Source of the DNA: Clostridia bacterium
Lineage (GTDB): Bacteria; Bacillota; Clostridia; Oscillospirales; Butyricicoccaceae
Reading direction: 5' to 3'
Assembly (NCBI GenBank): GCA_017444965.1
Contig: JAFSVO010000074.1
Coordinates: 1-33,809 of the forward strand
Length of the DNA stretch: 33,809 nt
Shown: in pieces, positions 1 to 33,809 of the stretch
Layout: the number at the start of each line of letters is the position of its first letter
Position numbering within the stretch: the stretch's first letter is position 1
Notes under the pieces: generated by a model
Seen by the model: the letters and a program-made list of their open reading frames with translations, nothing else
Database searches by the model: none
Told to the model about the DNA's origin: nothing
Made by a program: the position numbers and the translations under genes

Positions 1-399
1 GCCGTCAAATCCGTCCGCCTCTATCCAGTCGCCCGTTTTGAAGGGGCGCGTCGTCATAAGAAAGATGCCGCCCGCGACGTTCGACACAAGGTCCTGCAAG
101 GCAAGGGAAACGGCGAGGCCCAGCGTGCCTAAAAGGGTAACGAGCGACGCGGTCGGGATAGAGAGCATATCTGCGCAGATAAGCACCGTTATCACGGCGC
201 CGAGCACCCGCACCACGGTCAGGATAAAGCCCTGAATGCTCCTGTCGAGCTTGTTCGATTTTTTCAGAAGCTTGCCTATAAGGATGGTAAGATATTTTAT
301 GATTATGTTGCCGACGATGAAAATGATAAGCGCGCCTATAAAGGTCGTTATTGATTTTGAGGTAAAGTCGGAAAGATGTTCTTTTAAGCTTTCAAACAT
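1..399 (-). CDS. mscS: MscS-family small-conductance mechanosensitive channel, 3'-truncated
   Basis: The minus strand encodes 133 residues from an ATG at 399-397 and runs off the left edge, so the C-terminal part is missing. The start is set by a strong AGGAGG site a few bases upstream (revcomp of 406-411). The protein begins with a short amphipathic stretch, then hydrophobic segments at about residues 18-38 and 60-82. A Gly/Ala-rich pore-type helix follows (LGLAVSLALQDLVSNVAGG, about residues 92-110), then TTRPFKTGDWIE, which marks the start of the MscS beta domain. This order is typical of the MscS family, whose members open under membrane tension to release solutes during hypo-osmotic shock. 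It is divergent from the yfbR-like gene and appears to be transcribed alone. I am confident of the family but not of the subtype. Confidence 0.9.
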   Translation of the reverse strand, partial: MFESLKEHLSDFTSKSITTFIGALIIFIVGNIIIKYLTILIGKLLKKSNKLDRSIQGFILTVVRVLGAVITVLICADMLSIPTASLVTLLGTLGLAVSLALQDLVSNVAGGIFLMTTRPFKTGDWIEADGFDG

Positions 400-463
400 A
401 GTTGTCCTCCTGGCAAAAAACGTTATATTGAACTATTCTATATAATAACACAATATACGGTAT

Positions 464-492
464 TTGTAAATCGGGAAATCGTCTGTTATAAT
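464..492 (+). promoter_or_regulatory. Probable sigma-A promoter of the yfbR-like gene
   Basis: A TTGTAA -35 (464-469) and a TATAAT -10 (487-492) are separated by exactly 17 bp. A second TATAAT follows immediately (493-498). The start codon is at 531. The 400-530 gap is AT-rich and also separates this gene from the divergent MscS gene, for which I could not pick a convincing promoter. Confidence 0.65.
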
Positions 493-530
493 TATAATAA
501 CGCCGCAGTCCGGCGAAGGGAGGAGAACGC

Positions 531-1118
531 ATGCGCAAAAACGGGTTTTTCGCCATGATACACAGGGCGAGGCATATAAAAAGATGGGGGCTTATGCGCA
601 ATTCCGAGTATGAAAACTTGAGCGAGCATTCGTTTGATACCGCCGTGATAGCTCACGCTCTGGCGGAGATAGGGAACGCATATTTCGGAAAGGACCTGCC
701 GTCGGACAGGATAGCCGCCGCCGCGCTTTTCCACGACGCGCACGAGATAATGACAGGCGACCTGCCGACCCCCGTGAAATATAAGGACAAAGAGATAATA
801 AAGGCGTACAAAAAGATAGAGGACGCCGCGGGGAAAAGCCTGCTTTCGTCCCTGCCGCCCGAACTGCGGGAAAGGTACGCGAGCCTTATCGATATGCAGG
901 AAAAGGAGCCCGGGCTTTACAGGTACGTTAAAGCCGCCGACAAGATAAGCGCCTATATAAAATGCGTCGAGGAAAAAAGGATGGGGAACGAAGAGTTTTC
1001 GGTCGCGGCGGAGCAGATCCGCGCGCAGATAACCGCCCTTTCGCTCCCCGAGGCGGACAGATTTATGAAAGAATTCGCCGAAAGCTTCGGGCTTTCGCTT
1101 GACGAGCTTCAAAAATAA
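531..1118 (+). CDS. yfbR: HD-domain 5'-deoxynucleotidase, YfbR family
   Basis: This 195-residue protein aligns from memory nearly end to end with E. coli YfbR, a metal-dependent 5'-nucleotidase for deoxyribonucleoside monophosphates used in dNTP balance and thymidylate salvage. The HD-superfamily residues are visible: R18-W19, H33 in SEHS, H68-D69 in the FHDAHE segment, E72, D77 in GDLPTPVKY, and D137. These fall at the same numbers as the known E. coli active-site residues, which supports this start and the substrate class. A GGGAGGAG ribosome site precedes the ATG. The gene has its own promoter. Its stop is only 4 nt before the -35 of the liv leader promoter, and no clear terminator separates the two. 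Confidence 0.92.
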   Translation: MRKNGFFAMIHRARHIKRWGLMRNSEYENLSEHSFDTAVIAHALAEIGNAYFGKDLPSDRIAAAALFHDAHEIMTGDLPTPVKYKDKEIIKAYKKIEDAAGKSLLSSLPPELRERYASLIDMQEKEPGLYRYVKAADKISAYIKCVEEKRMGNEEFSVAAEQIRAQITALSLPEADRFMKEFAESFGLSLDELQK

Positions 1119-1122
1119 AGGG

Positions 1123-1151
1123 TTGACAAGTTTACAATTTAGTAATAAAAT
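1123..1151 (+). promoter_or_regulatory. Promoter of the liv leader and operon
   Basis: A consensus TTGACA (1123-1128) and a TAAAAT -10 (1146-1151) have a 17-bp spacer, placing the start of transcription near 1158. It lies just after the yfbR stop codon and about 290 nt upstream of livJ. No other promoter of comparable quality lies between 1151 and 1448. The TATTAT at 1425-1430 sits almost on the livJ ribosome site and would start transcripts too late to include it. The operon is therefore probably transcribed through the leader described next. Confidence 0.75.
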
Positions 1152-1182
1152 AAACACGTAATTTTTTTAAGGAGCGTTTTTT

Positions 1183-1371
1183 GTGAAAAAATCGTTTAAA
1201 AACGATATATTTACGTGTGCCATGCCGGCAGACGCTTCCTTTTATGCGTATGATATTATATTAAAAACGGACGCCCCCGGGGTGTCCGTTTCCGTTATAT
1301 CCTCCCTTGATTTACGCCTTAAAGGGCTGTTGATCGGCGGGGGGCGCCAAAGACCGGGGGTCGCGCGATAA
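1183..1371 (+). CDS. Putative Val/Leu/Ile-rich leader peptide of the liv operon
   Basis: A GTG-started ORF of 62 codons has an AAGGAG site (1169-1174) 8 nt upstream, so it looks translatable. I recognise no protein family. Its branched-chain content is striking. I25-I26-L27 (ATT ATA TTA) are consecutive, and residues 34-51 (VSVSVISSLDLRLKGLLI) contain ten Val, Ile or Leu in eighteen positions. The Ile-Ile-Leu codons (1255-1263) lie directly before a hairpin (1265-1291), and the stop codon is 13 nt before an intrinsic terminator that precedes livJ. That is the geometry expected of an attenuation leader peptide sensing branched-chain aminoacyl-tRNA. It could instead be a non-functional ORF in a structured 5' UTR. 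With this ORF removed, 1119-1447 holds only the promoter, hairpins and terminator listed separately. Confidence 0.5.
   Translation: MKKSFKNDIFTCAMPADASFYAYDIILKTDAPGVSVSVISSLDLRLKGLLIGGGRQRPGVAR
1265..1291 (+). promoter_or_regulatory. Leader hairpin, possible attenuator pause stem
   Basis: AAACGGAC at 1265-1272 pairs with GTCCGTTT at 1284-1291, and the stem extends inward through C/G pairs. The segment CCGTTTCCG (1286-1294) can alternatively pair with CGGAAA (1392-1397) and CGG (1401-1403) of the downstream terminator, skipping ACA, so the two structures could be mutually exclusive. On the plus strand only TTT-CCG-TT follows, so it is a poor terminator itself. It might still be a weak terminator for yfbR, and the A-tract on its left makes it terminator-like on the minus strand. 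Confidence 0.5.
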
Positions 1372-1384
1372 AGTAATGCAAATG

Positions 1385-1416
1385 GCGGCTCCGGAAAACA
1401 CGGAGCCGCGTTTTTG
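1385..1416 (+). terminator. Intrinsic terminator in the liv leader, just upstream of livJ
   Basis: GCGGCTCCG (1385-1393) pairs perfectly with CGGAGCCGC (1401-1409) around a 7-nt loop, followed by GTTTTTG. The livJ ribosome site (AAGGAG) starts about 20 nt further on. A strong terminator between the only good promoter and the first structural gene implies conditional read-through. Confidence 0.85.
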
Positions 1417-1447
1417 TAAAAAACTATTATAAAAGGAGATAGTAAAC

Positions 1448-2635
1448 ATGAAGAAGATCTTAGCGCTTATGCTCGTAGCGATGTTAGCTCTTACGCTCGT
1501 CGCCTGCGGCGAAAAGACGCCTGCCGAAACGACGGCTCCTGCCGACGACGGCGCCGGCGAAGAAACCGCGCAGAACCTTACCTTTAAGCTCGGCGGCACG
1601 GGCCCGCTCACCGGCGGCGCGGCCATCTACGGCCTCGCGGTCAAGAACGCGGCTGAAATAGCCGTTGAAGAGATCAACGCCATGGACGGCGTCCACTTCG
1701 AGCTTCAGTATCAGGACGACGCGCACGACGCCGAAAAGGCCGTCAACGCCTACAACGCCCTTAAGGACTGGGGCATGCAGATCTCGATGGGCTCGGTCAC
1801 CTCTACGCCCTGCGTAGCGACCGCTGCCGAGACCTATGCCGACCGCATCTTCGCGATCACCCCGTCCGGCTCCTCCACCGCTGTTCTTGAAGGCAACGAC
1901 AACCAGTTCCAGATGTGCTTCACCGATCCTAACCAGGGCTCGGCTTCCGCGCAGTACATCCATGACAAGGGCCTTGCCTCTAAGGTAGCGGTCATCTGGA
2001 AGAACGACGACGTTTATTCCAAGGGCATTTACGACACCTTTATGGCGGCGGCTCCCGGCCTCGGCCTTGAGATCGTAAGCGACACCACCTTCCAGGACGG
2101 CAACGACACCAACTTCTCCGTCCAGATAGCCGACGCTCAGAGCAAGGGCGCCGAGCTCGTATTCCTCCCCATGTACTACACCCCCGCCTCCCTCATCTTC
2201 GCTCAGGCGAAGGCGGTAGGCTATGAGCCGAAGTGGTTCGGCGTTGACGGTATGTACGGCATCCTTACCCTCGAAGGCTTTGACACCTCCCTTGCCGAAG
2301 GCGTCATCCTCCTTACCCCCTTCAACGCTGACTCCGAAGACGCGCGCACTCAGGCGTTCGTCGCCAAGTATCAGGAAAAGTTCGGCGAGATACCCAACCA
2401 GTTCGCCGCCGACGCTTATGACTGCGTCTACGCTTACAAGCAGGCCCTCGAGGATTCCGGCTGCACCGCCGATATGTCCCGTGAAGAGATCTGCGCCAAG
2501 ATGATAGAGCAGTTCACCACCATGACCTTCGACGGACTTACCGGCGACGGCATGACCTGGGACGCCACCGGCGCCGTTACCAAGAGCCCGAAGGGCATGG
2601 TCATCCAGAACGGCGCGTACGTCGGCCTTGACTGA
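1448..2635 (+). CDS. livJ: Branched-chain amino-acid ABC transporter substrate-binding lipoprotein
   Basis: The 395-residue protein starts with a lipoprotein signal peptide: KK, a hydrophobic core, and the lipobox LVAC with Cys20. A Thr/Ala/Glu-rich linker leads to a periplasmic-binding-protein type I fold of the Leu/Ile/Val-binding class (Peripla_BP_6). Typical signs are FKLGGTGPLTGGAAIYG near the start of the mature domain and the LVFLPMYYTPASLIFAQAKAVG segment between the lobes. It would be anchored to the outer face of the membrane and deliver amino acids to LivHM. The AAGGAG site is at a good distance. Codon choice is strongly C-ending, as expected for a highly expressed gene. It is the first gene of the liv operon. 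Family is sure; the exact ligand (Leu/Ile/Val or a related amino acid) is inferred from the neighbours. Confidence 0.93.
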   Translation: MKKILALMLVAMLALTLVACGEKTPAETTAPADDGAGEETAQNLTFKLGGTGPLTGGAAIYGLAVKNAAEIAVEEINAMDGVHFELQYQDDAHDAEKAVNAYNALKDWGMQISMGSVTSTPCVATAAETYADRIFAITPSGSSTAVLEGNDNQFQMCFTDPNQGSASAQYIHDKGLASKVAVIWKNDDVYSKGIYDTFMAAAPGLGLEIVSDTTFQDGNDTNFSVQIADAQSKGAELVFLPMYYTPASLIFAQAKAVGYEPKWFGVDGMYGILTLEGFDTSLAEGVILLTPFNADSEDARTQAFVAKYQEKFGEIPNQFAADAYDCVYAYKQALEDSGCTADMSREEICAKMIEQFTTMTFDGLTGDGMTWDATGAVTKSPKGMVIQNGAYVGLD

Positions 2636-2658
2636 TAAAAAGAATTAACGCTGCTTTA

Positions 2659-2687
2659 CGCGGGGACGGGCTTGCCCGTCCCCCGCG
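2659..2687 (+). other. Stable GC-rich hairpin between livJ and livH
   Basis: CGCGGGGACGGG (2659-2670) pairs with CCCGTCCCCCGCG (2675-2687) around a CTTG loop with one bulged C. No T-run follows, so it is not a simple intrinsic terminator. Its place just after the binding-protein gene suggests a processing or mRNA-stability element that lets livJ mRNA outlast the rest of the transcript. Confidence 0.7.
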
Positions 2688-2705
2688 AAAGCGGATAAGC
2701 GCGTG

Positions 2706-2743
2706 TCGGAAAAATGCCCGCTTTTCTGCGGACGTTGTTCCGA
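2706..2743 (+). other. Second nested stem-loop in the livJ-livH gap
   Basis: TCGGAA (2706-2711) pairs with TTCCGA (2738-2743), enclosing CCGC (2718-2721) that pairs with GCGG (2728-2731). It follows the first hairpin directly and is not followed by a U-tract. Its role is unknown. Nothing else is visible in the 166-nt gap apart from the livH ribosome site. Confidence 0.45.
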
Positions 2744-2801
2744 TGCGCGTTTACTCGCATTACGGAAAACAGAAATACGGCGTTTTTAAGGAGATAGGAT
2801 C

Positions 2802-3707
2802 ATGAGCTTGCTCGACTCTATTATCAACGGGATAAGTCTCGGAAGCATTTACGCTATAATAGCTTTGGGTTATACGATGGTGTACGGCATCGCGAAAATG
2901 CTCAACTTCGCGCACGGCGACGTTATAATGGTCGGCGCGTACGTCTGCTTTTTCGCGGCGACCCGTTTCGGCTTAAACCCGCTTGTGAGCGTGCTTATAG
3001 CGATGGTCGTGTGTACGCTTCTGGGCATCACCATTGAAAAACTCGCTTACGCGCCTCTGCGCTCCGCGCCGAGCCTCGCCGTTTTGATCACGGCTATCGG
3101 CGTAAGCTATTTTCTGCAGAACTTAGCGCTTCTTTTATGGTCGCCCAATCCGAAAGTTTTCCCCAACTTCTTTAAGAAAATTGCCGACGACGGCTCCGAG
3201 CTTACCGGCATAAATCTTTTCGGCGGGTCGCTCCGCATATCCTACGTTACGCTCGTTACGATACTCGTCTGCGTCGTCATAATGGTCGCGCTTACCGTTT
3301 TTATCAACAACGGAAAGCTTGGCAAGGCGATGCGCGCCTGCTCTGAGGATAAGGATACGGCGCGGCTCATGGGAATAAACGTGAACACGACTATTTCGGT
3401 GACCTTCGCTATAGGCTCGGGGCTTGCCGCGATAGCCGGCGTTCTGCTCTGCTCGGCTTATCCGACGCTTGTTCCGACGACCGGTTCGATGCCCGGCATA
3501 AAGGCGTTCACGGCGGCGGTCTTCGGCGGCATCGGCTCGGTGCCCGGCGCGCTTTTGGGCGGACTTACGCTCGGCGTTATAGAGATACTCGCCAAGGCGT
3601 ATATATCGACTCAGCTTTCAGACGCGGTCGTGTTCGCCGTGCTTATAATCGTTCTTCTTGTCAAGCCGTCGGGGCTTTTGGGCAGGAAGATAAACGAAAA
3701 GGTTTAA
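2802..3707 (+). CDS. livH: Branched-chain amino-acid ABC transporter permease LivH
   Basis: This 301-residue integral membrane protein is of the BPD_transp_2 family, with about eight hydrophobic segments. It opens in the LivH style (GISLGSIYAIIALGYTMVYGI), followed by LNFAHGDVIMVGAY. The cytoplasmic loop that contacts the ATPase is visible around residues 178-200 (GKAMRACSEDKDTARLMGIN). It ends with AVFGGIGSVPGALLGG and a short charged tail. It forms the membrane channel together with LivM. The start follows an AAGGAG site. It lies 166 nt after livJ and 12 nt before livM in the same operon. Length and motifs are normal for the family. Confidence 0.95.
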   Translation: MSLLDSIINGISLGSIYAIIALGYTMVYGIAKMLNFAHGDVIMVGAYVCFFAATRFGLNPLVSVLIAMVVCTLLGITIEKLAYAPLRSAPSLAVLITAIGVSYFLQNLALLLWSPNPKVFPNFFKKIADDGSELTGINLFGGSLRISYVTLVTILVCVVIMVALTVFINNGKLGKAMRACSEDKDTARLMGINVNTTISVTFAIGSGLAAIAGVLLCSAYPTLVPTTGSMPGIKAFTAAVFGGIGSVPGALLGGLTLGVIEILAKAYISTQLSDAVVFAVLIIVLLVKPSGLLGRKINEKV

Positions 3708-3719
3708 GGAGGTGCCGGC

Positions 3720-4775
3720 GTGAAGAAACTCGGTATTTCCAAGGCCTCACAAAAAGCGTTCACGACATACGGCGTCGTCATAGCGGCGTTTGCCGTTATG
3801 CAGATAGTCGGCGCGACCGGGAATATGTCCTCAATGTTAAAGGGCATGCTCGTGCCTATCTGCGCTTACGTCGTTATGGCGGTGTCGCTTAACCTTACCG
3901 TCGGCGTACTGGGCGAGCTTTCGCTCGGGCACGCGGGGTTTATGAGCGTCGGCGCCTTTATGGGCGTTACCGCGGCGTCCGCGCTTCGCGACTCCGGTCT
4001 TTCCGCGGGACTGCGCCTCGCGATAGCGATGGTTGTAGGCGCCCTGTTCGCGGGCATCGTCGGCTTCCTCGTCGGCATACCCGTCCTGCGCTTGAACGGC
4101 GACTACCTCGCGATAGTGACTCTCGCCTTCGGCGAGATAATCAAGAGCATTTTCAACAATATGTATCTCGGCTTTGACAAAAAGGGTTTCCATATAAGCC
4201 TTTTGACCGACAAAGTCAGCGCCGGGCTCGGCGAGGGCGGCAAGCTTATAATCGGCGGGCCTATGGGAATAGGCGGCATACAAAAAATAGCCACCTTTAC
4301 GGCGGGCTTCATTCTTATAATGATTTGCCTCGTCGTTATCTTCAACCTTGTCAACAGCCGCGCCGGCCGCGCCATCATGGCGATACGCGACAACAGGATA
4401 GCCGCCGAGAGCGTCGGCATACCCGTTACGAAATATAAAATGATGGCGTTCGTCACGTCCGCCGCGATGGCGGGCTCCGCGGGCGCTCTGTTCGCGCTCA
4501 ATTTCTCGACGATAGTCGCGAACAAGTTTGATTTCAACACGTCGATACTCGTTCTGGTATTCGTGGTCTTAGGCGGCCTCGGCAATATGCTCGGCTCGAT
4601 AATCGCCGCGACGGCGCTCGTTATCCTGCCCGAGGTGCTGCGCCAGTTCAGAGATTACCGCATGCTCGTTTACGCAATAGTGCTTATCCTCGTAATGCTG
4701 ATACGGAACAATCCCGCGATAAAGAACTTTACCGGGCGGTTCCGCACAGGTAAGAAAGGGGGCGCCGAGAAATGA
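3720..4775 (+). CDS. livM: Branched-chain amino-acid ABC transporter permease LivM
   Basis: The 351-residue membrane protein starts at a GTG preceded by AAGGAGGTG. It has multiple hydrophobic helices, the family segment LSLGHAGFMSVGAF near residue 66, and the ATPase-contacting loop RAIMAIRDNRIAAESVGIP around residues 217-235. It pairs with LivH to form the translocation pore. An N-terminal hydrophobic segment of about 20 residues and a basic C-terminus (RFRTGKKGG) are normal for the family. The last four bases overlap the livG start (ATGA), indicating translational coupling. Confidence 0.95.
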   Translation: MKKLGISKASQKAFTTYGVVIAAFAVMQIVGATGNMSSMLKGMLVPICAYVVMAVSLNLTVGVLGELSLGHAGFMSVGAFMGVTAASALRDSGLSAGLRLAIAMVVGALFAGIVGFLVGIPVLRLNGDYLAIVTLAFGEIIKSIFNNMYLGFDKKGFHISLLTDKVSAGLGEGGKLIIGGPMGIGGIQKIATFTAGFILIMICLVVIFNLVNSRAGRAIMAIRDNRIAAESVGIPVTKYKMMAFVTSAAMAGSAGALFALNFSTIVANKFDFNTSILVLVFVVLGGLGNMLGSIIAATALVILPEVLRQFRDYRMLVYAIVLILVMLIRNNPAIKNFTGRFRTGKKGGAEK

Positions 4776-5623
4776 GCTATAAAAAACGTCCCGAAACCAA
4801 GATGGTGCCGGTCGATTCGCACGCCATAGTCCCCGAGCGCGACGCCGATAAAAGCCCGATACTCGAATGCCATCATTTAGGCATCGATTTCGGCGGTCTT
4901 TCCGCCGTCAGCGACTTCAACCTTATGATAGGCCGCACCGAGATAGCGGGGCTTATAGGCCCCAACGGCGCGGGCAAAACGACCGTTTTCAACCTGCTTA
5001 CGAAGGTCTATCAGCCGACCCGCGGCTCGATACTTTTAGACGGCAACGACACGTCGAAGATGACGACGGCGCAGATAAACCGCGCCGGTATAGCCCGTAC
5101 CTTCCAGAATATCCGTCTTTTCTCCAACCATTCGGTCGAAGACAACGTAAAGCTCGGGCTTCACAATCAGATAAAATACGGTATGTTCGGCGGCGTTCTG
5201 CGTCTGCCCCATTACTGGAAGGAAGAAAAGCAGGCGCATGAGCGCGCGCTTGAGCTTTTGTCGATATTCGACATGGCGGGTCTTGCCGACGTACAGGCGG
5301 GCTCTCTTCCATACGGCGCGCAGCGCAGGCTTGAGATAGTCCGCGCTTTGGCGACAAATCCGTCCCTTCTGCTTTTAGACGAGCCCGCCGCGGGCATGAA
5401 CCCGGTCGAAACGGGCGAGCTTATGGACAATATTATAAAAATAAGAGATACCTTTAACATAGCGGTACTGCTCATAGAACACGATATGAGCCTCGTTATG
5501 GGCATTTGCGAAGGCATTTGCGTACTTAACTTCGGCAAGATAATCGCAAAGGGCACTCCCGAGGAGATAAAGAACAACCCCGCCGTTATAGAAGCCTATC
5601 TCGGCAAAAAGGAGGATAACTGA
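4772..5623 (+). CDS. livG: Branched-chain amino-acid ABC transporter ATP-binding protein LivG
   Basis: This 283-residue ABC ATPase has Walker A GPNGAGKTT at residues 63-71, a Q-loop in FQNIRLF, a divergent signature LPYGAQRRLE in place of LSYGxQR, Walker B LLLLDEPAAGMNP, and the switch His in LLIEHDM. The BCA_ABC_TP_C-type tail (GTPEEIKNNPAVIEAYLG) is typical of LivG. Unusually, about 30 charged residues precede the ABC domain, which itself starts near LECHHLGIDFGG. The start overlaps livM (ATGA) and the stop overlaps livF (TGATG). An in-frame later start is possible, but the ATGA overlap favours the one given. Confidence 0.94.
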   Translation: MSYKKRPETKMVPVDSHAIVPERDADKSPILECHHLGIDFGGLSAVSDFNLMIGRTEIAGLIGPNGAGKTTVFNLLTKVYQPTRGSILLDGNDTSKMTTAQINRAGIARTFQNIRLFSNHSVEDNVKLGLHNQIKYGMFGGVLRLPHYWKEEKQAHERALELLSIFDMAGLADVQAGSLPYGAQRRLEIVRALATNPSLLLLDEPAAGMNPVETGELMDNIIKIRDTFNIAVLLIEHDMSLVMGICEGICVLNFGKIIAKGTPEEIKNNPAVIEAYLGKKEDN

Positions 5624-6330
5624 TGGCTCTTCTGGAAGTCAACTACATTAACGTCTATTACGGCGCCATCCACGCGATAAAGGGCATATCCTTCTACGTC
5701 AACGAGGGCGAGATAGTCACGCTTATAGGCGCGAACGGCGCGGGCAAATCGACTACGCTTAAAACTATTTCGGGCATAATGCACCCGGCGACCGGCAATA
5801 TAGTGTTCGACGGCAAGGACCTTCACGGCGTGCCGGCGCACAAGATAGTTTCGATGGGCCTTGCGCAGGTGCCCGAGGGCAGGCGCGTATTCCTCAATAT
5901 GACGGTCGAGGAAAATCTCGAGATGGGCGCCTACACTCAGCCGAACGGCACGATCTCTTCTTCTTTGGAAGACGTATACGAAAGGTTCCCGCGCCTTAAA
6001 GAGCGCCGCCGTCAGATAGCCGGCACCCTTTCGGGCGGCGAACAGCAGATGCTCGCCATGGGCAGGGCGCTTATGTCCCGCCCCAAGCTGATGATGCTCG
6101 ACGAGCCGTCGATGGGTCTCGCGCCTATCCTCGTTCAGCAGATATTCGACATAATTAAAGAGCTGCACGCTTCGGGAAGCACTATACTTTTAGTCGAGCA
6201 GAACGCGCAGAAGGCGCTGTCTATCGCCGACAGGGGCTACGTTCTGGAAACAGGCAATATAGTCACCACCGGCACGGGGCAGGAACTTCTTAATTCCGAC
6301 TCGATAAAGAAAGCGTATCTCGGCGGTTGA
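5623..6330 (+). CDS. livF: Branched-chain amino-acid ABC transporter ATP-binding protein LivF
   Basis: The 235-residue ATPase is of standard LivF length. It shows Walker A GANGAGKST near residues 36-44, the Q-loop region QVPEGRRVFLNMTVEENL characteristic of LivF, signature LSGGEQQMLAMGRAL, Walker B LMMLDEPSMGLAP, and the switch His replaced by Gln in LLVEQN, as is usual in this subfamily. Its ATG shares its A with the livG stop, and GGAGG lies just upstream. It is the last gene of the operon and ends 18 nt before a strong bidirectional terminator. Confidence 0.95.
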   Translation: MALLEVNYINVYYGAIHAIKGISFYVNEGEIVTLIGANGAGKSTTLKTISGIMHPATGNIVFDGKDLHGVPAHKIVSMGLAQVPEGRRVFLNMTVEENLEMGAYTQPNGTISSSLEDVYERFPRLKERRRQIAGTLSGGEQQMLAMGRALMSRPKLMMLDEPSMGLAPILVQQIFDIIKELHASGSTILLVEQNAQKALSIADRGYVLETGNIVTTGTGQELLNSDSIKKAYLGG

Positions 6331-6348
6331 TAGGAATAATAAAAAACA

Positions 6349-6379
6349 GGTCCGACCTTTTTCAAAGGTCGGATCTTTT
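6349..6379. terminator. Bidirectional terminator between livF and ynzC
   Basis: GGTCCGACCTTT (6349-6360) pairs with AAAGGTCGGATC (6364-6375), with one G-T pair. TTTTAT follows on the plus strand. On the minus strand the stem is followed by a GTTTTTTATTATT tail (6336-6348). It sits between converging operons and should stop both. Confidence 0.9.
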
Positions 6380-6392
6380 ATAATCTGTGTTT

Positions 6393-6605
6393 TTATTGTT
6401 TACCGTCTTTCTTTTTAAGCCATTCGTGGGTGCCGTCGGGGCGGATTATCACCGTGTTGTCAAGCTGACCTATCAGGCTTTGCTTCATCGCGTCTATATA
6501 TTCGCGCCGCAGGGCGGCGCGCTCGCGCGCCTCTTCCTCTGTCAGCGCGCGCTCTTTTGCTATACGCGTAAGCTCCGATATCCTGTCTATCTTTTTCTGT
6601 TCCAT
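6393..6605 (-). CDS. ynzC: DUF896 (YnzC-type) small protein
   Basis: This 70-residue, charged, mostly helical protein matches the DUF896 pattern. An N-terminal helical hairpin (KIDRISELTRIAKE then LTEEEARERAALRREYI) is followed by a conserved tail VIIRPDGTHEW. B. subtilis YnzC is a relative of similar size and unknown function; links to the SOS operon are known for the relative YneJ/YnzC neighbourhood only. It is the last gene of the 14-gene run, starting 3 nt after the tldE stop with no clear ribosome site of its own, so it is probably translated by coupling. Family is clear, function is not. Confidence 0.88.
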   Translation of the reverse strand: MEQKKIDRISELTRIAKERALTEEEARERAALRREYIDAMKQSLIGQLDNTVIIRPDGTHEWLKKKDGKQ

Positions 6606-6608
6606 AAT

Positions 6609-7937
6609 TTAAGTCCCCGAAACGGCAAGCCCGTTTTCAATATACACGCTCGGCGCGGCGAAAACAGAGCCGCCCGGCGCAGATAAATAAAGGTCGTCGC
6701 CCACTAAAGTTATATCCGAAAGCAGTTTATCGAAAAGCCCCGCAACGGTTATCCGCTCGACGGGCTTTTTTATTTTGCCCTTTTCGACGGTAAAGCCCGA
6801 AGCCAAAAGCGAGAAATGCCCGGTCGAAAAGTTTACCCCCGCGTGAAGGCCCGAAAGCTCGGTTATAAGAAGCCCGTCGCCCATCTCGGAAAGCAGTCCC
6901 GCAAGGTCCTTTTCGCCCTTTTCAAGAATGAAATTCGAGGGCGCGACCGATATGGGCGAAGCCGCCGTTTCGCGCGTGCCGTTAGAGGTAGAGGCGCGCC
7001 CCGCCTTTTTGGCAGTTTTCATATTGTGAAGAAGAGACAAAAGCACGCCGTTTTTTATGACCGACGTCGTGCGCGAGGGCGTGCCCTCGTCGTCGAAGGG
7101 ACGGGGGAAATATGAAAAGAGGGGGTCGTCGGTTATGCTTACGGCGTCCGACGCTATTTTAGTTCCTTCTTTTCCCGCCAGCGGGGAAAGTCCCTTTTGC
7201 GCCGCGCTCGCCGAGAACTGCGGCGAAAACGCCTTTAAGAGCTGCGCCATGGCTTTTCCCTGCAAAATAACGCGGTATCGGCCCGAGGGAACGGGAGCGG
7301 CGCCGAACTTCGCGAGGGCGAAGCCCGCGGCTTTGGAAGCTAAAAGCTTTGGCTGCAAAGCTTCTTTTCCGACCGAGAAAGCGAAGGCGTCGTGTACCTC
7401 GCCGTCCTTTTCGGCGACGGCGGAAAGAGCCGTTATGAAAAGGCTTCCGCCGTAAAATGCCTCAAGCCCCAAGGTATTCGCGATATAGGTCGTGTATCTT
7501 ACCGATGACGCCGAGTCGTAATCGGTACGGTCTATTCTTTCGTCCTGCGCCAGCGCGAGCGTTTCGGCGTCGAGCGCCAGCGCTATCATATCGTTTACGC
7601 CGCGGTTCTCGGCGGTGTCGTCGCCCTCGGGCGTCTCGGGGTAAGAGCAGGGGCCGTTCATCGGGTGCTCGCTTAAGTCTCCGCACGCGGCGTTGTCGAG
7701 CGCCGCTTTGACGCACCCCTCGGGGTCGCCGAATGATTCGGTATAATGGTAACCGTCGCGCCCGTCCTTTTTGACGCGCACGCACGCGCCCGCCGTCCTG
7801 CTGTAGCTGTACGAATCGAGAGCGTGGGAAAGTATCTCTACCGTAAGGTCTTCGGTATCGCGCATGAATACCTCGGCGTCGCAGCCGAGGCGTTTCGCCT
7901 CAGCGAAGACTTTGTCTTTAAATTCTGAAAAGCTCAC
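6609..7937 (-). CDS. pmbA: TldE/PmbA-type partner of the TldD metalloprotease
   Basis: The likely product is 442 residues from a GTG at 7937-7935. The open frame extends further upstream, but that part lies inside tldD, and homology begins at SFSEFKDKVFAEAKRL. A GTGA overlap with the tldD stop and a GGGGG-type ribosome site support this start. It has the PmbA_TldD N-terminal domain and the C-terminal beta-rich domain, but lacks the HExxxH zinc site, as expected for TldE. TldD and TldE form a heterodimeric zinc protease that trims unfolded or modified peptides, for example in microcin B17 and CcdA processing in E. coli. The segment LLITELSGLHAGVNFSTG is typical of the family. Confidence 0.9.
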   Translation of the reverse strand: MSFSEFKDKVFAEAKRLGCDAEVFMRDTEDLTVEILSHALDSYSYSRTAGACVRVKKDGRDGYHYTESFGDPEGCVKAALDNAACGDLSEHPMNGPCSYPETPEGDDTAENRGVNDMIALALDAETLALAQDERIDRTDYDSASSVRYTTYIANTLGLEAFYGGSLFITALSAVAEKDGEVHDAFAFSVGKEALQPKLLASKAAGFALAKFGAAPVPSGRYRVILQGKAMAQLLKAFSPQFSASAAQKGLSPLAGKEGTKIASDAVSITDDPLFSYFPRPFDDEGTPSRTTSVIKNGVLLSLLHNMKTAKKAGRASTSNGTRETAASPISVAPSNFILEKGEKDLAGLLSEMGDGLLITELSGLHAGVNFSTGHFSLLASGFTVEKGKIKKPVERITVAGLFDKLLSDITLVGDDLYLSAPGGSVFAAPSVYIENGLAVSGT

Positions 7938-9325
7938 GGTCTTTCCCCCTTTCCGCCGACGGTTATGGAGGAGACCCTTATCCTCGGCTGTCCGACGTTG
8001 ACGGGAACGCTTCCGGAAGACGAGCCGCATATACCCGCGGCAAGAGTCGTATTTTTGCCGACCATGTCGATATTCATTATTATTTCCGAGCCGCGCCCGA
8101 CCAAAGATGCGCCGCGGACGGGGCAGAGAAGCTTTCCGTCGCGTATCCACCAGCCCTCGCTTACGGCGAAATTGAATTCGCCCGTGAGCGGGTCGACGGA
8201 CCCGCCGCCCATCGTTTTCGCGTAAAGCCCCTCTTTTACCGAGCGTATCATCTCTTCGTCGCCGTCGGTACCGGGGGCGATAAAGGTGTTTGTCATACGC
8301 GAGGTGGGGGCGAAGGTGTAATCCTGCCGCCGCGCGCTTCCGGTAAGAGATATCCCCATTCTGCGCGCGCCTATCATATCCGAAAGGTAGCTTTTCAAAA
8401 CGCCCTTTTCTATAAGGACGTTTCTTTGAGAGGGCGTGCCCTCGTCGTCAACGGCGACCGAGCCCCACTCGAAGGGCAGGGTGCCGTCGTCTATCGCCGT
8501 CACTTTATCGGACGCTATCTTTTGCCCGAGCTTTCCGCAAAACTCGGAGCTGCCTCTGGAAACGGCGGTCGTTTCCAAAGAGTGGCCGCACGCCTCGTGA
8601 AAGATAACGCCGCCGAAGCCGCCGTCTATAACTACCGGAAAAACGCCCGCGGGGCATTCGCGCGCCGATAAAAGAGTCAGCGCCTCGCGCGAAGCCTGCT
8701 CGGAAAGCGCCTTAATATCAATAAGATCGAAAAACTCATATCCGCGAAGCGCGCCCGGCGATACGGCGCCCGTCTGCATATCGCCGCCGTCGCGCGCGAC
8801 AGCCTGAACGCGGAATCTAACGCGCGGCCTGCGGTCGAATGAGAAAACGCCCTCGCTGTTGCAGATAAGGACGCGTTTGTCCGAATCGACTATGCTGCCT
8901 TTTACCTCGCGTATTTTGCCGTCGACGCTTTTCGCCGCGAGGTACGCGTCCTTTAAAAGAGAAAGGCGGCGCGCGTTTCCGGCGTTTGCCGCCGGCTTTT
9001 CGGGAGCCGTCCCGAAGGACTTTTCCGTAAAAGGCGAAACGCCGCAGACGGATCCCTGTCCCACGGCGTCGGCTGCTTTTTCGGCGGCGGCAAGTATATC
9101 CTTTTCGGAAAGCCCCGCCGAATAGGTATAATAATATTTCGTTCCGCAAAGAACGCGGACGCCGACGCCGCATTTTCTCGCCGACGCGGCGTTTTCCGGC
9201 TCGCCGTCGTTTAATGAAAGAGAATGCGTCTCGGTATCCTCGAGATAAAGCTCGGCGAGATCGCCGCCCTTTTTAAGGGCAAGCTCAAGCGCCGTTTGCG
9301 CAAAGCTTTGAGATATCAATTTCAC
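7934..9325 (-). CDS. tldD: TldD zinc metalloprotease
   Basis: This 463-residue protein carries the TldD zinc site HExxxH (H243-E244 to H248, in FGGVIFHEACGHSLE). A C-terminal Cys433, in AGICGSSSGSVPVNVGQP, is expected to be the third ligand. The N-terminal part has the GVGVRV / YYYTY segment shared with TldE. In most relatives the Cys region reads CGKxGQ-like; here it is CGSSSG, a mild deviation. The GTG start overlaps the folD stop (GTGA), and the stop overlaps the tldE start in the same way, so all three are coupled. No RiPP precursor or other obvious substrate is seen nearby. The cellular substrate is unknown. Confidence 0.93.
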   Translation of the reverse strand: MKLISQSFAQTALELALKKGGDLAELYLEDTETHSLSLNDGEPENAASARKCGVGVRVLCGTKYYYTYSAGLSEKDILAAAEKAADAVGQGSVCGVSPFTEKSFGTAPEKPAANAGNARRLSLLKDAYLAAKSVDGKIREVKGSIVDSDKRVLICNSEGVFSFDRRPRVRFRVQAVARDGGDMQTGAVSPGALRGYEFFDLIDIKALSEQASREALTLLSARECPAGVFPVVIDGGFGGVIFHEACGHSLETTAVSRGSSEFCGKLGQKIASDKVTAIDDGTLPFEWGSVAVDDEGTPSQRNVLIEKGVLKSYLSDMIGARRMGISLTGSARRQDYTFAPTSRMTNTFIAPGTDGDEEMIRSVKEGLYAKTMGGGSVDPLTGEFNFAVSEGWWIRDGKLLCPVRGASLVGRGSEIIMNIDMVGKNTTLAAGICGSSSGSVPVNVGQPRIRVSSITVGGKGERP

Positions 9326-10170
9326 ACCAACCTTTTAAGCGCCGCAAGATAGGTATTTTCCATAAGCTCGGCGATAGTCATGGGGCCGACTCCGCCCGGC
9401 ACGGGGGTCAAAAAACCTGCGACCTCCTTCGCTTCGTCGAAAACGACGTCGCCGCAGAGCGCGCCGTCGACCCTGTGTATGCCGACGTCTATTACTATCG
9501 CGCCCGGCTTTATCATATCGCCCTTTAAAAACCCGGGCTTGCCGACCGCGGCTACGACTATGTCGGCGCTTTTAGTATACGCTTTATCGTTTCCGGTATG
9601 CGAATGACAGACGGTGACCGTCGCGTTTTTATCCAGAAGAAGCTGGGCGACGGGTTTTCCGACGATAAGACTGCGCCCTAAAACGACGGCGTGCTTGCCC
9701 TCTATCGGAACGCCCGTGCTTTCAATAAGCTTTATTATGCCCTTGGGGGTGCAGGGGACGAAGCCGGGAAGCCCCGTGAAAAGACAGCCCGAGTTTATGA
9801 CGTGGAAGCCGTCTACGTCCTTGTCGGGAGATATGCGGCGGATGACGTCGTATTTATTGATATGACGGGGCAGGGGCAGCTGCACCAAAATACCGTCTAC
9901 CGCGGGGTCGGCGTTTAAGCCGTCGATGACTTTGCAAAGCTCTTCCTGCGTGGTGTTTTCGGGCAGACGGAGCACTTCGCCGTTAAAGCCGAGCGACTTC
10001 GCCTTTTTTTCCTTGCTCGCGACGTAGGTTAGCGACGCGGGGTCCTCGCCTACGATTATCACCGTAAGGCCGGGGATCACGCCTTTTTCGCGCAGGGCGG
10101 CGGTTTTTTCCTTAAGCTCGCGCAACAGCTCTTTCGCGATGGCTTTTCCGTCGATTATCGTGCAGCTCAT
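9322..10170 (-). CDS. folD: Bifunctional methylenetetrahydrofolate dehydrogenase/cyclohydrolase FolD
   Basis: The 282-residue protein has family-typical length. Catalytic Tyr49 and Lys53 lie in LTYVASKEKKAKSLGF. The folate-site segment VDGILVQLPLPRHI, the NADP-binding loop VVLGRSLIVGKPVAQLL, and the C-terminal signature PVPGGVGPMTIAELMENT are all present. It interconverts 5,10-methylene-THF and 10-formyl-THF for purine and formyl-Met-tRNA synthesis. The ATG follows an AAAGGAG site, 22 nt after murA. Its last bases overlap the tldD start. Confidence 0.97.
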   Translation of the reverse strand: MSCTIIDGKAIAKELLRELKEKTAALREKGVIPGLTVIIVGEDPASLTYVASKEKKAKSLGFNGEVLRLPENTTQEELCKVIDGLNADPAVDGILVQLPLPRHINKYDVIRRISPDKDVDGFHVINSGCLFTGLPGFVPCTPKGIIKLIESTGVPIEGKHAVVLGRSLIVGKPVAQLLLDKNATVTVCHSHTGNDKAYTKSADIVVAAVGKPGFLKGDMIKPGAIVIDVGIHRVDGALCGDVVFDEAKEVAGFLTPVPGGVGPMTIAELMENTYLAALKRLV

Positions 10171-10192
10171 ATCTTTTCTCCTTTAATAAAGG

Positions 10193-11458
10193 TCATTCGT
10201 CTTTCACAAGGGATATATCCGCGCCGAGAGAGCGGAGCTTTAAAACTATGTTTTCGTAGCCTCTTTCAACGTAGTGGATGTTGGTGACGGTAGTCGTGCC
10301 CTTCGCGGCGAGACCCGCTATCACCATGGCGGCGCCGGCGCGCAGGTCGCACGCGACGACAGACGCGCCCGAAAGGGAAGCGACGCCGTTTATGACCGCC
10401 TTCTGGGGCTTTACCTCTATATTCGCGCCCATTGCGCAGAGCGCGTCGGCGTATTTGAAGCGGTTGTCCCAAACCTCTTCGGTTATGGTGCTTTCGCCGT
10501 CGGCGAGCGAAAGCGCGGCGGCGAACTGGGGCTGCATGTCGGTCGGAAAACCGGGGTAAGGCAGCGCGCGCACGTTCACGGGGGATATGCGGCCGGTGCG
10601 CGTCACGGTAACGCTGTCTTCGCCCGCGGTTATCTCGCCGCCCATTTCGCGCAGCTTTTCGGTTATGCATTCAAGGTGACGGGGGATGACGTTCTTTACC
10701 GTCACCTTGCCCGACGTCGCCATGACGGCGGCAAGATAAGTGCCCGCCTCTATCTGGTCGGGGATTATCGAGTAATTGCAGCCGTGAAGCGAGGAAACGC
10801 CTCTTATCCTTATAAGATTGGTGCCCGCGCCTATGACGTCGGCGCCCATAGTATTGAGAAAGCTCGCGAGGTCGACAACGTGCGGCTCTTTCGCGACGTT
10901 TTCGAGAATGGTAAGCCCGGGCGTCAGCACCGCCGCGAGCATGACATTTATCGTACCGCCGACGGTCACGCGGTCGAAATAAATATGCGTGCCGCGAAGC
11001 CCGTCGTCGGATACAGCCGATATTATGCCGCCGTCGACGTCCACCGAGGCGCCGAGCGCCTCAAAGCCCTTGATATGCTGATCTATCGGGCGTTCGCCGC
11101 CGAAATTGCAGCCGCCCGGCATAGAGACCTTCGCCCTGCCGAAACGGCTCAGAAACGTGCCCAAAAGGTAATAGGACGCGCGGAATTTCTGATTTAAAGA
11201 GCTTGTCGCGATATAGGTATTCAAAGCGCGCGCGTCTATGCGCACGGTGTTTGAAGCGATAACGTCGGCTTTAACGCCGAGCTCGCGGAATATTTCAAGC
11301 TCGGTCAGGATATCCGACACCATGGGCACGTTGTCTATAACGCACACGTCGGAGCACAGGAGCGCCGCCGGCAGTATGGCGACCGCCGCGTTTTTCGCAC
11401 CGCTTATATTTACTTCCCCGTAAAGCGGCTTGCCGCCGCTTATTATATATCTGTCCAA
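10193..11458 (-). CDS. murA: UDP-N-acetylglucosamine 1-carboxyvinyltransferase MurA
   Basis: MurA catalyses the first committed step of peptidoglycan synthesis, transferring enolpyruvate from PEP to UDP-GlcNAc. I choose the TTG at 11458-11456. It has an AGAGGTG site just upstream, and it places the active-site Lys and Asn at 22 and 23 (SGAKNAA) and the catalytic Cys at 117 (PGGCNFGGERP), close to E. coli K22, N23 and C115. The ATG at 11479, seven codons upstream, has no ribosome site. The product is 421 residues. The catalytic Cys is intact, so it would be predicted fosfomycin-sensitive by that criterion. It follows yycI and has its own promoter. Confidence 0.96.
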   Translation of the reverse strand: MDRYIISGGKPLYGEVNISGAKNAAVAILPAALLCSDVCVIDNVPMVSDILTELEIFRELGVKADVIASNTVRIDARALNTYIATSSLNQKFRASYYLLGTFLSRFGRAKVSMPGGCNFGGERPIDQHIKGFEALGASVDVDGGIISAVSDDGLRGTHIYFDRVTVGGTINVMLAAVLTPGLTILENVAKEPHVVDLASFLNTMGADVIGAGTNLIRIRGVSSLHGCNYSIIPDQIEAGTYLAAVMATSGKVTVKNVIPRHLECITEKLREMGGEITAGEDSVTVTRTGRISPVNVRALPYPGFPTDMQPQFAAALSLADGESTITEEVWDNRFKYADALCAMGANIEVKPQKAVINGVASLSGASVVACDLRAGAAMVIAGLAAKGTTTVTNIHYVERGYENIVLKLRSLGADISLVKDE

Positions 11459-11520
11459 GACGCACCTCTGAAAAAACATTTTCGGAAAAAGGAGAAAAAT
11501 ACCAGAATATTTACTTTAAA

Positions 11521-11549
11521 ATTATATCATAACGGTCGCTGAAGGTAAA
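11521..11549 (-). promoter_or_regulatory. Internal promoter for murA-folD-tldD-tldE-ynzC
   Basis: On the minus strand, TTTACC (11549-11544) is followed 17 bp later by TATAAT (11526-11521), with an upstream TGA that makes it an extended -10. It lies in the 93-nt yycI-murA gap, the largest inside the 14-gene run. An inverted repeat ATATTTAC (11507-11514) / GTAAATAT (11545-11552) brackets it and could be an operator. murA could thus be expressed apart from walRK. Confidence 0.65.
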
Positions 11550-11551
11550 TA

Positions 11552-12325
11552 TCAATTTCCGGAATAAATAAGGGTTTTGTCCGTCATGCTCATGATAAGC
11601 CCGCCGTTTTCGCACTCGACCGTCATTATGGGGATAAGGGATATATCCTGAACGCCCGTCGGCGTTATGCGGTAGGAAACCGTGACGCTTAAAAGTTTGC
11701 CGAGGGTGTTTTCCTTGACGTGCCGCGCGAGGGCGAGTATCAGCTCCCCGCGCGAGAGCGAGCGCACGCTTCTCGTCCAGCCGTCTGAAATGGGGACGGT
11801 GCCCGAAAAAGAGAAGGCGGCGCCGTCGGATTTTGCCGTAAGATGCGCGTTCAGTATCTCTTTTCCTTTATAAGAGAAGGCGACGCCGTCGTCCGTTACG
11901 GTGTTTTTTATACCGGCTCTTTTCAAAACCGAGGACAGGTTTTTAAGGTCGCCGCCCTTCGCCGCGATATATCCCTCGGTATAACCGCCGCGGCGGAAGG
12001 TGACCCTGTATTCGCCGCTTTGGTATATGGTGACGCCGCCGCCCGCCTCGGACGGAGATGCGGGCCCGGACAGAAGCGACTGCGCCAAAGACTGTTCGGT
12101 GGAAACGCTTCTGTGCGAAGAAAAGGCGTAAACGTAAACGGGAAGGGAAGAAAAGGTCTCTTCCGTAAAGCCGGGAAGATTTTGCGTGAGCGAGAGGGCG
12201 TCGAGAAGCTCCCCGCGCGAGGCCTTTTGCGCCTGAGAATATTTTACGCCTATATTAAAAGCCAAAAAGACGTTGACCGTAAACAGAACGGCGATAATGA
12301 GCCATTTTGCTTTTTTCCATTCCAT
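11552..12325 (-). CDS. yycI: YycI-like regulatory partner of WalK
   Basis: The 257-residue protein has a short cytoplasmic start (MEWKKAK), one membrane helix at about residues 8-27, and an extracellular remainder rich in short beta-type segments. The start resembles YycI (MDW-type N-terminus followed by a helix ending in NIFL/NVFLAFN). In Bacillus, YycH and YycI bind WalK in the membrane and restrain or tune its activity. Here the ATG immediately follows the yycH stop (TAG-ATG), the standard gene order walR-walK-yycH-yycI. Sequence similarity alone is modest, so the call rests partly on position. Confidence 0.75.
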   Translation of the reverse strand: MEWKKAKWLIIAVLFTVNVFLAFNIGVKYSQAQKASRGELLDALSLTQNLPGFTEETFSSLPVYVYAFSSHRSVSTEQSLAQSLLSGPASPSEAGGGVTIYQSGEYRVTFRRGGYTEGYIAAKGGDLKNLSSVLKRAGIKNTVTDDGVAFSYKGKEILNAHLTAKSDGAAFSFSGTVPISDGWTRSVRSLSRGELILALARHVKENTLGKLLSVTVSYRITPTGVQDISLIPIMTVECENGGLIMSMTDKTLIYSGN

Positions 12326-13600
12326 CTATTTCGCCCCTCCTTCCACGCAGCGCATACGCGGGATTAAGAATCCGCTGCCGTCGGGAACGTACTGAAGCCG
12401 CAGAAAGGATCCCGGCGCGGCGGCGGCGGACGCCTGAGCGTAAGGCAGGAAGTTCACGCTTTCATAAAACGCGAAGCGCAGTGGGTAAAGCGAAAGCCCG
12501 ATTATCTGAGAGCCGTCGGTCACGACCGTGCAGGCGGCATATTCGCGCTCGACCGTACAGCCGCCGATGCACGCGTCAAAGGTAAAGACGGTACGGCCGT
12601 CGGGCTCTTTCTCGGCAGACGCCAAAGAAAGGACGCTTCCGCCGGACGACGTCTTTTGCCACAGCGACGAGATACGCGGATAAACCGCCGAGAGGATGTC
12701 CGAAACTGACGGCTTTTCGCGCGATGCGAGGCTTTCGTCCGCGAGGAAGCCGCCGGTATATACCATTCGTCCGTCGTCGTAAAGGCGCAGGGTGTTCTGT
12801 CCTTCGACGTAGACGACCGAGTTTTCGTCGTTATATACGGAGATAAGATAGAAGTTTATCGAAAAGTCTTCAAGAATATCGCGCGAAAGCTCCGCGCCGC
12901 GTTCGTAAGCGGGGGGCAGAAGAAGGAAAGAGGGCGCCGCCGCCGCTGTCTTGGGAAGGGGCGAATACCGGTCGGATACCGCGCCGGGCATATCGAACGT
13001 AAAAACGCCGTTGGGAGTAAACGCGCCGCATACGCTTCTGAGCGCGTCCGCGCCCGATTCGGTGGAAAAGCGGAAAAAGCGCCCGTCGGGATCGCGCAGG
13101 TAAAGGTTTACGCGGTCGCCGCCGTCGCAGACGTAAAGCGAGATAAGGGACAGGTCGCCGTCAAAAACGCCGCCGTTGTACCACGCGTAAAAGAGCCCGA
13201 AAGGCAGCGGGCGGTCGTAAACGAACAGTATGCCGCCGCGTTTAAGCGCCTCTTTATACTCGTCGGCGCCGCACTCGTTAAGGTCGCTTGCCGAGCCGAC
13301 CGCCTCTTCGACGTAAAGAGAGACGAACTGATACGCTTCGTCGTACTGCGAGGGGTTCTGCGGCATATACACGCCGTTTTCGTTCGATACGGCTATCTGG
13401 CACGGAAACGCCGAGGCGGAGCGCGTATCCCCGTCGTCGTCATTCGCGCCGTCTTTTCCGGCGCGCCCGAAAAGCTCGAATACCATATCCGAGGGCTTTA
13501 AGGGGTATGACGCGGTCGAAAGAGAAAAGGAAACGAATAAAAGAAGAAAAAGAGAGAGCGTTAAAAGGATAATAACGACCGTCTTTATCCGTTCAAGCAT
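12326..13600 (-). CDS. yycH: YycH-like regulatory partner of WalK
   Basis: The likely product is 424 residues from the ATG at 13600. The open frame extends upstream into walK, but AAGGAGCGG lies before this ATG, which is 1 nt after the walK stop. It has an N-terminal membrane helix at about residues 7-27 (VVIILLTLSLFLLLFVSFSL) and a long extracellular domain with no catalytic motif that I can see. This topology and position match YycH, which with YycI modulates WalK. A low-complexity acidic patch (DGANDDDGD) follows the helix. I am less sure of the family by sequence than by context. Confidence 0.7.
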   Translation of the reverse strand: MLERIKTVVIILLTLSLFLLLFVSFSLSTASYPLKPSDMVFELFGRAGKDGANDDDGDTRSASAFPCQIAVSNENGVYMPQNPSQYDEAYQFVSLYVEEAVGSASDLNECGADEYKEALKRGGILFVYDRPLPFGLFYAWYNGGVFDGDLSLISLYVCDGGDRVNLYLRDPDGRFFRFSTESGADALRSVCGAFTPNGVFTFDMPGAVSDRYSPLPKTAAAAPSFLLLPPAYERGAELSRDILEDFSINFYLISVYNDENSVVYVEGQNTLRLYDDGRMVYTGGFLADESLASREKPSVSDILSAVYPRISSLWQKTSSGGSVLSLASAEKEPDGRTVFTFDACIGGCTVEREYAACTVVTDGSQIIGLSLYPLRFAFYESVNFLPYAQASAAAAPGSFLRLQYVPDGSGFLIPRMRCVEGGAK

Positions 13601-13601
13601 A

Positions 13602-15359
13602 TTACCGCTCCTTTTCCGGGACGGGCAGGAAAACGGTGACGCAGCTTCCCTTTCCGTAGACGCTGTCAAAGGTTATTTTGCCGCCGTGCGCCTCTACTAT
13701 CTCTTTGGCTATTGCAAGCCCGAGGCCCGTGCCGCCCATCTTGCGCGAGCGAGCCTTGTCGACGCGGTAAAAGCGGGCGAAAAAATGCGGCAGGTCGGCT
13801 TTCGGTATCCCGAGCCCCGTGTCGCGGACGGAAATGAAGGCGTAGCCGTCCTCCGCGCCGCCCGTGACCTCTATGCTTCCGTCCGGGCGGTTGTATTTTA
13901 CCGCGTTTGAGATAAGATTTATTATTACCTGCTGTATCCTGCCTTTGTCGCCGACGACCTCGGGCATACCGTCGGGAATGGCGCTCGTAAAGGAAAGCCC
14001 GTGCCCCTCGGCGTCTATCTTCATCGCCTTGACTGCGCTTTCGGCGGCGTCTTTAAGGCTCATTTCCGCCATCTGCATTTCCATTCTGCCGTTATCAAGG
14101 CGGGACAGCGTGAGAAGATCCTTGACTATCCTCGTCATGCGGTCGCTTTCGTCGTAGATGACGCCGAGAAAGCTTTTTTCGGTCTCTTCGTCTATATCGG
14201 CGCCCGCGTCGATAAGCGTTTCGGTATAGCCCTTTATGTTGGTAAGAGGCGTGCGCAGCTCGTGCGATACGTTGGCGACGAATTCGCGGCGGCTCTCGTC
14301 GAGCTTTTCCTGCTCGGTTATATCGTGAAGAACTATCATTATGCCCTGAAGCGGCTCGCCGACGGTTATCGGGGCGATATACATTTTAAGCACCTTTTCG
14401 CCCGTCCTGTGCAGAAGCTCCATAAAATGGCCGTCCTCGCGCATGCCGTCGGTCGGTATCTCAAGGTCGGGGAAAATGTCGGTGTACTGGTCGCCCTCGG
14501 AAAGAGTGCGCCCGAGCATTTCCTGCGCCGCGGGGTTCACGTTGATAAGCTTGCCGCGCGCGTCGAACGCGACGACGCCGTCCGCCATGTGCTTAAAAAG
14601 CGTTTCAAGCTTGTTTCTTTCTTCGCCGACCTCGCGCAGGGTAGAGCCCAGCGTTTCCGCCATGTCGTTGAAGGTGCGGGTGAGCGTGCCTATCTCGTCG
14701 CTGTTCAAAACCTCGGCGCGCTCGCTGAAATCGCCCGAGGCGATATCCGTCGCCTGCTTGGTAAGCCGCTCTATCGGCACGGTTATCGTTTTAGAGAGAA
14801 GGAAGCTTAAAAGTATGGCGACCAGAAGCCCGAAGAAGAGGGCGCGCACGAGCATCGTAAGTATGTTCCAGATAAGAGCGGAAAGCTCGGCTCTCGTGTC
14901 GTTTACGCCGATTATATAAGTTATTTTGTCGCCCGAGCGGAGGGGTATCGCGACGTCAAACGACTCGGAAAGCGTTTCCGCCGTTTGCCCGACCTCTCCG
15001 GTCATGGCTTTTATGACGTTCGGGGTAAGGGGGAGAGACGCGCCGCGCTCGTCGTCCGAGCCCGCGAGATATTCGCCCGTTTCGGGGTCTAAAATAAAGA
15101 ACATCCTGTTTTCGCCTATCCCCAAAGGCGCGGAATAGGCGTTTAACATATTGCGAAGGTCGGAAATATCGTTTTTTTCGGCGGCGCGTTCGAGCGAAGA
15201 GATAAGCTCGGGTGTGAAAACGCTTGACATCTGCGTTAAAAAGCCGTTCATTTCGTAGTCGGACACGGAATTTATAAGAAAAATGCCGACGACGCTCATT
15301 ACCGATATTTCAAGCAATATCAGCACCAAAACGAGCTTCATATGCAGACTTCTGAACAT
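13602..15359 (-). CDS. walK: WalK (VicK/YycG) sensor histidine kinase
   Basis: This 585-residue kinase has the full WalK architecture. There is a TM helix at about 8-29, an extracellular sensor of about 130 residues, a second TM at about 160-187, HAMP at about 188-240, PAS at about 250-345, HisKA with phospho-acceptor H366 (FVANVSHELRTPL), and HATPase_c with Asn485 (N box), DTGLGIP at 513-519 and GGTGLGLAI at 542-550. WalK controls cell-wall hydrolases and peptidoglycan turnover through WalR. An AAAGGAGGTG site precedes the ATG. It is 33 nt after walR and 1 nt before yycH. The PAS domain lacks an obvious metal-binding His cluster that I could confirm. Confidence 0.93.
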   Translation of the reverse strand: MFRSLHMKLVLVLILLEISVMSVVGIFLINSVSDYEMNGFLTQMSSVFTPELISSLERAAEKNDISDLRNMLNAYSAPLGIGENRMFFILDPETGEYLAGSDDERGASLPLTPNVIKAMTGEVGQTAETLSESFDVAIPLRSGDKITYIIGVNDTRAELSALIWNILTMLVRALFFGLLVAILLSFLLSKTITVPIERLTKQATDIASGDFSERAEVLNSDEIGTLTRTFNDMAETLGSTLREVGEERNKLETLFKHMADGVVAFDARGKLINVNPAAQEMLGRTLSEGDQYTDIFPDLEIPTDGMREDGHFMELLHRTGEKVLKMYIAPITVGEPLQGIMIVLHDITEQEKLDESRREFVANVSHELRTPLTNIKGYTETLIDAGADIDEETEKSFLGVIYDESDRMTRIVKDLLTLSRLDNGRMEMQMAEMSLKDAAESAVKAMKIDAEGHGLSFTSAIPDGMPEVVGDKGRIQQVIINLISNAVKYNRPDGSIEVTGGAEDGYAFISVRDTGLGIPKADLPHFFARFYRVDKARSRKMGGTGLGLAIAKEIVEAHGGKITFDSVYGKGSCVTVFLPVPEKER

Positions 15360-15392
15360 TTTTCACACCTCCTTTAAAGGAAATAAGACGGG

Positions 15393-16079
15393 TCAGATCT
15401 GAAGATAATACCCTCCGCCGCGGCGGGTCATTATATACTGCGGGTTCGCGGGGTCGCTTTCCGTCTTTTCGCGAAGACGGCGCATGGCGACGTCGACGGC
15501 GCGCAGATCGCCGTAAACGTATTCGTATCCCCACACCTTTTCCATAAGCTCTTCGCGGGACACGACCTTTGAGGGCGAGGCGAAAAAGTAGCAGAGAAGA
15601 TCGTATTCGCGCTGGGTAAGCTCGAGCGGCTCGCCGTCTTTGGATATCTGCTGAAGCGCGCGGTCAAGCTCGAAGGGACCGTACTTTTCGCGCGAGTCGG
15701 CGGGCTTTTCCGCCCCCTTGCCCGACCTGCGCATATTCGCCTTTATGCGCGACATAAGCTCGCGCACCGAAAAGGGCTTCGTCACGTAATCGTCGGCGCC
15801 GTTGTCAAGCCCCATTATTTTGTCGCGCTCTTCCTCGCGCGCCGTCACCATGATTATCGGCACCGAGCTTTTTTCGCGCACGCGTTTGAGTATCTCAAAG
15901 CCGTCGATACCGGGGAGCATGACGTCTAAAAGTATGAGGTCGGCTTTGTCCGAAAGCGCTTCTTTAAGCCCCTCTACCCCGTCGTACGCGCAGACGACGT
16001 CGTAGCCCTCGCGCTTTAAGTTGAAGGATATTATGTTGGCTATGGCCTGTTCGTCTTCAATTACAAGTACGCAGCTCAT
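15393..16079 (-). CDS. walR: WalR (YycF) response regulator
   Basis: The 228-residue OmpR/PhoB-class regulator has a receiver domain with acidic pair E8-D9, phospho-acceptor D52 (LLDVMLPG), T79 and K101. It is followed by a winged-helix DNA-binding domain (about residues 130-228) ending RRGGGYYLQI. Domain spacing and the recognition-helix region (DLRAVDVAMRRLREKTE) resemble WalR/YycF. Together with the adjacent walK-yycH-yycI it forms the essential cell-wall homeostasis system of low-GC Gram-positives. GGAGAAAAT lies just before the ATG. It follows cinA by 13 nt, so it may be transcribed from far upstream rather than from its own promoter. Confidence 0.93.
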   Translation of the reverse strand: MSCVLVIEDEQAIANIISFNLKREGYDVVCAYDGVEGLKEALSDKADLILLDVMLPGIDGFEILKRVREKSSVPIIMVTAREEERDKIMGLDNGADDYVTKPFSVRELMSRIKANMRRSGKGAEKPADSREKYGPFELDRALQQISKDGEPLELTQREYDLLCYFFASPSKVVSREELMEKVWGYEYVYGDLRAVDVAMRRLREKTESDPANPQYIMTRRGGGYYLQI

Positions 16080-16092
16080 ATTTTCTCCTTTC

Positions 16093-17325
16093 TTATTCCG
16101 AAAGCGCCGCGCGCCGCACCATATCGAGCGCGAAGCTCGCCGCGTAGTTGCGGTTGTATGCGCGGTCGCTCCATTTGCGGAAGCGGTTACAAGGCAAAAC
16201 TTTTATCTCTCCTTTATAACATACGGCGCAGAAGATAGTCCCGACGGGCTTTTCGGGCGTGCCGCCGCCGGGGCCCGCAATTCCCGTAATGGCTACGCCT
16301 ATATCGGCGCCCGTGACCTTACACACGCCGCGCGCCATCTCGAAAGCCGTCTCTTCGGACACCGCGCCGTGTTTTAGAAGGGTATCGTGAGAGACGCCCA
16401 AAAGATTTTCCTTCATTTCGTTCGAGTAGGTGACGAAGCCGCCGGAAACGCATCCGCTCGAGCCGGGGATATCGGTAAGCCGCTTTAAAAGCAGCCCGCC
16501 CGTGCACGACTCCGCGGCGGCTATAGTCAGACCTTTTTCGCAAAGCCCGCGCACGACGACCTCTTCAAGCGAGCTTACGTTCACGCCGTAGATAACGTCG
16601 CCCAGAATGCCTTTGATCTGTTCGACAATCGGGGCGCAAAGGGCTTTGGCTTTTTCGGCGGTTTCGGCGCGCGCCGTGACGCGCACCTCGCATTCGCCGT
16701 CTTTGGCGTAGGGGGCGACCGAGGGATTTGCCGCGTCCATAAGGAAGGACAGCTTATCCTCCATCTGCGACTCGCCCATGCCGAATATTTTTATAAAGTC
16801 GGAGCTTATGACTCCGCCGAATTTGTTTTCAAGATAGGGCACCGCGCGCAGTCTGAAAACGGGGGTACATTCGCGCGGGGGACCGGGCAGCATTATGACG
16901 GTGCAGCCGTCCGCCTCGAAAGCGCAGGCGGGCGCCGTGCCCCAGTCGTTCTGAAGCACCGTGCAGCCCTCGGGCAGATACGCCTGCTTTAAATTGTTCG
17001 GGGTCATGCGGTCGCCCATTTTTTCGCGGAGCTTGCGCGTTTCGTCCTCAAACTCTATAAGCTTTTTGCCGAACGCCTTGCACAGAGTTTCCTTGGTAAG
17101 GTCGTCGCACGTGGGGCCGAGGCCGCCCGTCGTAATAATAAGCTCCGCCCTTTTGCGGGCGACGCTCACGCACTCGGAAAGCCGCTGCGGATTGTCGCCG
17201 CATACCGTGTGGAAAAACACGTTCACGCCGTGCTCGGACAGGGTCTGCGATATCATCTGCGCGTCGGTATTGGCTATCTCTCCCAAAAGTATCTCGGTGC
17301 CCACCGATATTATTTCACAGTTCAT
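16093..17325 (-). CDS. cinA: CinA family protein (nicotinamide-nucleotide amidase/competence-damage protein)
   Basis: This 410-residue two-domain protein has an N-terminal MoCF-biosynthesis-like domain (EIISVGTEILLGEIANTDA, TTGGLGPTCDDLT, LPGPPRE) and a C-terminal CinA amidase domain (AAESCTGGLLLKRLT, VSGGFVTYSNEMK, AITGIAGPGG). In bacteria that have both parts it recycles NMN by deamidation, and the N-terminal part can act as an ADP-ribose pyrophosphatase. In competent species it also associates with RecA. Its start overlaps the thiI stop (ATGA). CinA is often beside recA; here it sits between thiI and walR instead. Confidence 0.95.
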   Translation of the reverse strand: MNCEIISVGTEILLGEIANTDAQMISQTLSEHGVNVFFHTVCGDNPQRLSECVSVARKRAELIITTGGLGPTCDDLTKETLCKAFGKKLIEFEDETRKLREKMGDRMTPNNLKQAYLPEGCTVLQNDWGTAPACAFEADGCTVIMLPGPPRECTPVFRLRAVPYLENKFGGVISSDFIKIFGMGESQMEDKLSFLMDAANPSVAPYAKDGECEVRVTARAETAEKAKALCAPIVEQIKGILGDVIYGVNVSSLEEVVVRGLCEKGLTIAAAESCTGGLLLKRLTDIPGSSGCVSGGFVTYSNEMKENLLGVSHDTLLKHGAVSEETAFEMARGVCKVTGADIGVAITGIAGPGGGTPEKPVGTIFCAVCYKGEIKVLPCNRFRKWSDRAYNRNYAASFALDMVRRAALSE

Positions 17326-18485
17326 AAAGTTATCCTTTCAACGCCCTGCATAGCTTCCTCGACTAACGCGTCGACGTCTAAGCGCGCCTCCTGCCTCTGT
17401 ACGTTTTCAAGGCGGGGCTTTGTCTGCGGGTGCCGCGGGGTAAAGACGGTACAGCAGTCTTCATACGGAAGGATGGACGTTTCAAACGCGCCTATCCTGC
17501 GCGATATCCTGACTATCTCTTCCTTATCCATCCCTATAAGGGGGCGGAAAACGGGAAGAGAGGACGCTTCGTTCGTTACGGTTATCGCCTCAAGAGTCTG
17601 GCTCGCGACCTGCCCTAAGCTTTCGCCCGTTATAAGACAGCCGCAGTTTTGTATTGAAGCGACTTTTCCGGCTATGCGCATCATAAATCTGCGCATTATT
17701 ACGGTAAAGTAATCCTCGGCGCATTTTTCGCGTATCTCGGTCTGGATATGGGTGAAGGGCACGACCGATACGGTCAGAGGCCCGTTCCAGCCCGAGAGGA
17801 TGGCGGCGAGGTCCAAGACCTTCTGCTTGGCTTCTTTCGAGGTGTAAGGGTAGCTGAAAAAGTGAACGGCGGAAAGGTCGAGCCCGCGCTTTGCCATCAT
17901 AAAGCCCGCGACGGGCGAATCTATGCCGCCCGACAAAAGGAGCATACCGCGGCCGCTCGTGCCGACGGGAACGCCGCCCGCGCCGGGAAGGCGCTCGGCG
18001 CCTATATAGGCGTGCTCTTCGCGCACGTCGACCTCTACGCAAAGATCGAAGTTTTCCATATCGGGCTTTAAATGGGGATACGCGTCCTGCAAGTATCCGC
18101 CGACCGTCGCCGCTATCTCGGGGGAAGTTAAGGGGAACTTTTTGTCGGTGCGCTTGCACTTTACGCGAAAAGACTTTACGCCGCAAAGCGCGTCTTTTAA
18201 AAACACGCCGCCCTTTTCGCAGATATCGTCTATATCCTTGTCGCAGACCGCGGCGCGGCACACGGCAACAATGCCGAACACCTTCTGACAGACGGGGACG
18301 GCTTTTTCTATATCCGAGCCGTTTTCGGGCGTGACGTATACCGTCGACTGACAGCTTTTAACGTGAAAGTCGCCGACCTTTTTGAGCCGGTGCCTTAAGG
18401 TCGCGCAGAGCTTATCCTCAAACTTGCCGCGGTTAAGGCCCTTTAAGACCAGCTCGCCGCATTTCAAAAGAAGTACCTGATCCAT
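17322..18485 (-). CDS. thiI: tRNA 4-thiouridine synthase ThiI, rhodanese-less type
   Basis: The likely 387-residue product starts at the ATG at 18485, two nt after the desulfurase stop and with AGGAG upstream. The longer open frame overlaps the previous gene and is rejected. It has an N-terminal ferredoxin-like domain, a THUMP domain (about 55-165), and a PP-loop SGGIDSP at 185-191. C344-C345 lie in PYEDCCTVFTPRHP, with C344 at the same number as the E. coli disulfide cysteine. The C-terminal rhodanese domain of E. coli is absent, as in Bacillus, so sulfur must come straight from a desulfurase. The gene immediately upstream supplies a candidate. Its role is s4U8 in tRNA and possibly thiamine-thiazole sulfur. 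Confidence 0.95.
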   Translation of the reverse strand: MDQVLLLKCGELVLKGLNRGKFEDKLCATLRHRLKKVGDFHVKSCQSTVYVTPENGSDIEKAVPVCQKVFGIVAVCRAAVCDKDIDDICEKGGVFLKDALCGVKSFRVKCKRTDKKFPLTSPEIAATVGGYLQDAYPHLKPDMENFDLCVEVDVREEHAYIGAERLPGAGGVPVGTSGRGMLLLSGGIDSPVAGFMMAKRGLDLSAVHFFSYPYTSKEAKQKVLDLAAILSGWNGPLTVSVVPFTHIQTEIREKCAEDYFTVIMRRFMMRIAGKVASIQNCGCLITGESLGQVASQTLEAITVTNEASSLPVFRPLIGMDKEEIVRISRRIGAFETSILPYEDCCTVFTPRHPQTKPRLENVQRQEARLDVDALVEEAMQGVERITL

Positions 18486-18487
18486 TT

Positions 18488-19600
18488 TTACTCCTGTCGG
18501 ATTATTTCGGAGAGGGCGCGGCAGAACGCCGTTACCTCTTCCTTTGTGTTTTCGGGGCAAAAGCTTACGCGCAGCGCCGCGTCGATATTCTCACGCGGAA
18601 GGCGCATGGCTTTGAGAACGTGAGAGCTTTTCCCGCGCGAGCACGCCGACCCGCCCGAAACGAAAAAGCCGCGGTCGGAAAGCATGCGGACGAGCACCTC
18701 GCTTCTCAGCTTTTGCGGGGATATATTTACTATATGCGCGCTCGAGCTTTCGGGGCTGTTGAGCGCGTAAGGGAAATCGAGGTTTTCAAGAAGCGTTTTT
18801 TTAAGGTCTTTAAAATGCGTTATATTATCGCCGAGCGCGGCGTGCCTGTTTTTTGCCGCCGCAGCGAAGGCGAGGACGGCGGGCAGCGCCTCGGTGCCCG
18901 AGCGAAAGCCGTTTTCCTGACCGCCGCCGTAAAGAAGGGGGCGCAAAACGAGGCCTTTTTTGACGAACAGCGCGCCGCAGCCCTTTACGCCGCCTATCTT
19001 GTGCGCAGAGAAGCTGCAAAGATCGACGTTTTCAAGGTCAAGCGGCAGCTTGCAGAAAAGCTGTACCGCGTCAAGATGGAAAAGGGCGCGGGGGTTTATT
19101 TTATGCAGAGCCGCCGCCGCTTCGCCGTAAGGGAGCAGCGCGCCCGTTTCGTTGCAAACGCCCATAAAGGACGCAAGGACCGTATCGGGGCGGAACGCCG
19201 CTTTTATTTTGTTTATATCGACCGAGCCGTCCCTTTCCGGGGGAACAAGCGTTACCTCAAATCCGTCCTCGCGCAGGCGCTTGAGCGTATTGAGAGTGGC
19301 GTCGTGCTCTATTTCCGAGCTTACTATATGTTTTCCGAGATGCTTGTTTTTGAACGCCGCGGAGAAAAGAGCCGTATTTATGCTTTCGGTGCCGCCCGAG
19401 GTAAAGTAAAGCTCGCGTTCTTCCGCCGAAAGGATATCGCAGAGCGTCCGGCGCGCGTCCTGCAAAAGCTCGCGCGCGGCTTTGCCCGCCGCGTGAAGAG
19501 AGCTCGGATTTCCGTAGACCTCCGTCATGGCTTTTAAAGCGGCGTCCTTCGCGGCGTCCGAAACGCGCGTCGTCGCGGCGTTGTCGAGATAAACGCTCAT
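18488..19600 (-). CDS. Cysteine desulfurase, NifS/IscS-like (probable sulfur donor to ThiI)
   Basis: The 370-residue class-V aminotransferase-fold enzyme opens with YLDNAATTR. It has TSGGTES for PLP phosphate binding, the PLP Lys201 in SFSAHKIGG, and the catalytic Cys320 in GGSACSRGK. It releases sulfur from cysteine as a protein persulfide. Length and motif spacing match group-I desulfurases. It is directly upstream of thiI and coupled to glnS by an ATGA overlap. By analogy with Bacillus NifZ, which is dedicated to ThiI, it probably serves tRNA thiolation. A role in Fe-S assembly cannot be excluded, since no iscU/sufU is adjacent. Confidence 0.93.
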   Translation of the reverse strand: MSVYLDNAATTRVSDAAKDAALKAMTEVYGNPSSLHAAGKAARELLQDARRTLCDILSAEERELYFTSGGTESINTALFSAAFKNKHLGKHIVSSEIEHDATLNTLKRLREDGFEVTLVPPERDGSVDINKIKAAFRPDTVLASFMGVCNETGALLPYGEAAAALHKINPRALFHLDAVQLFCKLPLDLENVDLCSFSAHKIGGVKGCGALFVKKGLVLRPLLYGGGQENGFRSGTEALPAVLAFAAAAKNRHAALGDNITHFKDLKKTLLENLDFPYALNSPESSSAHIVNISPQKLRSEVLVRMLSDRGFFVSGGSACSRGKSSHVLKAMRLPRENIDAALRVSFCPENTKEEVTAFCRALSEIIRQE

Positions 19601-21255
19601 TTCATTTTCGCCCAGCTGTCCTTTAAGGCGACCGCGCGGTTGAATACGAGACGACCCTGCGTACTGTCGCGGTTATCTAAGCAGAAGTAGCCCGTTCTCA
19701 TAAACTGGAAGCGGTCGGAAACGGAAGCGTTCGCGAGCGACGCCTCCGCCTTACAGCCGTAAAGCGTTTCAAGCGAATCGGGATTTAAGCACGCGATAAA
19801 ATCCTCCTGCGCGTCGGGATCGGGCACCGAGAAGAGATTGCCGTAAAGGCGCACCTCGGCGTCGACGCAGTCGCGGGCGTTGACCCAGTGTATCGTGCCC
19901 TTGACCTTTCTGCCGTCGGGCGCGTCGCCGCCGCGGGTAGCAAGGTCGCAGTCGGCGAATATTTCGGTAACGACTCCGTTTTCGTCCTTTTTACAGCCGG
20001 TGCATTTTATTATATACGCGCCCTTAAGGCGTACCTCGCCGCCGACGAAAAGGCGGTTATACTTGGGAACGGGGACTTCCATAAAGTCTTCGCTCTCGAT
20101 ATAAAGGTCGCGGCTGAAGGAAACCTCTCGGACGCCGTCTTCGGCGCGTTCGGGGTTGTTTTCGACCGTAAAAAGCTCTGTCTTGTCTTCGGGATAATTG
20201 TTGAGCGTGAGATTTACGGGGCGAAGCACGGTCATAACGCGGCGCGCCGTCGCGTTCAGCTCTTCGCGCAGGCAGTGCTCCAGAAATCCGTACTCGACGG
20301 TAGAGGGCACCTTGGCGACGCCTATCCTCTCGCAGAAATTGCGTATGGCGGTCGGCGTATAGCCGCGGCGGCGCAGGGCGCAAAGGGTGGGCATACGCGG
20401 ATCGTCCCAACCCGAGACCCTCTTTTCCTCGACGAGGCGGCGGAGCTTGCGCTTGCTCATGACGGTATAGTTTATACCGAGCCGCGCGAACTCTATCTGT
20501 CGCGGATGCGACGGGACGGACACGTTGTTTATGACCCAGTCGTAAAGGGGACGGTGATCCTCGTACTCAAGCGAGCAGAGGGAATGGGTTATGCCCTCTA
20601 TCGCGTCCTGTATCGGGTGGGCGAAGTCGTACATCGGGTAAATGCACCAGCGGTCGCCCTGCCTGTGGTGTTTAAAGTATCTTATGCGGTAAATGACCGG
20701 GTCGCGCATGTTGAAGTTGCCCGAGGCAAGGTCTATTTTCGCGCGAAGGGTCATAGAGCCCTCGGGAAACTCGCCGTTTTTCATGCGCTCGAAAAGGTCG
20801 AGGTTTTCCTCTATCGGTCTGTCGCGCCAGGGGCTTACCGCCGGGTTTTTAAGGTCGCCGCGGTATGATTTGAATTCGTCCGCCGAAAGCTGGCAGACGT
20901 AGGCGAGACCTTTCTTTATAAGCTCTATCGCGTACTCGTAGGTCTGCGCGAAGTAGTCCGAGCCGTAGTAAAACCTGTCGTCCCAGTCAAAACCGAGCCA
21001 GTGTATGTCTTCTTTAATGGCGTCGACGTACTCGGCGTCCTCTTTCGCGGGGTTGGTGTCGTCCATACGCAGGTTGCATATGCCGCCGAAGCGTTCCGCG
21101 GTGCCGAAATCGATGCAAAGCGCCTTGCAGTGGCCGATGTGCAGATACCCGTTCGGCTCGGGCGGAAAGCGCGTGTGTATCTTTTCGCATTTTCCCTTTT
21201 CAAGGTCTTCGACTATGAACTCTTCGATAAAATTGTTGGGCGTGAAGTTTTCCAT
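19597..21255 (-). CDS. glnS: Glutaminyl-tRNA synthetase GlnRS
   Basis: The 552-residue class-I synthetase has HIGH in PEPNGYLHIGH (residues 32-42) and a KMSKS-type loop VMSKRKL at 265-271. It carries the GlnRS-specific segments (RFPPEPNGYL, SLCSLEYEDHRPLYDWV) and a C-terminal two-barrel anticodon domain. It attaches Gln directly to tRNA-Gln. Most Bacillota use GatCAB with a non-discriminating GluRS instead, so its presence is notable. Its ATG is 4 nt after the gltX stop, with AAGGAT upstream. Its stop overlaps the desulfurase start. Confidence 0.95.
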   Translation of the reverse strand: MENFTPNNFIEEFIVEDLEKGKCEKIHTRFPPEPNGYLHIGHCKALCIDFGTAERFGGICNLRMDDTNPAKEDAEYVDAIKEDIHWLGFDWDDRFYYGSDYFAQTYEYAIELIKKGLAYVCQLSADEFKSYRGDLKNPAVSPWRDRPIEENLDLFERMKNGEFPEGSMTLRAKIDLASGNFNMRDPVIYRIRYFKHHRQGDRWCIYPMYDFAHPIQDAIEGITHSLCSLEYEDHRPLYDWVINNVSVPSHPRQIEFARLGINYTVMSKRKLRRLVEEKRVSGWDDPRMPTLCALRRRGYTPTAIRNFCERIGVAKVPSTVEYGFLEHCLREELNATARRVMTVLRPVNLTLNNYPEDKTELFTVENNPERAEDGVREVSFSRDLYIESEDFMEVPVPKYNRLFVGGEVRLKGAYIIKCTGCKKDENGVVTEIFADCDLATRGGDAPDGRKVKGTIHWVNARDCVDAEVRLYGNLFSVPDPDAQEDFIACLNPDSLETLYGCKAEASLANASVSDRFQFMRTGYFCLDNRDSTQGRLVFNRAVALKDSWAKMK

Positions 21256-21259
21256 ATCC

Positions 21260-22912
21260 TTATATCCTTTCGAGATACTTGTTTATTCTTGAAACTACCG
21301 CGTCCTGCCCCAGAACGGCGCAAACGGCGTGAAGGTCGGGGGTGTTTTTCCTGCCGGTTATCGCGACGCGCACGCATGAGCTTACGTCGCCGACGTGGCC
21401 CTTAAAGCCCGAGGGGTCGGCTTTGTACTGCTTTACGTCGGGGCAGAAACCGAGCGGCTCGCAAAGGGCGCGTATCTTTGAAAACCAGGTATCCTTGTCG
21501 TCGCGGGCGTCAAAGACCTTCAGGTACTCGCGCAAAACTGATTTGACGTCTTCCTTTTCAAGCGGAAGCTCTTCGTAAACGCCTTCAAAAAGCACGTCGT
21601 AGAAGTAGGAAACGTAAGAGCGCACCTCGTTCCATTTCGCGATATCCTTTCGCGGCTTCGCGCCGCCGCGGTCTATGGAGAATATCGCGAGGGCGCGCTC
21701 TTCGTCCGAAGAAAGCGCGGCGTAAAGATCTTTGTCGTATTTTTCAGCCCATTTTAAAGCCGCGTCGTAAACCTCGCGCGCCGTCATAAGGGAAATGACC
21801 GAGGAAGAAACGCTGTTTAGCTTCGCGAGGTCGAACAAGGCGCCCGAAGGGCTCATTTTATTGAGGGCGAAGGGGAATTTTTTATAGCTTTCGGTCTTGT
21901 TCTGTCTGCGCCAGTCCTCAAAGTTCGAGTTGGCTATCGTGAGAAGATATTCGCAGACGGCGTCGGCGGGATAGCCTTCGTCCACGAAATAGCTGACCGC
22001 CGCCTCGGGGTCCTTGCGCTTTGAAAGCTTGCGGCGCGAGCCGTCCTCTTCCTTCATTATGCTCGGCACGTGGGCGTAGCGCGGCGCCTTAAGCCCGCAC
22101 AGCCAAAAGAGCTGAAGATGTATCGGGGCGGAGGCGATCCATTCCTCGCCGCGCGTGACGGTAGTAACGCGCATGAGCGTGTCGTCCACGACGTGGGCGA
22201 AGTGATAGGTCGGTATCCCGTCGCTTTTTAAAAGCACGACGTCGACGAAGTTTTCCTCCATCTCTATATCGCCGCGTATGACGTCGCGGAACTTTACCCT
22301 GCCGCCCGGCTTGCCGGGTGAGCGCAGACGCACGACGTAGCTTTCGCCCGCGTCTATCCTGCGCTTTATCTCGTCAAACGTAAGGCCGCGGCAGCGCGCG
22401 TACTCGCCGTGGTAGCCGGGGGTGACGTTCTTCTGCTCCTGCGCCTTTCTTATTTCGTCTATCTCTTCGGCGGAGCAGAAGCAGGGGTAGGCGAGCCCTT
22501 TGGAAACAAGGTCCTTGCAGAAAACGTGATAGTAATATTTTCTGCGGCTCTGCACGTAGGGGCCGTAATCGCCCTTTTCGCTGCCGTCGGCGCTGACGCC
22601 CTCGTCAAAGCGTATACCGAAATCGGAAAGGCCGTTCACTATGATGGGAACGCCGTCCTCCATCTCGCGCTTTTTGTCGGTGTCCTCAATGCGCAGGATG
22701 CACACGCCGCCCGTAAGATGCGCCGCGCGTTCCGCCGCCTGAGAGGCGAAGACTCCGCCTATATGCAGAAAGCCGGTGGGGCTGGGCGCGAAGCGCGTGA
22801 CCTGCGCGCCGGGCGGAAGCTCGCGCGGGGGAAAAGCTTTTGTCATAAGCTCTTCGGGCGTCTCAATTACGTCGGGGAAAAGAAGATCGGCAAGTTTTGA
22901 ATAATCGCTCAT
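21260..22912 (-). CDS. gltX: Glutamyl-tRNA synthetase GluRS
   Basis: I start it at the ATG at 22912, which has a GGAGTG site 8 nt upstream. A GTG three codons earlier overlaps that site. The 550-residue product has about 40 extra residues before RFAPSPTGFLHIGG (HIGG at 50-53). The zinc-like region YPCFCSAEE, YHFAHVVDD and a KMSKS variant KLSKR (295-299) are all present. It makes Glu-tRNA-Glu. With GlnRS encoded next door it may be discriminating, but I cannot read tRNA specificity from the sequence. It is the first gene of the 14-gene run, directly behind a strong promoter. Confidence 0.94.
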   Translation of the reverse strand: MSDYSKLADLLFPDVIETPEELMTKAFPPRELPPGAQVTRFAPSPTGFLHIGGVFASQAAERAAHLTGGVCILRIEDTDKKREMEDGVPIIVNGLSDFGIRFDEGVSADGSEKGDYGPYVQSRRKYYYHVFCKDLVSKGLAYPCFCSAEEIDEIRKAQEQKNVTPGYHGEYARCRGLTFDEIKRRIDAGESYVVRLRSPGKPGGRVKFRDVIRGDIEMEENFVDVVLLKSDGIPTYHFAHVVDDTLMRVTTVTRGEEWIASAPIHLQLFWLCGLKAPRYAHVPSIMKEEDGSRRKLSKRKDPEAAVSYFVDEGYPADAVCEYLLTIANSNFEDWRRQNKTESYKKFPFALNKMSPSGALFDLAKLNSVSSSVISLMTAREVYDAALKWAEKYDKDLYAALSSDEERALAIFSIDRGGAKPRKDIAKWNEVRSYVSYFYDVLFEGVYEELPLEKEDVKSVLREYLKVFDARDDKDTWFSKIRALCEPLGFCPDVKQYKADPSGFKGHVGDVSSCVRVAITGRKNTPDLHAVCAVLGQDAVVSRINKYLERI

Positions 22913-22948
22913 AAAAAACACTCCGGTAAAAATAGGTATTATTAAAAT

Positions 22949-22977
22949 ATTATACTATTATTATTCATATATTTCAA
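22949..22977 (-). promoter_or_regulatory. Main promoter of the gltX-to-ynzC run
   Basis: On the minus strand, TTGAAA (22977-22972), a 17-bp AT-rich spacer and TATAAT (22954-22949) form a near-consensus promoter about 37 nt before gltX. It is back-to-back with the LCP gene promoter across an AT-rich 190-nt gap. Confidence 0.8.
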
Positions 22978-23031
22978 TAAAAAACGTCAAAAAGTCAGTT
23001 AATAAAAAAATAAAAAAATATGAAGGTTTTT

Positions 23032-23040
23032 TGTGGATAA
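23032..23040 (-). promoter_or_regulatory. Perfect single DnaA box in the gltX-LCP intergenic region
   Basis: TTATCCACA on the minus strand (TGTGGATAA on plus) matches the consensus 9-mer for DnaA. It overlaps the only -35-like hexamer (TTGTGG, 23031-23036) upstream of the LCP gene and follows an A-rich stretch (about 23001-23020). No second box was seen, so it is more likely regulatory or accidental than an origin. Confidence 0.4.
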
Positions 23041-23053
23041 CGAAAGAAAGATA

Positions 23054-23062
23054 TGATACAAT
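23054..23062 (+). promoter_or_regulatory. Probable extended -10 element of the LCP gene
   Basis: TGATACAAT (23054-23062) fits an extended -10. The nearest -35-like hexamer is TTGTGG at 23031, 20 bp upstream, which is too far for a strong conventional promoter. The LCP start codon is about 40 nt downstream. Confidence 0.45.
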
Positions 23063-23102
23063 AATTGGGAACTTAAGAATTTCGGCAAACGGGGTTTAGA
23101 TA

Positions 23103-24083
23103 ATGCAGGGAAAAAGAACGGCGCCTAAAAAAACAAATCCTATAAAAACGCTTATCGCGGTCTTTTCCGTGATAATAGTCCTTATGATAGCTTTCATTAT
23201 ATATATGCTCACCGCCGCGCCCAAGCAGCGCCCGGTACCGGTTTACGACGACGGCGACAGCGTTTCCGAAACGGTGAAGCCCAAGGAAGAAAAAAAGCTT
23301 AAGGACCAGTTTTACACCTTTTTGCTCGTCGGCACGAACGACGATTATAACGCCGACACGATAATGCTCGGCTCGATAGACATGAAGACCCTAAAATGCA
23401 ATCTGATATCCATACCGAGGGACAGCTACGTCGACACGAGCGGAAAAATAAAAAGGATAAACAGCACCTACGGAAAGGACGGCATAGACGGGCTATGCAA
23501 GACCGTCTACGGCATATCGGGCGTTTATCCGCAGTATTACGCGATCCTTAATATGAAGTCGTTTATCAAGGTCGTCGATATCATAGGGGGCGTAAAATAC
23601 TACGTTCCCATGCGTATGTATCACCCCGACGCGCAGGAGCAGTATACGATAGACCTTCAGAAGGGCTGGCAGACGCTCGACGGCAGACACGCCCTGCAGC
23701 TCGTCCGATTCCGCGGTATGAAGGGGTCGGATTTCGGCAGACAGGACCTGCAGAAGGACTTTTTGGTGGCGACGCTTTCGCAGGTGCGCGAAAAGTTCAC
23801 GCTTTCCAAGGCGGGCGATATAATAGAGACCATTTCAAAGAGCATAAAGACCAATATGAGCGTCAAGGATATGGTGTGGTTCTACACGAACGCCGTAAAC
23901 AAGATGGATCTTGAAGAGGATATCGTCTTCCACACGATGCCGTATAAGGGAACGGGCATTTACAATTCGCAGGACTACGTTTTCCTCGACAAAGAGGGCA
24001 TAGCCGAGCTTGTAAATCAGACGGTCAACCCTTATACGACCGATATAGAGCCGGACGAGCTGAACGTTTTAGACCCGAGATAA
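23103..24083 (+). CDS. LytR-CpsA-Psr (LCP) family cell-wall glycopolymer ligase
   Basis: The 326-residue protein has a basic cytoplasmic start, one membrane helix at about residues 16-37, and an extracellular LCP domain. Family residues seen are D85 in NADTIMLGSID, R106-D107 in SIPRDSYV, the YGKDGI segment, and the Arg-rich LVRFRGMKGSDFGRQDLQ. These bind the polyprenyl pyrophosphate and metal. LCP enzymes transfer teichoic-acid-like or capsular polymers to peptidoglycan. The domain is complete, and no C-terminal LytR_C extension is seen. It is monocistronic, between its own promoter and terminator, divergent from the run that contains walRK and murA. Its exact polymer is unknown. Confidence 0.92.
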   Translation: MQGKRTAPKKTNPIKTLIAVFSVIIVLMIAFIIYMLTAAPKQRPVPVYDDGDSVSETVKPKEEKKLKDQFYTFLLVGTNDDYNADTIMLGSIDMKTLKCNLISIPRDSYVDTSGKIKRINSTYGKDGIDGLCKTVYGISGVYPQYYAILNMKSFIKVVDIIGGVKYYVPMRMYHPDAQEQYTIDLQKGWQTLDGRHALQLVRFRGMKGSDFGRQDLQKDFLVATLSQVREKFTLSKAGDIIETISKSIKTNMSVKDMVWFYTNAVNKMDLEEDIVFHTMPYKGTGIYNSQDYVFLDKEGIAELVNQTVNPYTTDIEPDELNVLDPR

Positions 24084-24086
24084 AAG

Positions 24087-24122
24087 AAAAAACGGACTTT
24101 TGTGAAAAAAGTCCGTTTTTTT
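24087..24122 (+). terminator. Terminator after the LCP gene
   Basis: A 15-bp stem from AAAAAACGGACTTTT (24087-24101) and AAAAGTCCGTTTTTT (24107-24121) around a GTGAA loop has seven Ts at its 3' side. It is a strong intrinsic terminator just after the stop codon. Confidence 0.92.
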
Positions 24123-24132
24123 GCGTCGATTC

Positions 24133-24161
24133 TTGAAAAGTACCGAAAAAGGTACTATAAT
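24133..24161 (+). promoter_or_regulatory. Promoter of the DUF975-like gene with a palindrome in its spacer
   Basis: TTGAAA (24133-24138) and TATAAT (24156-24161) are 17 bp apart. The spacer contains a perfect inverted repeat AGTACC (24139-24144) / GGTACT (24151-24156) separated by GAAAAA. It abuts both hexamers and could be a repressor or activator site. Confidence 0.7.
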
Positions 24162-24206
24162 AAAACTATACAAAAGCATAATTTATATTTAAGGGAGGAA
24201 AAGCGT

Positions 24207-24935
24207 ATGATCTTTAATATTTACGGAAAAGCGCTCGCTGTTCTCGCGAAAAAACCTTTCAGACTTTGGGGCATATCGCTGCTCGTGAACTTCGTTTTTA
24301 TACCGTTGAGCTATCTTCTCGGCGGCCCCGTTCTGCTTATAGGCGTAATTGCCGCTTATCTGCTTATCGCGGCTATGGCGAACATCTTTCTTAAAGGCTA
24401 TCGCGGCGAAGAGGATCTTCACGTCGTCGACGCTTTCGGCACCTTTAAGGACTTCAAGACGGGCAAAAGAGTCGTCTGTTCCCTCGCGTGGGCGGATCTG
24501 TGGGCGTTTTTATGGGGGCTTATCCCTTTCGCCGGCATAGTTTTCGCCGTTATAAAGCATTATGAATACGCCTTCGCCCCTTATATTGTGATGGAGGAAA
24601 AGGACCTTGCGCCCACAAAGGTAAAGGAAAGGTCTTCGGAGCTTACAAAGGGATACAAGTCCAAAATGTTCTGGGCGGACGTTCTTTTCTGGGTGCTTGC
24701 CGGAGTTATTGCAATCATACTCGGCTTATTTGCGAGAATCCCTTATATAGGCGTTCTTTTCGGAATAATCCTTTTCGTTTTCGAAATATGCGTAGTGGCT
24801 TTCGGCGGTCTGTTTTTAGGTCTCGTTCGCGCGGCGTTCTACGATGAGATAACGGGCGCCAAGAACAACGCGGTATACGTTGACGCGCCTGCGGATCCTG
24901 CGCCCGAGATGACCGAAACCACAACCGAGCAGTAA
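24207..24935 (+). CDS. DUF975-like multi-pass membrane protein
   Basis: The 242-residue protein starts at the ATG at 24207 behind a GGGAGG site. A longer open frame from 24102 begins inside the terminator and is rejected. There are about five hydrophobic segments (roughly residues 19-60, 95-115, 150-200). The central part (GLIPFAGIVFAVIKHYEYAFAPYIVMEEKDLAP, then SSELTKGYKSKMFWADVLFWV) resembles the DUF975 pattern of a helix, PGI-type turn, charged loop and second helix. The acidic, Thr-rich tail is variable. The function of the family is unknown. It is flanked by its own promoter and terminator. A DUF975 gene is also present at 28410-29009. Confidence 0.65.
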   Translation: MIFNIYGKALAVLAKKPFRLWGISLLVNFVFIPLSYLLGGPVLLIGVIAAYLLIAAMANIFLKGYRGEEDLHVVDAFGTFKDFKTGKRVVCSLAWADLWAFLWGLIPFAGIVFAVIKHYEYAFAPYIVMEEKDLAPTKVKERSSELTKGYKSKMFWADVLFWVLAGVIAIILGLFARIPYIGVLFGIILFVFEICVVAFGGLFLGLVRAAFYDEITGAKNNAVYVDAPADPAPEMTETTTEQ

Positions 24936-24954
24936 TAAGCTTTCAAGCAAAATC

Positions 24955-24981
24955 AAAAAGGGGCTTTCAAAGCCCCTTTTT
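24955..24981. terminator. Terminator between the DUF975-like gene and ruvX
   Basis: GGGGCT (24960-24965) pairs with AGCCCC (24971-24976), flanked by AAAAA (24955-24959) and TTTTT (24977-24981). It can serve the plus gene and the converging ruvX. Confidence 0.88.
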
Positions 24982-24994
24982 GTTATGCTTTTAT

Positions 24995-25411
24995 TTATTT
25001 GTTCGCGTCTAAATAGGATTGCAGAATGACCGAGGCGGCGACCGCGTCAACGAGCGCGCGCTGCTTCTTTTTCTTTTTGCCCGCGTCGGACAATATGCGG
25101 TTCGCCGTGACGGAGGTAGATCGCTCGTCCCACAAAACGACAGGTACGGCGGTCTCTTTTTTCAGAAGTTCGGCAAACGCGCGCGCTTTTTCGGCGCGCG
25201 GGCCCTCGGTGCCGTCCATATTGAGAGGAAGCCCCACGACAATAAGAGACGCGCCTTCGGCGGCGATCTCCGAAAGAAGCTTTGAAATAAGCTCTTCGCG
25301 GCTCCTCGCGGTAAGAGTCAGCGCGCGCCCCGCGATAACGCCGAGCCCGTCGGAAAAAGCGAGGCCCGTGCGCACGTCGCCTAAATCTATCGCGGCTGTT
25401 TTCACATTCAT
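24995..25411 (-). CDS. ruvX: RuvX/YqgF-type RNase H-fold pre-16S rRNA nuclease
   Basis: The 138-residue protein has the family's IDLGDVRTGLAFSD start (catalytic Asp), VVGLPLNMDGTEGPRAEKARAFA with the GLP-N-DG motif, VVLWDERSTSVTANRIL with the second acid pair, and the C-terminal DAVAASVILQSYL. It is known as a Holliday-junction-resolvase-like protein; in E. coli it matures the 5' end of 16S rRNA. The start is uncertain. The GGGAG site is 3 nt from the ATG at 25411 and 9 nt from a GTG at 25405, and the GTG fits the usual N-terminus. It is divergent from the dipeptidases. Confidence 0.92.
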   Translation of the reverse strand: MNVKTAAIDLGDVRTGLAFSDGLGVIAGRALTLTARSREELISKLLSEIAAEGASLIVVGLPLNMDGTEGPRAEKARAFAELLKKETAVPVVLWDERSTSVTANRILSDAGKKKKKQRALVDAVAASVILQSYLDANK

Positions 25412-25425
25412 CAACTCCCGAAATA

Positions 25426-25434
25426 ATTATAGCA
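25426..25434 (-). promoter_or_regulatory. Extended -10 of ruvX
   Basis: On the minus strand, TGCTATAAT (25434-25426) is a perfect extended -10 about 15 nt before the start codon. No good -35 is seen at 17 bp. It would give a very short 5' UTR. Confidence 0.5.
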
Positions 25435-25449
25435 CAAGACGTCAAACTG

Positions 25450-25458
25450 TGGTATATT
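25450..25458 (+). promoter_or_regulatory. Extended -10 of the dipeptidase pair
   Basis: TGGTATATT (25450-25458) is an extended -10 about 17 nt before the ATG at 25476. No clear -35. It lies back-to-back with the ruvX element, so the two promoters may compete. Confidence 0.45.
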
Positions 25459-25475
25459 TATTTGGGGTGACGAAA

Positions 25476-26903
25476 ATGGATAAGAAAACGCTTGAAAAAA
25501 TTGACGGATTTGTCGAGGAAAACAGAGAAAATATAGTAAACGACCTTTTTGAGCTTTGCCGCATACCCTCGGTAAGGGGCGAGCCGGAGGCGGGCGCGCC
25601 CTTCGGGAAATATCCCAAAGAGGCGCTTTTAAAAGCGTGCGAGATAGCCGAAAGATACGGCATAAAGACCGAAATAAATACCGAAAGAGGTTACGCAGAA
25701 ATGACTCTCGGCGCGGGCGAAAAGACGCTCGCCGTGTTAGGGCACGTCGACGTCGTGCCCGCGGGAGAGGACTGGACGGTGACGGGACCTTTCGAGCCGG
25801 TGCTTAAAGACGGCTGGCTTTACGGAAGAGGCACGACCGACGACAAAAACGGCGTTATCACGGGTATTTACGTTCAGCGTGCGGCAAAGGAGCTCGGGCT
25901 TCCGTTCAGGTCGCGCCTTCTCACGATAGCCGGCTGCTCGGAAGAGACGGGCATGGAGGATATTGAAAACTACGCTAAGGATAAAAAGGCGCCCGATTTC
26001 TGCATGGTGGCGGACGCCAATTTCCCCGCCTGCTTCTGCGAAAAGGATATATCAAATTTCGTCATAGGCGCGCGCTTTCCCTTTAAGGATATTAAAGAGA
26101 TAAAGGGCGGCGTGGCGTTCAACGCCGTCGCGGCTAAGGCGCAGGCGTTCATCCCTGCATCGGAAGGCATGAAAAAAGCCCTTTCGGCGCTCTGCGGCGC
26201 GTGCGGGGACTTAAGTCTTACGGAAGAAAATGACGCGCTTGTTTTAACGGCGAAGGGGATCACGGCGCACGCTTCCGCCCCGAAAAACTCCAAAAACGCC
26301 GTTTATATCCTCTGCGACGCGCTGTCGGGCGTAAAAGAGCTTTGCGAAAACGACAGAAAGATACTTTCGGCGGCTGCCGAGGCGATAAAGGATCCCTACG
26401 GCGCGGGGCTCGGGATAGCCGCCGACGATACCGAAACGGGAAAGCTTACGAGCGTGTGCGGCCTTGCCGCGACTGAGGGCGGAGGAAAGTTCGTTCTGAC
26501 CTTCAACATCCGCTTCGCGCGCGCGTCGAGCATGGAAAAGGTAACGGCGGGCGTTACCGCCTTCTGCGATAAAAACGGCTTTGCCCTTATAAGCTCGAAC
26601 GTGGGGCCCGGCTATTACAACGACCCGAACGGCCCGAAGATCTCGGCGCTTATGGATATTTACAGAGAGATAACGGGCAAAAAGGACTCGAAACCCTATT
26701 TTATGGGCGGCGGCACCTACGCCAAGCATTTAAAAAACGCCGTGGCGTTCGGGCTAAACTTCGGAAGCCGCGCGCCCGGGCTTCCCGCGGGGCACGGCAA
26801 AGAGCACGAGCCGGACGAGTCGTATAATTTAGATGAGTTTTTAAAGGGAATAAAAATATACATCGCGTCGGCGCTTGAGATGGACGGCATAATTAACGCG
26901 TAA
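25476..26903 (+). CDS. pepV: M20-family dipeptidase, PepV-like (copy 1)
   Basis: The 475-residue metallopeptidase starts at the ATG at 25476 behind GGGGTGA. The open frame extends 450 nt upstream, but only as antisense of ruvX. The two-zinc site of M20 peptidases is complete: H90 and D92 in GHVDVVPAG, bridging D122 in GRGTTDDK, general base E156-E157 in CSEETG, D180 in VADANFP, and a late His in GHGKEHEPDE. Residue spacing is close to Lactobacillus PepV (from memory H87, D119, E153/E154, D177, H439). PepV cleaves dipeptides and some tripeptides in the cytoplasm. It is the first of two tandem paralogues. Confidence 0.92.
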   Translation: MDKKTLEKIDGFVEENRENIVNDLFELCRIPSVRGEPEAGAPFGKYPKEALLKACEIAERYGIKTEINTERGYAEMTLGAGEKTLAVLGHVDVVPAGEDWTVTGPFEPVLKDGWLYGRGTTDDKNGVITGIYVQRAAKELGLPFRSRLLTIAGCSEETGMEDIENYAKDKKAPDFCMVADANFPACFCEKDISNFVIGARFPFKDIKEIKGGVAFNAVAAKAQAFIPASEGMKKALSALCGACGDLSLTEENDALVLTAKGITAHASAPKNSKNAVYILCDALSGVKELCENDRKILSAAAEAIKDPYGAGLGIAADDTETGKLTSVCGLAATEGGGKFVLTFNIRFARASSMEKVTAGVTAFCDKNGFALISSNVGPGYYNDPNGPKISALMDIYREITGKKDSKPYFMGGGTYAKHLKNAVAFGLNFGSRAPGLPAGHGKEHEPDESYNLDEFLKGIKIYIASALEMDGIINA

Positions 26904-26936
26904 AAGCCCCGGATATTTTCGGAAACGGAGAGAAAT

Positions 26937-28352
26937 ATGGACGCGGAGCAGCTTAAAATAATAGACTCGTTCGTAGATAAAAACGCCGCGGGGGCGCTGG
27001 AAGAGCTTCTGGAGCTTTGCCGCATACCCTCGGTAAGGGGCGAGCCGGAGGCGGGCGCGCCATACGGCAGATATCCCAAAGAGGCGCTTTTGAAAACGTG
27101 CGAGATCGCCGGAAGGTACGGCATCGCCTCGCGCATAAACGAAGAGGACGGTTACGCCGTGCTTTCCTGCGGGGAAGGGGACAAAAGCGCGGCGATAGTC
27201 GCTCACGCCGACGTCGTGCCGGCGGGCGAGGGCTGGACGGTGACGGGCGCGTTCGAGCCGCGCGTAAAAGACGGTTTTATTTTCGGGCGCGGCGTCATAG
27301 ACGACAAGCTCGGGATAATCGCCGGCATATACGCGCAAAGGGCGGTAAAGGAGCTTAAGCTCGCGCCCTCGCTGCGCGTTCTGACGGTGGCGGGCAGCTG
27401 CGAGGAATCGGGCATGAAGGATATAAAGGCGTTCACCGAAAAGGAGCCCGCGCCCGACCTCTGCATTGTAGCCGATTCGCGTTTCCCCGCCTGCTTCTGC
27501 GAAAAGGATATAATAAATCTGACGGTTTTCTCGGATAAACCGTTTGAAAACGTTTCGGAACTTGCGGGCGGCGCGGGAGGAAGCGTGCCCGCCTCGGCGT
27601 TCGCGAGGATAAAAAACGCGCCCGGAATAAAAAAAGAGCTTTCCGCCGTCTGCGCCGGAAGAGAAGACCTTGAGCTTTCCGAAACGCCCGAAGAGCTTGT
27701 TTTAAAAGCCGCGGGCATACCCGCGCACACGGCGCACCCCGAGGGCTCGAAAAACGCCGTGCACGTTCTTTTATCGGCGCTGTCAAAAATTGACCTGCCC
27801 GGTGAAAACGATTTGAATATCATAAAGGCCGCGGCGGCGGCGACAGAGGGGTATCTCGGAAAAGGGCTCAATATTGAAGCCGAGGACGAAAAGACGGGAT
27901 ATCTTACGTCGGTCTGCTTTAAGGCGGAAACGCGGGAAAACGCGCTTTTCCTGCGCTTTAATATAAGGGCGTGCAGGGGCGCTTTCTTTGAAGATATAAA
28001 GGCGGGCGTCCTGCGCTTCTGCTCTGAGCGCGGCTTTACCCTTGAAAAGGCGACGCACAGAGAGGGCTATTACAAGGACCCTGCGGGCAAGGCGATAAGC
28101 GCGCTTATGGACGTATACCGCGCGGTCACGAAAGACGCGGACGCCGCGCCCTTCTGCACGGGCGGCGGCACTTACGCGAGATACCTTAAAAACGCCGTCA
28201 CCTTCGGCCCCGATTTTCTGCGGACGCCCGATTTTCTGCCGCCGGGGCACGGGCGCGAGCATCAGCCCGACGAATGTTACTCTTTTGAAGACTTCAAAAA
28301 GGCGCTTAAAATATATATCGCGGCGGTCTGCGCCGCGGAAAAGATACTGTAA
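26937..28352 (+). CDS. M20-family dipeptidase, PepV-like (copy 2)
   Basis: This 471-residue paralogue of the upstream gene begins 33 nt after it, with GGAG before the ATG. The first 180 residues align without gaps with copy 1. All metal ligands are kept: H90 and D92 (here AHADVVPAG instead of GHVDVVPAG), D122, E156-E157, D180 and a late His in GHGREHQPDE. It is therefore probably active, though the Gly-to-Ala before the first His and VID for TTD in the next loop may shift specificity. A 50-nt stretch is identical at DNA level in both copies (25551-25600 and 27012-27061). It ends just before a strong terminator. The two genes are probably cotranscribed. Confidence 0.9.
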   Translation: MDAEQLKIIDSFVDKNAAGALEELLELCRIPSVRGEPEAGAPYGRYPKEALLKTCEIAGRYGIASRINEEDGYAVLSCGEGDKSAAIVAHADVVPAGEGWTVTGAFEPRVKDGFIFGRGVIDDKLGIIAGIYAQRAVKELKLAPSLRVLTVAGSCEESGMKDIKAFTEKEPAPDLCIVADSRFPACFCEKDIINLTVFSDKPFENVSELAGGAGGSVPASAFARIKNAPGIKKELSAVCAGREDLELSETPEELVLKAAGIPAHTAHPEGSKNAVHVLLSALSKIDLPGENDLNIIKAAAAATEGYLGKGLNIEAEDEKTGYLTSVCFKAETRENALFLRFNIRACRGAFFEDIKAGVLRFCSERGFTLEKATHREGYYKDPAGKAISALMDVYRAVTKDADAAPFCTGGGTYARYLKNAVTFGPDFLRTPDFLPPGHGREHQPDECYSFEDFKKALKIYIAAVCAAEKIL

Positions 28353-28368
28353 AAAACGGCAAAATAAT

Positions 28369-28398
28369 AAGAAGGAGACGCGGCGCGTCTCCTTCTTT
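28369..28398. terminator. Terminator between copy 2 dipeptidase and DUF975 genes
   Basis: AAGAAGGAGACG (28369-28380) pairs with CGTCTCCTTCTT (28386-28397). The T-rich tail on plus is short (CTTTACTT). The left side offers ATTATT for the minus strand. It serves converging genes. Confidence 0.85.
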
Positions 28399-28409
28399 AC
28401 TTAACGGTC

Positions 28410-28790
28410 TTACTGAATATATGCGGAGCTCTTTATGCTCTCATAGAACTGCGCGCGGGAAGCCTGCATATAAGGGGCAAGCCATAAAAAACCTACGCCA
28501 AAAAGCAAATAACTTATTATGATCCATCCGATAAAGCTTAATTCGAGCACAAAGAGATCCCATTTATGCCCCTGCATCATAGCCTTGCTTGCGTCTATGC
28601 ACTTCCGCCAGTCATAGTCGGGGTTATCCGCTTTGATAAAATACGCCATAGAGTAAGAATACTTTTTGATTATTCCGGGTATGACGAAAAGCAGCGACCA
28701 AAGGAATACAAATACCGAGGTCATAAGTCCGATAAGGAAGGTTTGTGAAAAATCACCGGTAAAGCCTTTGAAAAGATCCTCTATCTTCAT
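28410..28790 (-). CDS. DUF975 membrane protein, C-terminal half (split gene)
   Basis: The 126-residue product holds the most conserved part of DUF975. It has KIEDLFKGF, a helix with WSLLFVIPGIIKKYSYSMAYF, the loop SKAMMQGHKWDLFVLELSFIGW, and a final helix ending WLAPYMQASRAQFYE. Its ATG (28790) directly follows the TAA of the gene before it, in the same frame, with GGAG 5 nt upstream, so it can be translated by reinitiation. In full-length DUF975 proteins this half follows the other without a break. Either the two halves act together as separate chains or the gene is a recent nonsense mutant. Confidence 0.8.
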   Translation of the reverse strand: MKIEDLFKGFTGDFSQTFLIGLMTSVFVFLWSLLFVIPGIIKKYSYSMAYFIKADNPDYDWRKCIDASKAMMQGHKWDLFVLELSFIGWIIISYLLFGVGFLWLAPYMQASRAQFYESIKSSAYIQ

Positions 28791-29009
28791 TTATTCTCCG
28801 TCGCGCGCCTGCTTTAAAAACATAGTTTTAAAACCGTAACGAAGAGGACCGATGATAATCAGTATACCGATAGCGGGAAGAATAGTGCCGGCCGCGCTTA
28901 CGATCAGCGAAAATATAAATGCGACGAGGACTGCCCAAAGCCACGTGTCGCCGAATATCTGCATACCGAGCTGCTGCCTGGCTTTTTCTTTTATCTCTTT
29001 CCTTGTCAC
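28791..29009 (-). CDS. DUF975 membrane protein, N-terminal half (split gene)
   Basis: The 72-residue product starts at a GTG at 29009 behind a strong AGGAGG site and ends at a TAA (28793-28791). It has a charged start (TRKEIKEKARQQLG), two hydrophobic segments (about 23-57) and the linker FLKQARDGE that in intact DUF975 proteins leads straight into the -EDLFKGF segment. It starts 22 nt after the second permease gene, so it is probably the distal part of the BMP-type ABC operon. Confidence 0.75.
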   Translation of the reverse strand: MTRKEIKEKARQQLGMQIFGDTWLWAVLVAFIFSLIVSAAGTILPAIGILIIIGPLRYGFKTMFLKQARDGE

Positions 29010-29031
29010 GATAAGACCTCCTTCAAAGCGC

Positions 29032-30024
29032 TTATCTTTCTTCGCGGAAATATGAAAGACCTAAAGCCTCGGGCGGCTGAGATTCGCGCTTGTTGCGCAT
29101 GCTCGTCAGCACGAGGACGATAAGCGTCACGAGATAGGGGAGCATTTTGTAAAGCTCTTTGACCGAAAGGAGCATGCCCGTCGGGATGAAAAGATAAAGT
29201 ATGTAAAGACCGCCGAAGAGGATGGAGGCGGGCACGCCGACGTTCGGGCGCCACACGGTAAATATGACGAGGGCTATCGCGAGCCACCCTCTGTCGCCGA
29301 AGGCGTCGTTCGACCAGACGCCGCAGGCGTAGTCCATAACGTAGTAAAGGCCGCCTAAGCCCGCTATCATACTTCCTATGCAGGTCGCGCCGTATTTGTA
29401 GCGCGACACGTTTATTCCGGCGGCGTCGGCGGTTTTCGGGTTTTCGCCGACGGCGCGCAGCTCAAGCCCGACGCGCGTCTTTTTTATAATATACGCCGTA
29501 ATGAAGGCGATAATTATAGCGGCGTATGCCATAAAGCCGTAAGAGAGGAATATTTTTCCGAACCAGCCGAGGTCTTTCGCGAAGGGCAATTGCGCGGCGA
29601 AATACTTATGCGTCGCAGAAAGCGCTATGCTCGGCACCTCGCTTTTCGTAAGCTTTATCAGCGAGCCGCCGAAGAAGTTGCCGATCCCAATGCCGAAGGT
29701 CGTTATCGCAAGGCCCGTCACGTTCTGATTCGCGCGAAGCGTGACCGTAAGAAAGCAGTATATAAGCCCCATAATAAGCGAGCCCAGAAGCGAGCAGAGA
29801 AGTGGGACGCCTATGGCGAAAACCGCTTTCATTTCGGCGGCGGGGACCGCCTGCTCGTAAAGAAACGCGCCTATAACGCCGCAAATGCCGCCCGTGTACA
29901 TAACGCCGGGGATACCGAGGTTTAAGTTGCCCGATTTTTCAGTCAGAGTTTCGCCGCAGCTTCCGTAAAGCAGAGGTATGCTCTGCACGACGGCGCGGGG
30001 TATAAAGGATACTAAATCAAACAT
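29032..30024 (-). CDS. Nucleoside-type ABC transporter permease (NupQ-like)
   Basis: The 330-residue membrane protein is of the BPD_transp_2 family. It opens with LLYGSCGETLTEKSGNLNLGIPGVMYTGG, close to the LTERSGVLNLGIEG pattern of the second permease in BMP/nucleoside importers. The ATPase-contact loop is at about residues 190-210 (RAVGENPKTADAAGINVSRYK). It has about eight hydrophobic segments. Its start overlaps the upstream permease by 8 nt. It forms the membrane pore with the neighbouring permease. Confidence 0.9.
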   Translation of the reverse strand: MFDLVSFIPRAVVQSIPLLYGSCGETLTEKSGNLNLGIPGVMYTGGICGVIGAFLYEQAVPAAEMKAVFAIGVPLLCSLLGSLIMGLIYCFLTVTLRANQNVTGLAITTFGIGIGNFFGGSLIKLTKSEVPSIALSATHKYFAAQLPFAKDLGWFGKIFLSYGFMAYAAIIIAFITAYIIKKTRVGLELRAVGENPKTADAAGINVSRYKYGATCIGSMIAGLGGLYYVMDYACGVWSNDAFGDRGWLAIALVIFTVWRPNVGVPASILFGGLYILYLFIPTGMLLSVKELYKMLPYLVTLIVLVLTSMRNKRESQPPEALGLSYFREER

Positions 30025-31132
30025 GCTTTACTTCCTCCTTTGCGCCCTTTTTGCGAAAGCTGATCTTGTAGTTTATGAAGAACTCGCAGCCTATTATAAA
30101 GAATAGTATCACGCCCGTAAGTATGTCCGAGAAGGATTTGTTAAGCGAAAATACCGTAGCTATCTCGCTCGCGCCGCGGTTTAAGAAGACGAGCAGGAAG
30201 CTTGTGAATATCATAAAGATAGGATTGAATTTCGCGAGCCACGATACCATGACGGCGGTAAAGCCGCGGCTTTCGCCTATGGTCGTCGTTATCGTGTGGT
30301 CGGTGCCGCCGACTAAAAGAAGGCCTGCTATGCCGCATATCGCGCCCGACAGAAGCATCGTGCGGATAATGACCTTTTCGACCTTTATGCCGACGTATCT
30401 TGCCGTTTTTTCGCTTTCGCCGACGACCGAAATCTCGTAGCCGTGCTTCGTATAGTTAAGATAAACGTACATAAGCACGGTGAGGACGGCGACGACTATA
30501 ATATTGAGAAGGTATTTCTGACCGCCTATCTGCGGCAGCCAGCCCGCCTCGCTCGACTGATTTATTATGCCGATTTTTCCCGAGCCCTTCGGCACCTCCC
30601 ATACGATGATGAAGAAGGCGACGAGCTGAGTCGCTATGTAGTTCATCATAAGGGTGGCAAGCGTCTCGTTGGTGTTCCACTTAGCTTTGAAAAGCGCGGG
30701 GATAACGCCCCATATCGCGCCCGCCGCAATCGAAGATATTATCATGATCGGGATAAGCGCGCCGTTTGAAAGCTTGTCGCCCAGAAGTATCATGCACGCG
30801 GCGGCGGCAAGACCGCCGATAAGAAGCTGCCCCTCGCCGCCTATGTTCCAGAAGCGCATGCGGAAGGCGGGGGTGACGGCGAGCGACACGCACAGAAGTA
30901 TCGAAAGATTCTGGAAAAGCACCCACGTCTTTCTCGGCGTGCCGAATGCGCCTTTAAAGATGGTTATATATATTTGTATGGGGTTTTCGCCCGTCAACAG
31001 CATGGTTATCACGGCGCAGACTATAAGCGCGGCGATTATGGCGGCGGCCCTTATAGCCCACGCCTTGTACCAGGGGATATTCTTCCTTTTAACTATATGG
31101 AACAAGGGATTTCTGACCTTTTCATTCGCCAT
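30017..31132 (-). CDS. Nucleoside-type ABC transporter permease (NupP-like)
   Basis: The 371-residue membrane protein has a charged N-terminus, a first helix at about 30-48, and the typical region PAFRMRFWNIGGEGQLLIGGLAAA around residue 105. The ATPase-contact loop is EISVVGESEKTARYVGIKVEKV. It pairs with the next permease. The start lies inside the end of the ATPase gene (11-nt overlap), so translation is coupled. Assignment to nucleosides rests on the whole cluster (BMP-type binding protein plus double ATPase) and is inferred, not proven. Confidence 0.9.
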   Translation of the reverse strand: MANEKVRNPLFHIVKRKNIPWYKAWAIRAAAIIAALIVCAVITMLLTGENPIQIYITIFKGAFGTPRKTWVLFQNLSILLCVSLAVTPAFRMRFWNIGGEGQLLIGGLAAAACMILLGDKLSNGALIPIMIISSIAAGAIWGVIPALFKAKWNTNETLATLMMNYIATQLVAFFIIVWEVPKGSGKIGIINQSSEAGWLPQIGGQKYLLNIIVVAVLTVLMYVYLNYTKHGYEISVVGESEKTARYVGIKVEKVIIRTMLLSGAICGIAGLLLVGGTDHTITTTIGESRGFTAVMVSWLAKFNPIFMIFTSFLLVFLNRGASEIATVFSLNKSFSDILTGVILFFIIGCEFFINYKISFRKKGAKEEVKHV

Positions 31133-32660
31133 CTTTAGCCCCTCCGACCCGCGTCATCATAAGCCCGACCTCGCGCTTCTGCGCGCTCCTTCCGTCTACT
31201 ATGCCCGAAACCTTTCCGCCGCAAAGTACGAGTATGCGGTCGGAAAGCTCCAAAAGCACGTCTAAGTCCTCGCCGACGTAAATTACGGCGACGCCCTTTT
31301 CCTTCTGCTTGTTAATAAGGTCGTATATCGTATAAGAACTGTTTATGTCAAGCCCTCTTACGGCGTAAGCGGTAAGCAGAACCTTCGGCGCCAGCGCAAT
31401 TTCGCGCCCGACGAGCACCTTCTGCACGTTGCCGCCCGAAAGCTTTCTTACCTGCGTGTTTATGCCCGGCGTGTTCACGTCAAGGTCTTTTATTATTTTC
31501 CCCGCGAGCGCGTAGGGGTTTTTGCGGTTTAAGAAGGGGGATTTTCCGTGCCTGAATGAGCGGAGCATCATGTTTTCCGAAATGTCCATATTCCCGACAA
31601 GCCCCATGCCGAGCCTGTCCTCGGGCACGAAGGAAAGCGACACGCCAAGCTCCATTATCTCGAGCGGGTCCTTGCCGATAAGCTCTTCGGGGTTTCCGTT
31701 CTCGTCGTAATAGGTTATGCTGCCGCTTTCGACCGTCTGAAGCCCGGCTATCGCCTCTAAAAGCTCTTTCTGCCCGCAGCCCGATATGCCGGCTATCCCG
31801 AGTATCTCGCCCGAGCGCGCCTCGAAGGATACGTCGTCGAGCTTCAAAATGCCGTCTATGTTGCGGACGCTTAAATGCTTTACCTCAATTTTCTTTTTCG
31901 GGTCCTTCGGCTCGGGTCTTTCTATCGAAAGAGTGACCGGGTGCCCGACGAGCATGTTCGTAAGCTCGGCGGCGTTGCTTTCGCTCGTTTTCATATCGCC
32001 GACGAATCTGCCGCGGCGGAGTATCGCCACGCGGTCGGAAAGCTCTTCGACCTCGTTGAGTTTATGGGTTATTATGACTATCGTCTTGCCCGCGTCGCGC
32101 ATGTTGCGCAGAACGGCGAAAAGCTTGTCCGTTTCCTGCGGGGTAAGGACGGCGGTCGGCTCGTCGAGTATCAGTATGTCGGCGCCGCGGTACAAAAGCT
32201 TGACTATTTCGACCGTCTGCTTCTGAGAGACGGACATATCGTATATTTTCTGTTTGGGGTCGAGATCGAAGCCGTACTTTTCGCAAAGCTCGGTTATGCG
32301 CTTTGAGACGGCGTTAAGATCGAGCTTGCCTTTTTCGCGAAGACCTAAAACTATGTTTTCCGCGGCGGAAAGCACGTCGACCAGCTTGAAATGCTGATGT
32401 ATCATGCCTATGCCGTTGTCAAACGCGTCTTTCGGGGAACGTATGACTACCTCGCGGCCGTTTATGAAGATCTGCCCCTCGTCGGGGAAATATATGCCCG
32501 ACAGCATATTCATAAGCGTGGTCTTGCCGCTTCCGTTCTCGCCCAGAAGCGCGAGGATCTCGCCTTTGTATATGTCGAGCCAGACCTTGTCGTTTGCAGT
32601 TATGTTTCCGAAGGTCTTGGTGATATTTCGCATTTTGACCGCGGCGACCTTGTTTTCCAT
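31122..32660 (-). CDS. Double-domain ABC ATPase of a nucleoside/BMP-type importer (NupO-like)
   Basis: The 512-residue protein has two fused nucleotide-binding domains. NBD1 has Walker A GENGSGKTT (40-48), signature-region VSQKQTVEIVKLL, Walker B LILDEPTAVLTP and the switch His in IITHKL. NBD2 has a degenerate Walker A (GISGCGQKE), a good signature LSGGNVQK, and a Walker B region reading VLLTAYAVRGLD without the acidic pair. It also has VGED for the switch. This asymmetry is normal for sugar/nucleoside importers (RbsA, NupO), where NBD2 is less active. Its ATG has AGGAG upstream. The gap to the binding-protein gene holds a terminator and a palindrome. Confidence 0.93.
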   Translation of the reverse strand: MENKVAAVKMRNITKTFGNITANDKVWLDIYKGEILALLGENGSGKTTLMNMLSGIYFPDEGQIFINGREVVIRSPKDAFDNGIGMIHQHFKLVDVLSAAENIVLGLREKGKLDLNAVSKRITELCEKYGFDLDPKQKIYDMSVSQKQTVEIVKLLYRGADILILDEPTAVLTPQETDKLFAVLRNMRDAGKTIVIITHKLNEVEELSDRVAILRRGRFVGDMKTSESNAAELTNMLVGHPVTLSIERPEPKDPKKKIEVKHLSVRNIDGILKLDDVSFEARSGEILGIAGISGCGQKELLEAIAGLQTVESGSITYYDENGNPEELIGKDPLEIMELGVSLSFVPEDRLGMGLVGNMDISENMMLRSFRHGKSPFLNRKNPYALAGKIIKDLDVNTPGINTQVRKLSGGNVQKVLVGREIALAPKVLLTAYAVRGLDINSSYTIYDLINKQKEKGVAVIYVGEDLDVLLELSDRILVLCGGKVSGIVDGRSAQKREVGLMMTRVGGAKDGE

Positions 32661-32691
32661 GCCTTCACGCTCCTAATAAAAAGGTTATACC

Positions 32692-32733
32692 GCAAAAGGC
32701 AGAACGGCATATATATGCCGCGCTCCCTTTTGC
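32692..32733. repeat. 42-bp symmetric interrupted palindrome before the ABC ATPase
   Basis: A perfect 16-bp palindrome CGGCATATATATGCCG (32705-32720) is centred inside a wider inverted repeat GCAAAAGG (32692-32699) / CCTTTTGC (32726-32733), with 5-nt unpaired spacers on each side. Both share the same centre, between 32712 and 32713. It lies about 30 nt upstream of the ATPase start on the minus strand and could be an operator or an RNA hairpin. Confidence 0.7.
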
Positions 32734-32738
32734 AGTAG

Positions 32739-32776
32739 AAAAAAGACGATATGGGAAGCCCCGAAGGGCTTCCCAT
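32739..32776 (-). terminator. Leaky terminator between the BMP binding-protein and ATPase genes
   Basis: On the minus strand, ATGGGAAGCCC and GGGCTTCCCAT (32751-32776) form an 11-bp stem around TTCG, followed by a run of six Ts (32744-32739). It lies 14 nt after the binding-protein stop and would lower expression of the membrane genes relative to the binding protein. Confidence 0.85.
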
Positions 32777-32790
32777 AATATCCTGTTAAA

Positions 32791-33809
32791 TTAACCGAAA
32801 TTGACGTCGAGGAGGGTTATGCCGTCGATCTTAAGATCGAAGTACGGAGCCGAACGGAACTTGGATTCCGCGAACTCGCCGTCGATGATGACTTCGGTGT
32901 CGCCGGTGTAGGCGGCGTCGGTGTCAACGTCGGCAAGATAGGTCGTAAGGGTGGCGCCGTCAACGGTGAAGGTGGCGGTGTCATAGACCTTGCGGGTGCC
33001 GGCGATAAGCTCGGCCTTGGCGGCCTCAATAGCTTCGGCTGTGCCCGCGGCGGCGGCCTGCTCGTTTACCTCGGTGAGGGCGACGGAGCCGGTCTCTATG
33101 GTGCCCGCCCAGTCGGCTTCTATAGCGGAGCCGTCACGGGTGGCTTCGATGGCGTATACGAAGTAAGGAGTCCAGTCGATCCTGGAAGAAACGATGAAGG
33201 TGTTGGGGCAGGCGTCCTTGGTGCTGCCGTTGTAGGAAACGTTGGGAACACCGGCGTTCTCGCAGGCGGTAGGAGCGCCCATGGAGTCGGCGTGCTGGGA
33301 GATAAGCTTGCAGTCGTTGGCGATAAGCTTAAGGGCTGCTTCTTTTTCGGCGGTCTCATCATACCAGGAACCGGTGAAGGTGACTTCCATCGTGGCGGTC
33401 GGGCAGACCGAACGCGCGCCGAGGAAGAAGGAGGTGTAGCCGGAGATAACTTCCGCGTAGGTGAAAGCGCCTATGTAGCCTATCTTGGCTTCTTCAGCCT
33501 TAAACTGGCCCGCTTCGATCATCTCGTTGAGCTTCATGCCCGCGGCAATGCCGGCGAGGTATCTGCCCTGATAGATGTGAGCGAAAGCGTTGTGATAGTT
33601 GGAAAGGCCTTCGGTGTGGGCCTTGGTGCCGGTGGCGTGGCAGAACTGCACGTCGGTAAACTCCCGGGCGGCCTGGATCATAAAGTCCTCGTGGCCGAAG
33701 GAGTCGGCGAAAATGATGTTGCAGCCGTCGTCCACCAGCTCGGCGGCGGCGTTGTAGCACTCCTGCCCCTCGGGGATGTTGGTGCGCAGGATGTAGGGAA
33801 CGCCCAGGC
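32791..33809 (-). CDS. BMP-family (PnrA-like) ABC transporter substrate-binding protein, 5'-truncated
   Basis: At least 338 residues are present; the N-terminus and signal peptide lie beyond the right edge. The open frame continues past the GTG at 33735 through PYILRTNIPEGQECYNAAAELVDDG to the window end, so that GTG is not a start. Family signs are IIFADSFGHEDFM (for the IIFGTSFGY-type motif), NYHNAFAHIYQGRYLAGIAAG, and GYTSFFLGARSVCPTATMEVTFTGSWYDE. BMP proteins such as PnrA and BmpA are lipoproteins that bind purine nucleosides for the cognate importer, which follows here. The C-ending codon bias is strong, as in livJ, suggesting high expression. The ligand is inferred from family and context. 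Confidence 0.92.
   Translation of the reverse strand, partial: LGVPYILRTNIPEGQECYNAAAELVDDGCNIIFADSFGHEDFMIQAAREFTDVQFCHATGTKAHTEGLSNYHNAFAHIYQGRYLAGIAAGMKLNEMIEAGQFKAEEAKIGYIGAFTYAEVISGYTSFFLGARSVCPTATMEVTFTGSWYDETAEKEAALKLIANDCKLISQHADSMGAPTACENAGVPNVSYNGSTKDACPNTFIVSSRIDWTPYFVYAIEATRDGSAIEADWAGTIETGSVALTEVNEQAAAAGTAEAIEAAKAELIAGTRKVYDTATFTVDGATLTTYLADVDTDAAYTGDTEVIIDGEFAESKFRSAPYFDLKIDGITLLDVNFG

Follow-up and report, generated by a model that had tools for sequence, protein, structure and literature searches.

In the trp, ilv, and leu attenuators of enterobacteria, a leader open reading frame (ORF) with a run of control codons for the respective amino acid precedes antiterminator and terminator hairpins that overlap. 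In Bacillota, the regulation of amino-acid uptake is commonly attributed to T-boxes or CodY. Herein, we describe the leader of livJHMGF, the operon of a branched-chain amino-acid (BCAA; Ile/Leu/Val, or I/L/V) ABC importer with livJ as its first gene, in the window, i.e., the whole 33,809-nucleotide stretch of DNA that was analyzed. The liv leader shares the control-codon run and, as predicted by folding, the overlapping antiterminator and terminator with the enterobacterial systems. However, it precedes an importer rather than a biosynthetic operon, its ORF is longer (53-98 codons among the relatives vs roughly 15-30), conserved hairpins lie within that ORF, and it falls into no Rfam leader family.

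Closer to home, the ilv-leu operon of Listeria monocytogenes is controlled by Rli60, a ribosome-mediated attenuator that has been tested experimentally (PMC5864092). As proposed for the liv leader, a BCAA-rich peptide of a Bacillota member is combined with an overlapping terminator and antiterminator, but the Rli60 peptide counts only 13 residues and the operon is biosynthetic (PMC5864092). Ribosome-mediated attenuation with a leucine-rich attenuator peptide has also been reported for ilv-leu of Staphylococcus aureus, likewise of the Bacillota, where an Ile/Leu-rich leader ORF has a terminator past its stop; this operon is again biosynthetic, and its proposed antiterminator sequesters the poly-U rather than the 5' arm of the terminator (PMC5794164). 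The ilvBNC leader of Corynebacterium glutamicum is another reported case of ribosome-mediated attenuation of a BCAA operon, described by a three-hairpin model, though in Actinobacteria and on a biosynthetic operon (PMC11857589). In addition, predictions of his leaders exist for Bacilli (PMC2965389). Our literature search, mostly outside subscription journals, found no leader-peptide attenuator on a liv importer, nor one in Oscillospirales or Synergistota. While ilv-leu attenuation in Listeria and S. aureus is thus known already, the family, the transporter target, the occurrence in two phyla, and the long hairpin-bearing leader ORF are new.

The T-box riboswitch (RF00230) resembles the proposed liv attenuator in controlling premature termination and senses uncharged tRNA, but there is none at the liv operon: the covariance model had no match there or elsewhere in the window, in agreement with the preliminary description of this DNA. 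The search could have detected one, since T-boxes above the cut-off occur elsewhere in the same genome (G000), namely before valS on contig 84 (L138) and before a tryptophan-synthase-beta-like (trpB-like) gene on contig 64 (L139), both genes being named from their translated sequence. T-box control of valS would thus coexist with a leader-peptide attenuator on the importer. A CodY box near the promoter would likewise be compatible with attenuation. None of the 4227 families of Rfam 15 scored above its gathering threshold, apart from tRNAs in the locus of a relative; matches to BSnc120, BcKCsr2, isrG, and L20_leader lay far below the Rfam gathering scores and were rejected.

The liv leader and its relatives

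The leader occupies the interval 1123-1447 between a gene for a YfbR-like 5'-deoxynucleotidase (531-1118) and livJ, and its features are collected in Table 1. We consider it very likely that it acts as a ribosome-mediated (leader-peptide) transcription attenuator of livJHMGF, with the importer most likely being turned on when ribosomes stall from a shortage of Ile, Leu, or Val. Of the 15 promoter-like sites within the first 7 kb, this promoter is the best; the transcript is expected to start near 1157-1160, and the GTG start codon (1183) lies eight nt downstream of the Shine-Dalgarno sequence. The preliminary description had named this promoter, the Shine-Dalgarno sequence, the 62-codon GTG ORF, and its Ile-Ile-Leu codons (ATT-ATA-TTA for Ile25-Ile26-Leu27 at 1255-1263), all of which are present. 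It was equally right about a hairpin after these codons and about a perfect terminator, whose hairpin (1385-1409) starts 13 nt after the ORF stop, has nine perfect pairs followed by GTTTTTG, and reaches -20.8 kcal/mol. Folding of the leader RNA gives z = -4.0, and none of 200 shuffles did as well. A further, very stable hairpin, this one without a T-run, lies between livJ and livH (2651-2694; -34.1 kcal/mol, z -4.8) and is possibly an mRNA-stabilizing element by which more binding protein than permease is made.

Table 1. Features of the liv leader and operon, with positions in the window
Feature	Position	Strand	Details
Sigma-70-type promoter, TTGACA-17-TAAAAT	1123-1151	+	11 of 12 consensus positions; TTGACWTT-N-TAAAAT-type before the leader ORF of relatives
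Shine-Dalgarno AAGGAG, leader ORF	1169-1174	+	Similar sequence before the leader ORFs of relatives too
Leader ORF, 62 codons, GTG start, TAA stop (1369-1371)	1183-1371	+	Homologous ORFs at about 30 livJ loci
Hairpin A region, ACGUGUGC / GCAGACGC	1213-1235	+	6 of 8 standard pairs in the window; first conserved leader-RNA element
Hairpin B, core GGACGCC (1269-1275) / GGUGUCC (1281-1287)	1265-1291	+	12 bp in the window, -19.6 to -20.1 kcal/mol
Proposed control codons Leu49-Leu50-Ile51, CTG TTG ATC	1327-1335	+	Close the I/L/V cluster, 12 codons ahead of the stop
Predicted protector hairpin, 1344-1347/1363-1366 and 1352-1355/1359-1362	1344-1366	+	-9.7 kcal/mol (dot-bracket folds)
Predicted antiterminator strand, GGGGUCGC	1357-1364	+	Pairs with 1385-1392, 8 bp, -12.6 kcal/mol; just before the ORF stop
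Intrinsic terminator, GCGGCTCCG..CGGAGCCGC GTTTTT	1385-1415	+	Upstream of livJ; homologous terminator in relatives
Shine-Dalgarno AAGGAG, livJ	1433-1438	+	Sequence
Controlled operon livJHMGF	1448-6330	+	livJ 1448-2635, livH 2802-3707, livM 3720-4775, livG 4772-5623, livF 5623-6330

All three genus mates of the window's organism lack a LivJ match, and a DNA search with the leader across 87 genomes of the family found no homologous leader outside its own genome; two matches in family genomes proved to be an unrelated promoter or short-stretch similarity. We therefore turned to public genomes, using LivJ as the query, and inspected the sequence preceding livJ. About 30 livJ loci have a sigma-70 promoter, a Shine-Dalgarno sequence, a leader ORF (53-98 codons), a terminator, a second Shine-Dalgarno sequence, and livJ in this same order, which bears out the general idea of an attenuator in the preliminary description. 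The loci belong to Oscillospirales (Oscillospiraceae, Oscillibacter-like) and to Synergistaceae (Fretibacterium: L047, L067, and L069). Whole-genome pattern searches contributed about ten further loci, and wherever their downstream gene was read it was livJ-like. Alignment of the leaders, a check that had been suggested from the start, revealed a reading frame conserved in about 30 loci, and 30 leaders, including that of the window, can be aligned over their full length.

Several searches bear on the membership of the window's own leader. A covariance model of the region of hairpins A and B, built from 18 relatives with the window left out, was run over both strands of the window; its best match there is 1209-1299, in register (15.7 bits; E 0.032, referred to the whole window), and the second-best match scores 13.0 bits. 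The best match of a DNA profile, again made without the window, is 1326-1427 (E 0.005), spanning the ORF end and the terminator. Moreover, the 17 bases GGCAGACGCTTCCTTTT (1227-1243) have a single mismatch to the leader of L032. Because a protein profile of the leaders did not detect the window's ORF, we read this leader, on the basis of its sequence, as a diverged and shortened member of the family. Its I/L/V cluster is weaker than that of most leaders, and no close relative carries it.

Conserved hairpins and the leader peptide

Two RNA hairpins recur inside the leader ORFs. Hairpin A has the consensus GCGUCYGC ... GCAGACGC in the relatives, with 79.6% of cells paired and covariation not above shuffles. 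The consensus of hairpin B is GGACGCC-loop-GGCGUCC (GGYGUCC), followed by AUU codons. Of 34 leaders, 32 have every pair of its 7-bp stem, substituted versions included, and the stem is intact in the window. Here, too, covariation does not exceed shuffles, a test that says little given a nearly invariant stem; the leader of L016 has one compensatory change. In nearly all leaders hairpin B codes for D/G-A-x-x-x-A-S-I-I-I, and the window's version agrees in frame and length with that of L054 (DAPGVSV). Hairpins A and B would, we infer, pause RNA polymerase within the ORF (with pausing after B likewise), letting the ribosome catch up. An alternative pairing of A strands with B strands (GCGUCC with GGACGC) was discarded because, in the alignments, leaders with altered A strands largely preserve the complementarity between the two halves of A, next to an unchanged B stem.

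The encoded peptides are rich in branched-chain residues. The densest 18 residues of the window's ORF hold ten I/L/V, against a mean of 6.0 in dinucleotide shuffles of the ORF (p = 0.007), and the cluster of ten Val/Ile/Leu noticed earlier is thereby confirmed. All 30 leaders have 10-15 I/L/V per 18 residues, with p <= 0.04 in 29 of them, and aligned I/L/V positions keep I/L/V in 73% (background 29%). Codon choice is equally distinctive: AUU makes up 80% of Ile codons in the leaders vs 20% in downstream ORFs of the same loci, and GUA 43% of Val codons vs 5%, with other A-ending codons barely enriched. This bias applies to the pooled leaders, that of the window having too few codons to display it. 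In 22 of 29 leaders, the cluster's last I/L/V codon is found 12-16 codons ahead of the stop (most commonly 14, in the window 12), and ORF length varies widely. In short, three of the features by which an attenuator is judged are found together, namely a promoter with an intermediate terminator, a conserved in-frame leader ORF, and a cluster of cognate control codons.

Alternatively, the ORF might encode a real small membrane protein that is co-regulated with the transporter, so that the I/L/V residues form a transmembrane helix and the terminator does no more than adjust expression levels. The hydrophobicity of the stretch would suffice for one helix, and as many as 12-13 I/L/V per 18 residues occur in downstream ORFs of these loci, some of which encode membrane proteins, yet 16 of the 30 leaders attain 13-15, and F/M/W/Y occupy just 7% of the aligned I/L/V positions. 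Ka/Ks points both ways, as it is 0.31-0.74 in eight of ten leader pairs but above 1 in two close pairs, a pattern that would fit weak selection on the peptide. Outside the RNA hairpin, residue identity is low, and in two Synergistaceae leaders (L052 and L063) the GGACGCC element is even read in another frame (GGA CGC C), amid I/L/V codons, with the whole stem intact in L052. Taken with the regulatory-type codon bias and the fixed distance from cluster end to stop, these observations make a membrane protein quite unlikely.

The terminator and the proposed switch

In the relatives, 96.4% of the terminator cells are paired, and three pairs are changed on both sides, a result matched by just 3 of 500 shuffles. 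Of the covariation that the preliminary description hoped to find in the stems, this is the part that materialized: covariation backs the terminator only and not the antiterminator, whose score in the relatives' alignment is not above shuffles and whose sequence hardly varies, and hairpins A and B fare no better.

It is very unlikely that the terminator works independently of ORF translation, being either constitutive or otherwise triggered, for instance by ending an sRNA or the message of the yfbR-like gene upstream. A strong terminator between two same-strand genes would suit such a role, but a near-consensus promoter separates the upstream gene (stop at 1118) from the ORF, 266 nt lie between that gene and the terminator, and the ORF, its Shine-Dalgarno sequence, and its codon features are conserved even though the upstream sequences of the relatives differ.

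For a ribosome-mediated attenuator, the question is then how translation could reach the terminator. Most leaders can fold a long hairpin out of the final codons, the stop, and the 15-20 nt that follow, with the 5' arm of the terminator as part of it. The energy of this stop-proximal antiterminator is below that of shuffles (Fisher p 2e-7 over 29 sequences, with kin treated as independent), and pairing of the terminator arm has p 8e-5 across leaders, which are related sequences. In the window alone, p is only 0.05-0.075 against shuffles, and folding leads us to lean slightly toward the exact antiterminator 1357-1364:1385-1392 there.

When the window's leader is folded without the 3' arm of the terminator, the 5' arm is paired upstream at nearly every stall position up to codon 54. 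Its partner at most of them is 1355-1364, with the 8-bp antiterminator as core. The arm comes free when the ribosome moves into about the last eight codons. The sequestered fraction is 0.94 averaged over stalls at I/L/V codons vs 0.06 when the ribosome occupies the last sense codon; the means over 29 leaders are 0.65 vs 0.10 at the ORF end, the direction being the same in 28 of 29. Since a modeled ribosome at the stop fails to free the arm in the Synergistaceae leaders L047, L067, and L069, the geometry may differ there. As the ribosome moves over Leu49-Leu50-Ile51, the remaining protector structure is predicted to fall to -7.2 and then to -3.9 kcal/mol. Equilibrium folding always favors the terminator (P = 1), and the switch must therefore work kinetically, during transcription, as is assumed for other attenuators.

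From the features and conservation observed so far we infer stalling, a switch, and a response to amino acids, which would proceed as follows. Transcription would begin near 1157, and a ribosome would translate the 62-codon leader. With ample charged Ile-, Leu-, and Val-tRNA, it would reach the stop codon and cover 1357-1364, in which case the terminator would form and leave livJ untranscribed. If the charged tRNAs were scarce, it would stall in the I/L/V cluster that ends with Leu49-Leu50-Ile51 and weaken the protector, after which 1357-1364 could pair with 1385-1392 and RNA polymerase could read through into liv. On these folding models, the logic would be that of a classical three-strand attenuator, where a Leu-Leu-Ile stall leads to the antiterminator and arrival at the stop leads to the terminator.

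The preliminary description had placed the switch elsewhere, in a stall at Ile25-Ile26-Leu27 that frees 1286-1294 to open the terminator via CGGAAA and CGG, which is highly improbable: the bases are partly complementary, and the arm does pair with about 1287-1295 in folds with the ribosome at 1267-1270, but pairing of this type is present at just two ribosome positions, and the duplex, at -6.6 kcal/mol, is weaker than both 1357-1364:1385-1392 (-12.6) and hairpin B (-20.1), the competitor that it must break. The modeling thus suggests that the switch probably does not reside in the Ile-Ile-Leu codons and strand 1286-1294, and that the better-supported candidate is the 3' end of the ORF with its predicted protector, antiterminator, and control codons.

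More broadly, the chances seem about even that these leaders form an undescribed family of BCAA attenuators in gut and rumen Oscillospirales and Synergistota. Such a family would be marked by a long ORF (about 90 codons), two conserved hairpins that keep RNA polymerase and the ribosome in step, and an antiterminator near the stop such that the ribosome's arrival there means OFF for import, and it would also have been recruited by another permease gene. A leader-peptide attenuator on an importer in two phyla would offer a sensor of Ile/Leu/Val shortage that can be read from sequence in these uncultured organisms. With its fixed geometry, its codon bias, and in-frame hairpins that hardly vary, the mechanism lends itself directly to reporter tests, and such short ORFs are better not annotated as hypothetical proteins.

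Additional leaders in the searched genomes

Two genomes hold a second leader of the liv-leader family. One of these (L136; G609 contig 45, 68591-68690, minus strand; E 3e-8) has a hairpin B stem of 10 bp and a terminator-like hairpin, followed by a gene of the lactate permease family (PF02652, E 1e-35) rather than livJ. The other, weaker member (L137; G463 contig 50, 38620-38725, minus strand; E 0.004) precedes another LivJ-like binding protein, and its hairpin B stem is substituted with six of seven core pairs kept.

The closest LivJ relatives of the window (L012 and L013, about 80% identity) have a different leader. About 160-340 nt upstream of livJ lies a short Val-rich leader ORF (ending ..ILSVGVVGVNAHIPF before its stop), followed by a terminator, and this is perhaps an independent attenuator. 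In several Synergistaceae (L041, L050, and L071), a short Ile-rich ORF and a terminator upstream of livJ come directly after tRNA genes, with which the liv leader may be cotranscribed.
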